Positions 1 to 64,000 of a DNA stretch of 64,000 nucleotides are shown here, piece by piece. How positions within the stretch are numbered: position 1 is the stretch's first letter; each line of letters starts with the position of its first letter. The DNA comes from Levilactobacillus suantsaii. Lineage in GTDB: Bacteria; Bacillota; Bacilli; Lactobacillales; Lactobacillaceae. The notes under the pieces were generated by a model. That model was not told the DNA's origin. It was given only the letters and a program-made list of their open reading frames with translations, and searched no databases. A program made the position numbers and the translations under genes. Where the stretch lies: assembly GCF_004115745.1 (NCBI RefSeq), contig NZ_QXIL01000011.1, forward strand, positions 1 through 64,000, given 5' to 3'.

Positions 1-1
1 T

Positions 2-73
2 CGCCCCCGTAAGGTCTTAGGCTGGAAGACACCATCTGAAGTTTTCTTCGGTAAAAAGTTACACTTGATTTGA
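2..73 (+). CDS. IS30-family transposase, 3' end only
   Basis: The first bases encode 23 residues and a stop (RPRKVLGWKTPSE...LHLI). The RPRKxLGWKTPxExF pattern is the usual C-terminus of IS30-family DDE transposases of lactobacilli. The gene enters from outside the left edge, so completeness of the element cannot be judged. IS30 elements carry their terminal inverted repeat immediately after the stop; the bases around 66-82 are the likely right end, but with no left end in view this is inference. Confidence 0.8.
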   Translation, partial: RPRKVLGWKTPSEVFFGKKLHLI

Positions 74-150
74 CAATTCGTCCCGGTAAAATCAGGTGGC
101 TTGGTATCATGGCGCTAAAGTGTCCATGAGACACATTAGGGAGGCCAAAT

Positions 151-390
151 ATGACACACGACATCGTTTTACCGCCAGCCACGGCGCAATTACTGGTGCA
201 GCACCTCAGTGCATGGGCCCAGTGGCAACGGACCCGTGATCCATTAACGGCAGCCGCGAGTTGGGACCAATTTATTGCGAAGAGCCGCGATAAGGCCCAG
301 TGGGAAGGGGGCATGACCACGGAAATCGACCAGTGGGAAGCCTTGCACGACCTGTTAGTGACCTTAGAGACCGATTTGGCAGCAGACTAA
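151..390 (+). CDS. small hypothetical protein (79 aa)
   Basis: This is a short acidic, Trp-rich and probably soluble protein (WAQWQRTRD, DQWEALHDLL) with no signal peptide or membrane segment. I do not recognise a family. The start is supported by an AGGGAGG ribosome site about 7 nt upstream. An extended -10 box (TGG-TATCAT, 102-110) lies between the IS30 end and the gene, without a convincing -35. A strong terminator follows the stop directly, so the gene is a single transcription unit. Expression from IS30 read-through is possible. Confidence 0.6.
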   Translation: MTHDIVLPPATAQLLVQHLSAWAQWQRTRDPLTAAASWDQFIAKSRDKAQWEGGMTTEIDQWEALHDLLVTLETDLAAD

Positions 391-428
391 AAAAGAAGCA
401 CGACGAGAAAAACTCGTCGTGCTTCTTT
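391..428. terminator. bidirectional terminator
   Basis: A perfect 13-bp stem (GAAGCACGACGAG and its complement) with an AAAAA loop is flanked by A-rich and T-rich runs. It serves the small gene on the left and gnd arriving from the right. Confidence 0.9.
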
Positions 429-472
429 GTGCCATGAACCAGGTCACCCTGGTTGTTTTTAGTGGCTTTAAT

Positions 473-1915
473 TTATTGTTCTTCGTACCATGAGTAGTGG
501 AAGTCACCCTTACGGTCCCGACGTTCGTAGGTATGTGCCCCGAAGTAGTCCCGTTGTGCTTGTAACAAGTTAGCAGGCAAAACTTCGGCCCGGAAACTGT
601 CGTAGTAGGTGATGGCAGCGGAGAAGCTTGGTACCGGAATACCAGCTTGAACGGCCAAGGCAACCACGTCACGGACGGATTGTTGATACTTCTTGGAGAT
701 GTCCTTGAAGTAGTCGTCAAACAACAAGTTGGTCAACTGAGGATCCTTGTCGAAGGCGTCGGTGATGTTTTGCAGGAATTGGGCCCGGATAATGCAACCG
801 CCACGCCAAATCTGTGCTAATTCACCAAACTTCAGGTCCCACTTGTAGGTTTCAGAAGCGACCCGGAGTTGTTCGAACCCTTGGGCGTAACTCATCAACT
901 TACTGAAGAAGAGGGCTTGACGAACCTTTTCGACGAATTCGTCTTTATCGCCAACGTCGACCTTACCTTGCTTTTCAGCAGCTGGTAAGACCTTGGAAGC
1001 CTTGACCCGTTCGTCCTTCATCATGGAGATGTAACGCGCGTAGACGGATTCAGTGATAACTGATTGTGGGACTTGAATGTTCAATGCATCTTCAGAGCTC
1101 CACTTACCAGTTCCCTTGTTGTTCCCACGGTCAAGAATGGCATCAACGATTGGCAAGTTCTTGTCGTCGCCTAAGTCATCCTTGCGCGTCAGAATATCAG
1201 CGGTGATTTCAACTAAGTAGCTGTCCAATTCACCCTTGTTCCATTCCTTGAAGATGTCAGCCATCTCGTCAACGGAAATACCGGCAACGTTACGCATGAT
1301 GTTGTAGCTTTCATCGATCAGCTCTTCATCACCGTATTCAATCCCGTTGTGGACCATCTTAACGTAGTGGCCAGCACCGTTAGGGCCGATGTAAGTGACA
1401 CAAGGCTTGCCATCTTGGGGCGCCTTAGCGGAGATTTGTTCTAAGATAGGCGCAACTAAATCGTAAGCTTCCTTTTGGCCACCAGGCATCAAGGATGGGC
1501 CTTGTAAGGCACCCAGTTCACCACCGGATACCCCCATGCCGATAAAGTTGATTCCGGACTTGTCGAGTTCGGCGTTACGCGCCATCGTGTCGTGGAAGTT
1601 GGTGTTCCCACCATCGATCAAGACGTCACCCTTATCCAATAATGGTAAGAGTTCTTGAATAACAGCATCGGTTGGCTTTCCAGCCTTAACCATTAACAAA
1701 ATCCGCCGTGGTGTTTCCAGTGACTTCACGAAGTCAGCGACGTTGTAACTCGGGATCAGCTTCTTATCGCTGTGGTCCTTCATGACGTCCTTCGTCCGGA
1801 AATCAGAACGGTTGTAAATGCCAACCGTGTAACCGCGGCTTTCAATGTTGAGGGCTAAGTTCTTGCCCATGACTGCCATCCCAACAACACCAATGTTTGC
1901 TTTTTGATCTGCCAT
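473..1915 (-). CDS. gnd: 6-phosphogluconate dehydrogenase, decarboxylating
   Basis: The enzyme oxidises 6-phosphogluconate to ribulose 5-phosphate and CO2 with NADP+. In heterofermentative lactobacilli this step feeds the phosphoketolase pathway. The 480-aa length is typical. The N-terminus has the Rossmann signature [15 protein letters not shown] and the NRS triad of NADP-binding members. The conserved GGNTNFHDT and GVSGGELGA substrate segments follow, and the C-terminal tail is intact. An AAGGAAGG ribosome site precedes the ATG. It stands alone as a unit, with zwf about 2.7 kb away on the same strand but separated by other genes. Confidence 0.98.
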
Positions 1916-2184
1916 TAGTAACCTTCCTTTATGTTCAGAATTAAATCAGGCCTTACAAAGATAAGTGTATCATCTCACAATCTGAAAGTGAACTATTTTA
2001 CCCCTGATTGTTTGAAAATTATGCTTGGTTTTCAATCAGAAGGTGGCAATGACTAGTTTCAGTTTTGGGGATGCCAAGACTGTCAGCCCTTTGAGACGGT
2101 AATCGCTATCATAAGAATAATTGTCCTGAGACCACAAACGCGGTATGTTAGATAATAATCGAAACTTACGGGAGCGTGGTTGAT

Positions 2185-2622
2185 ATGGTCACTTGGGAAG
2201 CTAAGACTTTTGCGGAACTAACCGCTAAGGAATTTTATGACGTTTTTTATGAACGCATTCGCACTTTCGTGGTAGCCCAGCAACGAATTTATCAGGAGTT
2301 AGATGCCGTGGATAAAACGGCCCGCCATTTGTTAGGGTATCAAGGTGGCAAATTAGTGGCTTACGCCCGCGTCTTTCGAACGGACGATCACGCTACTTTT
2401 GGCCGCGTCTTGACCGTGCCGGAAGTTCGTGGGCAAGGCCTGGGGCGGCAGTTGATGCAACAAATCACCACCGAATTGGCCCGTCACTTTGCGGACCAAC
2501 CGGTGGTGATCGAGGCCCAGGTCGATAAACAGGGCTTTTATGAAAAATTCAATCATATGCCGGTGGGACAGCCCTTTTTGTTTCAACACACGCCCCATAT
2601 TAAGATGCAACGGCGTGATTAA
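2185..2622 (+). CDS. GNAT family N-acetyltransferase (ElaA-like)
   Basis: This is a single GNAT domain of about 145 residues. The start resembles the ElaA family (WEAKTFAELTAKEFYDVFYERI). The acetyl-CoA loop is VRGQGLGRQLM, matching the Q/RxxGxG/A motif, and the C-terminal FYEKFNH segment is also family-like. The ATG chosen lies 10 nt after GGGAG; an in-frame GTG at 2176 sits too close to that site. The stop overlaps the convergent SDR stop by 4 bp. The substrate is not known. Confidence 0.88.
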   Translation: MVTWEAKTFAELTAKEFYDVFYERIRTFVVAQQRIYQELDAVDKTARHLLGYQGGKLVAYARVFRTDDHATFGRVLTVPEVRGQGLGRQLMQQITTELARHFADQPVVIEAQVDKQGFYEKFNHMPVGQPFLFQHTPHIKMQRRD

Positions 2623-3401
2623 CGCAACAGGTAACCACCATCGACCGGGATCGTGGTCCCCGTCACGTAGTTAGCTGCGGGACTGGCCAGAAAGACCAGT
2701 GTCCCCATGAGTTCCTGAGGTTGGGCCCAGTGACCGGCGGGAATGTGAGCCAGAATCTCTTGGTTACGTTGTGGGTCGGCTTGCAGTGATTTGGTCATTG
2801 GTGTGTCGATGTAGCCCGGCGCAATGGCGTTGACCTGGATATTATCAGCGGCTAACGCATCGGCGTAGGCCTTGGTCAAGCCCACGACGCCGTGCTTACT
2901 GGCGGCGTACGGGAAAATATTTTTCCCAGCACGGAAGGACTGCATAGAACCCACGTTGATGATCTTACCGTGTCCTTGTTGGGCCATGACCTTGGCGACA
3001 GCGTGAGAAAGGTAGTACAGGGCATTCAAATTCAACTCAATCACTTTACGCCAGTCTTCGTCTTGATAGTCACGCCAGTTCTGGCGAATCGTCCGGCCGG
3101 CGTTGTTAACCAGAATATCAATGTGGTCGAACTCTTCTTGGGCGATTTTAACGATTTTGGCGGGCGCTTCGGGTGCAGTGAGGTCACACTTCAAAAAGGC
3201 CACTTGACCGGAGAAAACATCGGGCAAGGAACGTAAATCTTCCCAGCCTTTATCGGTTCGGCTGACGACCAGGACGTGTGCCCCGGAACGCAAGAGTGCC
3301 TTGGTGTAATAGAAGCCTAGACCCGAAGCACCACCGGTGACGATGGCCACTTGGTCGTCCAGGCGAAAGAACTCAGTTGAAAAATCAGGTGAATTGGACA
3401 T
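2619..3401 (-). CDS. SDR family oxidoreductase (KduD/gluconate dehydrogenase-like)
   Basis: A classical short-chain dehydrogenase of 260 aa. The cofactor motif is TGGASGLGFYY, followed by NNAG and the catalytic Ser (NVGSMQS) and Tyr-Lys (YAASK) residues, with the C-terminal PVDGGYLL common in sugar-acid SDRs. Overall layout is closest to 2-deoxy-D-gluconate 3-dehydrogenase or gluconate 5-dehydrogenase types, but the substrate is inferred only from family resemblance. The ATG at MSNSPDF has an AAGGGAG site at good spacing; an in-frame start 21 codons upstream has none. It is a single gene, convergent with the GNAT gene. Confidence 0.9.
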   Translation of the reverse strand: MSNSPDFSTEFFRLDDQVAIVTGGASGLGFYYTKALLRSGAHVLVVSRTDKGWEDLRSLPDVFSGQVAFLKCDLTAPEAPAKIVKIAQEEFDHIDILVNNAGRTIRQNWRDYQDEDWRKVIELNLNALYYLSHAVAKVMAQQGHGKIINVGSMQSFRAGKNIFPYAASKHGVVGLTKAYADALAADNIQVNAIAPGYIDTPMTKSLQADPQRNQEILAHIPAGHWAQPQELMGTLVFLASPAANYVTGTTIPVDGGYLLR

Positions 3402-3722
3402 AAGCAAAACTCCCTTGCAATTAGTTGGCGGGTGACCAGGCGCGGAATATGTATTTTTAATCAAGTTGCGCCGCGTTGGGACCCGGTTAAACGATTAAAC
3501 CGCTTTCATCATAAATCTTTTTTTGAAAAGTTGTCAATTCGAGGTGGGCCGGTTCAAGTCATTTGGGGACCGGTGGCCGTGAGAAAATGCGTGGGCCACA
3601 CGGTGTGGGACCAGGATGGTGCATGGGCAAGATATTTACACAAAATCTACCATTCTTAGACCAGTTCTTTACATGCAGTTGGTAAGCTTGTTTCTGCATT
3701 AGAGAAAGGGGAACGAAAAAAG
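3402..3722. other. intergenic region, divergent promoters expected
   Basis: About 320 bases separate the SDR and phosphatase starts. It should hold both promoters, but I see no clear -35/-10 pair. A short rightward frame (3432-3659) has no ribosome site and no recognisable sequence, and I do not call it. Confidence 0.5.
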
Positions 3723-4520
3723 ATGATTTTGCGACGGGTTTTATTGAGTGTGAGCTGCGCCCTGGCTTTGTTTGGAGCGACGGGGAGTCCGGCACTAGCT
3801 GCTGCCACCACTGCGACTGATACGGCATTACAGCCAACTGTTTCACAGACGAAAACGCCGGCCATCAACCTCACGGGGGCACCTAATGCCCGGGACATGG
3901 GCGGTTACCGGACTAAGAGTGGCCAAAAGGTCAGACTAGGCCGGCTCTTACGGAGTGATTCTTTGGACAAGTTGACCGCTGGCGACATGGTGCAGTTACA
4001 ATCCAGCTTGCACTTGAAACAGGTCGTTGACTTACGGACGACGGACCAGATCAAAAAGAGCCCTGACCAACTGATCGAAGGCGTCAACTATCTGCAAGCG
4101 TCCGTATTGGGGACACGGTCGAACTACGATGACGACGATACGGGGATGTACCACGACATGGCCTTCAAACCAGCTGCCAAACGTAGCTACCACACGTTGT
4201 TGACGTTGATGGCCGCCCAGAAGAAAGGTAGTCTACTGTTCCACTGTTCTCACGGGATGGACCGGACCGGGACGGCTGCGGCCATCATCTACACGATTTT
4301 AGGCGTCAGTCGTCGTGATATCCAACGCGACTACCTCTTATCCAATACGCAACTGAACGTGACCTGGGCTAAACCGGCGTTACTGAACCAGTTTTTCCAA
4401 GACGTGAAGGGCCAATACGGCTCGATGAGCGCTTATATCCACAAAGGCTTAAAGATCACGCCGGCCCAAGAAAAGGCCATTCGGCACCACTACTTAACGC
4501 CGGCTCACTTGACCCATTAA
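3723..4520 (+). CDS. secreted tyrosine-protein phosphatase (Y_phosphatase3 type)
   Basis: This 265-aa protein starts with a signal peptide (two Arg, hydrophobic core, cleavage near ALAA at about residue 28). The mature part has the family's NARDMGGY entry motif, VDLRTTDQ, and the P-loop HCSHGMDRTG with the CX5R catalytic Cys and Arg. The family hydrolyses phosphotyrosine and sometimes phosphoinositides; several members are exported. A GAAAGGGGAA ribosome site is upstream, and a strong terminator follows. The extracellular substrate is unknown. Confidence 0.92.
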   Translation: MILRRVLLSVSCALALFGATGSPALAAATTATDTALQPTVSQTKTPAINLTGAPNARDMGGYRTKSGQKVRLGRLLRSDSLDKLTAGDMVQLQSSLHLKQVVDLRTTDQIKKSPDQLIEGVNYLQASVLGTRSNYDDDDTGMYHDMAFKPAAKRSYHTLLTLMAAQKKGSLLFHCSHGMDRTGTAAAIIYTILGVSRRDIQRDYLLSNTQLNVTWAKPALLNQFFQDVKGQYGSMSAYIHKGLKITPAQEKAIRHHYLTPAHLTH

Positions 4521-4536
4521 ATTGATTTTAAAAATT

Positions 4537-4580
4537 AAAGCAGGTTATCCAGCTAATCATATGCTGGATAACCTGCTTTT
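4537..4580 (+). terminator. terminator of the phosphatase gene
   Basis: A stem of AAGCAGGTTATCCAGC with its exact complement, followed by TTTT. Confidence 0.9.
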
Positions 4581-4598
4581 GCGTGACGGAGGTCACAA

Positions 4599-4627
4599 AA
4601 AAAGAGCCTGGTAAGCAAGCTCTTGTT
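4599..4627 (-). terminator. terminator of zwf
   Basis: Read on the minus strand, an AAGAGC/GCTCTT stem is followed by a run of seven T just after the zwf stop. Confidence 0.75.
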
Positions 4628-4652
4628 TCGATGTTTCGGTTTTTAATCATGC

Positions 4653-6140
4653 TTAGTGGTTGAGTCGGTAGATCCATTCCCGGTGGTCCCGTTGAATCAA
4701 TTCTTCAGCGGAAGCCGGTCCCATGGAGTGGGGCGTGTAGTTCGGGAAGTTTGGTTCTTGCAGGTCCCAAACCCGGCGAATCTGGTCAACGAACTTCCAA
4801 GCATAAGCCACTTCTGGCCAGCTAGAGAAGTTGGTACCGTCGCCCTTTAAGACGTCGTGTAAGAGGCGTTCGTAAGGTTCTGGCGTCTTCTTGGACTTCT
4901 GAGCGTCCACCAGGTAGTCCAACTTGATGGGTTCCGTCTGGAAGCCGGTGTCGTTGGTCTTGGCGTTTAATTGCAGGGAGAAGCCAGCGTGTGGTTCCAC
5001 GAAGATGGTCAAGACGTTAGCAGCGAGTGGCGTCGATTTGCTTTGTGGGAAGGCAAAGATATCGACGAGCGGCCGTTTGAAGACCACGTCAACCCGGGTG
5101 AACTTATCGGCTAACATCTTCCCGGTCCGGACGTAGAACGGCGTCCCTGACCAACGGTAGTTATCGAAGAGGAGCTTCCCGGCAACGAACGTTTCAGTCG
5201 TTGAGTCATTCGGGACGTTGTCTTCGTGGCGGTAGTCGGGTTGATCATCGATGGCGCCGTATTGGCCGCGGACGAAGTTGGTCGCAGCGGCAGCCACGTT
5301 ATAGACCCGTAAGCTCCGCAGTGCCTTGACTTTTTCGGCCCGGATGTCGGTATCCGTGAAAGCGACAGGTTGTTCCATAGCCAGTAGACTGACGATTTGC
5401 ATGATGTGGTTTTGGACCATATCCCGTAAGGCCCCGCTATTGTCGTAGTAGGAAGCCCGTTCTTCGACCCCGAGTTTTTCGGACAGGGTGACTTGGATAT
5501 TATCGATGTACCGGTTATTCCACAAGGATTCGACCAGGGTGTTGCCAAAGCGGATGGCTTCGATGTTTTGAATCATTTCCTTCCCCAAGTAGTGGTCGAT
5601 GCGGAAGATTTGGTTTTCATCGAACGATTCACTGAGGGCGTCGTTCAATTGCTTAGCGGAATCGTAATCGCGGCCAAACGGTTTTTCGATGACCAGCCGG
5701 TTAAAGGCCCCTTTATTAGTGGACATTAAACCTTGAGTCTTCAGGTCATGAGCGATGGTCCCGAAGAATTGCGGTGCCATCGACAAGTAGAAGATACGAT
5801 TTCCTTGCAACTTGTACTTCTTATCGAGCTTGTCCAGAAGGTCCTTGACCACGGCATAGTGCGCAGTGTCGGTCACGTCATGGGCTTGATAGTAGAAGTG
5901 TGACGCAAAGTCGGTGACTTCCTTAGATTCGACCCGATTCCCGGTGTCGGCCAATGATTTCTTGACGGCCGTCCGGAACTTTTCGTGATCCATCGCCTGC
6001 CGGGACGTCCCGACTACGGCGAAGTGGGTCCGTAAATTGCCTTTGCGATATAAATTAAAGAGACTAGGGTAGAGTTTCCGGTATGCTAAGTCACCGGTCC
6101 CACCGAAGAATAAGAATAAAGCTGTACGTTCAGTTGCCAC
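4653..6140 (-). CDS. zwf: glucose-6-phosphate 1-dehydrogenase
   Basis: The enzyme oxidises glucose 6-phosphate to 6-phosphogluconolactone, the first oxidative step of the pentose phosphate/phosphoketolase route. The 495-aa length is normal. The Rossmann motif is GGTGDLAYRK, and the active-site segment RIDHYLGKEMIQN contains the catalytic His and substrate Lys. The start follows an AAGGAG-like site (TAAGGAGTG on the minus strand). With gnd it provides the oxidative branch needed for heterofermentation. Confidence 0.98.
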   Translation of the reverse strand: MATERTALFLFFGGTGDLAYRKLYPSLFNLYRKGNLRTHFAVVGTSRQAMDHEKFRTAVKKSLADTGNRVESKEVTDFASHFYYQAHDVTDTAHYAVVKDLLDKLDKKYKLQGNRIFYLSMAPQFFGTIAHDLKTQGLMSTNKGAFNRLVIEKPFGRDYDSAKQLNDALSESFDENQIFRIDHYLGKEMIQNIEAIRFGNTLVESLWNNRYIDNIQVTLSEKLGVEERASYYDNSGALRDMVQNHIMQIVSLLAMEQPVAFTDTDIRAEKVKALRSLRVYNVAAAATNFVRGQYGAIDDQPDYRHEDNVPNDSTTETFVAGKLLFDNYRWSGTPFYVRTGKMLADKFTRVDVVFKRPLVDIFAFPQSKSTPLAANVLTIFVEPHAGFSLQLNAKTNDTGFQTEPIKLDYLVDAQKSKKTPEPYERLLHDVLKGDGTNFSSWPEVAYAWKFVDQIRRVWDLQEPNFPNYTPHSMGPASAEELIQRDHREWIYRLNH

Positions 6141-6772
6141 GAGATAGTCACTCCTTAAAATGAAAACAATTTAGTTAGATGTGTTCAACGAGTTACGCGG
6201 AAAAACGGACATTTTTCCTAAATGGTTGCGAGTGGGGCAAGTCAACCCGCAACGAGTGATCACAACAGCTTATCTAGACCACTTCGTCAATTATTATACG
6301 CTAATCGAGCGGAGAAAGCGACCCCTTTAAAGCAAGAAATTGAATTTTTGACAACCGGTTGCAATCCCTATTTAACAGCGTTTACAATCAGAAACGATTT
6401 TTCATGAAAACGGAAACAAATATCGCCATTTTTTCTGAAAATGAGTTCGCTTTGCCTGACAAGTGTAATCGCTATCGCGTTAAGAGTAGCAAAAATCAAT
6501 GGGAGAGGGAAGAAATTGGCTTAGGGGCCGCCAGTTTGGAAAGTGGCAGAATTTTGAGTTCGTGGATCAGTCGGTTAATTTGGCGGAATATATTATAGAA
6601 TGACAAGCCTAGCGAGAGGTGGAAACCACTAACAAAAAGTTACAAAGAGGTTAAAATTCATTAAACCTGCAATATTTTGTCATCAGAATGTAAAAAGTCT
6701 GTTATACTACGAAGCGAATTAATAAATCATGCCGGTTAAAAATGACCAGCACAGAGTGAAGGAGTCGGAGTA
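6141..6772. other. 632-base intergenic region with regulatory sites
   Basis: This is an AT-rich gap between the divergent zwf and the lysine-rich surface gene. TGAAAACGGAAACA at 6405-6418 matches the CcpA cre consensus at all but one position. The right end holds the promoter of the surface gene. Two short frames here (6222-6407, 6359-6598) lack ribosome sites and are not called. Confidence 0.5.
6678..6708 (+). promoter_or_regulatory. promoter with WalR-like hexamers
   Basis: An extended -10 (TGT-TATACT, -10 at 6703-6708) is overlapped by three hexamers at 11-bp steps: TGTCAT (6678), TGTAAA (6689) and TGTTAT (6700). The last two form a perfect TGTWAH-N5-TGTWAH WalR box. Because the array overlaps the -10, repression is more likely than activation here. 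Confidence 0.5.
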
Positions 6773-7558
6773 ATGAAAAAGTTTATGGTAGCCTTGACTG
6801 GCTTGGTCACGTTAGCAACTGTCGGTGCGGCAATGCCTGCACCAACGCTGACGGCGAACGCCGCCAAGAAGACGTCCAGTTACGTAAGTCCGAGTTTAAG
6901 CGTTAACAAGATTTACAGTAACTCAAAGAAGATTACGGGGAAAGCAACTAAGGGCTCCAAGATTACGGTTAAGAAGACGAAGCACGCTAAGAAGAACCTG
7001 GCGACAGCTACGGCTTCTAAGAAGACCGGGAAGTACACGGCCAAGTTATCCAAGACGCTGAAGAAGAACAGCAACGTCTACGTTTACGCCCGCAACCCAA
7101 AGACTAAGGCTTACTTCTACCGAATCATTCGGGTCCAAGCAGCCAGCACCAAGGCAGCCACGAAAAAGACGACGAAAAAGACCACGACTAAAAAGTCCAC
7201 GAAGAAGTCAACTAAGACGGCTAGCTTCTCTGTGAAGACGCCAACGGGCACTTGGAAGTCCAACACGGCCAACAAGTACTCGCAAGTCTTCGTCTTCAGC
7301 CAGAAGAAGGGCTTCAACCAGACACTGTACAAGAATGGTAAAAAAGTGAAGAAGTTAGTGTCCTACGCGACCTACAAGGTAACGCCAAAGACTAAGACCT
7401 TCTGGAAGATCACTTACACGCGCCACAACAAGAAGGGCAGTTTCTACATGCGCTTCACTTCGGCGAAGAAGTTCAAGATTGTGAACTCCAAGAACCGTGT
7501 CATCAAGACTAAGGCCGGCGTTGCGCCAGCCGCTAAGTGGACGTTTACTAAGAAGTAA
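6773..7558 (+). CDS. secreted lysine-rich surface protein with Ig-like domain
   Basis: This 261-aa protein has a clear signal peptide (residues 1-30, ending NA-AKK). Residues about 40-122 look like a bacterial Ig-like module (NKIYSNSKKITGKATKGSKI). A Lys/Thr linker follows (KKTTKKTTTKKSTKKSTK), then a C-terminal beta-rich domain (PTGTWKSN...AAKWTF) that I do not recognise. The mature protein is extremely basic, which suits electrostatic retention on teichoic acids; that is inference. There is no LPxTG or membrane anchor. The start has a GAAGGAG site and a terminator follows. Confidence 0.82.
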   Translation: MKKFMVALTGLVTLATVGAAMPAPTLTANAAKKTSSYVSPSLSVNKIYSNSKKITGKATKGSKITVKKTKHAKKNLATATASKKTGKYTAKLSKTLKKNSNVYVYARNPKTKAYFYRIIRVQAASTKAATKKTTKKTTTKKSTKKSTKTASFSVKTPTGTWKSNTANKYSQVFVFSQKKGFNQTLYKNGKKVKKLVSYATYKVTPKTKTFWKITYTRHNKKGSFYMRFTSAKKFKIVNSKNRVIKTKAGVAPAAKWTFTKK

Positions 7559-7583
7559 ATGATACCCACAAAATAGTAATGAA

Positions 7584-7616
7584 AGACGACTTGTGACTAT
7601 TCGCAAGTCGTTTTTT
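7584..7616 (+). terminator. terminator of the lysine-rich surface gene
   Basis: A stem of ACGACTTG and CAAGTCGT, followed by six T. Confidence 0.85.
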
Positions 7617-7871
7617 GTCGGCTTTTTCGGCAAGTTGATTCAGTCACTTAACGACAGTGAGGTGATGGAAATCAGGGGGCAGTTGGACGTGGAAAAGCCG
7701 ATTGACGGGGAATTAAGCTGGGCGAGATAGGCCTTGAGTATTTCATTAATCGTCTGATAAATAAGTTAACAACAATGATAATATCGTAAATAAGCTATTC
7801 ACAGCGAAGACATTTTAAACTTGTGGTAGACTAAAGGAGGTTTAATCAATTCGTCTATTCTAGAGGGGGTA

Positions 7872-8108
7872 CATAATAACAGTAAAGTGGTTTGAAACCG
7901 ACTTGCTTACACTGGTTGGACGCTTTGTGTGGCGTCTGTTGTAAGCGCAACCACTAAGGCTGAAGTCAACGCAGTTGTGAACGACAACATCCCATTCTGG
8001 CGATGATGGTGAACGTTGGTAGTAGGACGTCATCGGTGGTTCAATCCGGTGTCATCACGGTAGCCAGCACTGCCAAAGATGGGCAGTACTAGGTCCATAG
8101 TTTTAAGT
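7872..8108 (+). pseudogene. decayed gene of a secreted protein
   Basis: The gap between the lysine-rich gene and the NEAT operon holds fragments of one secreted protein in shifting frames. KWFETDLLTLVG joins, after a frameshift, to TLCVASVVSATTKA, which together read as a signal peptide. A later frame reads SGVITVASTAKDGQY before a stop at 8084. That last piece resembles the strand of NEAT domains seen downstream (ATVTAKNGTYDV). Several stops and at least two frameshifts rule out a working product. An AAAGGAGG-like sequence and a TAGACT -10-like box lie upstream (about 7828-7845). It may be a dead paralogue of the NEAT genes; that identification is tentative. Confidence 0.4.
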
Positions 8109-8125
8109 AGTTGGAGGAATGTAAA

Positions 8126-9370
8126 ATGGTTATGAGAATAAGAGAAAAGTGGATTCAAGTGGGCTTACTAGCGGTAGTGGTAACGCTCTTGGCACTGTTG
8201 GGAATCAATCCAGCGACCAAGGCGCAAGCCAGCAGTACGCTTGCTGACGGTGAATACACCGTCCCAGCAACCTTCGTGAAAAGCACAGATACCAGTTCGA
8301 CATCAGCAGCTGCCCAGTATTTTGCGACTTCAGCAACCGTCACCGCTAAGAACGGGACGTATGATGTCACCTTACCCATCAAAGAATCGGGACAGCAGTA
8401 TATTAAAACTGTCACGGTCAATGATCAAGATGATAATGTCGTTAGTGGGACTAATTTGGTCTTTTCCGTGACCAGCACGGCCACGCAGATTCCGATTACG
8501 TTCACCCTCGATTTGTCGTCGGTCGGCATGGGAACCATGACGGAACCAGCCATTTTAGAGTTAGATTGGTCATCGGCCGAGTCAGTCTCTAATGACGATA
8601 GTTCCTCCTCATCTAGTAGTTCGTCATCGTCAAGTAGTAGTAGCTCCTCTTCATCCAGTAGTTCGTCTTCGAGCAGTAGTAGTTCTTCCTCGTCTAGTAG
8701 TACACCTGCGACCGCTGGCTCAACTACCAGTGACACCGCGACTAGTGAGGCCAATGCTGTTAGCACTAAATCAACGGATCCTACCGCTGGCTGGACCTAC
8801 CAAGTTTTAAAGGAGGATGGCAAGTCGGTTTCGGCGGCTAACCAGTTCTACACCCATACCGCCCAGGTGACTAAAGTTGGCGACCATTACCAGGTTAAGT
8901 TGACCGTGAAATACGCTAAGAATTCGGGGATGACCCAAAAGGGCTTTACGCCATTGACCGTCAACGGTGAAAAGGTCCAAAACGTAACGTACGGCACGAG
9001 CGGCAAATATTACACGAATACTTATACTTTCAACGTACCGTCATTGAAGACGTTGAAGCACTTACTTAAGGGGACCCTGCACGTCACGGTACCGACTGTA
9101 GGCATTGACGAAACCTTTACAGTTCAATTCAAGTTCAGTCACAATGGGTCAGCTGCAACGGGGACCAGCGCGGCGAATAAGACCGCAAGTGGTAGTCAAG
9201 CCGACCAAGCTAGTGCCAGTGACACCGATCCAACGGCCACTACGACCGGAAGTACCGCTGCTGATACGGGCACGTTACCACAAACTCGTGATCACGTGGC
9301 CTTTGGTGCCATCGCGTTTGGTATCGTTGGGTTGATTAGCAGTGTCATCTTTTGGAAGCGGGGGATTTAA
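8126..9370 (+). CDS. cell-wall protein with two NEAT domains and an LPQTx sorting signal
   Basis: This 414-aa protein has a signal peptide (about 1-35, ending TKAQA). NEAT domain 1 spans about 38-150, a poly-Ser linker of about 40 residues follows, and NEAT domain 2 spans about 220-338. The C-terminus has LPQTRD, a hydrophobic segment and a KRG tail, close to the LPQTxE sortase signal of lactobacilli. NEAT domains bind or relay haem. Domain 1 keeps the S-x4-Y loop (SAAAQY) but has lost the YxxxY ligand motif. Domain 2 has YxxxY (YTNTY) but Phe in the first loop. ATG chosen because GGAGG lies 8 nt upstream. The stop is 1 nt before the next gene's ATG. Confidence 0.88.
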   Translation: MVMRIREKWIQVGLLAVVVTLLALLGINPATKAQASSTLADGEYTVPATFVKSTDTSSTSAAAQYFATSATVTAKNGTYDVTLPIKESGQQYIKTVTVNDQDDNVVSGTNLVFSVTSTATQIPITFTLDLSSVGMGTMTEPAILELDWSSAESVSNDDSSSSSSSSSSSSSSSSSSSSSSSSSSSSSSSSSSTPATAGSTTSDTATSEANAVSTKSTDPTAGWTYQVLKEDGKSVSAANQFYTHTAQVTKVGDHYQVKLTVKYAKNSGMTQKGFTPLTVNGEKVQNVTYGTSGKYYTNTYTFNVPSLKTLKHLLKGTLHVTVPTVGIDETFTVQFKFSHNGSAATGTSAANKTASGSQADQASASDTDPTATTTGSTAADTGTLPQTRDHVAFGAIAFGIVGLISSVIFWKRGI

Positions 9371-9371
9371 G

Positions 9372-9929
9372 ATGAAAGCAAAATGGCTCTTAGCGGCGGC
9401 GATTGTCGCTCTGAGTACCTTGGGCCTAGCCACGACCGCGCAAGCTAAGTCGGTGACCTATTCGGCATTGACTTACGGCACGAATAAGACCTCGATGGCC
9501 AGCAAGTACTTTGTTCGACCAGCGAAGGTCACGGTCAAAAACGGCAAGTACTATGTGACGATGCGGTTAAAGACGGCTAACGCATTAGGGAAGTACCCAG
9601 TTAAAGTCTTAAAAGCTAACGGGCAGACCCCACAGAACCTCAAAAAGGTGCATCAATCGGGGAGTTACAATTTATACTACTCGTTCACCGCAACGGCTAG
9701 CCAAATGAAAAATAAGATTACGGCAAAGCTGGCCATCAACGTTTTGCACGTATACAAAGCCAAGCACAACATTTCGTTTAAATTCAAGCAATCGCAATTA
9801 CCCAGTTTGAAGAAGCAGAAGCATACCAGCCAAGCCGCTGTCGCAACTGCGACAACTAGTAGTAGCTCCGCAAAAAAAGCACAAGCACTGCTGCCCGCCA
9901 TTCCCAACCCGCTTCTAGCAGCAGTGTAG
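9372..9929 (+). CDS. NEAT domain protein, short (zero-frame) product
   Basis: This 185-aa reading has a signal peptide (about 1-26, TTAQA-K) and one NEAT domain (about 28-145). Both haem motifs are intact: SMASKY (S-x4-Y) and YNLYY (YxxxY), as in IsdA-type haem binders. Translation in this frame stops shortly after an A7 run, giving a secreted protein without an anchor. The -1 frame continues into a Ser-rich stalk and membrane segment. The gene is translationally coupled to the upstream NEAT gene (GGGGGA site, 1-nt gap). The long product may be the functional form, by frameshifting or by tract-length change. Confidence 0.8.
   Translation: MKAKWLLAAAIVALSTLGLATTAQAKSVTYSALTYGTNKTSMASKYFVRPAKVTVKNGKYYVTMRLKTANALGKYPVKVLKANGQTPQNLKKVHQSGSYNLYYSFTATASQMKNKITAKLAINVLHVYKAKHNISFKFKQSQLPSLKKQKHTSQAAVATATTSSSSAKKAQALLPAIPNPLLAAV
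9872..9927 (+). promoter_or_regulatory. candidate programmed -1 frameshift signal
   Basis: The zero frame reads gcA-AAA-AAA, a perfect A_AAA_AAA slippery heptamer (9872-9878). Seven bases later begins a stem (9886-9894 with 9918-9926, C plus ACTGCTGC pairing with GCAGCAGT plus G). The zero-frame TAG (9927-9929) lies right behind the stem. Heptamer, spacer and stem fit the known layout of bacterial -1 frameshift sites. Confidence 0.55.
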
Positions 9930-10240
9930 CATCATCGAAAGCGCAAAAGACGCCGACCACTGCGGCGTCCCACAAAGCCGCAAGCTCGACTTCCAGTAAA
10001 AAGCCGGCATCGTCTTCTAGCTCAAAGCCGAGCCAAAGTTCGAGTTCGGCCGATCAGGTCGCGGCGGCCCAGTCTAGTAGTCCATCCAAGCATGTGACCC
10101 ACAAGACACAGGACCTCAAGGCCCAATCGGCCGCACCTCAATCTGGGATGAAATGGCTCTTAAGCGGTGCCATTGTCCTGGTCTTGATCCTTATCGGTGG
10201 GGCGACTTGGATTGCCCGGCGGCACGCGCCGAAACATTAA
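9878..10240 (+). other. -1 frame extension of the NEAT protein: Ser-rich stalk and membrane anchor
   Basis: Entering the -1 frame at the A7 run gives an open frame of 120 codons. It encodes a Ser/Ala/Lys-rich stalk and then a transmembrane segment (WLLSGAIVLVLILIGGATW) with a basic tail (ARRHAPKH). Joined to the first 169 residues, it makes a 289-aa membrane-anchored haem-binding protein. The unbroken frame and intact anchor argue that this part is still under selection. Confidence 0.75.
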
Positions 10241-10261
10241 CTTAGCAACAATGATGATTAA

Positions 10262-10302
10262 AAAGAACGCATCCGGAAATTAATTCGGATGCGTTCTTTT
10301 TA
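10262..10302. terminator. bidirectional terminator
   Basis: A stem of AAGAACGCATCCG with its complement is flanked by A and T runs, between the NEAT operon and the convergent ATPase gene. Confidence 0.9.
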
Positions 10303-10312
10303 ATAACGGTGT

Positions 10313-12214
10313 TTAGTTGGTGGCCAATTGTTGGTGCGGAGTTGGTTCCAGCTTAGTGGTGTGGGGCTTGTAAACAATTAAGCGCATCGCGTTGAAGATA
10401 ACGACGAGGATGGAAGCCTCGTGGACGAACATCCCACTGGCCATGTAGATGTAGCCGTAGACCAAGCCAATCAATAAGAAGACGACAGTCAAAATGGCAA
10501 TCGTGATGTTTTGTTTGGTGTTGGCAGCCGTCTTACGGGCTAAGCCAATCGCGTGGGTCAACGCGGTGAAGCTGGACTGCATCAGGACCACGTCAGCCGT
10601 TTCGATGGCCACGTCGGTCCCACCACCCATGGCAATCCCGATGTTAGCGGTCGCCAGTGATGGGCTGTCGTTGATGCCGTCCCCAACGAAGGCAACGTTA
10701 CGACCTTGGTCTTGGAACTGCTTGACGTAGTCGACTTTATCAGCCGGGAGTAAGTCGGCGTGGACTTCGTCGATGGCTAACAAGGCTGCCACGGCGTTGG
10801 CTGTCGCTTGGTTGTCCCCGGTCAACATGACTAGATGCTTGATGCCCTGGCGCTTTAAGGCGGTCAAAGCGGCGGGGACTTCGGGCCGGATTTGATCGGC
10901 AATTCCGAAGATGTAGGCCAATTGTCCCTGGTAACCCACTAAGACGGTGGATTGACCGGCGGCTTGTAGGGCGTCTAAATCAGCATTTTGGGCGGCGGTC
11001 AAGGCGATGTCATGATCAGCTAAAAGCTTGGTATTACCGACGTATAAGGGGGCATCTTGCCAGGTACCAATCATGCCTTGGCCCTTGATAGTGTCGGTCT
11101 GCATAGTGGTCGCGTTAGTTGGCAAACTAGCAGTTAAATGTTGCTTGATGGCTTGGGCCAATGGGTGGTCGGAAGCCTGTTCGATTTGGGCCACTCCACC
11201 GAGGAGATTGTCATCGGTAGTGTAGCGTTTGGTGGCGGCGACCGTCATTTTTCCGGTGGTCAAGGTTCCGGTCTTATCGAAGACCAGCGTGTCGACTTTG
11301 CTCAAGCTGTCGACCACGTCGCCGCCTTTGATCAAGATGCCGTTCTTGGCCCCGTTACCGATACCCGCCACGTTGGAGACCGGCGCCCCGATGACTAAGG
11401 CCCCCGGGCACCCTAAGACCAGCACCGTGATGGCCAGGCGAAAGTCTTGAGAAATCAGAAAAACGAGAATGGCGATGACCAGGACGGCGGGCGTGTAGTA
11501 TTGGGCGAATTTATCGATGAACTTTTCGGCGGGAGACTTGGTGTCCTGCGCTTCTTCGACCAGGTCGATAATCTTAGCGAAAGTAGTTTCGTCGCCGACC
11601 TTGGTGGCCTTGATCTGGACTGTACCGCTTTCGACGATGGCGCCGGAATAAACAGCGTCACCGACTTGTTTACCGACGGGTCGGGATTCACCGGTGATGG
11701 AGGCTTCGTTCACGTACCCGGAGCCGTCAGTGACCGTGCCGTCAACGGGGACTTGGCCCCCGGCTTTGACTAAGACCACGTCACCTTCATCCAAATCGTC
11801 GACGTCGACTTCACTGGTGGCACCGGTGCTGTCGAGTAAGAGTGCGGTCGTCGGGGCCATTTCGGTCAGCGATTTGATGGCGCCGCGCGTCTTGGCCAGG
11901 GTCTTTTGTTCCAGGTAGGATCCGAACAGAAAGAGGAAGGTCACGATGGCTGACTCCTCAAACTGACCGATAGCAAACGCCCCAATGACGGCGATGCTGA
12001 CCAGAAGTTCGATACTGAAGACGCGGGCCTTCAGGGCACCAATCGCCCGTAAGACGATGGGGGCGGCTGCGATGATCGATGCGATGATCCAGACCGTTGC
12101 CGTCAGGTAGCTGAGGTGGACGAACCAGGAGTTGAGAAATCCCAGAATGATCAATCCTGCCGACCAGAAGGTGATGGGCGTGGTGTGTTGAAAGATGTAA
12201 CGTTGAAATGCCAT
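10313..12214 (-). CDS. heavy-metal P1B-type ATPase, no HMA domain
   Basis: This 633-aa pump exports metal ions at the cost of ATP. It has TGES (actuator), DKTGTLT (phosphorylated Asp), the P1B-specific HP pair (SDHPLA), TGDN and GDGINDSP. Six to eight membrane spans are visible. The membrane metal site is CPG (GCPGALVIG) rather than the usual CPC or SPC, so the metal cannot be assigned. No N-terminal metal-binding domain is present. A separate HMA protein under the same type of promoter lies 4 kb away. The gene is transcribed alone from a Crp/Fnr-like promoter. Iron, zinc or copper are all possible substrates. Confidence 0.93.
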   Translation of the reverse strand: MAFQRYIFQHTTPITFWSAGLIILGFLNSWFVHLSYLTATVWIIASIIAAAPIVLRAIGALKARVFSIELLVSIAVIGAFAIGQFEESAIVTFLFLFGSYLEQKTLAKTRGAIKSLTEMAPTTALLLDSTGATSEVDVDDLDEGDVVLVKAGGQVPVDGTVTDGSGYVNEASITGESRPVGKQVGDAVYSGAIVESGTVQIKATKVGDETTFAKIIDLVEEAQDTKSPAEKFIDKFAQYYTPAVLVIAILVFLISQDFRLAITVLVLGCPGALVIGAPVSNVAGIGNGAKNGILIKGGDVVDSLSKVDTLVFDKTGTLTTGKMTVAATKRYTTDDNLLGGVAQIEQASDHPLAQAIKQHLTASLPTNATTMQTDTIKGQGMIGTWQDAPLYVGNTKLLADHDIALTAAQNADLDALQAAGQSTVLVGYQGQLAYIFGIADQIRPEVPAALTALKRQGIKHLVMLTGDNQATANAVAALLAIDEVHADLLPADKVDYVKQFQDQGRNVAFVGDGINDSPSLATANIGIAMGGGTDVAIETADVVLMQSSFTALTHAIGLARKTAANTKQNITIAILTVVFLLIGLVYGYIYMASGMFVHEASILVVIFNAMRLIVYKPHTTKLEPTPHQQLATN

Positions 12215-12279
12215 GTAAGTCGTTCCTTTCTATTAAGTGGGGAAGTTGATTAAATATGCTTGCCTCAATTGCTGACTCT

Positions 12280-12324
12280 AGTATGCCCCCACCCGGGATT
12301 AGTTAACTTGACGTGAATCAAGTT
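12280..12324 (-). promoter_or_regulatory. Crp/Fnr-type activator site and -10 of the P1B ATPase
   Basis: The palindrome AACTTGA-N6-TCAAGTT (12305-12324) contains TTGAC-N4-ATCAA, one base from the Fnr consensus TTGAT-N4-ATCAA. The minus-strand -10 (CATACT, 12280-12285) begins 19 bp further on. With a start site 7 bp after the -10, the palindrome centre falls at -41.5, the class II activator position. No -35 box is evident. The same design recurs at 16457-16501. Confidence 0.7.
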
Positions 12325-12361
12325 GGCGGAAAAAGATTAAAAATTATGATGAGACTAGATT

Positions 12362-12405
12362 AAAGTAGCGGTCAAGCCTTGATATTAGGGCTTGACCGCT
12401 ACTTT
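12362..12405 (-). terminator. terminator of the XRE-cupin regulator
   Basis: A long stem (AAAGTAGCGGTCAAG and its complement) lies just after the regulator stop; on the minus strand it ends in A/T-rich sequence. Confidence 0.75.
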
Positions 12406-12430
12406 AGCACGATTGACTTGTTGGGAGAGA

Positions 12431-12991
12431 TTAGCCGTGGTGTTCACTATTTCTATGCTGACTATCATGAACAATGATCATTTTAACGGGAAGACTGCCT
12501 AAATTTCCCCAATTATGTGGTAACTGGGAATTAAGGTGGGTTGCGTCGCCCGGGTAGAGTTTGTAAATTTGGTCGTTAATAATTAAGGTTAACGTCCCAG
12601 CGAGAATGTACAAAAATTCTTCGCCCTCATGAGTGTATGCCTTGGGTAGCTCCTTGGCTTCGGTTGGCAACAAAATTAATAACTCCGGTTGCATAGTTAG
12701 CGTAGTAGATTTAGAACTGAGTGGTTTATAAATGGCGTGATTGAGCTGTTTATCAATTTTTTGGTTGTAGCTTCGAATAATGATTTGATCGTCACTATCA
12801 TCGTCGAAGAAGTATTGGATAGTGACGTTAAAGACGTCAGCTATTTTTTTAAGGTTAGCGACGTCAATCGTTGTCTTTCCTCTTTCAAATTGAGAAATAA
12901 ATCCAATTGATAGGTCGACTTCAGCTGCAAGTTCCTTAAGCGTCTTCCCACTTTGGGTCCGTAGAGCTTTTAATTTTTCCCCAATGTTCAT
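12431..12991 (-). CDS. XRE-family regulator with C-terminal cupin
   Basis: This 186-aa protein has an HTH_3 domain at about residues 7-61 (LKELAAEVDLSIGFISQFERG) and a cupin at about 110-180 (EGEEFLYILAGTL, LYPGDATHLN). This XRE-cupin family, which includes PuuR-like proteins, often senses small amino-acid-related ligands and controls neighbouring catabolic or transport genes. It is divergent from the membrane protein and proC operon, its likely target. GC is lower than in its neighbours. An inverted repeat just upstream could be its operator. Confidence 0.9.
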   Translation of the reverse strand: MNIGEKLKALRTQSGKTLKELAAEVDLSIGFISQFERGKTTIDVANLKKIADVFNVTIQYFFDDDSDDQIIIRSYNQKIDKQLNHAIYKPLSSKSTTLTMQPELLILLPTEAKELPKAYTHEGEEFLYILAGTLTLIINDQIYKLYPGDATHLNSQLPHNWGNLGSLPVKMIIVHDSQHRNSEHHG

Positions 12992-13031
12992 GGTTAGATA
13001 ACCCCTTTAATTAGACTTGATGCTACCCTAA

Positions 13032-13052
13032 TTATCGTCGAAGGGGCGATAA
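13032..13052. promoter_or_regulatory. inverted repeat, possible operator
   Basis: TTATCG-N9-CGATAA lies 40-60 bases upstream of the XRE-cupin start. It is a candidate autoregulatory site; no second copy was found near the divergent promoter. Confidence 0.3.
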
Positions 13053-13123
13053 AAGACAATACAGCTGAAAATGAAAATGTTCGTTAATTATTATACTAAA
13101 ATGAAATTATAAGCGTTTAAATG

Positions 13124-13152
13124 TTGATTATTTTATATTCGTGAATTATAAT
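13124..13152 (+). promoter_or_regulatory. promoter of the membrane protein-proC operon
   Basis: TTGATT (13124-13129), a 17-bp spacer and TATAAT (13147-13152) make a near-consensus sigma-A promoter. It leaves an untranslated leader of about 225 bases before the first start codon. I see no known riboswitch or T-box in this leader. Confidence 0.6.
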
Positions 13153-13383
13153 AATGCTCGATTAATCAAGTTAAAAAGTGAGCATGTTCGTAAAACGATG
13201 ACAAAATGAGAATGATAGGTACTTTGAAAAATGTGATGTCTGCGACTACGGGAAATTTATTGATTAAGGTTAATGACCGTCATCAGGAATCCTAGAATGG
13301 TCCAGATTCATGAAGACTTAAGCACCCGATGCCGTAGTGATTACCTGAGCAAATGGTTGGATTTGAAATAGGGGGATTTCAAG

Positions 13384-14685
13384 ATGGGATTACGGAAGCT
13401 GGCGAGTTTTAGACTGACGAAAAAAAAGACTCGAGGATACGCACAAAATCAAGCGCAGGCTCAACCGGAACCAGAGATTGATCTACAAGATGATGGTGAG
13501 ATGACGCTTGATGCCGCGCCAGACACGGCTCATTTTCGCCGTGAAATCAGTAAAGGAACGTTCATTAGTCTGGGGTTCTTATTGTTATTAGGCATTTATT
13601 TCTCAAGTGTGATGGGGTTTGGGACTATGTTCAGTGTCGTCATGAGTACGGCCCACGACCTCTTATTAAATACGATTTTTTACATCATGGGTGTGGCCGT
13701 CTTAGCTGGTGCGGTCTCAACGTTGTTTTCTGAATTTGGAGTTACGGCACTGTTAAATAAATTACTGGCTCCGTTAATGAAGCCGCTGTTTAACTTGCCC
13801 GGTGTGGCTTCTCTAGTGGCAATCACGACTTACTTTTCTGATAATACGGCGGTGGCTGTTGTGGCTCAGGATCCGTCGGTTGCGAAGTACTATAAGAAGT
13901 ACCAGTGGGTCACCATGATTAATTTGGGGACCACCTTCGGGATGGGGATTATCCTTGCCGGAGGAATCTTGGGCATTCAGTCCGGGAAGTTTGTATCGTG
14001 TGTGGCGGTTGGGTCGTTATGCACAATCGTAGGTGGGGTAGTCAGTAATCGACTATTAATGTGGAAGACCAAGAAAATGTATGGTATGGACGCGGACGTT
14101 GACGAGAAGTGTCTGGCTAGTGACTTGGAACCAGCGCCGAAAGGTTACCGGAGAATTCGAGACGGTGGCCCCTTCCAGCGGGGACTGAGTGCCGCGTGTG
14201 ATGGTGGTAAAGTTGGGGTTAACTTGGGGATGTCGATTATCCCTGGTGTCTTGATTTTCACCACGTTAGTTATGATGTTGACCAATGGTCCCAGCGTGGT
14301 TCACGGACATGAAGTGTATCAAGGCGTGACTTACGAAGGGACGGGCTTGTTACCAATGCTGGGCGATAAGCTGTCGTTCATTCTACAGCCCCTGTTTGGT
14401 CTGACAAATTCACAGACTCTGGGCCTACCTTTAACATCATTAGGGGCTGCCGGCGCCTCACTAGCTGGGGCTAAGCAAATGGCAGATGCCGGAACGATTG
14501 GGATGCATGATATGACAGTCTATTTTGCCATCGCGTGGTGTTGGTCAGGGTTCTTATCCGCTCACGCCTCGATTGCCGATACAATGAAGACACGTGAAAT
14601 TACAACTTTTGCTATGTTCGCACAATTGATTGGTGGCTTAGTTGCGGGAGTGGTCGCAAATTATGCGGCACAGTTGATCTTTTAG
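13384..14685 (+). CDS. Gate-domain membrane protein (CD0519/CD1768-like)
   Basis: This 433-aa protein has an unusual charged N-terminal tail (about 1-60) and then roughly ten membrane spans. The segments TTYFSDNTAVAVVAQDPSV and GAAGASLAG fit the Gate/nucleoside-recognition superfamily and resemble the uncharacterised CD0519/CD1768 group known from clostridia and lactobacilli. It starts after AGGGGG and is followed, 24 bases on, by proC. With the XRE-cupin regulator opposite, transport of proline or a related amino acid is a reasonable guess. The transport function itself is inferred. Confidence 0.75.
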   Translation: MGLRKLASFRLTKKKTRGYAQNQAQAQPEPEIDLQDDGEMTLDAAPDTAHFRREISKGTFISLGFLLLLGIYFSSVMGFGTMFSVVMSTAHDLLLNTIFYIMGVAVLAGAVSTLFSEFGVTALLNKLLAPLMKPLFNLPGVASLVAITTYFSDNTAVAVVAQDPSVAKYYKKYQWVTMINLGTTFGMGIILAGGILGIQSGKFVSCVAVGSLCTIVGGVVSNRLLMWKTKKMYGMDADVDEKCLASDLEPAPKGYRRIRDGGPFQRGLSAACDGGKVGVNLGMSIIPGVLIFTTLVMMLTNGPSVVHGHEVYQGVTYEGTGLLPMLGDKLSFILQPLFGLTNSQTLGLPLTSLGAAGASLAGAKQMADAGTIGMHDMTVYFAIAWCWSGFLSAHASIADTMKTREITTFAMFAQLIGGLVAGVVANYAAQLIF

Positions 14686-14709
14686 ATGTCATAAGAAAGA
14701 GGGATGATG

Positions 14710-15516
14710 ATGAAAAAAACGATTGGATTTATTGGCGGCGGTAACATGGGACGAGCGATGATGGCCGGTTTGCTTAAGTCGGGGCAGTATCAGCCGACTG
14801 AGGTTTACGTGTTCGACCCTTCAGTTAAAGTGCGGAAGCATTTAGAGGATACTTTGGGTGTACAACCGACCACGACTGTTGAAGATTTGGTTGATAACGC
14901 AGGGATTATCGTCTTAGCCGTTAAACCTCAGGTATTGAACCAGGTCTTGGCGAAAATCAATGGTAGGGTTAATGAACAGCAACTCGTGATTTCAATTGCG
15001 GCGGGGGTCACTTTGGCCCAGTTAGCAGCGGGGTTAACCGGTCGTTTGAAACTGATTCGGGTGATGCCAAATACACCAGCATTGGTGGGAGCAGGAATGG
15101 CAGCCATTGCTACGAATGAGAACGTTGATGAGCAGGAAAAGCAATTGGCGGTTACGCTGTTTAGCAGTTTTGGCTTAGCCAAGGTAGTACCAGAACATCT
15201 TATTGATGCAGTTGTCGGTGTCTCTGGTTCTGGACCCGCCTACGTTTATTTATTCATCGAGGCGCTGGCCGATAGTGCAGTGCTTGAAGGGATGCCAAGA
15301 AAAGATGCCTATGAATTTGCGGCTCAAACTGTTCTGGGATCGGCCAAAATGGTATTGGAAACACGGGAACACCCGGGCAATCTAAAGGACATGGTTTGTT
15401 CCCCTGCTGGAACCACGATTACAGGTGTCCGGGTCTTAGAAACTGGGGGCTTCCGGGGATTAGTTATGGATACGGTTCACGCTGTGGCGGAAAAGAACCG
15501 CCAAATGGCTGAATGA
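14710..15516 (+). CDS. proC: pyrroline-5-carboxylate reductase
   Basis: The enzyme makes L-proline from pyrroline 5-carboxylate with NAD(P)H. The 268-aa protein has the N-terminal GFIGGGNMGRAMMAG fold signature, VMPNTPALVGAG, SGSGPAYVY and the C-terminal family signature CSPAGTTITGVRVLE. Three ATG codons run in tandem; the third (14710) has the best spacing to the GAAAGAGGG site. It is the second gene of an operon with the Gate-type membrane protein and ends in a strong terminator. Confidence 0.95.
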   Translation: MKKTIGFIGGGNMGRAMMAGLLKSGQYQPTEVYVFDPSVKVRKHLEDTLGVQPTTTVEDLVDNAGIIVLAVKPQVLNQVLAKINGRVNEQQLVISIAAGVTLAQLAAGLTGRLKLIRVMPNTPALVGAGMAAIATNENVDEQEKQLAVTLFSSFGLAKVVPEHLIDAVVGVSGSGPAYVYLFIEALADSAVLEGMPRKDAYEFAAQTVLGSAKMVLETREHPGNLKDMVCSPAGTTITGVRVLETGGFRGLVMDTVHAVAEKNRQMAE

Positions 15517-15550
15517 AAGGCAGCGCTTAAGAGTCATAATTGACGAGTAA

Positions 15551-15599
15551 CCTAAAAAGGGACCCAACAGAAAGTAATCTTCTGTTGGGTCCCTTTAGG
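15551..15599. terminator. terminator between proC and dps
   Basis: A very long perfect stem (CCTAAAAAGGGACCCAACAG and its near complement) usable in both directions, since proC and dps are convergent. Confidence 0.9.
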
Positions 15600-15627
15600 T
15601 AACGCGGCTCGTAGTCCGCAGTCAACT

Positions 15628-16176
15628 TTAGTCATCATCATCGTCGTCTTCGTCTAAGCCGTCGCGGGCGTCGTTACCCAAGATGGCTTGGAGTTCGCGG
15701 ATGATGTGGTTATTCGTGCCGCGCAGGGTGGTCAAAAAGGCGGCCAGGGCTGGACGATCTTCTTTTGCGGCCAGCTTGATGGCCCGGTCGATAAAGAGGT
15801 TGTGCGTGTCCGCATCGTGGACTAATTCATCAACTTGGTCGGTAGCGGACAAGTATTTCTTGGCACCACTTTCCTCTAACATGTTGTACTCCCCAAATTC
15901 TTGGGTGGTCGTCGAGACCAGTTCCCCTTCGTCGAGCAATAGTTCACCGAGCGCATCGAATTGCTTGCGGTAGGTGGCGATGTAATCCGCTAAGAGATCG
16001 CGGACGCTGGGAGCGAGTGGGCCTTTGACAGACCAACGGACTTGGTGGAACTTCACAATCGAGATGTGTAAGTTAGCCAGGATATGGTTGGTCATGGCCC
16101 CGGCCGTCGGGACGTGGTGGTCGTGGTCGGCTTGGGCTTGTTCAGCGGCGTAACGGTCTTCAATCGTGGTGGTCAT
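15628..16176 (-). CDS. dps: Dps family ferritin-like protein
   Basis: This 182-aa Dps/ferritin-like protein normally forms a 12-mer that oxidises and stores iron and may coat DNA. The first helix carries HQVRWSVKGP, which keeps the ferroxidase His. Where L. innocua Dps has His43 and acidic residue 47, this protein has Arg and Ala (VRDLLAD). The Asp/Glu pair in FDALGE is retained, so the ferroxidase centre looks incomplete. The tail ends in a run of acidic residues (DGLDEDDDDDD). It is the second gene of the HMA-dps operon, 14 bases after the HMA stop. Confidence 0.92.
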   Translation of the reverse strand: MTTTIEDRYAAEQAQADHDHHVPTAGAMTNHILANLHISIVKFHQVRWSVKGPLAPSVRDLLADYIATYRKQFDALGELLLDEGELVSTTTQEFGEYNMLEESGAKKYLSATDQVDELVHDADTHNLFIDRAIKLAAKEDRPALAAFLTTLRGTNNHIIRELQAILGNDARDGLDEDDDDDD

Positions 16177-16190
16177 AGGAAACTTCCTTT

Positions 16191-16424
16191 CTACTTGTCG
16201 AGGGTCTTAACTTTAGCGCTTTTTACGGTGTATCCCAGGTCGGTCACCACGTTAGCGAGGTCGTCGGCAGAAGTCTGACTGTCGTCAAATTCAGCTTTGA
16301 TTTTGCTGGCGTTGAACAGAACTTTGACGTCATCGACACCGGCTTGGTGGGACAAAGCACCTTCAATCTTGGTCATGCAAGATGGGCAAGTCAGGTCGTC
16401 TAATTTCATGGTTACTTTAGTCAT
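16191..16424 (-). CDS. HMA-domain metallochaperone-like protein
   Basis: This is a free-standing heavy-metal-associated domain of 77 aa (MTKVTMKLDDLTCPSCMTKIEGAL). The CPSC pair is the metal ligand, giving CopZ-like folding. In other bacteria such proteins pass Cu(I) or a divalent metal to P1B ATPases. The nearby P1B ATPase lacks its own HMA domain and uses the same kind of promoter, so it is the natural partner (inference). It is the first gene of the operon with dps and follows an AGGAGGAATTC ribosome site. Confidence 0.9.
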   Translation of the reverse strand: MTKVTMKLDDLTCPSCMTKIEGALSHQAGVDDVKVLFNASKIKAEFDDSQTSADDLANVVTDLGYTVKSAKVKTLDK

Positions 16425-16456
16425 ATTGAATTCCTCCTGTCTTGATTACAAGTCTT

Positions 16457-16501
16457 AGTATAGGGGGACCAGGGGTGAAAAAACTTGACTCAAATCAAGT
16501 T
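16457..16501 (-). promoter_or_regulatory. Crp/Fnr-type activator site and -10 of the HMA-dps operon
   Basis: The palindrome AACTTGA-N6-TCAAGTT (16482-16501, core TTGAC-N4-ATCAA) lies exactly 19 bp from a consensus minus-strand -10 (TATACT, 16457-16462). The centre maps to -41.5. Half sites and spacing are identical to the copy upstream of the P1B ATPase, while spacer sequences differ, so the shared arms are conserved signal. Confidence 0.7.
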
Positions 16502-16623
16502 ACACCAAAAAGTCTGTGGAATTCCCCCTTTTTCTAGGATTGCCGTGATGAGGGGCGGCGGTTGAGTTTTAGGCCAAATATGCGACAATGAGAGCAGAAA
16601 GTCGAATAAGCGAGGGAATTGAA

Positions 16624-17796
16624 ATGTGGAAAACAAAACAGGAAGTCAGTTTGGTGGGCATCCTCGCGGCAACGCTACTGTTGAACGCCGCGGCAGCCTG
16701 TATGTGGCCATTAACGACGGTCTACATGCATAACCAGTTGCATCAAACCCTGGCGTTGGCCGGGGTGGCGCTTTTGGGGATGTCTCTGTGCATGATTCTC
16801 GGGAATTGGTTAGGCGGCTGGTTGTTCGACCACTGGTCACCGTTTAAATCAAGTTTGCTGGGGACCACCTGCTCGTTAGTACCGATGGTGCTCTTGATTT
16901 TCTTCCACGGCTGGCCAATTTTTGGCCTGCTCTTACTGCTGATTGGGTTGGGCGACGGCATCGTGATGACCGTCGTGAACTCGTTTGCGGCTAACGTGAA
17001 GAGTATCCCGAGTCGACGGGTTTTTAATTATTTATATATCGGCATGAACCTAGGGGTCGTAATCGGGACCTTGATGGTGGGTTACCTGATGAAGTACGGT
17101 GTGGTCTTAGTCTTCATGGTCGCCAGTGTCTTTTACTTGGTCTTACTCCTCATCTTGTTGGCGGACTTTAACGTGGTGCTGGTCACCGCGACTAAGGCTC
17201 GTGAACAGGGCCCGGCCAAGCCGGCACATTTGCGTTTGATTTGGTTGATTGCAACGATGGTCTTTTGCTTGTACTTAAGCTATACCTTGTGGGAAAGTGT
17301 GATTTCGGTCCACATGGTCAACCTGGGGATTTCGTTTGAGAAATACAGTCTGTTATGGACGCTCAATGGGTTGATGATCGTCTTCGGCCAACCGTTAGCG
17401 AACCGGATTGGAGCCAATTTTAAACTCAGTACCCAAATCTTTGCCGGGACGTTGATTTTTACGTTATCGTTCCTATTATTGGTGTTTGACCGAACTTACA
17501 GCATGTTCGTTTTGACCATGGTCATCCTCACGTTAGGAGAAATGACCGGATTTCCGGGGATACCTGCATGGATTGATAATCTAGCAGGTAACAATGACAA
17601 GGGGAAATTTCAGGGCCTCTATAATATGGCGATTTCCTTGGGCCGAGCGGTCGGGCCACTTTACGGTGGGCTGCTAATCGAGTATGGCAGTTACCAGGCG
17701 CTGTTCTGGTCGGTCACCATTTTGATGCTGGTCGCACTACTCGCCGTGATGGGGCATAATCGGCAGATCCGACACCGCCGGATAAAACAAGATTAA
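16624..17796 (+). CDS. MFS transporter (12 spans)
   Basis: This 390-aa major facilitator protein shows about 12 hydrophobic spans and the loop 2-3 motif GNWLGGWLFDHWSPFKS, a variant of the GxLaDrxGrk signature. It most resembles drug-efflux carriers of the DHA1 type, but the substrate is unknown. The ATG at MWKTKQ follows GAGGGA; an in-frame codon 12 triplets upstream has no site. It is a single gene, divergent from the HMA-dps promoter, with a terminator after it. Confidence 0.88.
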   Translation: MWKTKQEVSLVGILAATLLLNAAAACMWPLTTVYMHNQLHQTLALAGVALLGMSLCMILGNWLGGWLFDHWSPFKSSLLGTTCSLVPMVLLIFFHGWPIFGLLLLLIGLGDGIVMTVVNSFAANVKSIPSRRVFNYLYIGMNLGVVIGTLMVGYLMKYGVVLVFMVASVFYLVLLLILLADFNVVLVTATKAREQGPAKPAHLRLIWLIATMVFCLYLSYTLWESVISVHMVNLGISFEKYSLLWTLNGLMIVFGQPLANRIGANFKLSTQIFAGTLIFTLSFLLLVFDRTYSMFVLTMVILTLGEMTGFPGIPAWIDNLAGNNDKGKFQGLYNMAISLGRAVGPLYGGLLIEYGSYQALFWSVTILMLVALLAVMGHNRQIRHRRIKQD

Positions 17797-17810
17797 ATTC
17801 AACAAAATTA

Positions 17811-17846
17811 AAGCAGGCGCGGAAAGATTTCCGCGCCTGCTTTTTA
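17811..17846. terminator. bidirectional terminator
   Basis: A stem of AAGCAGGCGCGGA with its exact complement followed by TTTTT, between convergent genes. Confidence 0.9.
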
Positions 17847-17858
17847 TAACTATTGTGA

Positions 17859-18614
17859 TTATTGCTTTTCTTGCAAGAACCCTTGTTGCCGCAACGCCGC
17901 CAAAATACCAGCCCGTTGTTGCGGGTCACGGCTGAATTCGGTGACGATGTGGTGCGTGAAGGTCTCTTCGCGTTGGTTGGTTGACCGTTGTTGGTAATAT
18001 GTTTTGAGCAACGCATCGTAAGCCACCAAGTGTGGTTCTGTGGCCGTGATGGGCTGGTACTGGTTCTCGAAGTGGATCAACTCTTGGGGTAAGCGCGGTT
18101 TCTGTTCTGGTTGTTCTGCCGGGTGACCGATGGCCAAACCCAAAATAGGGAAGGTCAATTCGGGAAGGTCGAACAACTGGATGAGACGAGGGACGTCGTT
18201 CAAGATACTGCCCATGATGGTACTCCCCAGGCCCAGACTTTCGCCCGCCGTGACCACGGCTTCGGTCGCGATGGTCGCGTCAAAGATACCGGCCAAGAGT
18301 TTGTCGACACTGTGGAGGTTTTCCGCCGTGGTTGCCGACGTGGGAACTAGTTGTTGATTGCGGTATTGGTCGACCAGGAAAATGAAGTAGTGGCCGGCCT
18401 TTTCCAGCCAGTGATGGCCGGTGATGTCCCCCAAGACCGCTAGCTTGGCGGGGTTGGTCACGCTGAGAATGCTGTATTGTTGGGAAAAGGTACTAGTGGC
18501 TGAATGCTGGGCCGCATCAATCAAGGTGTGGACCTGGTCAGTCGTCAATTTTTCAGGTGTGAATTTGCGGACGCTTCGGTGTGCCAATAAAGTGTCTAAA
18601 GCAGTATTAGGCAT
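17859..18614 (-). CDS. NADPH-dependent nitroreductase (NfsA/Frp-like)
   Basis: This 251-aa FMN enzyme begins with the nitroreductase signature HRSVRKFTPEKLT and has GLGSTIMGSI and the LGLAIGHPAE segment of NfsA/Frp flavin reductases. The long C-terminal helix region is also typical of that subgroup. It can reduce nitro compounds, quinones or free flavin. Its start overlaps the upstream nrdI-like gene by 8 bp, so the two are co-translated. This pairing suggests it may supply reduced flavin to the flavodoxin-like partner, which is inference. Confidence 0.92.
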   Translation of the reverse strand: MPNTALDTLLAHRSVRKFTPEKLTTDQVHTLIDAAQHSATSTFSQQYSILSVTNPAKLAVLGDITGHHWLEKAGHYFIFLVDQYRNQQLVPTSATTAENLHSVDKLLAGIFDATIATEAVVTAGESLGLGSTIMGSILNDVPRLIQLFDLPELTFPILGLAIGHPAEQPEQKPRLPQELIHFENQYQPITATEPHLVAYDALLKTYYQQRSTNQREETFTHHIVTEFSRDPQQRAGILAALRQQGFLQEKQ

Positions 18615-19080
18615 GGGCAGTCACCTCCTGAATCCGGGTGACCATTGCCTGGTACACGCGCTTTTCGTCAGCTGGGACCCCGCGAAGTTCGTAGTTGGCG
18701 ATGAACGGGGCGTTGAAGCGCTTGGCGTAGCGCTTAGCCGTCAAACAGTACTGTTCATTGAAGTTCCGGTTGCCACTACCGACAATGCCGATCAGGTGCG
18801 TGGCGTTGTCACCAAAGTCGATATATTCACCCATCACGTTGGTCATGAGTTCTTTGACCCCGTTGTCAATGCCGTTACCGCCATCTAAATAGGTAGGAAC
18901 GAAACAGAAGTACGGCGTTGTTTCGGGCGTAAAGTCGCTAGCTTCGCTGATCTCGGTGGCATCAATCGTCGGTTGAGTCGCGTCAGCGTCGTGTTGGGTC
19001 TGGGCATAAGCCGTTAGGTGTTCAACGAAGTTACGGGTGTTGCCCTCGATTGAAATGAATAAAATCCGTAGTGGTTGCAT
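18607..19080 (-). CDS. nrdI: NrdI-like flavodoxin
   Basis: This 157-aa protein has the NrdI hallmarks FISIEGNTRNFVEHL (phosphate loop) and GIVGSGNRNFNEQYC (the 50s-loop type motif). NrdI is the flavodoxin that activates the manganese cofactor of class Ib ribonucleotide reductase. No nrdE, nrdF or nrdH is in the window. Instead the gene heads an operon with a nitroreductase, so the role may be adapted. An AGGAACC-type site precedes the ATG. Confidence 0.9.
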   Translation of the reverse strand: MQPLRILFISIEGNTRNFVEHLTAYAQTQHDADATQPTIDATEISEASDFTPETTPYFCFVPTYLDGGNGIDNGVKELMTNVMGEYIDFGDNATHLIGIVGSGNRNFNEQYCLTAKRYAKRFNAPFIANYELRGVPADEKRVYQAMVTRIQEVTAHA

Positions 19081-19379
19081 ATCGGTTCCTCCGGTCTTTG
19101 AGTTTAGTTCTAGTGTACACGGATTTAAGTAAAATTGCGCGTGAAGTTTGCGCGATTATGTGGTCAAATCGAGCGGACTGTTGATGGCAATGAAGGCGAT
19201 ACTGCGGGTTATCAGGGTGAGCTAGATTGAAAAAGGATAACCTGTCTAAAGCGCACCAAAATCGAGAATTTGCCTAATGAAAACGCTTAACTATAATTTT
19301 TCATTAAAAAACACTTACGCGAAAAATTTTTTCTGGTAGAGTAATCCATTGTGTAAACATGAAAGAAGAGTGAAAACCA
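19081..19379. other. intergenic region between nrdI and the DHA2 exporter
   Basis: About 300 bases hold the two divergent promoters. TGAAAACGCTTAAC (19277-19290) is a weak cre-like sequence. Nothing else stands out. Confidence 0.4.
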
Positions 19380-20834
19380 ATGGACACAGTAGAAAATAAC
19401 CAAGCAGCTGCGGCTAAAACAGCGCGAGTTCCCGTCGCTCATCCAATGTTAGCGATGATGGGGATGCTGATTGGAGGCTTCGTGGGGATGTTCAGTGAAA
19501 CGTCATTGAACATTGCCTTGCCACAATTGATGGCGCAATTAGGCGTCTCCACGGCAACGGTGCAATGGCTTGTCACCGGCTACATGCTGATGATTGGGAT
19601 TGTTTTACCGTTATCAAGTTTAATTACAAAATGGTTTACGACGCGGCAAGTGATTTTGTTTGCCTTAGCTGACTTTGCCGTTGGGGCAGCAATTTCTGCC
19701 CTGGCACCAGGCTTTGGCGTTTTGTTAGTTGGCCGGATGATTCAGGGGATTGCCACTGGATTGATTCTGCCGTTGATGTTTACGGTTGCGATGCAGATCT
19801 TCCCGCCGTACAAGTTAGGTGCGGCGATGGGCATCGTCGGACTGGTCATTATGTTCGCTCCCGCGGTGGGGCCAACGTTGGCTGGTTTAATCTTAGGGAT
19901 TGCGTCATGGCGCTGGATTTTCTGGATCTTTATTCCATTCTTAGCGATTGCCTTTATCTTCGCCGTGACGTCCTTAAAGAACATTGCCCATGTTACCCGG
20001 CCAAAGGTCGACTTCATTTCCATCCTATTATCAATGGTTGGATTTGGGAGCCTGGTTGTCGGCGTTAGCTTAGCCAGTGACTATGGTTGGGCTTCTGCCG
20101 CCGTTATCGGCAGCATTGTCTTAGGGATCGTTGTCTTAGCATGGTACACTCATCGTCAATTGACCATGGAACACCCCATCTTGAACCTGCGGGCCTTCTC
20201 CATCCCGGGCTTCCGGGTCGGAACTGGCCTGGTCATGGTCAACTTCGGAATTATCTTATCCGCGATGTACCTCTTACCAATGTACATCCAAAAGGGGCTG
20301 TTAGTGCCAGTTGCGTTGACCGGGATCATCATGTTCCCCGGTGGGATTATGAACGCCATCGTTTCTGCTATTTCTGGCCGGATGTACGACCAAGTCGGCG
20401 CTCGGAAACCCGCTATCTTGGGCTTCATCATTTCGATGGTCGGTGCTTTGATGTTGGCCTTGACCAGTGCGCAGAGTACGATTGCGTATGTCATTGCCGC
20501 CCACGTCATCTTGATGATCGGGGCACCGATGGCGATGTCACCATCGCAGACCCACGGGTTGAACTCCTTGACCGGTCCGGTTGCGGCCGATGGGAGTGCC
20601 ATCATGAACACCTTACAACAGGTCGTTGGGGCCATCTCAACGGCGATTGCCACTAGTCTGTTAGGGATTGGCCAAGCTGCTTACATGGCCAACGGGGCCA
20701 CGAATAAGGCCGCTGACGCCTTCACGAACGGGGCGCACTACGGGTTCTACTTCACCTTCGTCTTGGCATTGGTTGGTTGCCTCTTAGCCTTCCGGTTACC
20801 GAAGAAGGAGAAGTACTCCACTAAAGAAAACTAA
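19380..20834 (+). CDS. DHA2-family MFS multidrug exporter (14 spans)
   Basis: This 484-aa protein has about 14 membrane spans. It shows the EmrB/QacA-type start of the domain (NIALPQLMAQLGVSTATVQWL), the antiporter motif C-like region VGPTLAGLIL, and VTGYMLMIGIVLPL. Such proteins export drugs or bile salts using the proton gradient. It is a single gene with a GAAAGAAGAG site and a strong terminator. A second, more AT-rich member of the same family lies at 23.6-25.0 kb. Confidence 0.92.
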   Translation: MDTVENNQAAAAKTARVPVAHPMLAMMGMLIGGFVGMFSETSLNIALPQLMAQLGVSTATVQWLVTGYMLMIGIVLPLSSLITKWFTTRQVILFALADFAVGAAISALAPGFGVLLVGRMIQGIATGLILPLMFTVAMQIFPPYKLGAAMGIVGLVIMFAPAVGPTLAGLILGIASWRWIFWIFIPFLAIAFIFAVTSLKNIAHVTRPKVDFISILLSMVGFGSLVVGVSLASDYGWASAAVIGSIVLGIVVLAWYTHRQLTMEHPILNLRAFSIPGFRVGTGLVMVNFGIILSAMYLLPMYIQKGLLVPVALTGIIMFPGGIMNAIVSAISGRMYDQVGARKPAILGFIISMVGALMLALTSAQSTIAYVIAAHVILMIGAPMAMSPSQTHGLNSLTGPVAADGSAIMNTLQQVVGAISTAIATSLLGIGQAAYMANGATNKAADAFTNGAHYGFYFTFVLALVGCLLAFRLPKKEKYSTKEN

Positions 20835-20856
20835 ACCTGTTCAAACAGGATTTAAA

Positions 20857-20893
20857 CGAGAGCCTGGACGTTATCTGTCCAGGCTCTTTTTTG
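20857..20893 (+). terminator. terminator of the DHA2 exporter
   Basis: A stem of GAGCCTGGAC with its exact complement, followed by TTTTTT. Confidence 0.9.
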
Positions 20894-21290
20894 TTTTCGT
20901 GGAGATTTAATGGTTAGAAAATAGTCCACGGATAGTGTAACCCGTGTAGTGTCTTGTTAGATGCGGCGACAAACTTATTAACTGGTTCACAACTGCTGGG
21001 CCTCACCGCCAACTGTGCTATGCTTCAGTCAAGCCTAACCGCGTACTGGCTTGGCTGGTGTTGGGCGGGATTCACATGGTAAATGGGAACCCGGCTAACG
21101 GTCATCGGAGCATTCAATTCGCGGGGGTAGGGTCTAAACGGATCGGTACTTTCGGGACCACACTCACGCCTCATTATGGCTACAGGACCGACGTTTGCCA
21201 GTCTTGCAGTGCCTGACTGATCTGATTGGGGGAACCGGGTTAGTGAGGAAACGGGTGACTAATTGGGGGATTGGTCATCTTAGAAACACA
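20894..21290. other. 400-base stretch without a gene
   Basis: This stretch lies between two convergent transcription units. No frame with a ribosome site, no promoter pair and no family-like peptide was found. It may be remains of a lost gene, but nothing recognisable survives. Confidence 0.4.
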
Positions 21291-21292
21291 AA

Positions 21293-21330
21293 GGGCCCAT
21301 TAGCCGGCGAACCGCCGGCTAATGGGCCTA
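21293..21330 (-). terminator. terminator of the CorC-like gene
   Basis: A 16-bp GC-rich perfect stem (GGCCCATTAGCCGGCG and its complement) followed on the minus strand by CTTTGTGTTT. Confidence 0.85.
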
Positions 21331-21341
21331 CTTTAGTGGTA

Positions 21342-22721
21342 TTAAGTTGTGGTCTTGTGGTGTTTCGATGGGTCGGCCGTCGTCGTCAATTGCTTAGGCA
21401 CGACCGGGTTCACGGTGACTTCGAACCAATTGATGAAGGAGTTTTCGTAATCCAACACCTTCAGGTCGAAGTTTTCTAGGTGAATCACATCGTTGGCCTG
21501 GACGTCGGGGTAATTGTCGATGATGAACCCTGCCAGAGTGACGATATCCGTGGATTCGAATTCCTTGATATCCACGTTGAAGTACCGTTCGAAGTCGTAA
21601 GTGGTCATCTTCCCACTAACCTGGAAGGTGCCCTTGGGTTGCTTGAAAATGTACTGGTCGTTGGCATCGTCGATTTCATCGCGGACGGTCCCGAAGAGCT
21701 CTTCGTAGATGTCCTTGTCGGTGATGATTCCGGAGGTGCCCCCGTACTCATCAACCACGACCACAATTGGCGTTTGGTGCTTGATCATTTGCTGTAAGAC
21801 CTGCGTGATGGGCGTGGTCTCGGGTGTCGTGGTGATGTCTCGTAACAGCTTGTCGATGCGAATTGACGAATCGACTTGTTGTTGACGGACTAGGTCATAG
21901 TTATACACATAACCCAGAATTTTATCCTTATCATTATCCGCCACGACGGGCAAGCGGCTAAACCGTTCTTGCAGATACATCGTGACGGCTTTTTTAACCG
22001 TGGACGTAATGTCGATAACCGTCAATTGGGTCCGGTCAATCATGATGTCCTTGGCGACCTTATCGTTTAATTCAAAGGCCCGTTGCATGTAGACCAGGTC
22101 GTTTTTTTCCAACTCCCCACCTTCAACGGCGCTTCGAGAAAGGTTCAAGATTTCAGCTTGCGAGAAAACTTCGTCGCTTTCATTAGCGACCTTTAAGCCC
22201 ATCATCTTGACGACTCCCGTGGCGCTGGTATTCAAAAGCCAAACGAACGGGTAGAACAAGACATGGCAGTAATGTAGCGGAGTGACAATCAGCATCAACA
22301 CCCGCATGGGCATATCGATACTGATATTTTTCGGCACGATTTCGGTGAAAACCACTTCGAGGTAGGTCAAGACCAGGACCCCGATAATGGCACTTATCGT
22401 GTGCGCCGTTCCGCTATTAACGTGCATCGGGGCAATGCCCGCCAACAAGATGTCGACGAAGAACGTTTCCCCGATCCACCCGAGGATGATCCCCGCCAAG
22501 GAGACCCCCACTTGGGTGGTTGATAAATATTCATTTAAATTAGTGACCATTTTCATGGCCCGAGCTAACTTGGGGCTTGGCTTTTCCCGGGCGTCGATTT
22601 TTTCCTGCAACGCACTGGGACGCGTCTGCACCAAAGCAAACTCACAGGCAACAAAGAAAGCTGCAAAAAAGAAAGTAACTAAAATTATACCTAGATTTAC
22701 AACTATCTGACCGCTATCCAC
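21342..22721 (-). CDS. CNNM/CBS/CorC-domain membrane protein (hemolysin family)
   Basis: This 459-aa protein has an N-terminal CNNM (DUF21) membrane domain with about four spans (residues 1-190), a pair of CBS domains (about 210-340) and a C-terminal CorC_HlyC domain (about 355-440). CNNM proteins move or sense Mg2+ and other divalent cations; the old name 'hemolysin' is misleading. It starts with GTG after a GAGG site, as the only in-frame option after an upstream stop. It is a single gene. Confidence 0.93.
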   Translation of the reverse strand: MDSGQIVVNLGIILVTFFFAAFFVACEFALVQTRPSALQEKIDAREKPSPKLARAMKMVTNLNEYLSTTQVGVSLAGIILGWIGETFFVDILLAGIAPMHVNSGTAHTISAIIGVLVLTYLEVVFTEIVPKNISIDMPMRVLMLIVTPLHYCHVLFYPFVWLLNTSATGVVKMMGLKVANESDEVFSQAEILNLSRSAVEGGELEKNDLVYMQRAFELNDKVAKDIMIDRTQLTVIDITSTVKKAVTMYLQERFSRLPVVADNDKDKILGYVYNYDLVRQQQVDSSIRIDKLLRDITTTPETTPITQVLQQMIKHQTPIVVVVDEYGGTSGIITDKDIYEELFGTVRDEIDDANDQYIFKQPKGTFQVSGKMTTYDFERYFNVDIKEFESTDIVTLAGFIIDNYPDVQANDVIHLENFDLKVLDYENSFINWFEVTVNPVVPKQLTTTADPSKHHKTTT

Positions 22722-23009
22722 ACATCATTCCTCATTTCACTTTTCTATCCTTCTATTATAGCGCGACTGACCGCGTTTTTATAGGCATCAGATTGTAGCA
22801 AATTCTACGCTTCTGGCTATTTAAACGCAACTAAACTTTTTCGAAGTCCGGGAAAAAAAGGTGATAAATTTACTTAACGTTTTTGAAACCGTTTCCTTTA
22901 TTGTAAATTGCGAGTTAGTCGCGATAATGAAATAAATCATCTCCGTGCTTAACGTTTTCATCAAAAAGGACTAGACTAATCTTAGAAACGTCAAAGGAGA
23001 TTTTGGATT

Positions 23010-23372
23010 ATGGCAGATACACCAAAGAAAGACAAAGCAGAAGAACCGAAAATTGACATTCCCGCAGAGGATGTTAAGAAAGCGGCTGCACTGATCTTAA
23101 AACCGGGGTATGTGACGAAACACGATCTACCAAAAATGGTAGAGTTGCCTTGGGCAACCGCTTTAGCGGATGCAGTGACGCAGCACTTCTTAACTGACGA
23201 CGACGATCACGACCCGTACGTTTACTTCGAGCAATTCGACTTTGCGGGTGGGGACATCGATTCAATCATCTTTAACATGGACCTCATCCCAACCCGGGAA
23301 AAAGCTCTGGAAACGTTAGGCCAGGAGATTAACCAGAAATTGGTTACGCCACCGGAACACTTCGATCTTTAA
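23010..23372 (+). CDS. hypothetical acidic protein (120 aa)
   Basis: This is a small soluble protein with a charged N-terminus (MADTPKKDKAEEPK) and an acidic middle (LTDDDDHDPYVYFEQFD). No family is recognised. The ribosome site AAAGGAGA is strong and a terminator follows. A GAAAC-C-GTTTC palindrome at 22885-22895 lies upstream and resembles a weak cre site, with mismatches at the outer positions. The strong translation signals suggest a well-expressed housekeeping or stress protein. Confidence 0.75.
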   Translation: MADTPKKDKAEEPKIDIPAEDVKKAAALILKPGYVTKHDLPKMVELPWATALADAVTQHFLTDDDDHDPYVYFEQFDFAGGDIDSIIFNMDLIPTREKALETLGQEINQKLVTPPEHFDL

Positions 23373-23431
23373 TTTTAGTAATAATTATCATAGTAAACAC
23401 AGTTTGACGACTGAGACAGTTGCCTGTCATC

Positions 23432-23466
23432 AAAAAGTGCCTGGCCAATGACCAGGCACTTTTTGT
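23432..23466 (+). terminator. terminator of the 120-aa protein gene
   Basis: A stem of AAAAAGTGCCTGG with its complement, ending in TTTTT. Confidence 0.9.
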
Positions 23467-23584
23467 CGTGTCAATCCAAATGATGTTAGCTTATATTAAT
23501 GTGCCGGTTAGTGTCTAACAAAAGTCGTTGGTAACTGCGTGTCGTGAGGTAGTGTCTAGGAAGTCACGTCAGACATGTGTGACT

Positions 23585-25000
23585 TTAGTGATGAGTCGTT
23601 TGCTGGCTATTTTTGCGTAAATTGAGCCACATGTTTAAGCAACTCAGCCCGGTCAGAATGGTTAAAATAATAAAGGCAACTCCAGTTCCTAATTGCGTCG
23701 TTGAGACATAGACTTTTGAGGTTGTTGGACCAGCTTGAAATAGGGCCACAATAGTTGAACAAACGGTCGTTCCCACGGCACCAGCAAATTGCTGTGTCAC
23801 GTTAAACGTTGCGTTACCATCTGCCTGCTGGTTTGCGGGCAGGAGATTGATGCCGTTAGTCATAATGTTTGCGAGTCCCGTTCCGACACCTAACATAAAG
23901 ATAGCGTAAAAGGTAATAATTGAGGTGTTGGTCAAATGGGTCGTATTAATGGTAAACAAGCATAGGGCAAAGAAAACAATCAGGGTTCCCGTTTTAATGG
24001 GTTTATTGGCGCCGAATTCATCTAAAATTCGGCCACTCAGTAGCGTAAAGATGGCCCCGATAATGGCGCCTAATAATAATTGCAGAGCGGCGATTAGGGC
24101 GGATTTACCAAGGACGATTTGGCTTAGATTAGGCAGCAAGAAGCCTAAGCCTAATAAGGTCATCTGAATCAGCAAAAATGACATGACGTGTGCCGAAAAC
24201 TTGTTATTTTTGAAAATGGCAAGATTTAACAGGGGCCGAGCTTGCCGATTGTTGCGGCTAATAAAGCCAATTAGCCCAATGAGACCGACGATTAGGGCTA
24301 AAGCAAATTGCCAACTAATAATGCCGTGAATGCTAATTTGACTAAGGGCGAGAATGAAACCAGTAAACATTAATGGGATAAAAATAAAGGTTCGCAAATC
24401 GAATGGGTGCTTACTTAACGGTTTGGATTGAGGAATGGTAAAGACCCCCAAAATAAACGCAATCACTAAGAGGGGCAAAAGGAAAATAAAAATATAATGC
24501 CAGTTAAGGGCGCTACTGATGATCCCACCAAGGGTAGGGCCAAGAGCTGGCCCTACGGCCGTCACCAAAGTTCCGACGGCCATCATGATACCCATCTTTT
24601 CGCTCGGAACTTCATCAATAATAATATTGAACATCAGTGGAAGGGCTACCCCGGTCCCAATGCCTTGGATAATTCTTCCAACTAATAGGAAGGTAAAATC
24701 TGTCGCAAAGGAATCAATGCTGACACCAATAATGAAAAAAGTAATGGCAAATATAAACAGATGCTTGGTCTTAAATTGCTTTTTTAAGTAAGCGGAAATG
24801 GGGACAATAATCGAAACAATCAATAGATATGATGTGGTCATCCATTGTACGGTAGACGTCTTGATATGAAATTCTTTCATCAGCGTTGGAAAGACAATGT
24901 TCATAGAAGTTTCGATGACCATGCCACAGAAAATCATGATGCCGGTTGCTAAAACAGCTAGTAAAATTTGAGTTGTTGAATGTTTTTGAGATGAAGCCAT
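23585..25000 (-). CDS. DHA2-family MFS exporter, MarR-linked
   Basis: This 471-aa, 14-span protein has the same N-terminal pattern (SMNIVFPTLMKEF...TVQWMTTSYLLI) and motif-C-like region (VGPALGPTLGGIIS) as the exporter at 19.4 kb. The start at MASSQKH gives proper spacing to the GAAAGGA site. It lies 14 bases downstream of a MarR-family gene on the same strand, so the two form an operon, the usual design of a drug-inducible efflux unit. The gene is clearly more AT-rich than its surroundings, suggesting transfer. Confidence 0.9.
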   Translation of the reverse strand: MASSQKHSTTQILLAVLATGIMIFCGMVIETSMNIVFPTLMKEFHIKTSTVQWMTTSYLLIVSIIVPISAYLKKQFKTKHLFIFAITFFIIGVSIDSFATDFTFLLVGRIIQGIGTGVALPLMFNIIIDEVPSEKMGIMMAVGTLVTAVGPALGPTLGGIISSALNWHYIFIFLLPLLVIAFILGVFTIPQSKPLSKHPFDLRTFIFIPLMFTGFILALSQISIHGIISWQFALALIVGLIGLIGFISRNNRQARPLLNLAIFKNNKFSAHVMSFLLIQMTLLGLGFLLPNLSQIVLGKSALIAALQLLLGAIIGAIFTLLSGRILDEFGANKPIKTGTLIVFFALCLFTINTTHLTNTSIITFYAIFMLGVGTGLANIMTNGINLLPANQQADGNATFNVTQQFAGAVGTTVCSTIVALFQAGPTTSKVYVSTTQLGTGVAFIILTILTGLSCLNMWLNLRKNSQQTTHH

Positions 25001-25014
25001 ACACATTTCCTTTC

Positions 25015-25461
25015 TTAATGGGTGTTAAATGAATGGAGATTTTTGATAGCTAACTCGAGTGACGCTAAAAAGGTTTGTTGTTGACTAGTGGGCATGCCGG
25101 TAAGCAATGCTTGTTCGAGGCGTTCCTTTGAAGCGTTGAGTTGTGTTTCTAATTGCATAGATTTATGGGTTAGTGAAAGTTGCTTACGTCGCTTATCGTT
25201 AGGATCGACGGTTTGTTGCAAGAGCTCTTTTTGAACCATAATGCGGATATTGGCGGTGGCGGTTGAACTACGGATATTAAATTCTCGTTCAATGTCAGTT
25301 TGATAGACAGTCGTTTGGTAGTTGTCAAAGAAAAAATTGAGAATAACGATTTCCATCCCACTAAGGTTTAGCTTGGCGCCAATTTGCGAAAAGTATTGGT
25401 TGATACCGCGGGCTAACACTTGAGCTAAGAAACCATAATCATGATTTTTCAAGTTAGGCAC
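25015..25461 (-). CDS. MarR-family transcriptional regulator
   Basis: A winged-helix protein of about 148 aa with the MarR wing segment DPNDKRRKQLSLT and a recognition-helix region REFNIRSSTATANIRIM. It probably represses its own operon with the exporter. The start is uncertain: AAGGAG lies 3 nt before this GTG and 12 nt before a TTG at 25452. An ATG at 25497 lies upstream of the ribosome site and overlaps the operator palindrome, so it is unlikely. Confidence 0.85.
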   Translation of the reverse strand: MPNLKNHDYGFLAQVLARGINQYFSQIGAKLNLSGMEIVILNFFFDNYQTTVYQTDIEREFNIRSSTATANIRIMVQKELLQQTVDPNDKRRKQLSLTHKSMQLETQLNASKERLEQALLTGMPTSQQQTFLASLELAIKNLHSFNTH

Positions 25462-25478
25462 ACACTCCTTAATAATAA

Positions 25479-25490
25479 CTAGATATCTAG
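25479..25490 (-). promoter_or_regulatory. palindromic operator of the MarR operon
   Basis: A perfect 12-bp palindrome, CTAGATATCTAG, lies between a TA-rich -10-like region (TAATATAGACT on the minus strand) and the ribosome site. This is a typical place for autorepression by a MarR protein. Confidence 0.5.
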
Positions 25491-25497
25491 GCAACAT

Positions 25498-26031
25498 AGT
25501 CTATATTAGGATGATAGTTATGAAAATGCAACTGGTTTACTGACACTAAAGTAAAAAGATGAAAGCAATTGAAACTTTAAACTCGCCAGGCAAAATCGTT
25601 TCGGTGGATTAGCAGGCAGAAAGGTGGGCCAGTTAACTATCCGAAAGGCGGGTGGTTAACTAGTTTAGGCGCTTTAGCAATCTTGGTTAAATTTTGTTGG
25701 GGATAATTAATTTTATGCAGCAAATGTTTATTTAAGGGTCATAAGGGTTACTGATGTAGGATAGTTAGTCGACAAAATTAATTTGTAAACGCTTAGAAAT
25801 CAACGTTCGCCCGGATTGCGTTTTATCCTATATATGGTTTATTCATGGCTGGAATAATGGACAAAGTGAATAAACGCGACTATTTTTCGGCTGATTAGCA
25901 AATATGTGGGCAAAAATTGAAATATAAAAATTATCCACACCGGTAAAAACGTGGTACTATAAAGTAGATTATCGGGTAATAACTGTAACCTTTAAAAAGT
26001 TATGTGGATTGAATTGAGTGAGGGCGATTGA
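25498..26031. other. 534-base upstream region of the SRR adhesin
   Basis: This AT-rich gap contains the adhesin promoter. An extended -10 (TGG-TACTAT) is at 25952-25960, with a poor -35 (TTATCC, 25931). TGTAAACGCTTAGA at 25784-25797 matches the cre consensus at all but one position. No gene was found. Confidence 0.45.
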
Positions 26032-29000
26032 ATGAAAGGATTGGATCCGAAACGTGCTTCGGAACTGTTTCGATCAAACAGCAAAACGCACTTTAAAATG
26101 TATAAGGCAGGTAGGAAGTGGCTAGTTGCCGGTATCTCAGCCTTAAGTGGTTTACTTGGTCTGGGGACCATTAACTCGTCACCCGCTAAAGCGGATACTA
26201 AGACGGGAGCGGCCAAGCAACTCGATACGGCTGACGTCGCGGCAACGCAAAAGTCGGGGACGATTCCGGCGACGTCGCAAACGGACGCGCAACAAGCAAG
26301 CACGAGTGAGACCACGACTTCGACCAGCGCGGCACCATCGAAAGTGGCCGCTTCCACGAGTGATGAGTCAACCACAACTGATAGTGAATCGTCGAGCAAG
26401 TCGGATGCGACCTCGACGTCCACTTCAACCTCGACCAGTACCAGTGATGCGACTTCCACGACAGAAGCTAGCACGTCCACAACGGAGTCGGAGTCTACCG
26501 CGACGAGCACGTCGCAACAAGATGAAAGCGCTTCTATTTCCACCACGGAAACGTCGACGGGACAACCCAGTGCTTCCGAAGATTCTCCGGTGGACAGCTT
26601 ATCGACTAGTGATACCGATAATTCCGCTTCGACGGATGACAGTGTCAGTGAGTCCACGTCAACCAATGATAGTGCAAGTGATTCTGCATCAACGACTGAC
26701 AGTACCAGTGAGACCAGCGAGACATCGGCTTCAGTAGACGCCTCGACATCAACGGAAAACAGTCTGTTGGTCGATGAACTCATGGACCAGCTGACCAATC
26801 TCAAAGATGCTTACGGGGCCCAAGCGGCAAATTCGCTGCTGGGGACGACGGCCATTATGCCGCTGGCTTTAGCACTGGATACGAATTCAGCGTCGACACC
26901 AGGCGTGTATACTGACGATGTTTCCTATAACCTTGGGGCTGCAGACGCTAAATCAGCAATTGATACCATCATTTCGAGTCTTAATCTGAGCGGTGGACTA
27001 AATATTCTGGGGGTACTTGACTCGTCAGCGATTACGAAGTCGATCCAAACGATTTCCTCATGGCTGGATGCCTATAATACTGATAGTTCTATGCAATCCA
27101 GTACGGATTATGCTCCGCCAATTTGGTCTGATAATAATTATAAAGCGCCTAGTGATGCAGATACGTTTACTACCGGCCTTCTTTTTAAAACGACGTACTA
27201 TACGAAAGATTATAACCAAGGGTACGCAGATTGTTTGCGTGATTACACATCTGGCCTAAATGCTTGGTTAAAGGGGATTGAGACTAAGGCAACGGATATC
27301 GATGCGGGTAACGATTTAATTAATCAAACCTATGACGGTGATGACTTGGCGTCTGCGTCGTTTGGTGGGTCAACGTCAACGGCAATTAGTAGCCTGGTAA
27401 CCATTGCTAAAAATTCAAAGGGAAATTATGCCTCTCAGCTATTAGGTTACACGTCTGATGCCAATAATACTGCGGATACTGAAATTAGTAATACGGTAAA
27501 GTATATTAATGGGTTTGTTGCGATTCTAGCGCCATCCATTACTAATGGGATTACCCACGAGGCTATTGGGGATATCCGTTCCATCGGGGGAACTCTGGAT
27601 TCGACGAATGCGGATGGTGCGACCAACTATGCCCCAGAAACGCTGGCTGACGCGGTGGCCTTGAACGGTGATCTGCAGGCTGTCGTTAGCAGTTTAGGAT
27701 TGACTTCGGTTTTAACGACCAACGTTTTAAACGAAATTTATACCGGTATCAAAGATTCTGCCGTAAATGCCATCATGAACGACTGGTCAATCGGGATGAA
27801 TACGTCCATTGGCGAATTGATGCAGGGGTTTATTTACGGTTACGATAATAGTAACGGTGAAGGTTTTTTAGACCCTAACTCAACCTATGCGGATGTGGAG
27901 GGCTTTGGGATTGATGATCCTGCAAAGATTGCAGACGGGAGTGGCAGTCAGCTTAGCCTAACGGTCCAAGCCGCTGCCTATGCTTGGGGAAAGAAAATCC
28001 TGGGTAGCGTCATGACCTTAGCGAGTCATGATGCCTTGACGGAGAACCGGCCCGGGCTAGCTGACATCCTCAATGAATTGGAAGATATTGGTATCATTAC
28101 CGCTGATGAAATTGATCAGTTGACGAACGACGCCGGGCATACCTATGTTGCTACAGCCAACGTAACTTATACGCGGGGTGGCGCCGGAGCGTTAGCCATC
28201 ATTCAAGCCCTTTACGATAATCAATACAATACGGTCAAGGCGGCAACGGATGACTATTTAAACAATCCATCCGGGTATAATTATAAAAATAGCCAAGAAT
28301 TCGCTACGCAAGACGAAGCCCATGCGTATACTTATGCCGGCTCGTATCAAGGGACTTCCACGGCTACTATTCAGTCGTACAATAACCGGAGTTACTCGCT
28401 GGTGCGTAACGGACTGAACGAATTGGATGCGGCCTATCGGGCGATGAGTATCGCTGATGATCTGGTTCATACTGAGCTACGTGGGGACTTGACAACGGAG
28501 ACGAATCCGTTAACTTATAGTCAAATTGGTCAAATCTCAATGGCTGGGTCGCCGTCCGTTCAATTGCCCGACTTCATGAACCTTGATAAAAGTGTTGATT
28601 CCACGCTTTTATCACGGGCCTTCTCCGATGATAATGTCAACGCGTTAACGGCGATTGGCCAAAAAGCGTTTATCAATAGTTACAAGACAGAATTGAAAAA
28701 TGCCACTGACGCCTTTAAGGCCGGCGCTGCGTTAGCCGAACAAAATTATGAAAACTCTATTAATGGGGACATTCCAGCTGTGGAAGAAGCTGGGAGCTAT
28801 AAAGGCCTTAATTACCAATCTGATGGTTCCGGGGTATTGTCCGGCAGATCAGGGATGCCATTATCCGATGGGACTGATACTGAAGCTCATCCAGGGCGAG
28901 CCTTTACCGATGGCTATAACGTTAACTTAGTCACGGTCAACGTCACGACTAGTGCAGCCAATACCGATGATGCAGCTGCCTTCGAGCAAACGTCGATGTT

Positions 29001-32000
29001 TGATGCTCAAGAAGCGTTGCATACCCTGCGAGGGAAGTCCATCACGGTCACGGCACCAACGCCCGATGCTGGGTGGAGTGTGGCTTCGGATAACCCGGTC
29101 GTCATTGAAAGCGCCGATGACACTTCTGCTATTGCTTTTATTTATAATCGAACGGCGGCCTATAACTACGCGAGTTTGAATGACCAAACGGGAACCTATG
29201 ATGGTCAATTGGCCAGCACGTTATTGAATGACTCAGACTTTACGCCAGCTTGGAATGATGATGACTCCGGTCAGCAAATCGCGCTGGATAAAGGTTGGTT
29301 AGCCGTTGATAATGACGATATCAAAGTTGGAACTTATACGTATCATTTGACCCAAGCCGGTGCCGAGGCCTTAATCGCCCAATTGCAAGCGGATGAAGGC
29401 AGTGACTTCTTCGACACCCATGAATTGCCAACTATCACGAATTTGATGGCAATGAAAGGAAACCTGACGGTCGTTCAGACCACAGATGAAAGTCTTTTGC
29501 CAAAGATTAACGGGCATGATGTGACCTACGTGATTGGTACGGCAAAGCCAACGGCCCCGGACTACGTTTATAACGCTACGGGTGCTAATGGTGACCAAGT
29601 GTCATCCACGTTAGTCACGGCGGATGACACTGCGGTTGACTGGGATACGGATGGCACCTATGGGGTCACCTTGAGTTTGACGGATCCAATCAGTAATCAA
29701 ACTGTCTCACAACTGGTTAACTTAATCGTGATGTCTGCCGAAGCCTCAACCTCAACATCTGAAGCCCAAAATTCGGCTTCGACTTCAGCTGAGGCCAGTG
29801 TTTCGCAACAGACGTCGAAGAGTACGGCTTCTGTCAATAACGCAGAAGATTCAGCGTCAGCTTCAGAAGCTAGCCTGAGTCAGCGGTCCACGTCTGATCA
29901 AAGTGATAACTCCGAGGCCTCAGTGAGTGACGCGAGTTTGAGTGACCGGTCGGTTTCCGACATGAGTTTAAACTCGGAATCTATCACCTCCACCCAAAGC
30001 GCCAGTGAATCACGGGCACAACAGTCGCAATCTAAAGCCAGTCAGCAATCGGCTTCAGAGGCCTCACAATCCGAGGCTTCCGTCAGTGATGCTAGTCGAT
30101 CACAAGCTAGTGTCAGTGAGTCGATGGCTAGTGTTGTTTCGGTGTCCGAATCGCAATTTGAGTCACAACAGAGTGCTTGGTCCACGTCGAATGCGCGGGA
30201 CTCGGCTTCGATGAGTGTGTCCGAAGCGAGTTTGAGTGACGCTTCAACTTCTGAAGCCAGTCAGCAATCAAATGCGTCGACTTCGGTGGCCAGTCTGAGT
30301 AACGACTCCGTGAGTGTCGATTCGATGATTAGTGCCAGTGACACGTCGCTGTTGAGTGAAACGTCCGTCTCGCTTTCGCAAGAATTATCGGCGGTCGTTT
30401 CCGCTGAACAAAGTAGCAGTCTGACTTCTATGAGCCAGACAAGTCAGAGCACGGATAGGAGTGCATCGCAGGTCAGCATGAGTGAAGCTTCGATGTCCCA
30501 ACTCAGCGAACAATCTGAGTTGTCAGCGTCCCGAGCTTCACAGGCCCAGGATAGTGAACAGTCTATCATCTCAACTTCATTGGCCAGTCTGAGTGAACGG
30601 TCGTTGTCCGGCAAGAGTTTAGCCTCACAAACATCGGCCGCGGAAAGTCAGGCCAGCGAATGGGCCTCGGCGAAAGTCAGTGAGTTATCCGTGATGTCGC
30701 AAGCGGAAAAGAGTATTTCGGAGACAGTATCATTGAGTGAAGCATCGGCTAGTCTGTCGGTTTCTGACATGAGTTTGAGCCAGTGGTCGCAATCCATCGC
30801 GAGTGAAGCGTCCGTCTTGTCTGCGGATGAGGGGAGTTTGACGTCACAATCCGGATCTGATTTGAGTCAATTATCACTGGGGTCGGCTTCATTAGCCAGC
30901 TTATCGGCCACTAGTGTCAGCAACTATTCGGCTTCTGAAACCAGTCAAAATAGCGAAATTTCACAGTCGTTGGTCAGTTTGAGTTTAATCAACTCGACGG
31001 ATCCGGATATTCAAGATTCCTTGACCAGTTTAAGTAATCAATCCGTTTCGGACCAATCCGCCCAATCACAATGGTCGGAAGCTAGTGACCAGGAAGCTTC
31101 AACCGCTTCGCAAGCTAGCGTGACCTCAACGTCCATTGCGGGATCGTTGAGTGCGGTGCAATCACAATCAGTGGTCTCGGCCAGTGAATCGGCAGACCAA
31201 ACCAAGAGTTTGGCCAGTGCCAGCTTGTCACAAGCCAGTCAGCGGTCATCGTCCGAACATAGTTTGAGCCTACAATCGGTTCAAGAATCGACTGCCCAAT
31301 CTGAATTGGATAGTGCCCTGACAAATTCAGCGAGTGAAAGTGCCAACGCCTCGGCCATCGCATCATTGAGTGTGGCCGGTTCCAACTTGGATGACCAGAG
31401 CCTGCAATCAGCAGAACAAAGTCTGTCTACAGTTCTCTCCAATATGAGCGTTTCGCAAGCTTCAGTCACCAGTGCCCAGGATAGTTTGAGTACGGCCTCG
31501 CAATCTGAAGCTAGTCTGAGTGCGCAGTCAACCAGTGAGTTCTCAGAATCCTTAGCCAGCTTAGAGGACGTCGTTGCATCAACTAATAGCGGCATTACCA
31601 GTGTCAAAGAATCTGAAACGAGTTTGGCCAGCCGGTCGGTCTCGGGTGAACAATCAATGTCGGTCGTTTCCGAAGCTGAAGCCAGCATGAGTGCCGCCTC
31701 GCAGAGCATGAGCTTGGCGGAAAAGTCTCTGAGTGATGCATCACAGAGTGAAGCCAGTGCGCATGAGTCGGCGAGTGAGTCGGCACGTGATTCCGCCGTA
31801 ACTTCAGCTGAAAATTCTGCGAGTGTTTCGGCTAGTCAATCGGCCAGTGAATCCACGAGTGTCAGTGAGGATAACTCGTTGAGTGTCGCTTCCGCCAGTG
31901 TCTCGGCGAGTGAAAATAGTTTGAGTGCTCAGTCTATGAGTGACGCCTCGACGGCGTCCGAGTTATCGGCGAGTGAAGCCAGCGTTAGTCAACAAGTCAG

Positions 32001-34329
32001 CCAAGCTGATAGTGTTGAGTCGGCAGCTTCGACGTCGTTAGGTTCCATCTCGAACGCCAGTGTCAGTGAAGTTTCGGCTTCCGAAGCCAGTCAAAGTGCG
32101 GAAATTTCCAAGTCGTTGACTAGTATGGATTCCGCTGAGGTCAGTGATGATGATGTTTCCGAGTCATTGACGAGTTTGAGTAATCAATCGACCAGTGAAG
32201 CCAGTGCTCAATCGCAATGGTCCGAAGCCAGCCAGACGTTGGCTAGTGAAGGGTCAGCGCGGGAATCAGCCACGACGTCGGCTGAAGCCAGTGTGGCTTC
32301 GACGACGAGTGCGGCAGAGTCGGAATCCACAGCTTCGGCAAGTGCCTCGGCTAGTCAATCCGCCATTACGAGTAAATCGTTAGCATCCATTTCAATGGAT
32401 CAATCAACGTTGACCAGTGTGGAAGATAGTTTGAGTGAAAGCAGTCAGAGTGCGGATAGTGCCCAATCCGAGTTCAACTCAATCAGTGCCAGCTTGAGTG
32501 CCGACGATGATAGTAGTCATGATAGTGAGTTGAGTACTTCCGCCGCAAGTTTGAGCGATGCGTCAACCAGCTTGAGTAGTGAGCTGTCGACGACGTCGAC
32601 CAGTGCGGCTAGCCTGAGTGAAAACTCCATCTCCGAATTGTCGAAGTCCTTGAATAGCTTGAGTGATACGTCGGCTTCGATGGCGGATAGCTTAACTTCC
32701 GTCAGTGAATCCGAAGCCAGTCAAAGCGACCGATCAGATTCCGGTTCAGTCTCCGCATCAGTTGCTTCAGTTAGTGAGGCAAGTTTGAGTGATGCTAGTG
32801 CCAGCGCAAGTGCATCCATGGTTAGCTTGAGCGATCGGTCGACCAGTGAAGCGTCAGCTCATGAATCCGCCAGTGAATCGGCTTCGGCATCGGCGAGCGA
32901 CGCCTCGATGAGTGAAGCTAGTCAGAGTGACGCTTCGATGAGCGATGCTTCAATGAGTGAAGCGAGTCAAAGCGACGCTTCAATGAGCGATACCTCGATG
33001 AGTGAAGCCAGTCAAAGTGATGCTTCGATGAGCGATGCCTCGATGAGTGATGCGAGTCAAAGTGAAGCATCAATGAGCGACGCCTCGATGAGTGAAGCCA
33101 GTCAAAGCGACGCGTCGATGAGCAATGCCTCGATAAGTGACGCTAGTCAAAGTGACGCCTCGATGAGCGATGCTTCAATGAGTGAAGCCAGTCAAAGTGA
33201 AGCATCAATGAGCGACAGATCCATGAGTGAAGCCAGTCAAAGTGAAGCTTCAATGAGCGACGCTAGTCAAAGTGAAGCATCAATGAGCGATGCCTCGATG
33301 AGTGAAGCCAGTCAAAGCGACGCGTCGATGAGCAATGCCTCGATGAGTGACGCAAGTCAAAGCGACGCTTCAATGAGCGATACCTCGATGAGTGAAGCCA
33401 GTCAAAGCGACGCTTCAATGAGCGATGCCTCGATGAGTGATGCGAGTCAAAGTGAAGCATCAATGAGCGATGCCTCGATGAGCGACGCTTCAATGAGTGA
33501 TGCGAGTCAAAGCGACGCCTCCATGAGCGATGCCTCGATGAGTAACGCTAGTCAAAGCGACGCTTCAATGAGCGACGCCTCCATGAGTGAAGCCAGTCAA
33601 AGCGACGCGTCGATGAGCGATGCTTCCATGAGTGAAGCCAGTCAAAGCGACGCTTCAATGAGCGATGCCTCGATGAGTGATGCCTCGATGAGTAACGCGA
33701 GTCAAAGTGACGCTTCAATGAGCGACGCCAGTCAGAGTATGGCAACTCCTCATGGTGGTGGTACTGCTGACACTGGTAATACCGGTGGTACCGGAACTAC
33801 ACCGGGCGGTAACACCATCTCGACTGGTACGGCTGCTGATACGGCAACCGACGATGACGAAGGTACCTTAATGACTGGTAGCAGTGCCGATACGGTCGCC
33901 AAAGCTTCTATGATTGGCCGCGCTGTTATGGCGGTTAAGAAGATCGGCTTGTACAAAAAACCGACGTTCTCTAAGAAGAACCGAATTGTTTGGTACAAGA
34001 AGATGCCGAGAAACCGTCGGCCAGAGTTCGTGATTATCGGGATTGCTCGTTCAAAGGGCGGTCGCCTGCGTTATAAGGTACGCGATGTTAACCACAAGTC
34101 CAAGACTTACGGTTTGATTTGTTACATCACGGCCCGCAAAGCGTACGTCAAGGAAACGTATTACCAGTCTATGACTAAGGCCAAGACCAAGAAGGTCGCG
34201 ACTAAGACGGCGAAGGGTAAGACGAAGTACGTTTTGAAGAAGCAGACCTCTAAGACCAAGACGGTTACGATTATCAATCCAAAGGGGGGTCAACTCTTAC
34301 AAGTCAGTCAACTTGACAGGAGAAGTTAA
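26032..34329 (+). CDS. serine-rich repeat (SRR) adhesin, accessory Sec substrate
   Basis: This 2765-aa surface protein starts with the long signal peptide of accessory Sec substrates: KMYKAGRKWLVAG (KxYKxGKxW type, residues 22-34), with cleavage after AKA near residue 54. A Ser/Thr-rich SRR1 (about 55-245) comes next. A non-repeat region (about 250-1235) follows, with helical modules of the pattern YNQGYADxLRD/GxxAWxxG and a C-terminal Ig-like part. SRR2 (about 1236-2570) is built of 5-residue units. The C-terminus has DUF5776 modules (from about 2633) instead of an LPxTG anchor. A one-base shift at G6 (34284-34289) cuts off the last modules. It is probably glycosylated by GtfA/GtfB and Gtf3 and exported by SecA2/SecY2. 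Confidence 0.93.
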   Translation: MKGLDPKRASELFRSNSKTHFKMYKAGRKWLVAGISALSGLLGLGTINSSPAKADTKTGAAKQLDTADVAATQKSGTIPATSQTDAQQASTSETTTSTSAAPSKVAASTSDESTTTDSESSSKSDATSTSTSTSTSTSDATSTTEASTSTTESESTATSTSQQDESASISTTETSTGQPSASEDSPVDSLSTSDTDNSASTDDSVSESTSTNDSASDSASTTDSTSETSETSASVDASTSTENSLLVDELMDQLTNLKDAYGAQAANSLLGTTAIMPLALALDTNSASTPGVYTDDVSYNLGAADAKSAIDTIISSLNLSGGLNILGVLDSSAITKSIQTISSWLDAYNTDSSMQSSTDYAPPIWSDNNYKAPSDADTFTTGLLFKTTYYTKDYNQGYADCLRDYTSGLNAWLKGIETKATDIDAGNDLINQTYDGDDLASASFGGSTSTAISSLVTIAKNSKGNYASQLLGYTSDANNTADTEISNTVKYINGFVAILAPSITNGITHEAIGDIRSIGGTLDSTNADGATNYAPETLADAVALNGDLQAVVSSLGLTSVLTTNVLNEIYTGIKDSAVNAIMNDWSIGMNTSIGELMQGFIYGYDNSNGEGFLDPNSTYADVEGFGIDDPAKIADGSGSQLSLTVQAAAYAWGKKILGSVMTLASHDALTENRPGLADILNELEDIGIITADEIDQLTNDAGHTYVATANVTYTRGGAGALAIIQALYDNQYNTVKAATDDYLNNPSGYNYKNSQEFATQDEAHAYTYAGSYQGTSTATIQSYNNRSYSLVRNGLNELDAAYRAMSIADDLVHTELRGDLTTETNPLTYSQIGQISMAGSPSVQLPDFMNLDKSVDSTLLSRAFSDDNVNALTAIGQKAFINSYKTELKNATDAFKAGAALAEQNYENSINGDIPAVEEAGSYKGLNYQSDGSGVLSGRSGMPLSDGTDTEAHPGRAFTDGYNVNLVTVNVTTSAANTDDAAAFEQTSMFDAQEALHTLRGKSITVTAPTPDAGWSVASDNPVVIESADDTSAIAFIYNRTAAYNYASLNDQTGTYDGQLASTLLNDSDFTPAWNDDDSGQQIALDKGWLAVDNDDIKVGTYTYHLTQAGAEALIAQLQADEGSDFFDTHELPTITNLMAMKGNLTVVQTTDESLLPKINGHDVTYVIGTAKPTAPDYVYNATGANGDQVSSTLVTADDTAVDWDTDGTYGVTLSLTDPISNQTVSQLVNLIVMSAEASTSTSEAQNSASTSAEASVSQQTSKSTASVNNAEDSASASEASLSQRSTSDQSDNSEASVSDASLSDRSVSDMSLNSESITSTQSASESRAQQSQSKASQQSASEASQSEASVSDASRSQASVSESMASVVSVSESQFESQQSAWSTSNARDSASMSVSEASLSDASTSEASQQSNASTSVASLSNDSVSVDSMISASDTSLLSETSVSLSQELSAVVSAEQSSSLTSMSQTSQSTDRSASQVSMSEASMSQLSEQSELSASRASQAQDSEQSIISTSLASLSERSLSGKSLASQTSAAESQASEWASAKVSELSVMSQAEKSISETVSLSEASASLSVSDMSLSQWSQSIASEASVLSADEGSLTSQSGSDLSQLSLGSASLASLSATSVSNYSASETSQNSEISQSLVSLSLINSTDPDIQDSLTSLSNQSVSDQSAQSQWSEASDQEASTASQASVTSTSIAGSLSAVQSQSVVSASESADQTKSLASASLSQASQRSSSEHSLSLQSVQESTAQSELDSALTNSASESANASAIASLSVAGSNLDDQSLQSAEQSLSTVLSNMSVSQASVTSAQDSLSTASQSEASLSAQSTSEFSESLASLEDVVASTNSGITSVKESETSLASRSVSGEQSMSVVSEAEASMSAASQSMSLAEKSLSDASQSEASAHESASESARDSAVTSAENSASVSASQSASESTSVSEDNSLSVASASVSASENSLSAQSMSDASTASELSASEASVSQQVSQADSVESAASTSLGSISNASVSEVSASEASQSAEISKSLTSMDSAEVSDDDVSESLTSLSNQSTSEASAQSQWSEASQTLASEGSARESATTSAEASVASTTSAAESESTASASASASQSAITSKSLASISMDQSTLTSVEDSLSESSQSADSAQSEFNSISASLSADDDSSHDSELSTSAASLSDASTSLSSELSTTSTSAASLSENSISELSKSLNSLSDTSASMADSLTSVSESEASQSDRSDSGSVSASVASVSEASLSDASASASASMVSLSDRSTSEASAHESASESASASASDASMSEASQSDASMSDASMSEASQSDASMSDTSMSEASQSDASMSDASMSDASQSEASMSDASMSEASQSDASMSNASISDASQSDASMSDASMSEASQSEASMSDRSMSEASQSEASMSDASQSEASMSDASMSEASQSDASMSNASMSDASQSDASMSDTSMSEASQSDASMSDASMSDASQSEASMSDASMSDASMSDASQSDASMSDASMSNASQSDASMSDASMSEASQSDASMSDASMSEASQSDASMSDASMSDASMSNASQSDASMSDASQSMATPHGGGTADTGNTGGTGTTPGGNTISTGTAADTATDDDEGTLMTGSSADTVAKASMIGRAVMAVKKIGLYKKPTFSKKNRIVWYKKMPRNRRPEFVIIGIARSKGGRLRYKVRDVNHKSKTYGLICYITARKAYVKETYYQSMTKAKTKKVATKTAKGKTKYVLKKQTSKTKTVTIINPKGGQLLQVSQLDRRS
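32905..33735 (+). repeat. 15/45-nt tandem repeats in SRR2
   Basis: The DNA is a tight array of 15-nt units encoding S-[M/Q]-S-[D/E]-A. They are grouped mostly as 45-nt higher-order units (SDASM-SDASM-SEASQ) with few synonymous changes. The near identity points to recent expansion and makes length variation by recombination or replication slippage likely. Confidence 0.9.
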
Positions 34330-34657
34330 GCACTACCGTCAAGGACAGAAGCTCACCATCAAACGGGTGGTTCACTACCACGCGACGACACGGTTCGTCT
34401 TGAGTGATGGCACGTACATCACGGCCAACAAGCAATTAGTTCGGACCGGAGCCTTTACCCACGCGAAGTACGTCACGGTCAAGACCGGTGTCAACCTCTA
34501 CAAAGATTACAACCTTCAGACCAAGGCAGGACATCACTACACTGCTAAGACGAAGATCAAGATCTTAGGTTGGGACTACTCCGATAACGGGACGCTACGT
34601 TACCGGGTTGCCGGTGGGTATATTACCGCCAATTCCCTGTACGTTTACAAACATTAG
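34290..34657 (+). other. out-of-frame C-terminal part of the SRR adhesin
   Basis: The frame +1 to the adhesin continues its sequence without a break: KGVNSYKSVNLTGEVKHY, then ITANKQLV, then a last module ending GGYITANSLYVYKH. These are two more DUF5776 wall-binding modules. With five G instead of six at 34284-34289, the adhesin would be 2874 aa. No ribosome site precedes this part, so it is not a separate gene. The cause may be tract-length variation, a recent mutation or an assembly error. Confidence 0.85.
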
Positions 34658-34676
34658 ACAGTCATTGTAATCAACT

Positions 34677-34724
34677 AAAAGCGGTCGTTAGCCGCCCAAT
34701 TAAGGGTGGTTAGCGACCGCTTTT
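34677..34724 (+). terminator. terminator of the SRR adhesin gene
   Basis: A stem of AAAAGCGGTCG with its complement CGACCGCTTTT and an inner imperfect part, directly after the last in-phase stop. This supports the longer adhesin reading. Confidence 0.8.
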
Positions 34725-34754
34725 AGTGTCCATGGGGAAATTACTGATAACGTC

Positions 34755-34790
34755 AAAAACGGGCCTGACAGCGCGTGTCAGGTCCGCTTG
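34755..34790 (-). terminator. terminator of the accessory Sec operon
   Basis: On the minus strand, GGACCTGACA-loop-TGTCAGGCCCG is followed by TTTTTG, just after gtfB. Confidence 0.8.
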
Positions 34791-34811
34791 AAGTTGCGTT
34801 AAAGGTTAGAT

Positions 34812-35678
34812 TTAGTCTTCGTCCGGAATCACAGTGGCCTTCTCGAGGTTAATGTTACGCAAAGCTAATGCATTGTAGGCGCTCTGGGTCATCTGGACTT
34901 CTTGGATGTATTGGATATCGTCGTTCAAAATTCCTAAGAGGTTCCCGCGGACTTCGTTTTGCTGGTCGAAGGGGTCTTCGGACAGGTGCAAGATGTTATG
35001 GGATTTGGTATAGCGCAAAGCCATCATTTCGACGCCCAGGTAGCAGACCGTCACCTGGTCTTGGACCGTCACCAACTTAGCCACCTGCTGGCAGATGAAT
35101 TGGTTGAGATTGTCATAGTGTTCCAGGACCTTTTGGGTGGTCGGGTCTTCAATCGTGATGTAGTTTAAGACCTTATCGTAATAATAGTAGCGAATGACGG
35201 GTTGACCGGCCAGGTTCAAAAATTGAAACTCTTGGGGGTCGCCTTCGTTGTAAAACAACAGGGTGTATTGCCGGCCGTCCGTAGCATACTCTTCCACGAT
35301 ATCGTTACTACCATCGGGATTGAAGTAATCGATCTCCTTTACGGCCCGATTGGTATTAGGGTAGAGCTTAAGCTGACCAATCGGGGCGCCATCGTATTCG
35401 AGGGCACAGTAGCCGTCCGCGTTCATTAAGATGTTCGTCTCCGTCGGCACCGGTGCTCGGTTGAAAAAAAGGTAGTCATCAGTATTGTAAGTGGTCCGTT
35501 TGGTGATGGCATCGTAGAGATTCAAACTGTGCTTAATCCCTTCCTGTTTCATGGTTCCGGCAAAATTCGGGGCCGACCCAATGGAAAGCAAATGCAGGTT
35601 GTTAGCCTGTAAGACCTTCTTTTCCTGGTGCCAAACGTCAGTGGTGGTGAAAACACCGTTAACTAGTTCATAGTGCAT
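34812..35678 (-). CDS. gtfB: GtfB-like glycosylation partner, shortened
   Basis: GtfB is the non-catalytic partner of GtfA that recognises the SRR protein during O-GlcNAc addition; it is usually about 440 aa. This protein has 288 aa. The segment KEIDYFNPDGSNDIVEEYATDGR matches the N-terminal beta-sheet domain of GtfB (VDWLYPDG...DHYNKYG). The match runs to the point equivalent to VQDRSVYKKLL (here MTQSAYNAL). The second Rossmann-like lobe of about 160 residues is absent, and no remains of it are found before the terminator. The start overlaps gtfA by 11 bp. It may be a natural short form or a truncated gene. Confidence 0.75.
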   Translation of the reverse strand: MHYELVNGVFTTTDVWHQEKKVLQANNLHLLSIGSAPNFAGTMKQEGIKHSLNLYDAITKRTTYNTDDYLFFNRAPVPTETNILMNADGYCALEYDGAPIGQLKLYPNTNRAVKEIDYFNPDGSNDIVEEYATDGRQYTLLFYNEGDPQEFQFLNLAGQPVIRYYYYDKVLNYITIEDPTTQKVLEHYDNLNQFICQQVAKLVTVQDQVTVCYLGVEMMALRYTKSHNILHLSEDPFDQQNEVRGNLLGILNDDIQYIQEVQMTQSAYNALALRNINLEKATVIPDED

Positions 35679-37116
35679 CGATTAACTTCCTCCAATCTGC
35701 GGCGATAACGTGGTCCTGGTAGCGTTGGATGGATGCGAGGGTGTTTACCCGTAACTGCTGGTAGTCGGCTGCTAAGAGACGCTTAAGGGCCAAATAGAGC
35801 TGATTGACGCTATAGTCGGCATCAGTCCGGTTAAAGTCTGCCAAGAAACCATTTTTACCCTCGGTGACCAATTCCTGTGCGCCGAAGCGGGCGTTGAAAG
35901 TCACGATGGGCAAACCAGCGTTTAATGCTTCGATGTAAGTCAGACCAAAGCCTTCCGAGTAAGATCCGGATAAGTAGGCATCGTATTTGGGGTACTGGGT
36001 GTCAAGGTCGGCGGATTGGCCCTTGAGGGTGATGTAATCGCCGGCGTGACCGTCCTCAATTGCCTGTTTGATGCGTTTCTGTTCTTCACCAGCTCCGTAA
36101 ATGTCAAAAACTAAGTTTACCCCGTCATCATCGTGGAGCTTAACCAACGCCTTGACGATGAAGGCGACATGTTTTTCAATCGCTAACCGTGACGCTGTGA
36201 TAAAGCGAAGCGGGTCATGGGGTTGTTTGGTGGTGTCGAACTGGGGATCGTCACGGACGCCGCCAACGGGAATCGTGACGAATTGTTTATCGTGGCCCGG
36301 AAAGTCGATCAACATATCTTGACGCTGTTGCTCGGTGGCCGTGACCACGTTGTCGACCCCGTCGAGGTGGGTCAATAAGTATTCGTTATAGTTGTTGAAT
36401 AAGGGGTAACGCGGGTCCTTACGGTTATTCAACTGGTCGGCGTGAATCACGTCGATAATTTTGACTTTATCGGAGTGCATCGGGAACAGGGCGACTTCTG
36501 GGTCGATGCCACGGTCGATCATGAAGATGTTTTTTTCGTTATAGGCCAAGTTGAGCCGTTCGAAGAAGTAGCGAATCAGTTGCATGCCGTTGCCGAAGAA
36601 GAGGTGCTCACCCCCGGCCTGATGGTAGAGGTGAATATTACGGATGATGACCTTGCGGTGCTGGTCGTCGTAGAACTGGAAATTAGCCATGCGTTGGCCG
36701 GTGTTGCGGTTGAAAATCTCCACGTGGTTGGACCCGACCAATAAAATTTTAGATTTTTTATGTTTATCGGGGTGCTTGATCATGTGGTCGACCACGTGCA
36801 GACCACTTTCCGTGTAAGTATCTCGTTTGCGGTGAGTGTTGGTGGAGTCGATGACCAGTTGGGTGCTGTGCTTGTAAAACTTCTGGGCGCCATGTTTGAG
36901 GTAGTCTTCGCCCAGAGCAAAGTATTCCCACATGTTGATGACCTGCTCGTTCGCTAGCCCCCAGCGACGCATCGGGGCCTGTAAGTCCCGGTTCAATCGG
37001 TAGAATAAGTAGCGGTATGGGAGCTGGGCCTGGTCCAAGACCTTTCCGCGGTAGAATTCGGCATGTTCCACCCCGGAGTTGCCCATCCCGATGGTTCCGT
37101 TTACAAAAAATATCAT
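35668..37116 (-). CDS. gtfA: accessory Sec O-GlcNAc transferase GtfA
   Basis: GtfA is a GT4-family GT-B enzyme that puts GlcNAc on Ser/Thr of SRR adhesins in the cytoplasm. This 482-aa copy starts IFFVNGTIGMGNSGVEHAEFYR, as in streptococcal GtfA. It carries the N-terminal beta-meander (HVEIFNRNTGQRMANFQFYDD), the nucleotide-sugar region SGSYSEGFGLTYIEALNAG and the E-x7-E type motif. The ATG follows AGGAGG at 7-8 nt and overlaps the asp3 stop (ATGA). A longer reading by 20 codons lacks a site. Confidence 0.95.
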   Translation of the reverse strand: MIFFVNGTIGMGNSGVEHAEFYRGKVLDQAQLPYRYLFYRLNRDLQAPMRRWGLANEQVINMWEYFALGEDYLKHGAQKFYKHSTQLVIDSTNTHRKRDTYTESGLHVVDHMIKHPDKHKKSKILLVGSNHVEIFNRNTGQRMANFQFYDDQHRKVIIRNIHLYHQAGGEHLFFGNGMQLIRYFFERLNLAYNEKNIFMIDRGIDPEVALFPMHSDKVKIIDVIHADQLNNRKDPRYPLFNNYNEYLLTHLDGVDNVVTATEQQRQDMLIDFPGHDKQFVTIPVGGVRDDPQFDTTKQPHDPLRFITASRLAIEKHVAFIVKALVKLHDDDGVNLVFDIYGAGEEQKRIKQAIEDGHAGDYITLKGQSADLDTQYPKYDAYLSGSYSEGFGLTYIEALNAGLPIVTFNARFGAQELVTEGKNGFLADFNRTDADYSVNQLYLALKRLLAADYQQLRVNTLASIQRYQDHVIAADWRKLIDAL

Positions 37117-37871
37117 AGCTGATCCTCCTGGTTCTGAACTGATTGTGGCTGCCAATGTCGTTCCAAGGCCTGCCACGCATCGAGGCCGCTAGCTTGTGGC
37201 GACGTGTGGGGCTGCGCGGCGAGAAAGGCATCTCGTTTTTGATTGAGCTGGTGGACCCAATTGGGGTCCCGTAATTGCTGCGGGGTCACGAATCCGACCA
37301 GATTGTTTGCATTGGGCGCAATCCAGAGCGGTTTAGTGGCATTTTGCCGGACCACGAGATCAACGTGACTGGTTTGAGCGGCCTTAGTGGTAATCTGGAC
37401 GGTTCCCAGCACCTGGTCGACGGTAAACGTATGGGTGGTAGCGGTGGTCTGCTCGGCTAACAGGAGGTAGCGAAACATGACCTGTTGGTGGTGGGTATTC
37501 ACTAGTTCAATGCGGTAATTGACCGCCGTCGATGGAAAGGTGAAGCGACCACTGGTGCCATCGAGAATGATGGGATCCAACTCGGCGTTCGTAGCATCGA
37601 AGAACCGCAGACGCAAGTAAACACCCCCGGCAATCACGGTGATGTTGCCGTCTAAAGTATAGGCCCTTCCAGGGGTCAGAATAGGTAGCTCACAACTCAG
37701 GTGTTCTTGACCGGCATTGCGTTGCGATCGCCAGTCATGAATGACTTCGCCCGGCGGCATCAGCGGTGCACGGTAACTGACGACGTGTTCGGGAGACACG
37801 CTGACCTGACACCCGTATTCGTAGGTGCTACGTAAGTGGGCGGGCCACAATAATAAGTACGCCAAACTCAT
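37113..37871 (-). CDS. asp3: accessory Sec protein Asp3
   Basis: This 252-aa protein matches Asp3 by position and by sequence: a beta-rich domain with VISYRAP-like start, LPxLxPGxxYTL and YLRLRFFD, then a long tail. Asp1, Asp2 and Asp3 form a cytoplasmic complex that binds SecA2 and the adhesin. It overlaps asp2 and gtfA by ATGA junctions, so the three are translationally coupled. The C-terminal extension (about 180-252) is longer than in streptococci. Confidence 0.9.
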   Translation of the reverse strand: MSLAYLLLWPAHLRSTYEYGCQVSVSPEHVVSYRAPLMPPGEVIHDWRSQRNAGQEHLSCELPILTPGRAYTLDGNITVIAGGVYLRLRFFDATNAELDPIILDGTSGRFTFPSTAVNYRIELVNTHHQQVMFRYLLLAEQTTATTHTFTVDQVLGTVQITTKAAQTSHVDLVVRQNATKPLWIAPNANNLVGFVTPQQLRDPNWVHQLNQKRDAFLAAQPHTSPQASGLDAWQALERHWQPQSVQNQEDQL

Positions 37872-39448
37872 GGGGACACCTCCTTAGAGGCGATCGTCCG
37901 GTCGAACGCGGTGGCGAGGATCATCCGGTACTGCTTGATGAACCAGGCGTTGACGGCGGGCGTATCGTCGTTGTGGCGGCCTAAGATGCCTTTATGCAGG
38001 AATTGCACGTGGGGAAAGGCCGTCGTAATCCAGTCGAACAGCTCCGGAAACGTGGTGTTATCGAAGTCGTCCTGTTGCATGTGGGCCACGGCAAAGGTGG
38101 TGTGGCTGAAGTCGCCCTGTTTGACCTGGGCCCAGATGCGGTCGTTGAGGTCCTGGGCGGTCTTTGCCGTCACGTCGCCGGTGTGGTCTAACAATAAATC
38201 AAACGAGGGTTGGAAATCCTGGGTCCGTTTGATTCGCCCATTGGTGGCCGTGGTCCCCAGGTTCAACAAGGGTTTACCGGCGATGATGGCGCGAGGCTTT
38301 AACTTGGCACCGTAGTAGAACGCCGCGACGGTGCCCTCGGAGATGCCCGATAGAATCAAGTCGTCGGGAGCAAATCCCAAGCGGTCCAAGGTGTCTTGGA
38401 TGACTTTTAAGAAGGCCGTTTCGTACGCCGGACTGCCCAAATAAAAGCCGCCCCCGTTGAGCCGGGGGTCACTGATCAATAAGAAGGGGGCACCCAAGCG
38501 TTCCATCATAAAGTTCCCTTCAAAGTGGTCGCTCAAGTTGAACCCACTGAAATACACGTTCAACGGTGGCTTAAGGTCACCGGCATCGAAGTAGGCGTAG
38601 AAGTTCTCGTTGAACGTTTGCGGAATATGGATGAACTGCCCACCGGGAAAGAGGCGGCCGTAAGTTTCGCGGGAACGGGAGATGTGGACTAAACCGATAT
38701 CCACGGTTCCTTGGCCCCGGGCTAAAAGGCTCAGAGTGTAGTAATAATCGGTACTGCCGAGGTGTAAAGTCTTGCACGTGGGATGGCGCGTCGGGTCGAA
38801 CGTGACCGTGTGGATTGGCTGATCCGTGGTTTGATTGATCAAGGTGAGTTGGTAACGGACCGTCACGTTGGGGCCTACCTGGCACTCCGGCTGAAAGAGC
38901 AGGTCACGAAACCGGGGCGCATACCCCTGGGCCTCCCAGATAGCGACCGGTTGTAGCGTCGCCCCAAAGTTGCCGGTGAGTGTCAGCCGGTAACGGCCAT
39001 AGCGGGTGATTCCTCCCTCAAAACTAGGCAGGACACGTAATTGGCTGTGGTCTAATTTAAAGGCATCCTGACCGGGGAACCAGTCGCGGTTGATGGTGTC
39101 CGTTAAGCGCTGCGGGTCCGTCATGTCGACGGCAAAGGCCCCCTTTAATTTCAATAGTTGCTGGACGTCCTGGCGCGGCGTGACACGCTGGTCGTACAGG
39201 ATGTGGTTGGCGGGCAACACTCGCAACACCGCGTCGTTCAACCAAGTGGCATCGCCACTTGGTAAGAGAAACAGGGCGTTACGCCACTGGGGCGTGAGTT
39301 GGCCGGCCAGCGTGAGGACGGACTGGGGCTCCTGGGGGTGTTGGGCGCGGTCCGGATAATAGACCCACTTGAAATCTGCTGTGAGCTTAGCGGGCTGGAT
39401 GACCGGCTGGCCGCCCAGTTGGACGACTGGCATCTGTGTGTTCGCCAT
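37868..39448 (-). CDS. asp2: accessory Sec protein Asp2
   Basis: This 526-aa protein has an N-terminal beta domain and a C-terminal alpha/beta-hydrolase-like domain. The nucleophile motif is GISEG (within LILSGISEGTVAAFYYG, near residue 368). In streptococci Asp2 is a GlcNAc O-acetyltransferase acting on the adhesin, and it is needed for export as well. The gene overlaps asp1 by 62 bp, a large overlap. A GGAGAG site lies upstream of the ATG inside asp1. Confidence 0.93.
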   Translation of the reverse strand: MANTQMPVVQLGGQPVIQPAKLTADFKWVYYPDRAQHPQEPQSVLTLAGQLTPQWRNALFLLPSGDATWLNDAVLRVLPANHILYDQRVTPRQDVQQLLKLKGAFAVDMTDPQRLTDTINRDWFPGQDAFKLDHSQLRVLPSFEGGITRYGRYRLTLTGNFGATLQPVAIWEAQGYAPRFRDLLFQPECQVGPNVTVRYQLTLINQTTDQPIHTVTFDPTRHPTCKTLHLGSTDYYYTLSLLARGQGTVDIGLVHISRSRETYGRLFPGGQFIHIPQTFNENFYAYFDAGDLKPPLNVYFSGFNLSDHFEGNFMMERLGAPFLLISDPRLNGGGFYLGSPAYETAFLKVIQDTLDRLGFAPDDLILSGISEGTVAAFYYGAKLKPRAIIAGKPLLNLGTTATNGRIKRTQDFQPSFDLLLDHTGDVTAKTAQDLNDRIWAQVKQGDFSHTTFAVAHMQQDDFDNTTFPELFDWITTAFPHVQFLHKGILGRHNDDTPAVNAWFIKQYRMILATAFDRTIASKEVSP

Positions 39449-40970
39449 AATCGATCACTTCTCTCCAATAAGCTAAAAGTTTAGGTTCTGCTAAATTTTC
39501 CAAGGCAGTGATACTGCTGACCAGGCTCTGGTTCCAATTAACCAGCGTCTTTAAGTAAAAGTCGAGGGACTGTGTCAGGTCGCGGGGGTGCTGGATGATT
39601 AGACCATTTTGGTGGTCGGTGACATACCCGGTGGCTGTGGCGTTGATTTGCGGGATGCCCGCACTGATGGCGGCAATCTGTAGTTGCAGATCCGGCATGG
39701 GCCCGAGGTCAATCAATAGTCGCGCTTGTCCCAGCAACTGTTCGCGGGCATTGTCGGTCAGATGGACTTGTAGTGTCACCCGCTGGCGTTGGGTCAACAC
39801 GTCTTGAATGGCTTGGGGGCAATCCGTGAGGCGAACGCCTTGCCCGCGTTGAATCTGGGTCCACAGCAAGTCGATAATCTGAGCTTGCGGGGATTCCAGG
39901 TCTACTTGGGCGTGGGCCAATAGCCGCGCGCGCAAGTCTTGTTCCAAGGCGTGTTGGCTACGCTGCGAAGTGGTGATGATGGCCAACTGATTTGTCTCAG
40001 CTTGGGTCAGCCAGGCGACCAATTGACTAGCCACGGTATGTTGGGCGGTGGTGGTCAAATGATTGACGGTCCAGACGAGTGTGGTTGCCGGCAGTTCGGT
40101 ACTGTGTCCCAGCGAAAGTGTTGTCGCGTAGGGTGAGATGACGTCGATGGGCGTCCCTACGTCGGCATTGACCAACGAAAACTTGGTCACCATCTGCTTG
40201 GTTGGGACGATGACGCGTTCCACGGCTCGCAACAGGTCATCCGGCAACGTCGGGGCCCGTTGTGTCGATAACAGATAGGCTACCCGGTGCTGGTGAGCCA
40301 ACTGCGTCAGAATGGTAGCGGTGGCCGGGTTAGCGTCCGCAATCAAGAGGTCGTGACGCTGGGCCAAGTGTTGCTGGACCGTGGTCGTAATCAAGGTTTC
40401 GAGTGAAGCCACAGTTCGTGTTGGCTGCCCATCAGGTCCTAACACCTGAATTGTAGTGTCGTTTACTTGACGCATCTTGGGTTGCCGGGTCGGGGAGAAC
40501 CAGAGTTTTTCTAACCGGTGATGGTGAGCATCGTAAGTGGTTTGGGTCGAACAGAATCCCCGGTCATCGTAGACCTTGACGATTTGTTGACCAGTCGTGG
40601 TGGTCAAATCAACTTCGCTCACGAAGCCAGCTGGATGGAAATGGACTTCACCGTAAATGCGGTCGTGACGGTACAGCAAAACGGTGTGGGCGAGGTAGGC
40701 AAATTGGGTATCTGCTGGTAAATCCAAGTCTTCCAGCCCTAAGGGTAACCCGGTGGCCCGAGTAACGCCCTGTAAGGCATCGAAGACGTTCCACCAAGGC
40801 AGTTGCGTCAGGTGGTTAGCTTGTAATTGATACCGGAGCCACGGCAACGGCTGGAGCAATAAGAGCTGGGTAGCCACCTGGTTATCCATGAATAGTTGGG
40901 CCAGCTTGACGACGGGCGTGTCGTTGAGCGCCGTCGCATCGCGGGACCACGCGGGAATAATCACAGTCAT
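39387..40970 (-). CDS. asp1: accessory Sec protein Asp1
   Basis: This 527-aa protein has the Asp1 beginning (MTVIIPAWSRD...WW) and a GT-B-like two-lobe fold without a clear catalytic site, as in known Asp1. It works with Asp2 and Asp3 to escort the glycosylated adhesin to SecA2. The stop lies 62 bp inside asp2, and the overlap region encodes an unusual basic, proline-rich tail (SRPTGRPAGHPAR). The start is 12 bases after the secY2 stop. Confidence 0.93.
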   Translation of the reverse strand: MTVIIPAWSRDATALNDTPVVKLAQLFMDNQVATQLLLLQPLPWLRYQLQANHLTQLPWWNVFDALQGVTRATGLPLGLEDLDLPADTQFAYLAHTVLLYRHDRIYGEVHFHPAGFVSEVDLTTTTGQQIVKVYDDRGFCSTQTTYDAHHHRLEKLWFSPTRQPKMRQVNDTTIQVLGPDGQPTRTVASLETLITTTVQQHLAQRHDLLIADANPATATILTQLAHQHRVAYLLSTQRAPTLPDDLLRAVERVIVPTKQMVTKFSLVNADVGTPIDVISPYATTLSLGHSTELPATTLVWTVNHLTTTAQHTVASQLVAWLTQAETNQLAIITTSQRSQHALEQDLRARLLAHAQVDLESPQAQIIDLLWTQIQRGQGVRLTDCPQAIQDVLTQRQRVTLQVHLTDNAREQLLGQARLLIDLGPMPDLQLQIAAISAGIPQINATATGYVTDHQNGLIIQHPRDLTQSLDFYLKTLVNWNQSLVSSITALENLAEPKLLAYWREVIDYGEHTDASRPTGRPAGHPAR

Positions 40971-40982
40971 CTTGTCAGCTCC

Positions 40983-42218
40983 TTAGTCAAAAATCTGGTA
41001 ACGGTTCTTATTGATCAAGCCCTTGATCTGGTCGGCCACGCCACCGACCATGCCGGCAAGAATCAAAACGGACCCCAAGTACAATGAGTAGTTGACGGCA
41101 GCCGGGTACCACAACCCAACGATTAACGGGCCGACGCCCACTAGCAAAATCAGAAAGTTCGAGATAAACGTTAGCAAGTTAAAGTGGTGCATGATGACCG
41201 CTTCGGTCGCGTCACCGGCCGGAACCCCGATCAAGTAGTCGTCACTTTCCCGTAAGGTCTTAGCCTGGCGGGAAGGCTGTAAGTTGATGTAGCCAAAGGC
41301 GTAGTTCAATAAAATCAACACCAGCGCATAGACCAGGATGCCCTGGGGCGTGCGGTAGGAGAACCAGGTCACGATGGCGTGTTGCAGTGGCGTGGTTGGT
41401 CCGACCGTTTGGTTGACGAAGTAGCGCGGCAACATGAACAGCGAACTGGAGAACATGAATGGCATCCCGGCTGAAGTCAGAACCTTGATTGGCAGGTAAG
41501 AATCCGAGTGTTCTTGGTCCAACATCGGTCGTTCGATGGGGAGGCGCAATTCAGCGGCGTTGGTGATGACACTCAGGACCAGGAAAATCGCCCCGATAAT
41601 GATTGCGGCAGTCAGGGTCGTAGCCGTAATCTTGAGGGGCACGTCTTCTGTGTCGCCGAACCCGTTGATCAGGTTCCCGGGGATGCCCCGCACGATACCA
41701 GGGATGATCAACGCCACACTGCTTCCAATCCCGATGGCGGCGTTTAGGTTGGCCAGCCAAGCGACGAACATCGCGCCGGCGACCAGAATGATAATGGTGC
41801 TGATAAAGACAATGTTAATTTGGGTGCCTGGAAAGTAGAACGTGTCCAGTGACCCGCGCACCAGGTAAACTACCTGAAAGGATTGGGCGATGGCCAAGAC
41901 CAACGTGATGCCGTATTTGCCCAGACTGACCTGGTGCGGGCTCAGGTGGCTAATGGCCTCGTCTCCCACGGCCTGAACTGCTTGCCAGATGATCATGGCA
42001 CTCATGAACGGGCCCATGCCGACGGAGAACAGGGTCTGGTTGGAAAAATCACTCCCGGTCACGTTAGCGAATAAGCGTAAAAAGGTGACGTGACTGATAG
42101 CGTCCTGCGCCGTGCTCACATCGAGGTTGGGCAACGGGATGGTTTGGCCGGTGACAAAGACCGCCAAAATCAGGACAGTCCAGCCCAGGCTGGTTAAAAA
42201 TTCACGATAGCGATGCAC
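40983..42218 (-). CDS. secY2: accessory Sec channel SecY2
   Basis: This 411-aa membrane protein has about ten spans and SecY features (SVGMGPFMSAMIIWQ, FGYINLQPSRQAKTLRESDDYLIGVPAGDATE). The family forms the channel used only for the SRR adhesin. It is shorter than housekeeping SecY and has shortened loops, as known for SecY2. It lies 15 bases after secA2 in the operon. Confidence 0.95.
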   Translation of the reverse strand: MHRYREFLTSLGWTVLILAVFVTGQTIPLPNLDVSTAQDAISHVTFLRLFANVTGSDFSNQTLFSVGMGPFMSAMIIWQAVQAVGDEAISHLSPHQVSLGKYGITLVLAIAQSFQVVYLVRGSLDTFYFPGTQINIVFISTIIILVAGAMFVAWLANLNAAIGIGSSVALIIPGIVRGIPGNLINGFGDTEDVPLKITATTLTAAIIIGAIFLVLSVITNAAELRLPIERPMLDQEHSDSYLPIKVLTSAGMPFMFSSSLFMLPRYFVNQTVGPTTPLQHAIVTWFSYRTPQGILVYALVLILLNYAFGYINLQPSRQAKTLRESDDYLIGVPAGDATEAVIMHHFNLLTFISNFLILLVGVGPLIVGLWYPAAVNYSLYLGSVLILAGMVGGVADQIKGLINKNRYQIFD

Positions 42219-42233
42219 AGCAAGATCACCTTT

Positions 42234-44612
42234 CTAAGGATAGGTTACGTCAATCGTCCCGTCCGCTTTGAAGTTAAATTCCGATAAAAGAAGGTTCTGG
42301 ACCGCCTGGTGAGCGAAGGCTCGCTTCATATTGGCGAAGGATCGCCGTCCGTCTTTTAAGTATTCCAAAAGCGGGTCATGTTGGGCAGTACTTCGGTTGG
42401 TCGCAATCTGGCGCAACTGTTGCAACATATCGACTTGGTCAATCCAGGCGTTGTCCAGCGATTTCAACAGGCACATGCGTTCAAAGTAGACTTGTTGGTC
42501 CTCATTAATATTCTTAAATTTTTTCTGCAATTGGTCAACCATTAACCGTCGTAAAAATTTAGCGGTTTGCTGTGATTGGGGAGTCCACTGCTGGTCAATG
42601 ACGTCGGCGATTACCAGTTGGTTATCGATGGTATTGAGCACGTAATCAGCCAAGACGTTGCGAGTCGGTTCGGGGTGGTCGCGCAAGAAGGCGTTAGTGG
42701 CCATCTTAAAGACGCTGGTTAACAAGGGCGTCAAATCGGGTTGCGTCATGATGGTCTGCCGGGTGGCATAGATGGTATCACGTTGGACCCGCATGATCTC
42801 GGCGTATTGTAAGGTCTGGTTTCGGGACTGGCGGTCTTCCCGTTCGGCATTGTGTTGTGCCTGGGTAATCAGGTGCTTGAAGCGGTGCCGAGTTATCCAA
42901 GACGGGTGGGCCGGTGCTTCATTTTTAGCCAACTGACGACGGTATTTCCGCAGCCACTTAGGACCGTGCTCCAGCAAGATCGAATCTTCAATGGAGACCA
43001 AGAAAATGGTTTCGCCCGGAGCACCTTGGCGGCCAGACCGGCCACGCAATTGGTTATCGACCCGGGCACTGTTCATTCGCTCGGTCCCCACGACCAGGAG
43101 GCCCCCGAGTTCTTTGACGCCAGGGCCCAGGGAAATATCGGTCCCCCGGCCGGCCATAGAAGTGGCGACCGTGACGGCACCGAGTTGGCCGGCCTCCTTG
43201 ACGATGAGGGCTTCCTTAGCGGCACTGCGCGCGTTTAAGAGGTTATGGGGAATCTCGTCGCGAAGTAGAATCCGGGAGAAAAGATTCGACAACGAGACGG
43301 AACCGGTTTCAATCAAGACCGGGCGACCCTTGTCGTGGGCCTGCTTGACTAGGGCCACGGCATGTTCGAGCTTAGTATCGGTGGTCATGAAGAGCTGGTC
43401 GGGCCGGTCGATGCGTTGCGAGGGTTTATTGGTCGGTACGGGGATGACCGAAAGGCGGTACGTCTCTTGGAGTTCCGCGGCGTCGGTCATCGCGGTGCCG
43501 GTCATGCCACTGAGATGGCTGAACATCCGAAAGAGGTTTTGAAAGGTGATGGACGCCATGGTCCGGGTCTGTGTGGAAACCGGGACTTGTTCCTTGGCTT
43601 CCAAGGCCTGGTGGAGGCCAGCTTCCAGTTTCATACCGGCTAGTTTTCGGCCATTCGACAGGTCCAAAAGTGAGATGCCGTCGTCATCGACCACGTAATC
43701 GCGGTCGCGCGTTAGCGTCTGGTGGGCCTTTAAGGCAAGGACGAGGTGCTGGTACAAGGTCCGGTGTTTTTCGGTCAAGAGCCCCGTGAGCCCCAGATAT
43801 TCCGACATGTGGGTGATTCCCGCTGGGGTGAACCAGACCTTCTTATGGTCGCTACTGCGTTCAAAATCCACGTCTAGTTTGAGTAAGCGAATGACCTGAT
43901 CGGCGATGCCAAAGAGGTTTGAGCGTACCCGTGGTGCCCCTGAGATGATCAATGGCATTTGTGCCGAATCCAACAACACCGCGTCAATCTCATCCAGCAA
44001 CGCAAAATGGAACCCCTGTAAGAAGCGGTCCTGCGTGGTGCCGGCCAGATTGTCCATCAGATAATCGAACCCCAGGGTGGAGTTGGTGGTGTAAACGATG
44101 TCGGCTTTGTAGATGCGCTGGAGATCCCGGTCGTGGGGGTCGCCGCCAGTTGGTGGCACTCCCGCCACGGCGGTGAGTCCCAACCAACGGTAGACCTTGC
44201 CCATCTTTTTGGCGTCCCGGTAAGCTAAGTATTCGTTGGCCGTGACCAGAAAGTTGCCACTCCCGGTCAGACCGTTTAAGTACATGGGTAAAGTGGCGGT
44301 CAGTGTCTTGCCTTCCCCGGTCTTCATTTCGGCGACGTTGCCGTCCTGCATGACCAATGCCCCGATGACCTGCACGTCGAACGGGAAAAGGCCTAGGACA
44401 CGACGGTCGGCTTCTCTCGCGACGGCGAAGGCAGGGATTTTAAGTGTATTTAACGATTGGCCCGCCGCTAGCTGCTGGCGAAAATGTGCCGTCTGAGCTT
44501 TGAGCTGGTCATCACTCATCGCACGGTATTTAGGTGCTAGGGCGGTGACCGCTTTCATTTGGCGAAAATAGCGTTGGGGCGTGTGTTCTGATTTGAGTGC
44601 CATATTGACCAT
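42234..44612 (-). CDS. secA2: accessory Sec motor ATPase SecA2
   Basis: This 792-aa motor has the Walker A motif TGEGKT, the DEIDAVLLDSA Walker B, and helicase motifs IETGSVSLS, ATSMAGRGTDI and LRGRSGRQG. It lacks the C-terminal zinc region of SecA1, and that is usual for SecA2. It is the first gene of the operon, whereas in streptococci secA2 follows asp3. The ATG used has GGAAAG very close; a second ATG at 44603 (MALKSEH) is also possible. Confidence 0.96.
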   Translation of the reverse strand: MVNMALKSEHTPQRYFRQMKAVTALAPKYRAMSDDQLKAQTAHFRQQLAAGQSLNTLKIPAFAVAREADRRVLGLFPFDVQVIGALVMQDGNVAEMKTGEGKTLTATLPMYLNGLTGSGNFLVTANEYLAYRDAKKMGKVYRWLGLTAVAGVPPTGGDPHDRDLQRIYKADIVYTTNSTLGFDYLMDNLAGTTQDRFLQGFHFALLDEIDAVLLDSAQMPLIISGAPRVRSNLFGIADQVIRLLKLDVDFERSSDHKKVWFTPAGITHMSEYLGLTGLLTEKHRTLYQHLVLALKAHQTLTRDRDYVVDDDGISLLDLSNGRKLAGMKLEAGLHQALEAKEQVPVSTQTRTMASITFQNLFRMFSHLSGMTGTAMTDAAELQETYRLSVIPVPTNKPSQRIDRPDQLFMTTDTKLEHAVALVKQAHDKGRPVLIETGSVSLSNLFSRILLRDEIPHNLLNARSAAKEALIVKEAGQLGAVTVATSMAGRGTDISLGPGVKELGGLLVVGTERMNSARVDNQLRGRSGRQGAPGETIFLVSIEDSILLEHGPKWLRKYRRQLAKNEAPAHPSWITRHRFKHLITQAQHNAEREDRQSRNQTLQYAEIMRVQRDTIYATRQTIMTQPDLTPLLTSVFKMATNAFLRDHPEPTRNVLADYVLNTIDNQLVIADVIDQQWTPQSQQTAKFLRRLMVDQLQKKFKNINEDQQVYFERMCLLKSLDNAWIDQVDMLQQLRQIATNRSTAQHDPLLEYLKDGRRSFANMKRAFAHQAVQNLLLSEFNFKADGTIDVTYP

Positions 44613-44640
44613 TTCTTTCCATCAAAGTTGACCCGATTCA

Positions 44641-44670
44641 TTGCTTTCCACACGTTAAGGTGGTTATAAT
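44641..44670 (+). promoter_or_regulatory. promoter of the asp4-gtf3 unit
   Basis: TTGCTT (44641-44646), an 18-bp spacer and TATAAT (44665-44670) face rightward. The first ATG of asp4 is only 7 bases after the -10. A partly overlapping minus-strand TATAAT (44668-44673) may serve secA2. Confidence 0.5.
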
Positions 44671-44676
44671 TATAGC

Positions 44677-44868
44677 ATGATGAGTAGTTCAAAAAAAGAT
44701 ATGTTAACACACGATATTTCTTCTCGAATGAAGCAGGAGAAGCGTTATGTGAAGGTACCAGCCCGGGAAAATGAAACCGGTGGCAAAGCACTCAACATAA
44801 CGATTTCGGTCGCAATTGCCATTATTGTTTTGGCGGGGATCCTGTACCCGTTGGTAAGTCTATTTTAA
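44677..44868 (+). CDS. asp4: Asp4-like small membrane protein of the accessory Sec system
   Basis: This 63-aa protein starts with SKKDMLTHDISSRMKQEKR and ends in one membrane span (ITISVAIAIIVLAGILYPLVSLF). Streptococcal Asp4 has the same layout: a short KKDLF...D-x-E-x-R/M segment, a basic linker and one C-terminal span; it is thought to act as a SecE-like partner of SecY2. It is divergent from secA2 and next to a Gtf3-type enzyme. There is no ribosome site, and the ATG coincides with the predicted transcription start, so it may be translated from a leaderless mRNA. ATG 44680 is an alternative. Confidence 0.75.
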   Translation: MMSSSKKDMLTHDISSRMKQEKRYVKVPARENETGGKALNITISVAIAIIVLAGILYPLVSLF

Positions 44869-44973
44869 GAGGGCGAATGGTTTCAAGGTGCGACTTATGG
44901 GGGACCCTGTGAACCATCGAGAAGAGAACGAATAAACTGTCAAAAGACTGGGTTGAATTGGGGCGTTTGTAAA

Positions 44974-46032
44974 ATGAATAAATGGATAACGGATATTGTT
45001 CAGGGCCGAACTTTTGACGCGACTCGGCAGGCCAAAGAAGATATCGCGAAGATTGCGGCGCAAATGGGGTATCACATCGCCAACATCTTTCGCTACAATG
45101 ATAGTGGCGAATCTGACGAGGCGGTGACCTCGAGAATCGATGGTATCACGGCTGCTGTGGCCCGCGGAGACATGCTGGTGTACCAATACCCTTCCTTGAA
45201 TAGTGGTCGGTTTGATAACTTTTTTGTGGACCAGATGCACCGACGGGGGATTAAATTCGTCTGTTTGATTCACGACGTGGCCACACTCAGAGACCAACAG
45301 AAACCTACGTGGATCGACGAACTGGGGTACTTCAACCGTTGTGACGTGTTGATCGTCCACAACCGGCGCATGGCGGACCGGTTGAAGGAACTGGGTGTCA
45401 CCACCCCGATGGTCATGCAGTATCTGCTGGATTATCTGGACGACAGCCACGATGACGACCGATACGTGTCCACCCCGGAGACCTTTAAGCGCGGCGTGGT
45501 CTTGGCTGGGAATCTGTTGAAGTCCCGCTATGTGGCACAATGGGCACAACAGACACCCATCACGGTCTTTGGCGTCAGTGATGACCAGTTGGACCAACAG
45601 TTAGCCGCCAATCCGAAGATCGACTTTCGGGGGCAACGCTGGCGCTGGGATTTGGCCCAGGAACTGCCACGTACCTTTGGTTTAGCCTGGGACAGTGACA
45701 CCGAGACTTATAAATATAATGATTACACCCGTTACAATCACCCGCATAAGGTCGCGATGTATCTGGCCCACGGTTTACCAGTCATCATTTGGCGGCAAGC
45801 CGCCGTGGCTGATATTATCGTGCAAAACGGGCTGGGATTAGCTATTGATAGTTTGGACCAGATAGATAATGCTATAAATAGTATATCTGATGATAATTTA
45901 GCCCAGATGTTGGAGCGGGTCAACGCATTTGGTCAGCTGATTCGGGACGGGTGGTTCACGCGCCAAGGGCTCCAGGCGGCTGAAATGAAGTTGATTGCAC
46001 CGGACTTTCAAATCCCAACTGACCTGCAATAG
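44974..46032 (+). CDS. Gtf3-type sugar transferase for the SRR adhesin
   Basis: This 352-aa protein resembles Gtf3/Nss (first described with Fap1), which adds glucose or another sugar to GlcNAc-modified SRR proteins. Signals are ARQAKEDIAKIAAQMGY near the start, MLVYQYPS, CLIHDVATLR, FGLAWD, and YNHPHKVAMYLAHGLPVIIW in the nucleotide-sugar site. The ATG at MNKWITD matches family starts; an in-frame TTG lies 7 codons upstream. It follows asp4 by about 100 bases on the same strand, so the two probably form one unit. The exact sugar is not predictable. Confidence 0.88.
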   Translation: MNKWITDIVQGRTFDATRQAKEDIAKIAAQMGYHIANIFRYNDSGESDEAVTSRIDGITAAVARGDMLVYQYPSLNSGRFDNFFVDQMHRRGIKFVCLIHDVATLRDQQKPTWIDELGYFNRCDVLIVHNRRMADRLKELGVTTPMVMQYLLDYLDDSHDDDRYVSTPETFKRGVVLAGNLLKSRYVAQWAQQTPITVFGVSDDQLDQQLAANPKIDFRGQRWRWDLAQELPRTFGLAWDSDTETYKYNDYTRYNHPHKVAMYLAHGLPVIIWRQAAVADIIVQNGLGLAIDSLDQIDNAINSISDDNLAQMLERVNAFGQLIRDGWFTRQGLQAAEMKLIAPDFQIPTDLQ

Positions 46033-46106
46033 AATGGGTTGCCCTGCTACATTTATTATAGTCTGAAATACTTACAATGAAAGAACCGGCATGACTGCTG
46101 CATTGA

Positions 46107-46145
46107 TAAAAAGGAGATTGGACGGATGTCCAATCTCCTTTTTGG
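46107..46145 (+). terminator. terminator of the asp4-gtf3 unit
   Basis: A stem of AAAAAGGAGATTGGA with its near complement, ending in TTTTT. Confidence 0.9.
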
Positions 46146-46334
46146 TACCACCGGTAAGGAAAACGGCAGTTGGGGAAGTGACCGAAGCAACGTCGCAAGG
46201 CGAAGCCATTTAGACAACTAAGAATTGTTTGATTTAATTTGACGTTTAAAAGCAAATTAATTGACGACATCGGCGCTAACCGCTTATACTGTTTTCTATA
46301 AAACGTAGTAGTATCAAGGGATTGAATGAAATAA

Positions 46335-46360
46335 TTAGCACTCTAAAAATCAAGTGCTAA
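46335..46360 (+). promoter_or_regulatory. CIRCE-like HrcA operator upstream of hsp20
   Basis: TTAGCACTC (46335-46343) and AAGTGCTAA (46352-46360) form the CIRCE arms with one mismatch. The gap is 8 bases; standard CIRCE has 9. It lies upstream of the hsp20 promoter region (TATTATAG near 46387-46395) and suggests HrcA control. Confidence 0.75.
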
Positions 46361-46439
46361 TTATTTGCATTTCTGACCAATACTGACTATTATAGAAAAT
46401 GTAAAGAGAAACAAAGCTAATTGAAAGGGGTTATTGATA

Positions 46440-46868
46440 ATGACCAATGAAATGATGAACCGGAACGATGACTTATTCAATCCAATGAATTTCTTTAACG
46501 AAGTGGGTAACTTGGGCCGTGACTTATTCAGTGGTGAATCGACCCCAATGAAGACCGACGTTGTGGAACACGATAAGAATTACGTGGTCACGGCAGAATT
46601 GCCAGGCTTCAAGAAAGAGGATATCCACGTCGATTACCGTGACGATACGTTGCGGATCACGGGTAAGTCCGAAGTTAACGCCGATACGAAGGACAACGAT
46701 GGCCGCATCTTACGGCAAGAACGCTCCCAGCAAAACGTTTCGCGTGCTTTCTACCTGCCAAACGTTGACTTAAAGCAAGTCGCTGCCAAGTATGATGATG
46801 GTATCTTGACGTTGACCTTACCAAAGGAAACCGAAAAGAATGACAGCCATAAGATCAGCATCGACTAA
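46440..46868 (+). CDS. small heat-shock protein, Hsp20 family
   Basis: This 142-aa chaperone has the alpha-crystallin domain (MKTDVVEHDKNYVVTAELPG, then the closing GILTLTLPKE) with short N- and C-terminal arms. It holds unfolding proteins as an ATP-independent oligomer. The ATG at MTNEMM has a GAAAGGGG site at 12 nt; an in-frame TTG two codons upstream is less likely. The CIRCE-like operator points to heat-shock control by HrcA. Confidence 0.95.
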   Translation: MTNEMMNRNDDLFNPMNFFNEVGNLGRDLFSGESTPMKTDVVEHDKNYVVTAELPGFKKEDIHVDYRDDTLRITGKSEVNADTKDNDGRILRQERSQQNVSRAFYLPNVDLKQVAAKYDDGILTLTLPKETEKNDSHKISID

Positions 46869-46890
46869 GCTGACTGACCTAAAAGCTGAT

Positions 46891-46949
46891 TAAAAAGAGT
46901 GTGACGTCTTAGCCCGTGCAGGGTCGGGACGCCACACTCTTTTTTTACA
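46891..46949. terminator. terminator between hsp20 and the aldo/keto reductase
   Basis: AAAAAGAGTGTG-CGTC and GACG-CACACTCTTTTTTT form an interrupted long stem flanked by A and T runs; it can serve both convergent genes. Confidence 0.85.
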
Positions 46950-46970
46950 ATGGTGGAAATTTTTCGGACT

Positions 46971-47819
46971 TTAATATTGTTTACCGGTCTCGTAGACGAT
47001 TTCAGGTTCGTTGCCGGTCCGCTGGTTCTGGTTGAGTAGGTCGATCATCGACATCTCATCGGCGGTCAACTCGAAATCGAAGACCGCTGCGTTTTCGGCG
47101 ATACGGGCGGGGTGTTGCGATTTCGGGATTGGAAGTAACCCGTGTTGCAGTTCCCAGCGTAACGTCACCTGGGCCGGGGACTTCTGGTGGTGGGCCCCAA
47201 TTTTCTGAAGCATCGGATTGGCCAGTACGGTATGATGCCCCAACGGACTCCAGGCTTCGGTCAGAATATGGTGGTCGGTATCGTAATCGAGCAAAGCCTG
47301 CTGGTTGAGATAAGGATGGTACTCGACTTGATTGACCACCGGCATCTCGTGGGCCTGCGTTGCCAGGAGTTCGAGGTGGGCGACAGTGTAGTTGGAAACC
47401 CCAATCGAGCGAACCTTCCCGTCAGCCTTCAACTTTTCGAGTGCCCGCCAGGTCTCAAAGAAGTGCACCCGGACCGGCCAGTGAATCAACAGCAGGTCAA
47501 GGTAGTCGGTCTGCAGGCGTTTTAGCGACCCCTCGACGGCTTTTAACGTCTGGTCGTAACCCTGCACGACCTCGGCGACCTTACTGGTGAGCTGAAGGTC
47601 TGTTCGCGGTAAGGCTAGTTGCTTGAGGGTGGTGCCCAGTAGGTCTTCGTTACGGTACAGCATGGCCGTATCGAAGAGGCGGTAGCCGGCGTCAAAGGCT
47701 GCTTGGATGGTGGTGTCCATTGCGGCTTGGTCCTTGATGAGGTAGGTGCCAAAACCCAGTATGGGTAAGGTATTGCCGTCGGCGAGCGTGTGCGTTGCGG
47801 TGATGCTAGATAATGTCAT
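46971..47819 (-). CDS. aldo/keto reductase
   Basis: This 282-aa TIM-barrel reductase has the catalytic tetrad Asp and Tyr (FDTAMLYRNE), Lys (LTSKV) and His (LIHWP). NADPH-binding segments PIPKSQHPARIAENA and VSNY are present. It is close to the 2,5-diketo-D-gluconate reductase-type group, which acts on small aldehydes such as methylglyoxal. The start follows a GGAGGAAAC site. Single gene. Confidence 0.95.
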   Translation of the reverse strand: MTLSSITATHTLADGNTLPILGFGTYLIKDQAAMDTTIQAAFDAGYRLFDTAMLYRNEDLLGTTLKQLALPRTDLQLTSKVAEVVQGYDQTLKAVEGSLKRLQTDYLDLLLIHWPVRVHFFETWRALEKLKADGKVRSIGVSNYTVAHLELLATQAHEMPVVNQVEYHPYLNQQALLDYDTDHHILTEAWSPLGHHTVLANPMLQKIGAHHQKSPAQVTLRWELQHGLLPIPKSQHPARIAENAAVFDFELTADEMSMIDLLNQNQRTGNEPEIVYETGKQY

Positions 47820-47940
47820 GGATACGTTTCCTCCTTGGCGGAAAATCCCGTCATGATTAGTCTGGCTCGGGCCGAACGAAGCAGCGAGCCCCTAGACCTA
47901 TCTTAGGGGATAAGGCTAGAAATGACAACGCTTACTAGAT

Positions 47941-48099
47941 TCAGTGCCGCCGAAATTGGTCGTACAGGTTGACGCTGGATTCGATCAGCATTCCAGCAGT
48001 CATTAACCACATGGCGACCATACTTTGTTTGGCGAACATGACCCCTAACAAGACCAAGTACAAGATGAACAGGAGCAGTGATGTTGATTTATGTCCCAT
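47941..48099 (-). CDS. small membrane protein (52 aa)
   Basis: Two hydrophobic segments (LLLFILYLVLLGVMF and MWLMTAGMLIESS) with short charged ends make this a two-span membrane protein. The start MGHKST has AAGGGGGA upstream; a longer reading by 13 codons covers this ribosome site and is unlikely. No family is recognised. Confidence 0.65.
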   Translation of the reverse strand: MGHKSTSLLLFILYLVLLGVMFAKQSMVAMWLMTAGMLIESSVNLYDQFRRH

Positions 48100-48276
48100 G
48101 AAAAATTCCCCCTTATAATTAGATAACTCACTTCTCATTTAACCACTCTGCTGGCTGACTGTTAACAGCTAGCGATTCCATTAAGATGTCAGAAAAGTTG
48201 AACGGATGACGGGTGAGGGTTGCGATAATCTTGTACAATAAGGGTAAAAGCGGTACCAATTTAAGGAGGTCGGGCC

Positions 48277-50619
48277 ATGACGCAAGAACAATCGACATCG
48301 CTAACACGGGGATTAACGGCCGCTGAGGTGACCACCCGAGTCCAACAAGGCCTAAAAAATGACCCGGTGCCGCCACTAACGCGTAGTGTGCGGCAAATCT
48401 TTCAAGACAACCTATTAACCTTATTCAATTTAATTAATCTCGTGCTGGCCGGCTTAGTTTTATTGACCGGTAGCTATAAAAACTTACTGTTCATCGGAGT
48501 CGTTGTGGTGAATACGGGGATTGGAATCTTTCAGGAAATTCGCTCCAAACACCAGATCGATCATCTAGCGTTACTTTCGGAAGGGCGCATTCGGGTCCGC
48601 CGGGACGGCAAAACCACACCACGCCGCCAGGAAGAGATCGTCCAAGATGACCTACTGGAACTGGGGCGGGGCGACCAACTCCCCGTTGATGGGGTGATTC
48701 GTGAAACCACGGGGCTGGAAGTCGACGAATCCCAAATCACGGGGGAGTCAACGCCCATCGTGAAGCAAACCGGTGACACCATGGCTTCAGGGAGCGTCCT
48801 GTTGGGCGGCCGGGCTGTGGTCCAGGCCACCAAGGTTGGCCAGGCTAGTTTCGTCAAGCAAATGACCCATTCCGTCCAGCAACAACCCCGGACGGCCAGC
48901 CTGTTGCTGAATAACATTAATCGTATTATTAAAGTGCTGACCATTACCATCATTCCGTTGGGCATCATTTTGTTTAGCGCTTCGCTCATCAAGGGCGAAG
49001 CAATCAACCGGGCTATCTTGGGGACGGTTGCGGCCGTTGGTGGCATGATTCCCCAGGGGCTGGTCCTGTTGACGTCGGTGGCACTGGCGGTAGGGGCCTT
49101 GACCCTGGGTCGGCGTAACGTCTTAGTCCGAGAACTGCCAGCTATCGAAGCGTTGGCCCGTGCCGACGTTTTGTGCTTGGATAAGACGGGGACAATCACG
49201 AGTGGCAAATTAAAGCTCGACCGGGTGGTGCCGCTGGGCACAACGTCCATGGTGACGGCACAGGCCCTGTTGGCTCAAATCGTGGCGGCGACCGGTGACG
49301 ATAACGAGACGGCGCAGGCGATTCAAGAGGCCCTGGGCAACCCGGACGTGACGGCCAGTGACGTCCTGCCATTTTCGTCGGGGCGTAAGTGGAGTGGCGC
49401 TCGGCTGGCTACTGGACGGGCCTACGTCATGGGCGCTCCGGAGTTCATTTTTGAAACGGTCCCGGTGGCCGTACAAAGTCAAATCCAAACGGCGGCGCAA
49501 CAGGGTTACCGGGTCTTAGTCCTGGCCCAAGTGGACCAATTGACCACGCCGCACCCGACAAGCCCCACCGCCTTAGCGTTGTTGTTGATTACCGATGAAC
49601 TGCGCCCGCACGCGGCGGACACCTTTGACTTCTTTGCCACCCAGGACGTGGCCTTGAAGGTCATCTCGGGCGACAATCCCGTGACCGTGGCCAGCATCGC
49701 TGAACGTGCAGGCATCAAGGGCGCCCAGCAACTGGTCGATATGAGCCAGGTGGGCGAACAACCGGATTACGCCCAGCTAGTGGCTGACTATAACGTGTTC
49801 GGCCGAGTTACCCCCCAGCAAAAAGAAGGACTGATCAAAGCTTATCAAGCCGCCGGGCACACGGTGGCCATGACCGGTGACGGGGTCAACGACCTGTTGG
49901 CCCTACGTCAAGCCGATTGCAGTATCGCCATGGCTTCTGGAAGTGAGGCCACCAAGAGTCTGGCCGACTTCGTACTGGTCAACTCGAACTTCGATGCGAT
50001 GATCAACGTTTTGAATGAAGGTCGGCGAGTCATCAATAACATCGAGCGAGTGGCGTCGCTATTTCTGATCAAGACCATGTATTCGGTGGTGCTGACCGTG
50101 ATCTTCATTTTTATGACGCGCAGCTACCCCTTCGAACCGATTCAGTTGACCCCGATTTCATCGCTGATGGTGGGGATTCCGACCTTCTTTTTGGCCTTGC
50201 AACCCAACTATGCGCGGATTGCCGACCGGTTCATGAAACAAGTCATGGAGATTGCCGCACCGGCTGCGACCTGCGTCGTGGGCTACATCGTGGTCATCAT
50301 GGTTTTAGGGACGCAATTTCACCTCGACTTTGCGACCACTTCGACTTTGAGTGTCCTGATGACGGGACTAGTCAGTCTGAACGCCTTACTGATGGTGGCT
50401 CGACCACTCAACCGTCTCAAAGTCGTACTGATTCTGGTCATGGCCACGTTATTTGCTTTCATTTTTCTGTTCTTGGGCAAATTATTCTCATTGGTCGATC
50501 TGTTCAATTGGGAACTGGCCCTGATTTACCTCCCGTTGGTCGTCAGCGTTCAACCCGTGTTCCTACTGGTTCAAGCCGTCCTGGGTAAACGGATTCTAAG
50601 TCGTATCAACTGGCGTTAG
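48277..50619 (+). CDS. cation-transporting P-type ATPase (CtpE/ExP7-like)
   Basis: This 780-aa pump has TGES (ITGESTPI), DKTGTITSGK, TGDGVND and about ten membrane spans. The fourth span reads GGMIPQGLVLL, the form seen in the CtpE/ExP7 branch rather than in P1B metal pumps or the Ca2+ pumps of the SERCA type. CtpE of mycobacteria has been linked to calcium uptake; substrate here is inferred only from this resemblance. It starts after AAGGAGG and stands alone. It is not related to the P1B ATPase at 10.3 kb beyond the shared core. Confidence 0.92.
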   Translation: MTQEQSTSLTRGLTAAEVTTRVQQGLKNDPVPPLTRSVRQIFQDNLLTLFNLINLVLAGLVLLTGSYKNLLFIGVVVVNTGIGIFQEIRSKHQIDHLALLSEGRIRVRRDGKTTPRRQEEIVQDDLLELGRGDQLPVDGVIRETTGLEVDESQITGESTPIVKQTGDTMASGSVLLGGRAVVQATKVGQASFVKQMTHSVQQQPRTASLLLNNINRIIKVLTITIIPLGIILFSASLIKGEAINRAILGTVAAVGGMIPQGLVLLTSVALAVGALTLGRRNVLVRELPAIEALARADVLCLDKTGTITSGKLKLDRVVPLGTTSMVTAQALLAQIVAATGDDNETAQAIQEALGNPDVTASDVLPFSSGRKWSGARLATGRAYVMGAPEFIFETVPVAVQSQIQTAAQQGYRVLVLAQVDQLTTPHPTSPTALALLLITDELRPHAADTFDFFATQDVALKVISGDNPVTVASIAERAGIKGAQQLVDMSQVGEQPDYAQLVADYNVFGRVTPQQKEGLIKAYQAAGHTVAMTGDGVNDLLALRQADCSIAMASGSEATKSLADFVLVNSNFDAMINVLNEGRRVINNIERVASLFLIKTMYSVVLTVIFIFMTRSYPFEPIQLTPISSLMVGIPTFFLALQPNYARIADRFMKQVMEIAAPAATCVVGYIVVIMVLGTQFHLDFATTSTLSVLMTGLVSLNALLMVARPLNRLKVVLILVMATLFAFIFLFLGKLFSLVDLFNWELALIYLPLVVSVQPVFLLVQAVLGKRILSRINWR

Positions 50620-50668
50620 GTAAAAATAGCGGGGCTAAGCTTTATCTAGTCATCATGACTAGGTTATA

Positions 50669-50677
50669 TGTTATAAT
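50669..50677 (+). promoter_or_regulatory. extended -10 promoter of the DUF1836 gene
   Basis: TG-T-TATAAT is a perfect extended -10; no good -35 is present. The gene starts 32 bases downstream. Confidence 0.6.
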
Positions 50678-50709
50678 TAAGACAAAATCCAGAAGGGCAG
50701 GGAACGACG

Positions 50710-51237
50710 ATGGCAGATTTTAATCAATATACCCGGTGGGAAACGCAGATGCACGGGGTGCAACTTCCCCGATGGGATGACCTCCCCAAATTCGACCTGT
50801 ACATGGACCAAGTCACAGCGCTGGTCAACGAGGTGCTGGGGCCGTTAGGCGTGGATACGGTGACGCCGGCCATGATTAACAATTACGTGAAACATAAGGT
50901 CATCTTGGCACCAGTGAAGAAGAAGTACCAGACCATGCAGCTGACGGATATTTTAATGATTAGTCTGCTCAAACCAATGTTCCAAACGGACACGGTTCGT
51001 TCGGGCATCGACCAGATTACGGCGGGCGACTACCCTAAGCAAGCCTATGATAACTTTATCGGCCAGTTGGAAGACCGGCTCCACCACTTAGGTGAAGACC
51101 AAGTCCAACCGGCGGCCAAGAACTTAAACGAAAAGCTGATGCAGGTCGCCGTAGATGCGGTGGTCTCCCGGCTACAATCTGCGAAGTTATTGACCATGAT
51201 CAAACGGCCGATTCGTAAGGTGGAAAAAACCAAATAA
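50710..51237 (+). CDS. DUF1836 domain-containing protein
   Basis: This 175-aa soluble protein has the DUF1836 arrangement: LPRWDDLPKFDLYMDQV near the start, MINNYVKHKVILAPVKKKYQ, then helices with a basic tail. The family occurs in Firmicutes and has a MerR-like helix-turn-helix start; its function is unknown. A GAAGGGCAGGG region serves as ribosome site. It is a single gene followed by a terminator. Confidence 0.85.
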   Translation: MADFNQYTRWETQMHGVQLPRWDDLPKFDLYMDQVTALVNEVLGPLGVDTVTPAMINNYVKHKVILAPVKKKYQTMQLTDILMISLLKPMFQTDTVRSGIDQITAGDYPKQAYDNFIGQLEDRLHHLGEDQVQPAAKNLNEKLMQVAVDAVVSRLQSAKLLTMIKRPIRKVEKTK

Positions 51238-51246
51238 ATGTGACGT

Positions 51247-51284
51247 ACGAAACGGTTTCCAGATGACGGGAACCGTTTTAATTT
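51247..51284 (+). terminator. terminator of the DUF1836 gene
   Basis: A stem of AAACGGTTTCC with complement GGGAACCGTTT and a short T run. Confidence 0.75.
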
Positions 51285-51349
51285 GGCGAGAAAAAGTTGC
51301 AGGAAGTGGCTCGCTAGGAAACGGGGAATAACGATAACGGCCGTTTAAA

Positions 51350-51363
51350 TGTAACCGGTTTCG
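51350..51363 (+). promoter_or_regulatory. cre-like site upstream of the nitroreductase
   Basis: TGTAACCGGTTTCG matches the CcpA cre consensus TGWAANCGNTNWCA at every fixed position except the last. It sits 72 bases upstream of the start codon, near the expected promoter. Confidence 0.45.
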
Positions 51364-51434
51364 TGATAAGGTAAAGGTGTGACTAGAGACCAGGTGAGGC
51401 TGTCCTCATCGGCTGAGTAAAGGAGCTGTTTGTA

Positions 51435-52073
51435 ATGGATGCAACTAAAGAAGTTAGTTATACCGATTTAATGTTGAAGCGCCAATCTGTCCGGAAATTC
51501 AAGCCGGACGTGGAAATCTCCCGGGACGAAATCATGACGATGCTGAAGGAAGCCACCACGGCACCATCGGCTTGCAACCTGCAATCTTGGCACTTCGTGG
51601 TCTGCAACGATAAGGCGGGCAAGCAAAAGGCCCACGACCTGGTTATGCCATTCAATTACCCGCAAACCGATACCTGCTCGGCCATTATCTTCGTCTTAGG
51701 TGACACCCAGTCTCACGAAAAGTATCGGGCAGTTTGGAACAAGATGTGTGACGAAGGCCGGATCACGCCGGAGAAACGTGACGAGATTTTCCAGACCTTC
51801 CTCCCGCTCTATGAACATGCGGACCGTGACTTCTTGGTCAAGGACAGCATGATCGACGCCAGCATGGTAGCCATGCAATTGTTACTGGCGGCTCGGGCAC
51901 ACGGTTATGGGGCGAATCCGTTAGCGGGTTACGCAGCGGACAAAGTCGTTTCGACCTTTGGCCTCGATAAAGACCGTTACGTCCCGGTCATGGCCATTGC
52001 CATCGGGGAACCCGACGAGACACCAATCAAGTCGATTCGCTACAATGTCGATGAATTGACGGATTTCGCTTAA
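51435..52073 (+). CDS. nitroreductase family protein
   Basis: This 212-aa FMN-dependent oxidoreductase begins RQSVRKFKPDVEISRDEI and has APSACNLQSWHFVV and YGANPLAGY. It belongs to the compact NfsB/YdjA-like side of the family, unlike the NfsA-type enzyme at 17.9 kb. Substrates may be nitroaromatics or quinones. It starts after AAAGGAG and ends in a terminator. The upstream cre-like site suggests carbon catabolite control. Confidence 0.93.
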   Translation: MDATKEVSYTDLMLKRQSVRKFKPDVEISRDEIMTMLKEATTAPSACNLQSWHFVVCNDKAGKQKAHDLVMPFNYPQTDTCSAIIFVLGDTQSHEKYRAVWNKMCDEGRITPEKRDEIFQTFLPLYEHADRDFLVKDSMIDASMVAMQLLLAARAHGYGANPLAGYAADKVVSTFGLDKDRYVPVMAIAIGEPDETPIKSIRYNVDELTDFA

Positions 52074-52094
52074 CCTAACCAAAATTGAAGAAAG

Positions 52095-52139
52095 CAAAAA
52101 ACGGTGAACTTACGTTGCGACGTGAGGACACCGTTTTTA
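52095..52139 (+). terminator. terminator of the nitroreductase gene
   Basis: A stem of AAAAACGGTG and CACCGTTTTT with a structured loop. Confidence 0.85.
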
Positions 52140-52214
52140 GTTTCTACTGAAATCTTTGATAGGATAAATGGGGTCGTAAGACGACCATGCCAGTGGTTGC
52201 GATGGGACTCGAAA

Positions 52215-53852
52215 CTACTGCGTTTGGGTTTCCAAGTCAAGTTCGTTCATGAACGCCAGTAACAAATTGGCGTAGCTCGGATTATCCGAATTTCGCTTGA
52301 TTTCGGCCTGCATCGTATGCAGATTGTCGGTGATGATGCCGTTGACGCCTAAGAACATCATCTGGTCGAGCTGGGTCACCCGGTCGATATCCCAGGCGTA
52401 AACCCGTTGGTGATGCTGGGCAGCTTGTTCGACGAAGTTGTCGTTGAGGGTCGTGGCTTCGACGGTATAACCACTCGCATCGGTATACGGGAACGTCAAA
52501 TTATAGGGCAACACGTAACTGACGAAGAGCTTCGGTTGGTCGTGACGGAGCGCAGTCATGATGCGGTAGCTGAGGGTGTGGACCTGGTCGTGGTGGGCCA
52601 AAAGGTCGTTACCAAATTGGCGTAAAAAGCGCTGGGCAACGTCGGGCGTGGTGGCTGAGTTGGTCTTGATCTCGACTAATAATTTTTGGTGGTGGGCGTT
52701 AGCGGCCTTGAGGTAGGCGGCAAAGCTGGGGACCTTAGCCTGATAGCCGTTTTCGGTCACCGTGATTTTAGTTAACTGGTTGAGGGTCAAGCGGCCCACC
52801 TTTTTATTGAGTCCCGCGAGTTGTTTCAAGTTAGTGTCGTGTAGCACCACGAATTGGTGGTCCTTGGTTTCTTGAATGTCCATTTCGACGTAGTCGGGGT
52901 GTTCACGGCTGGTTTTGATCAACGCCGGAATCGTGTTTTGGACGCCGTTGCCGTTATCGACGCCCCGGTGAGAAATGGTGATGGGGCGGCTGGTAGCCAG
53001 ACCGTTCAAATAGACCAGGTTGAAAGTCACTAGTGATGCGGCAATCACGACTAGTCCAGCCAGTAGGAATAAACGAGTGCGAAGTTTAGTGTGCGCTGGT
53101 TCGTGGAAGTTCAATAACATCGTGGGTGTCGGCTCGTGGTCGGCATGACTACTCAAGCTGACCATGACCAAGGCTAACAAGATCCGACTAAGGTAGTGCC
53201 AAAAGTCGTGGTGGGTAATGCGCCAACTTTCGCGGATGGCGGCGTGACTGTGGTAGTGGTCCAACATCATTAAGGGCAAGACCGCAATCAAGCGAATCCC
53301 TAGGTAGATGGCACCGGCATAAAAGAAGACCAAAACGATTGCCCACAGAGGGTTATCTAATAAGTAGCTGGTGATGAAAGCCGGAAGCTTGGCTTTGTTT
53401 AGCAGTGGGGTGGAAAAAAGGATACTGCCAAAGGGGAGAATCACGATGAAATACCCCATGAAGAACAAAAAAGTGCTCGGGGAGGCCCCCTTCAAGCTGG
53501 TGACCGTAGCCCGTAGTAACTGGCCCGTGGTGCGGGGCCGACCGCGGCGGATATTACGAATCCCCAACAGTAAAAAGGCAAACTGCCAATAGACCAGCAG
53601 CATGATAGCCAGTAAGATGGCCAGTAGCCCGATGACCGCTACTGGATGGTCGAGTACGATATTGCCGAGGTTGGTATACGACACGTAGGGGACTTGCTGC
53701 CAACGAAGCAACGCGGCCGTTAACCACCCGAAAATGGGGATGGCACAGTAGCTGATCGCAACATTAGTGAGAAACACCAGGGAGACGTAACTTCCCCAGT
53801 GGTGTCGAAAGTGGCGGGTGCTCCGCCGCCAAAACGTCCAGGCTTGACCCAT
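52215..53852 (-). CDS. glycerophosphodiester phosphodiesterase with membrane domain
   Basis: This 545-aa protein has an N-terminal membrane domain of about six to seven spans (residues 1-310) and a C-terminal GDPD catalytic domain. Catalytic segments are ITISHRGVDNGNGVQNT, VEMDIQET and VVLHDTNL, and the last part has INGIITDN. Where most GDPDs have ENT this one has QNT, a form I associate with the membrane-domain subgroup. It hydrolyses glycerophosphodiesters, possibly from lipid or lipoteichoic acid turnover, on the outer face. The start MGQAW has an AAGGGGGT site; a longer reading by 15 codons has none. Confidence 0.93.
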   Translation of the reverse strand: MGQAWTFWRRSTRHFRHHWGSYVSLVFLTNVAISYCAIPIFGWLTAALLRWQQVPYVSYTNLGNIVLDHPVAVIGLLAILLAIMLLVYWQFAFLLLGIRNIRRGRPRTTGQLLRATVTSLKGASPSTFLFFMGYFIVILPFGSILFSTPLLNKAKLPAFITSYLLDNPLWAIVLVFFYAGAIYLGIRLIAVLPLMMLDHYHSHAAIRESWRITHHDFWHYLSRILLALVMVSLSSHADHEPTPTMLLNFHEPAHTKLRTRLFLLAGLVVIAASLVTFNLVYLNGLATSRPITISHRGVDNGNGVQNTIPALIKTSREHPDYVEMDIQETKDHQFVVLHDTNLKQLAGLNKKVGRLTLNQLTKITVTENGYQAKVPSFAAYLKAANAHHQKLLVEIKTNSATTPDVAQRFLRQFGNDLLAHHDQVHTLSYRIMTALRHDQPKLFVSYVLPYNLTFPYTDASGYTVEATTLNDNFVEQAAQHHQRVYAWDIDRVTQLDQMMFLGVNGIITDNLHTMQAEIKRNSDNPSYANLLLAFMNELDLETQTQ

Positions 53853-53897
53853 AGTTCTTACCCCCTTAATAGTCTTAATGTACCACAATTTACCCAA

Positions 53898-54197
53898 ACG
53901 GGTGGTCTAGCGACGCTTTCAGTCGGAAGTAGGCTGGTTTGGAAAACTTGAAAATTATCAATAATGTGATTCAATTCACACCGCTCAAACGGAAAAATAA
54001 TTTGGCAGATCTAGCACTGCTTTTGTATCCGCTTCCAATGACGTGGTTATTGAATCCCATGAACTTGGGATTTCGCCGGCTTCAGTGAAAATTGTGATAT
54101 TTTGAGCACAAAGCAGTTGACGTTTGAAAAAAGAATGATAAGATAGGACTCGTGAATAAGATAACAAGATGTTTTCAACCAAGATGGAGGCATAGAG
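53898..54197. other. adhE upstream region
   Basis: This 300-base gap between the divergent GDPD and adhE genes contains the adhE promoter and a possible redox operator, listed separately. Nothing else was recognised. Confidence 0.5.
54092..54144 (+). promoter_or_regulatory. adhE promoter with Rex-like inverted repeat
   Basis: TTGACG (54117-54122) and TAAGAT (54139-54144) with a 16-bp spacer form the promoter. Just upstream is TTGTG-N10-CACAA (54092-54111). Rex operators have the same arms, but with 8 bases between them, so binding is uncertain. Confidence 0.45.
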
Positions 54198-56813
54198 ATG
54201 TTAAAAGATATCAAAGTTAAAACCACCAAAACCAGCACGGATACTGAAACCGTCGACCAAATGATCGACCGGCTAGTCACCAAAGCACATAGTGCATTAT
54301 GCGCGATGGACGATTTTACTCAGGAGAAAGTTGACCACATTGTGCATCAAATGGCAATTGCCGGACTAGACCACCACATGGAACTGGCCAAGGCCGCTTA
54401 TGCGGAAACTGGCCGGGGGAACGTTGAAGATAAGGCCGTTAAAAACATGTTTGCGACCGAAGAGATTTGGCACTCTATCAAAAACGATAAGACGGTCGGC
54501 ATCATTAAGGACGACCGTGAACGGCAACTGATTACCGTGGCCGAACCTTTGGGCATCATTGCCGGAGTTACCCCGGTGACTAACCCAACGTCGACGGCGC
54601 TGTTTAAATCTTTGATCGCCGTGAAGACGCGGAACCCCATCATCTTTGCCTTCCACCCGCAGGCGCAAAAATCGTCCGTGATGGCGGCGAAGGTGGTCCG
54701 GGACGCCGCGGTTGCGGCCGGTGCACCCGAAGGCGTTATTCAGTGGATTGATAAGCCCAGTTTGGATGCCACCACGGCGCTGATGAACCACCCGAAAGTG
54801 GCGAGTGTCCTGGCTACCGGGGGCCCTGGCATGGTCAAGGCCGCTTACTCCACCGGGAAGCCAGCCTTAGGGGTCGGTCCCGGCAACGGTCCAGCGTATA
54901 TTGAAAAAACGGCCAATATCAAACGGGCCGTTTACGACATCGTGTTATCCAAGACCTTCGATAACGGGATGGTCTGCGCCTCAGAAAACAGTGCCATCAT
55001 CGACACCGAGATTTACACCGACGTCAAAAAGGAAATGCAGGCTCGCGGCGTTTACTTCATTAAGAAGAGTGAACACGCTGCGTTAGCCACCGCGATGTTC
55101 CGACCAGAAGGCGGCATCAAGGGCCCCATCGCCGGCATGTCCGCGCAATATATTGCTGACTTAGCCGGCATCAAGATTCCGAGCGACACCAAGGTCTTAG
55201 CCGCTGAAGTCACGGGCATTGGTCCCAAGGAACCTTTGTCAGCCGAGAAGCTATCACCGGTCCTGTCGATCTACAAGGCCACTAGCCACGCCGATGCCTT
55301 TAAGAAGGCCGACGCGCTCTTACACTTCGGGGGCTTAGGGCACACCGCCGCTATCCACACGCAAGACGATGATTTGGCCACCGACTTTGGCATTCAGATG
55401 AAGGCCAGTCGGGTGTTAGTCAACACGCCATCTGCAGTCGGGGGTATTGGGAACCTGTACAACGAAATGATTCCTTCCTTGACCTTAGGGACTGGCTCGT
55501 GGGGCAAGAACTCCGTTTCCCACAACGTGTCTTCCTTTGACCTCTTGAACATCAAAACAATTGCAAAGCGGCGAAATAACATGCAATGGATTAAATTACC
55601 TCGGGTTTACTTTGAAAAGACGTCTGTGCGTTATCTCGACGATATGCCGGGCATCAAGCGCGTCTTCCTGGTCACGTCCCCATCGATGGTTCAACTGGGT
55701 TACGTGGACACGGTCTTAAACGAATTGAAGCGCCGGCCAGACGGCATTGAATACTCGCTGTTCTCCGACGTGGAACCCGACCCGACCACGGACACGGTCA
55801 ACCGGGGCGTGGCCCAGATGCGGACCTTCAAGCCGGATACCATCATCGCGTTAGGCGGGGGGTCGCCAATCGATGCTGCCAAGAACATGTGGCTCTTCTA
55901 TGAAGATCCAGCAGCTAGCTTCTTCGGGGCGAAGCAGAAATTCATGGACATTCGGAAGCGGACTTACCAGTTCAAGAAGCCAAGCAAGGCCCAATTCGTG
56001 GCGATTCCAACCACGTCGGGGACGGGTTCCGAAGTGACGCCGTTCTCCGTCATCACGGATTCCAAGACCCACGTGAAGTACCCACTGGCCGACTACGCAT
56101 TGACGCCAGACGTGGCCATCGTGGATTCACAATTTATCGAAACAGTGCCGAAGAAGACCGTGGCGTACTCCGGGTTGGACGTCTTAACCCACGCCATCGA
56201 ATCGTACGTCTCCAACATGGCGTCGGATTACACCCGGCCATGGTCCTTGCAAGCCATCAAGCTGGTCATGAACAACTTGACCGCTTCCTATAACGGCGAC
56301 GTGCACGCTCGCGCCGAGATGCACAATGCGTCGACCTTAGCAGGGATGGCCTTTGCCAACGCCTTCTTAGGGATTACCCACTCGGTCGCCCACAAACTTG
56401 GGGGAGAATTCGGTCTGACCCACGGGTTAGCCATCGCCATCACCTTGCCGCACGTTATCCGGTACAACTTCAAAGAACCAACCAAGTTGTCGATGTGGCC
56501 GAAGTACGAATACTTCCGGGCTGATGAAGACTACGCTGAAATTGCGCGCTTCTTAGGCCTGCCAGGAAAGACCAACGAAGAATTGAAGGAAGCCTTGGTC
56601 CACAAGATCATCGAACTGGCGCACTCTGTCAACGTAACGTTGAGCTTAAAAGCCAATGGTGTCGACAAAGCCCACTTTGACCAAGCCGTGGATCACTTAT
56701 CGGAATTGGCCTTCGAAGATCAATGCACCATGGCCAACCCGAAGGAACCGTTAATTGCCGACCTGAAGCAAATCATGGTCGACGAATATGACGGTCAGGG
56801 GGTCGAAAAGTAA
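54198..56813 (+). CDS. adhE: bifunctional acetaldehyde-CoA/alcohol dehydrogenase
   Basis: AdhE reduces acetyl-CoA to acetaldehyde and then to ethanol, consuming two NADH; in heterofermenters it regenerates NAD+. The 871-aa protein has an N-terminal ALDH domain (about 1-440) with catalytic Cys near residue 260 (NGMVCASENS). The C-terminal iron-dependent ADH domain (about 450-871) carries GGGSPIDAAK, TSGTGSEVTPF and the metal-ligand segment HSVAHKLGGEFGLTHG. It forms spirosomes in other bacteria. A GATGGAGG site precedes the ATG. Single gene. Confidence 0.98.
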   Translation: MLKDIKVKTTKTSTDTETVDQMIDRLVTKAHSALCAMDDFTQEKVDHIVHQMAIAGLDHHMELAKAAYAETGRGNVEDKAVKNMFATEEIWHSIKNDKTVGIIKDDRERQLITVAEPLGIIAGVTPVTNPTSTALFKSLIAVKTRNPIIFAFHPQAQKSSVMAAKVVRDAAVAAGAPEGVIQWIDKPSLDATTALMNHPKVASVLATGGPGMVKAAYSTGKPALGVGPGNGPAYIEKTANIKRAVYDIVLSKTFDNGMVCASENSAIIDTEIYTDVKKEMQARGVYFIKKSEHAALATAMFRPEGGIKGPIAGMSAQYIADLAGIKIPSDTKVLAAEVTGIGPKEPLSAEKLSPVLSIYKATSHADAFKKADALLHFGGLGHTAAIHTQDDDLATDFGIQMKASRVLVNTPSAVGGIGNLYNEMIPSLTLGTGSWGKNSVSHNVSSFDLLNIKTIAKRRNNMQWIKLPRVYFEKTSVRYLDDMPGIKRVFLVTSPSMVQLGYVDTVLNELKRRPDGIEYSLFSDVEPDPTTDTVNRGVAQMRTFKPDTIIALGGGSPIDAAKNMWLFYEDPAASFFGAKQKFMDIRKRTYQFKKPSKAQFVAIPTTSGTGSEVTPFSVITDSKTHVKYPLADYALTPDVAIVDSQFIETVPKKTVAYSGLDVLTHAIESYVSNMASDYTRPWSLQAIKLVMNNLTASYNGDVHARAEMHNASTLAGMAFANAFLGITHSVAHKLGGEFGLTHGLAIAITLPHVIRYNFKEPTKLSMWPKYEYFRADEDYAEIARFLGLPGKTNEELKEALVHKIIELAHSVNVTLSLKANGVDKAHFDQAVDHLSELAFEDQCTMANPKEPLIADLKQIMVDEYDGQGVEK

Positions 56814-56847
56814 TTCCCAGATGGTTCTAAAACCTTATCAAACCAAG

Positions 56848-56881
56848 AAAAGCACTGACGTTGAGTCGGTGCTTTTTTTGT
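56848..56881 (+). terminator. terminator of adhE
   Basis: A stem of AAAGCACTGAC and GTCGGTGCTTT followed by a T run. Confidence 0.9.
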
Positions 56882-57309
56882 GAGCCATCTAGGAACCTAT
56901 ATTTTATATAGGAAGAAACTTAAAATTGCAAGCGATGCTGTCATCAGGATGAATAACCAAGAAAAAACGGTGAAAAGGCGTAACTACGGGGCGGTTCGTC
57001 CCGATAAAAAAGTTAGGGCCCCGTAATCTATGGCGAAAATGGGCCTTTTTTCATTGTTTTTTCATCTAAAATGACAATTTTTACAAAAAAATTGACGACA
57101 CAGTGGGGCGTATTTTACCCCAAATCGCACTAAATAGGCTAAAAAAGGGGAAAATAAAACGCTTTATATGACAGCGGCGTTACAAAGATGACAGGTTGTC
57201 ATAGCCTTAGGGATTTCTTAACCTGGTCGTAATCAAACGTCAATTTACGTGTAACACCTATCAGTTATTCTAAGACCCGTTAAGCAATCAAAGGAGGATG
57301 TTTATTTTT
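56882..57309. other. 430-base upstream region of the first LysM-Apf gene
   Basis: This AT-rich gap has no gene. It contains the hexamer array and -10 listed next. The rest shows only short A/T tracts. Confidence 0.4.
57228..57271 (+). promoter_or_regulatory. WalR-like hexamer array and -10 of the first LysM-Apf gene
   Basis: CGTAAT (57228), GTCAAT (57239) and TGTAAC (57250) repeat every 11 bp. Ten bases later comes a -10-like TATTCT (57266-57271). No -35 box is seen. The same geometry is found before the two other wall-protein genes at 58.6 and 61.0 kb. Confidence 0.6.
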
Positions 57310-57975
57310 ATGAGGATTAAGAAAGCTTTAGTTATGACATTAGGGACAGTTGCAGTGATGAGCGCCGGGCTCCTCGCTACAAACGACACTGCTAATGCTG
57401 ACACGCGGGTGACGGTCAAACAGGGGGATTCTGTTTGGTCCTTAGCCAACAGCTACAACTCATCTGTTAAGTCCATTGAATCAGCGAACAGCTTACAAAA
57501 CAGCGCGTTGATCTACGTGGGCCAATCTCTGGTGATTCCAACCAGCACGACGACTACGTCCAGTGCGAGTGTGGCTCACCAAACTTACACGGCCCCAGCA
57601 ACGACCACTACGACGCAAGCCAACACGCAAAGCGCAAAGACTTACAATAGTAACAATGCGCAACGCACGTCGACTTACACGGCCAACACGCAAAGCCAAG
57701 CTACGACTAGTCAGGCAACGACGACTTCTGCCGCAACCACGACCACGTCTAGCTCTGATGCCAGTGCTAAGGCCTGGATTGCCAACAAGGAATCTGGTGG
57801 TTCATACTCCGCAACCAATGGTCAATACATCGGGAAGTACCAATTAAGCGCCTCTTACTTAAACGGTGACTACTCCGCTGCTAACCAGGAAAAGGTCGCT
57901 AACCAATACGTTTCTTCACGGTACGGTTCTTGGAGCAAAGCCCAAGCCTTCTGGCAAGCTAACGGTTGGTACTAA
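57310..57975 (+). CDS. LysM and Apf-type C-terminal domain wall protein
   Basis: This 221-aa secreted protein has a signal peptide (about 1-31, TANA-DTRV). One LysM domain follows (TVKQGDSVWSLANSYNSSVKS, about 34-76), then a Thr/Ser/Gln-rich linker. The C-terminal domain starts WIANKESGGSYSATNGQYIG and ends FWQANGWY, the hallmark of aggregation-promoting factor (Apf) and related putative transglycosylases, with Glu in NKESGG as likely catalytic residue. LysM binds peptidoglycan. AAGGAGG lies 12 nt from this ATG and directly touches an upstream in-frame ATG (57298); the paralogue has the same long spacing, supporting 57310. Confidence 0.9.
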   Translation: MRIKKALVMTLGTVAVMSAGLLATNDTANADTRVTVKQGDSVWSLANSYNSSVKSIESANSLQNSALIYVGQSLVIPTSTTTTSSASVAHQTYTAPATTTTTQANTQSAKTYNSNNAQRTSTYTANTQSQATTSQATTTSAATTTTSSSDASAKAWIANKESGGSYSATNGQYIGKYQLSASYLNGDYSAANQEKVANQYVSSRYGSWSKAQAFWQANGWY

Positions 57976-58008
57976 TATTTAAAAAACAACTCGTTTAAAC
58001 TCAAGTAA

Positions 58009-58041
58009 GTCGTTCGGATGCAGGTCCGGACGGCTTTTTTG
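58009..58041 (+). terminator. terminator of the first LysM-Apf gene
   Basis: GTCGTTCGGA and TCCGGACGGC pair with a few G-U pairs and are followed by six T. Confidence 0.8.
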
Positions 58042-58190
58042 TTGGCGTAATAATCAGTCACGACATCGTTCTAATCTTGAAAGCGATTTATCATCGAGCG
58101 GGAGAATGGTATATTTGAGGGGAAGTAGTGGTGAAAACGATACTTAATGGTAGAAACGGTGTCGTTAGACTGCCGATAGGAGGGCATAAC

Positions 58191-58451
58191 GTGCGACAAC
58201 GAAGCGAAATGACCCTGCGAACGTGGGTTAAAATCGGGGCTGGAATTTATGGTGGCTTGACGTGGTTGGTAATTTGGGGCTTAGGCGTCTTACTGCAACG
58301 GTGGCCGCGTTGGCTCGATACGATCTTTATGGTAATCATTATTCTGGCCAGCGATTGGGTCTTGCGGTGGGCTCCTTACCACAGTGTGGCGCACGATTTC
58401 TGGGCTGTAGGCTTCATTATCATGACCTTATCCTTTATTTTTCTGACTTGA
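58191..58451 (+). CDS. small membrane protein (86 aa, three spans)
   Basis: Three hydrophobic segments (IYGGLTWLVIWGLGVLL, TIFMVIIILASDWVL, FWAVGFIIMTLSFIFL) follow a short charged N-terminus. The GTG start has AGGAGG 7 nt upstream; a longer reading by 21 codons spans this ribosome site and is less likely. It lies between the two LysM-Apf genes. No family is recognised. Confidence 0.65.
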   Translation: MRQRSEMTLRTWVKIGAGIYGGLTWLVIWGLGVLLQRWPRWLDTIFMVIIILASDWVLRWAPYHSVAHDFWAVGFIIMTLSFIFLT

Positions 58452-58597
58452 ACGGCAGCAATACCGCCTAAAAAGGCTATCCCTAAGAAGAGTTAATCAA
58501 TAATTGATTAGCAACTAAGCTAAGTTATGCCAGAAATGTTTCGATGGCATTAATAAGATTGCGGATTGTCACATTTCTCCGATTTTCTTAATTAGGG

Positions 58598-58641
58598 TGT
58601 AACTTAACTTCAACTGCTGTGTAACCTCCAGCCGTTATGAT
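58598..58641 (+). promoter_or_regulatory. WalR-like hexamer array and -10 of the second LysM-Apf gene
   Basis: TGTAAC (58598), TTCAAC (58609) and TGTAAC (58620) repeat every 11 bp; TATGAT (58636-58641) follows after ten bases. This is the clearest of the arrays. Confidence 0.65.
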
Positions 58642-58688
58642 AGGAATCGTTAAGTAATCACGACAACCACAAGGAGGACATTTCATTT

Positions 58689-59531
58689 ATGACTATCAAG
58701 AAAGCCTTAGTTTCTACCCTCGGTATCGCTGCTGCATTAGGTGCAGGGGTCTTCGCTAGCACGACTTCCGCTAACGCCGATGTCCGGGTAACGGTTAAGT
58801 CAGGAGACACGGTCGCTAAGATCGCCAACCAATATAAATCAAGTGTTTCAGCTATTGAAAAAGCCAACAATCTTAAAAACGTTAATTTAATCTACGTGGG
58901 TGAATCCTTATCGATTCCAAGTTCGACGTCAACGACTACGGCTACGACCGCAAGCACGACGACGCCAACGACCACGACGCAATCTCAAAACACCACGCAA
59001 GCTAAAACAACGAGCCACAAGACGACCCAGCCAGCCAAGACTTACAACTATAGTAGTCAAAAGAAGGCTACGACTAGCAACACGGGTTACAAGAGCAACA
59101 CGGCCAAGACTAGCAACAATAACACGGCCTACAAGAGCAATAACACGGGCTACACGACGAACACTAGCTACAAGAGTAGCAATTCGGGCTACAACACTGG
59201 TAACACCAGCTACAAGTCCACGTCAACGGCTAACCAGTCCAGTGCGAACACGGGCTCAACGTCAACGACGAGTTCCAACACCAGCTCTAGCTCTAGCTCG
59301 ACTTCTAGTTCAGAAGCCAGTGCGAAGGCTTGGATTGCCAACAAGGAATCTGGTGGTTCTTACTCCGCTAAGAACGGCCAATACGTTGGGAAGTACCAAT
59401 TAAGCTCTTCTTACCTGAACGGGGACTACTCCTCTTCTAACCAGGAAAAGACTGCTGATGAATACGTTTCTTCCCGTTACGGATCTTGGTCTGCAGCTAA
59501 GTCTTTCTGGCAAGCTAACGGTTGGTACTAA
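58689..59531 (+). CDS. LysM and Apf-type C-terminal domain wall protein, second copy
   Basis: This 280-aa paralogue of the protein at 57.3 kb has a signal peptide (about 1-30), one LysM (TVKSGDTVAKIANQYKSSVSA) and a long Ser/Thr/Asn linker with YKSN/YKSS-type repeats. The same Apf-type end follows (WIANKESGGSYSAKNGQYVG ... FWQANGWY). The two copies are nearly identical in the C-terminal domain but differ in linker length. AAGGAGG lies 11 nt upstream. A tandem duplication with the small membrane gene between is likely. Confidence 0.9.
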   Translation: MTIKKALVSTLGIAAALGAGVFASTTSANADVRVTVKSGDTVAKIANQYKSSVSAIEKANNLKNVNLIYVGESLSIPSSTSTTTATTASTTTPTTTTQSQNTTQAKTTSHKTTQPAKTYNYSSQKKATTSNTGYKSNTAKTSNNNTAYKSNNTGYTTNTSYKSSNSGYNTGNTSYKSTSTANQSSANTGSTSTTSSNTSSSSSSTSSSEASAKAWIANKESGGSYSAKNGQYVGKYQLSSSYLNGDYSSSNQEKTADEYVSSRYGSWSAAKSFWQANGWY

Positions 59532-59575
59532 AAAGAACGCCAACCTCATCAATTAACTTTGATTGATTAATCATT

Positions 59576-59608
59576 AAGACCCGAGCCTGGTGCTCGGGTC
59601 TTTTTTTA
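59576..59608 (+). terminator. terminator of the second LysM-Apf gene
   Basis: A perfect stem of AAGACCCGAGC and GCTCGGGTCTT with five-base loop and T run. Confidence 0.9.
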
Positions 59609-59695
59609 TGGGCGATGACTTGTAGATAGGTTGGCGAATGAACGCATTGAACCGGTGAAAAGCCTAAGAATTATGCCGCAACCCTGAACTCAGTC

Positions 59696-59724
59696 TTGAA
59701 AGCGGATACATTTTTCTTTACACT
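59696..59724 (+). promoter_or_regulatory. ackA promoter overlapped by a cre site
   Basis: TTGAAA (59696-59701), a 17-bp spacer and TACACT (59719-59724) form the promoter. TGAAAGCGGATACA (59697-59710) matches cre except at one position and covers the -35 and spacer. Confidence 0.6.
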
Positions 59725-59761
59725 GGGAAGTAAGCCATACCAAATTGGGAGGGGTCGCACG

Positions 59762-60946
59762 ATGACCAAAGTATTAGCGATAAACGCTGGTAGTTCGACG
59801 TTGAAATGGAAATTATTTGCCATGCCAGAGGAAACGGTGATTGCATCGGGATTAGTGGATCGGTTGAATTTGCCTGGTTCTGTGTTCAAGGTAAAACTCG
59901 CCAACGGTAAGAAGTACACAGAAACGCAAGACAACATTACCAATAAACTTGCGGCGGCAATGGTTCTGACGCGGTTGAAAACCTATGGTATCTTGAGCCA
60001 TTTGAGTGAAATTACTGGGGTCGGCCACCGTATCGTGGCTGGGGGAGAACTTTTCAAGGATTCAGCGGTAATCACACCCTTGGTCTTGAAACAGATTAAG
60101 GCATTGAAGGACTACGCGCCGCTCCACAACCCGGTGCAAGCTTACTATATTGAAGTCTTCGAGCAATTACTGCCGGAGGCCAAGCAGGTCGCTGTCTTCG
60201 ATACGTCCTTGTACACGGAGATGCCTGCGGTCAACTACCTGTATGGGATCCCCTACGAGTACTACGAGAATTTTGGCGCCCGGAAGTACGGGGCTCACGG
60301 GACTAGCCATCGCTACGTGTCTAGTCGTGCGGCAGAAATTTTAGACCGGCCGTTAGCCGACCTTAAACTGATCACGTTACACCTGGGATCCGGGTCATCG
60401 GTGACCGCTTTTGACCACGGGCACGCACTGGATACTTCGATGGGGTTCACCCCGTTAGATGGTGTGATGATGGGCACGCGTTCCGGTGAGATCGACCCAT
60501 CATTAGTGGCTTATCTAGCCCAGAAACTCGACATCACCATGCCCAAGATGATTGATATTTTGAATCACAAATCGGGTCTACTAGGTGTGTCGCAATTATC
60601 GCCGGACCAACGGGATTTGGAAAAAACGCAGGCGGACCGGCCTCAATCGAAGTTGGCCCTCGATATGTTCGTCAACCGGGTCGTACGATTCGTGGGGAGT
60701 TACGTGGCTGAACTGGGGGGACTGGACGCCCTGGTCTTTACGGCGGGTTCCGGGGAAAACGGCATCGCTATGCGCCAAGCAATCGCCGACCAGCTAGGCT
60801 ATCTAGGCATCGCCATTGATCCCGCGAAGAACGATTTCCGCGGGAAAGAACGCGTGGTCAGCCCAGATGACGCGGCGGTCAAGGTCCTGGTGGTCTCGAC
60901 CAATGAGGAACTGATGATCGTTCGCGACGTGGTTCGTTTAACCTAG
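59762..60946 (+). CDS. ackA: acetate kinase
   Basis: The enzyme converts acetyl phosphate and ADP to acetate and ATP, the energy-yielding end of the phosphoketolase route. The 394-aa protein has the N-terminal NAGSSTLKWKLF signature, GHRIVAGG, VFDTSLYTEMP, GAHGTSHRYVSSRA and HLGSGSS. The start has a GGGAGGGG site; a longer reading by 22 codons would cover promoter elements and is rejected. With adhE it offers the ethanol/acetate choice. The cre site suggests CcpA control. Confidence 0.97.
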   Translation: MTKVLAINAGSSTLKWKLFAMPEETVIASGLVDRLNLPGSVFKVKLANGKKYTETQDNITNKLAAAMVLTRLKTYGILSHLSEITGVGHRIVAGGELFKDSAVITPLVLKQIKALKDYAPLHNPVQAYYIEVFEQLLPEAKQVAVFDTSLYTEMPAVNYLYGIPYEYYENFGARKYGAHGTSHRYVSSRAAEILDRPLADLKLITLHLGSGSSVTAFDHGHALDTSMGFTPLDGVMMGTRSGEIDPSLVAYLAQKLDITMPKMIDILNHKSGLLGVSQLSPDQRDLEKTQADRPQSKLALDMFVNRVVRFVGSYVAELGGLDALVFTAGSGENGIAMRQAIADQLGYLGIAIDPAKNDFRGKERVVSPDDAAVKVLVVSTNEELMIVRDVVRLT

Positions 60947-61028
60947 CTTTAAGGTTCAGTGACAGAATATTTCATTACAGTAACTAATATAACAAAATGA
61001 AATTTAAAGCGATTTTCCTTAACCGAGC

Positions 61029-61072
61029 AGTAACTTAGTGTTAACTCGGCTGTGACGTTTCGGCGGTAAGCT
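61029..61072 (+). promoter_or_regulatory. WalR-like hexamer array and -10 of the 3D-like gene
   Basis: AGTAAC (61029), GTTAAC (61040) and TGTGAC (61051) repeat every 11 bp; TAAGCT (61067-61072) follows after ten bases, as in the two LysM-Apf promoters. Confidence 0.55.
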
Positions 61073-61102
61073 GAAGTCAATCAATAAGGAGGTCGTTTTT
61101 TG

Positions 61103-61705
61103 ATGACAATTCGCAAAACGTTACTGACAACAGTAGGCTTGGCAACGGTGGTGGCCGGACTTGGACTCACCAACGTGACCGCCAACGCGGACACAGTCGC
61201 CCCAAACGCCACGCCCAATCACGCCAAGCACGCGGCGCCAGCTTATCAGACGAACCCATATCAACGGCAGGTTCGCTTAGGCGCACCAGCTGCGCACCAT
61301 CATAACCGGTCGATGACTAATCAGACTGGAAACAACACGACAAGCAAGAAGACTAATACGAGTTCTAATACCAGTAGTAGTAACAGCAGCACGAGCAGTA
61401 CCAGTACCACGAGTTCTAGTAGCAGCAGTAGCAAAGCTTCCGGGGCAACGATTACCGAAAGTGAATTTGAAACTCAAGGGGTCGTTTACCTGAACGGTAA
61501 CAAGTGGACTTACTACTCCGGTAGCGTGACCGCTGACGGGACTAAGATTAGTTCTGATGGCCTGGATTCCAACGGCTACCGGGTCGTTGCCGCACCATCG
61601 AGTGTGCCATTTGGCACGAAGATTATGACGCCACTGGGCATGGGCGTGGTCCATGACCGGGGAGCCGCAATCACTGGGAACCATTACGACGTGGTCATCC
61701 AGTAA
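61103..61705 (+). CDS. secreted protein with 3D-like C-terminal domain
   Basis: This 200-aa protein has a signal peptide (about 1-30, TANA-DTVA), a His/Asn/Ser/Thr-rich linker and a C-terminal domain. The last part reads SSVPFGTKIMTPLGMGVVHDRGAAITGNHYDVV, which follows the 3D-domain pattern (PLGTxVxI...G.A.D.G.AIKGNxIDVY) found in lytic enzymes and Rpf-like proteins. DRG replaces the usual DxGG, so activity is uncertain. AAGGAGG precedes the ATG by 10 nt. The stop is two bases from the convergent ABC permease stop. Confidence 0.75.
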   Translation: MTIRKTLLTTVGLATVVAGLGLTNVTANADTVAPNATPNHAKHAAPAYQTNPYQRQVRLGAPAAHHHNRSMTNQTGNNTTSKKTNTSSNTSSSNSSTSSTSTTSSSSSSSKASGATITESEFETQGVVYLNGNKWTYYSGSVTADGTKISSDGLDSNGYRVVAAPSSVPFGTKIMTPLGMGVVHDRGAAITGNHYDVVIQ

Positions 61706-61707
61706 GT

Positions 61708-63363
61708 TTAAATAGTGAAGATTAAATGAAACGCCTGACTGCCATGCGATTGGAGATTTCGGCGCACGTAGCTCCCGAGACCAATGAGTCCGCAACTGAT
61801 GGCTAAACCCAGTTCCCAGCTGACCGTCACCCAATTGATGGCGTGATCGGGAACGGTCGGTAGCCAGTCGAAGACCCCCAAGCTTTTCGCCCAATGAGGG
61901 AGCTGAAGGAGGTTACCCAGGTATTGACTGATGAAAGCGTAGGCCAAGTATCCCCAGACCACAAGGCGTCCTTGTGGCCAGGCTCCCACCACTAGTGCTC
62001 CCAGGCCTAACAAAAGGGCCATGACGGGCACACTGCCGGCAACACCCGTTAGAAATTCAGACCAAGTCAGCCCGTCTGCTGCGTGGGTCAGACTAAAATT
62101 GCCTACTAAAACCAGGCCGCTCCAGCCACCAAGAAAGACCAAGCAACTGGTCGTCACTGCACTGCCAGTGTAGCCGAGTAAGAGCCGCTGACGACTAACT
62201 GGCCGCGCGTAGAGGGCGTCTAACCACCCGGATAAATCGTCGTGGTAGAGTTTGAAAATCAGTTGTAAACCAGGAATACTCGCGACGGCGGTCAGGACTA
62301 GTGCAATCGTAGAACTATAGGTGAGAATCAACTGATGGTTGGCGGCATGAAGGGCATTGGTACCAAAGACTTGTTGCATGGTCGGGTTGGTCTTTAAGAT
62401 GTCGCCGATGGTGTCGAAGACGGCACCATAAGCCGCGCCTAGAACGGTGATGCCGAGGACCCAACCCATAATGACGCGATACTCTTGGCGCCAAAGCAAG
62501 GTGATGGGTCCGCGTAAGGCCCGTGCGGCCGTGGCGCGACCGGCACGAATCGTTAAGATACCAGCCCCCAAGTCCCGGCATTGTGCCCAGACACTGGCAC
62601 TGCCTAGGCAGAGTAGACCCAAGCCACCGAACAGGATCAAGGGGAGCAAGCGCGGCTGCTGATAGGGGGCTAATTTTTCGACCCAGCCCAAAGGAGATAA
62701 CCAGGTGTAACGAGGAGCTTGCACATCGGTCAGCATTCGCACGAGATAGCTCAGACCAAAAAGCGCGTAAGCCAGACCCGTAGCGCTAGTGGCGTGGTCG
62801 GCTAGTTGGGCACTCAAGAGGGCCAACATGCCAAAGACCCAGCCACTGGCGGCTAACCCCAAGCCAATCACCCAATTTCCTAGCCAAGTCGCGCCGGGTA
62901 AACCCGCCAGACTCAACCCTAAGGCATCCAAAATGCCAATGCTGAGATTGATCAGTGTGAGTTCGATGACGGCGGCTTGTAGCGGCGCCAGGCTGCCGAT
63001 AGCATGTGCCCGTAAGAGTTCAGTGATGCCGGTATCCTCTTCATGACGGGTGGCGTGAATTCCGAGTGAGATGCTCATGACGACCTGAATCAAGGCCATA
63101 AATAGTAACATCTCGTTAGCGAAGACTTGCGCCGTGGTGGCATGAGTGCCCAGGCGAAAGGGGCCGAACAACGCGACGATGGCGGGGGTCTTTAAAGCTT
63201 GGGTGATGCCGGCAATTTCAGCGGGTGTGCCGTAGATGGTCGCGAATTTAGCGGCGACGGCCATCATGAGACCAACTAAACTGACGCCCCATAGTAGGAG
63301 GCGCCACCAGTCACGCCGGAGCGCCAAGCGGGTCAATTGGCCGGTTTGGGTAAATGGCCCCAT
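61708..63363 (-). CDS. ABC exporter permease
   Basis: This 551-aa membrane protein has about 12 spans in two similar halves (each starting with a soluble-facing LxRxxWRLL/LWRQEYRVIMGW segment). This is the layout of ABC-2-type 'polyketide antibiotic exporter' permeases. The start MGPFTQ has AAAGGAGTG upstream; the longer reading overlaps the ATPase gene and is rejected. It follows the ATPase gene by 5 bases. The substrate is not known. Confidence 0.85.
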   Translation of the reverse strand: MGPFTQTGQLTRLALRRDWWRLLLWGVSLVGLMMAVAAKFATIYGTPAEIAGITQALKTPAIVALFGPFRLGTHATTAQVFANEMLLFMALIQVVMSISLGIHATRHEEDTGITELLRAHAIGSLAPLQAAVIELTLINLSIGILDALGLSLAGLPGATWLGNWVIGLGLAASGWVFGMLALLSAQLADHATSATGLAYALFGLSYLVRMLTDVQAPRYTWLSPLGWVEKLAPYQQPRLLPLILFGGLGLLCLGSASVWAQCRDLGAGILTIRAGRATAARALRGPITLLWRQEYRVIMGWVLGITVLGAAYGAVFDTIGDILKTNPTMQQVFGTNALHAANHQLILTYSSTIALVLTAVASIPGLQLIFKLYHDDLSGWLDALYARPVSRQRLLLGYTGSAVTTSCLVFLGGWSGLVLVGNFSLTHAADGLTWSEFLTGVAGSVPVMALLLGLGALVVGAWPQGRLVVWGYLAYAFISQYLGNLLQLPHWAKSLGVFDWLPTVPDHAINWVTVSWELGLAISCGLIGLGSYVRRNLQSHGSQAFHLIFTI

Positions 63364-63368
63364 GCCAG

Positions 63369-64000
63369 TCACTCCTTTCCGTAGTAGTGCAAGAAGAGGT
63401 CTTCTAGGGTCGGCGGCGTACTGGTCAGCGCCACGATTTGGTGGCGAGCTAAAGCGGCTAAGACACCAGGCAACTGATCGGCTTCGACGGCAAATTGCCA
63501 CTCATTGACTTGGTGCCCGACCCGGGCTTCGTGGATTCCGGGTAGGGCCGCGGGGTCCACCGGCGTTTGGGTCGTGATGGTGATTTGCGTGCGGGTCAAA
63601 TGGCGCATGTCAGCTAACGTCCCGGTCTCAATGATGGTATCGTCGCGGATGATGGCGATGCGGTCACACATCCGCTCGACTTCTGACAAGATGTGACTGG
63701 ATAACAACACGGCTTTCCCTTGTTGTTTCAGGGCTAAAACGGCCTCTTGAAAGTATTTTTCGTTGAGCGGGTCCAAGCCGGCAGTCGGTTCGTCGAAGAT
63801 GTAGAAGTCTGCCGGCTGGGAAAAGGCGGCAATCAAGGCGACCTTTTGGCGGTTACCCTTGGAGTAAGTCCGCGCCTTTTTGGTGGGGTCGAGGGCAAAG
63901 CGGGTGATCAGCCGGTCGGTACGGGCACTGTGAGCCACCCCGTTAAGCCGCAGTAACAAATCGATGATCTCGCCACCGGTCAGGTTAGGCCAGAGTGTCA
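63369..64000 (-). CDS. ABC transporter ATP-binding protein, N-terminus outside the window
   Basis: The visible part (about 209 residues) begins inside the protein (LWPNLTGGEIIDLLLRLNG) and runs to the stop. It has a signature motif of the form YSKGNRQKVAL in place of LSGGQ, a Walker B FYIFDEPTAGLDP, and the switch His (SSHILSEVERMCD). A C-terminal extension of about 90 residues follows. It pairs with the permease downstream. The start and Walker A lie beyond the right edge. Confidence 0.92.
   Translation of the reverse strand, partial: TLWPNLTGGEIIDLLLRLNGVAHSARTDRLITRFALDPTKKARTYSKGNRQKVALIAAFSQPADFYIFDEPTAGLDPLNEKYFQEAVLALKQQGKAVLLSSHILSEVERMCDRIAIIRDDTIIETGTLADMRHLTRTQITITTQTPVDPAALPGIHEARVGHQVNEWQFAVEADQLPGVLAALARHQIVALTSTPPTLEDLFLHYYGKE

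Follow-up and report, generated by a model that had tools for sequence, protein, structure and literature searches.

Does the frame break within the NEAT-protein gene that starts at position 9372 of the Levilactobacillus suantsaii window (the whole 64,000-nucleotide stretch of DNA that was analysed) mark a damaged gene, or a point at which one gene is given two alternative C-termini? All features of this gene lie on the + strand. Its zero frame (9372-9929, 185 codons, presumed to give the released form) encodes a predicted signal peptide of about 25 residues, recognised by eye (residues 1-25, 9372-9446, MKAKWLLAAAIVALSTLGLATTAQA), and a NEAT domain (residues 26-139, 9447-9788; PF05031, E 3.3e-12). 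The frame then reads GCA AAA AAA GCA, which places a slippery heptamer A_AAA_AAA at 9872-9878, followed by a 7-nt spacer (9879-9885) and a putative stimulatory stem of 9 bp with a 23-nt loop (5′ arm 9886-9894, 3′ arm 9918-9926), directly after which the zero frame ends at TAG (9927-9929). The −1 frame extension (9878-10240, stop TAA at 10238-10240) is open for 120 codons and encodes a Ser/Ala/Thr stalk, a hydrophobic, presumably membrane-spanning stretch located by eye (WLLSGAIVLVLILIGGATWI, 10154-10213), which is the counterpart of the C-terminal anchor in continuous-frame homologues, and a basic tail at the very C-terminus of the 289-aa fused product. The original prediction, of a programmed −1 frameshift deciding between a secreted and a membrane-anchored protein, had described this layout exactly to the base, and the product sizes of 185 and 289 aa predicted from the sequence are those it had given.

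With one genome searched per species, the split gene was found in eight species of food lactobacilli, in 4 of 35 Levilactobacillus and 4 of 21 Lactiplantibacillus genomes. A close NEAT relative is present in 30 of the 35 Levilactobacillus genomes. In four of these the frame is split (the source genome, L. zymae (G005), L. acidifarinae (G014) and G013), L. zymae and L. acidifarinae being the nearest named holders of the window gene; in the other 26 a single continuous frame of 257-286 aa runs through to an anchor end such as HWGGLIGGIVAIVVLVGGGSWWYFGRH, the counterpart of which in L. zymae, KWLLGGGIVGVIVLVSGVSWFARRH, is encoded at the end of the −1 frame. The gene occurs in split form in all four Lactiplantibacillus genomes that have it, those named in the genome scan being L. 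mudanjiangensis, L. dongliensis and L. songbeiensis. Wider searches at the limits used gave a match in 33/395 genomes of the order and 120/397 of the family, two overlapping sets each drawn from a larger group, and a plasmid search returned only distant NEAT genes (9 of 72,556 records, 9/9 under 60% identity). The fetched loci amounted to 141 distinct genes after removal of duplicates; 12 with a profile score below 50 bits were dropped, leaving 129 homologues, i.e. 8 split genes and 121 others.

In a tree of these 129 NEAT stretches the eight split genes group together in a single clade (support 100/99), which is itself nested among anchored genes with a continuous frame from a different genus of the family. 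The four Levilactobacillus split genes fall inside the Lactiplantibacillus ones, with mixed support on the inner branches (96/62, 99/76). The simplest reading of this topology would be that the split arose once and the gene was passed once from one genus to the other, so that counts over the eight genes, which share one origin, are not counts of independent events. Homologues with an intact frame and neither heptamer nor stem, which the original prediction had named as evidence against itself, do exist, but they lie outside the split clade, and within it 8/8 genes keep both heptamer and stem.

The slippery site is uniform across this clade. In all eight genes the run consists of seven A, neither more nor fewer, and keeps its phase; the next base is G, and the stem begins after a 7-nt spacer. 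A heptamer of the X_XXY_YYZ type in zero-frame phase is thus present as A_AAA_AAA in every case; the alternative of eight A and one continuous frame is found in none of them. The residue before the Lys pair is Ala in five genes and Thr, Leu or Pro in the others, and its codon ends in A in all eight. Given the residues and the codon use of each gene, the heptamer would arise with a probability of 0.006-0.14 in any one gene; multiplied over six lineages, whose independence is only approximate, this gives about 1e-9. Synonymous divergence of the NEAT part, compared in 8 of the 28 possible species pairs, is at least 0.91 (saturated in two) in seven of the eight pairs, and 0.21 between L. dongliensis and L. 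songbeiensis; the shared signal therefore does not reflect recent copying, except in this last pair. The stretches of the source genome that were looked at contain two tRNA-Lys genes with anticodon CTT and one with TTT, and AAG having a tRNA of its own is in keeping with AAA rather than AAG at the slippery codons; for the other seven genomes, tRNA-Lys information consists of the count of an 11-base pattern only. Among the 121 other homologues, used as a control, 52 have in-phase A_AAA_AAN heptamers, 76 in total, of which a single one is followed at offset 7 by a stem scoring at least 18, close to the background predicted from stalk positions (224/13,866); the split genes score 18-25. The G013 gene contains one more heptamer, at its start, whose stem scores 10.

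Structures that stimulate −1 frameshifting generally start 5-8 nt downstream of the slippery site, according to the portion of PMC4066793 consulted, and the stem starts 7 nt downstream in all eight split genes. Its arms pair at 10, 10, 10, 10, 9, 9, 8 and 8 of 10 positions, with an internal mismatch in L. dongliensis and L. songbeiensis (8/10 pairs each) and a mismatch at pair 2 in G704. Compensatory changes are seen at three pairs: pair 4 is T-A in seven genes and G-C in L. mudanjiangensis, where the change in the 3′ arm replaces Ser by Arg in the −1 frame; at pair 5, three genes have G-C and five A-T; and at pair 8, five genes have G-C, two A-T and one G-T. When the 3′ arms were re-dealt among species, the observed pairing was reached in 24 of 40320 arrangements, and in 4 of 720 when the two near-copies were left out. 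Recoding the genes synonymously, with the −1 peptide held fixed, gave an equal stem at offset 7 in 0.16% of recodings of the window gene and p values of 0.00005-0.017 in each of the eight genes at this offset, which had been picked after it had been seen; with the offset free between 3 and 11, p values were 0.003-0.026. The signal of the minimum-free-energy test on its own is weak. Against synonymous recodings, folding energy falls below 5% in two of eight genes (G013, 18/2000; L. mudanjiangensis, 74/2000), with 253/2000 recodings folding as well in the window gene and 873/2000 in L. zymae. Against permuted codons it does so in four of eight, and the rank of the stem window among the windows of its own gene ranges from 7th of 269 to 43rd of 250. 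In our opinion this weakness arises because Thr (ACT) and Ser (AGT/AGC) codons naturally pair with each other.

The −1 frame evolves as coding sequence. Between L. zymae and L. acidifarinae, 97 codons of this frame show 44.0 synonymous and 24.0 nonsynonymous differences, a dN/dS of 0.12 similar to that of the NEAT part (0.10), with values of 2.73 and 4.36 in the other two frames, which contain stops. Between L. dongliensis and L. songbeiensis the −1 frame gives 0.14, against 1.76 and 1.85 in the remaining two. Pairs at greater distance, six in all and with poor stalk alignments, give 0.13, 0.18, 0.33, 0.63, 0.27 and 0.27 in the −1 frame and 0.86-3.59 in the others. The ratios of the two close pairs show purifying selection on the −1 frame, which argues that these species make the extension as protein and that selection acts on it as such.

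Taken with the phase of the heptamer, a structure 7 nt downstream gives the site the layout of −1 ribosomal frameshifting. That the two C-termini of this gene are set by programmed −1 ribosomal frameshifting is the best explanation of these data and, in our judgement, a highly probable one. Most ribosomes would read GCA AAA AAA straight through and stop 7-17 codons later, depending on the species, to give a secreted single-NEAT protein devoid of an anchor. A fraction would be delayed by the stem, slip back one base on A_AAA_AAA and add the Ser/Thr/Ala stalk, the membrane-spanning stretch and the basic tail, thereby producing an anchored receptor. The secreted and anchored destinations of the two products are predicted from their sequences, and we infer that the slipping machine is the ribosome rather than RNA polymerase. 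The original prediction had reached the same reading, which now finds support in a heptamer, phase, spacer and stem kept in 8/8 species of the clade, in compensatory changes in the stem and in the coding evolution of the −1 frame.

The alternative that retains most weight concerns the purpose of the site rather than the machine, and overlaps with slippage by either ribosome or polymerase. An ancestral disruption of the frame may have been fixed, slippage then restoring the anchored protein, with the short product as mere waste. The single split clade within continuous-frame homologues is what such a history would leave, and selection on the −1 frame acts to maintain the anchor. Changes in the length of homopolymer runs are, however, among the commonest of mutations, and a run change fusing the two frames is seen in none of the eight species despite dS values of about 0.9 or more in seven of the eight pairs; run and stem have been kept instead. 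We regard this origin as possible but unlikely.

The main mechanistic rival, transcriptional slippage, would yield the same two proteins, RNA polymerase stuttering on the A7 run and producing mRNAs of altered run length in which the frames are fused. Slippage of this kind works on A/T runs in bacteria, and extra A residues acquired in this way decide between soluble and transmembrane forms of the Ebola virus glycoprotein (both from the part of PMC5009743 consulted), an analogy of layout only, as that case differs in being viral and in relying on polymerase slippage. The efficient bacterial case in the same portion of that source has a run of 9, whereas the run here is 7 in 8/8 genes, and the Roseiflexus element it describes has its helping hairpin 5′ of a shorter mixed run, whereas the conserved hairpin here lies 3′, at a ribosomal distance. 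The split genes thus fall short of a run of about 9, and no common fold was seen by eye in the 50 nt upstream of the run. Polymerase slippage as the source of the two proteins accordingly appears improbable.

A contingency locus, in which changes in run length would flip the anchored form on and off between cells, is still less credible: the homopolymer does lie in a surface-protein gene, but seven A is short, all eight genomes (one per species) are in the same state, and phase variation requires no stem. A frame split at a homopolymer is a classic sequencing error, yet eight genomes agree on it and the −1 frame has a dN/dS of 0.12 and 0.14 in the close pairs, so that an error or a pseudogene is practically excluded. 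Re-initiation at a separate downstream gene, for which the zero-frame stop does lie inside the −1 frame, can be discounted just as firmly, since the first ATG, GTG or TTG of that frame comes at codon index 44 or later in 8/8 genes (72 in the window) and its product would have neither signal peptide nor NEAT domain.

Programmed −1 ribosomal frameshifting as proposed here would be a machine of a known kind put, as far as we have seen, to a new use. In E. coli dnaX, a chromosomal gene, an A-rich heptamer and a downstream stem give rise to two products, tau and gamma, that share their N-terminus; the split gene resembles dnaX in its chromosomal setting, heptamer and downstream stem, and would likewise give two products with a common N-terminus. 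The shifted product of dnaX is the short one, whereas that of the split gene would be the long, anchored one. Also, dnaX has an upstream Shine-Dalgarno-like stimulator, and no such element is consistent among the split genes: a Shine-Dalgarno-like tetramer lies 12-13 nt upstream in six of eight, perhaps by chance, and is absent in the window gene. In the frameshift cassettes of IS elements the shifted product is the longer one. Cassettes of the IS3 and IS911 type combine an A_AAA_AAN heptamer with a stem-loop or pseudoknot (PMC4066793, in part), and resemble the split gene in heptamer, downstream structure and longer shifted product; they differ in that no transposase is involved here but a cellular gene for a surface protein.

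Few non-mobile bacterial genes have a conserved programmed −1 frameshift, dnaX and copA being the usual examples, and we know of none in which it controls membrane anchoring. Our search of the literature, most subscription journals being outside it, found neither a frameshift in a NEAT gene nor a bacterial frameshift deciding anchoring. Both dnaX and copA are named as programmed-frameshift genes in the section of PMC13178939 consulted, and the main text of the GeneTack survey (PMC3711429) contains none of the words 'NEAT', 'heme', 'secreted' or 'anchor'. According to the same source, 611 of 4302 predicted programmed-frameshift genes in that survey were annotated as pseudogenes, a warning that genes such as the one described here may be annotated as broken.

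The likely ligand of both products is suggested by the shared domain. It matches the NEAT profile PF05031 with 47.4 bits (cut-off 32.8), and the IsdC equivalog TIGR03656 with 42.6 bits, far below the cut-off of 155.85. A profile of the clade gives sequence matches to the solved chains 4h8p, 4h8q, 3sik and 3sz6, which we take to be IsdX-type, and to the IsdC entries 2k78 and 2o6p. The structure model is mediocre (mean pLDDT 71.6, pTM 0.58), and with it Foldseek returned no match below 1e-3, the top rows being mostly Ig-like folds. Haem-binding NEAT domains carry the motifs SxxxxY and YxxxY. S41xxxxY46, Y128 and H132 are invariant in 24 aligned sequences, Y128 and H132 aligning with the two Tyr of the YxxxY motif of 3sik, the second of which is His here. 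This makes binding of haem likely. The split gene thus has its NEAT domain in common with haem proteins of the IsdC/IsdX type, and differs from them in a YxxxH rather than YxxxY motif and in a C-terminus apparently set by frameshifting.

Directly upstream of the window gene (8126-9370, + strand) lies a gene for a surface protein with two NEAT stretches (PF05031, E 1.6e-21) and, as judged by eye, an LPQTR-like sorting signal. This signal reads LPQTR and not LPxTG, and the protein contains 34 consecutive Ser residues starting at residue 159. A two-NEAT gene also directly precedes the split gene in L. zymae, L. mudanjiangensis and G704 (loci L064, L203 and L205); in G013 the upstream gene encodes instead one NEAT stretch and a Big_6 domain. 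In the continuous-frame genome G001, the NEAT gene precedes an Isd-like importer set composed of PF01497, FecCD and ABC-ATPase genes. The PF01497 binding lipoprotein is found in 21 of the 35 Levilactobacillus genomes, namely in 21/26 with the continuous gene, 0/4 with the split gene and 0/5 with neither, and by coordinates it lies within about 1.2 kb of the continuous NEAT gene in 21/21 cases; the one beside the continuous NEAT gene at G002:C9:34011-34689 matches in two pieces. It is absent in seven of the eight genomes with a split gene, one of the four split Lactiplantibacillus genomes having a PF01497 gene, on another contig. The link between split gene and missing lipoprotein is not strict, as five continuous-frame genomes also do without it and the relatedness of the genomes weakens the statistics. 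Cytochrome bd was found in 13/13 genomes tested.

A released haem scavenger and an anchored receiver might be supplied in a set ratio by a single mRNA, with no need for a second gene or for proteolysis. We consider it reasonably likely that frameshifting sets the ratio of released to membrane-held haem capture in two genera between which the gene was transferred, possibly offsetting the lack of an Isd-type importer, and that this ratio could follow lysyl-tRNA supply or growth state. If so, the gene is relevant to the capture of haem by respiring lactobacilli that lack the lipoprotein of the usual importer.

Further irregular frames were noted among the 121 other homologues, four of which lack an anchor in their zero frame. 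L126 ends immediately after the NEAT domain, and the frame of L196 is broken inside it. In L160 (G563) and L134 (G675), each from a single genome, the anchor is encoded in a different frame downstream of A-rich stretches, which could reflect slippage, decay or error. L126 belongs to a genome (G602) with two NEAT copies about 2 kb apart (L126, L127), the first of which is the one that ends at stops directly after the domain. The continuous gene L005 (G012) has A7 in phase within its stalk, with a stem score at offset 7 below 14. One continuous-frame gene that lies close to the split clade, L070 (G373), carries A_AAA_AAA in phase, at residue index 146 of the matched stretch. A stem scoring 22 begins 6-7 nt downstream, and a shift into the −1 frame would meet a stop after one codon; this may be the reverse, dnaX-like layout, with frameshifting producing the soluble form, or, as one of 76 heptamers, may be due to chance.
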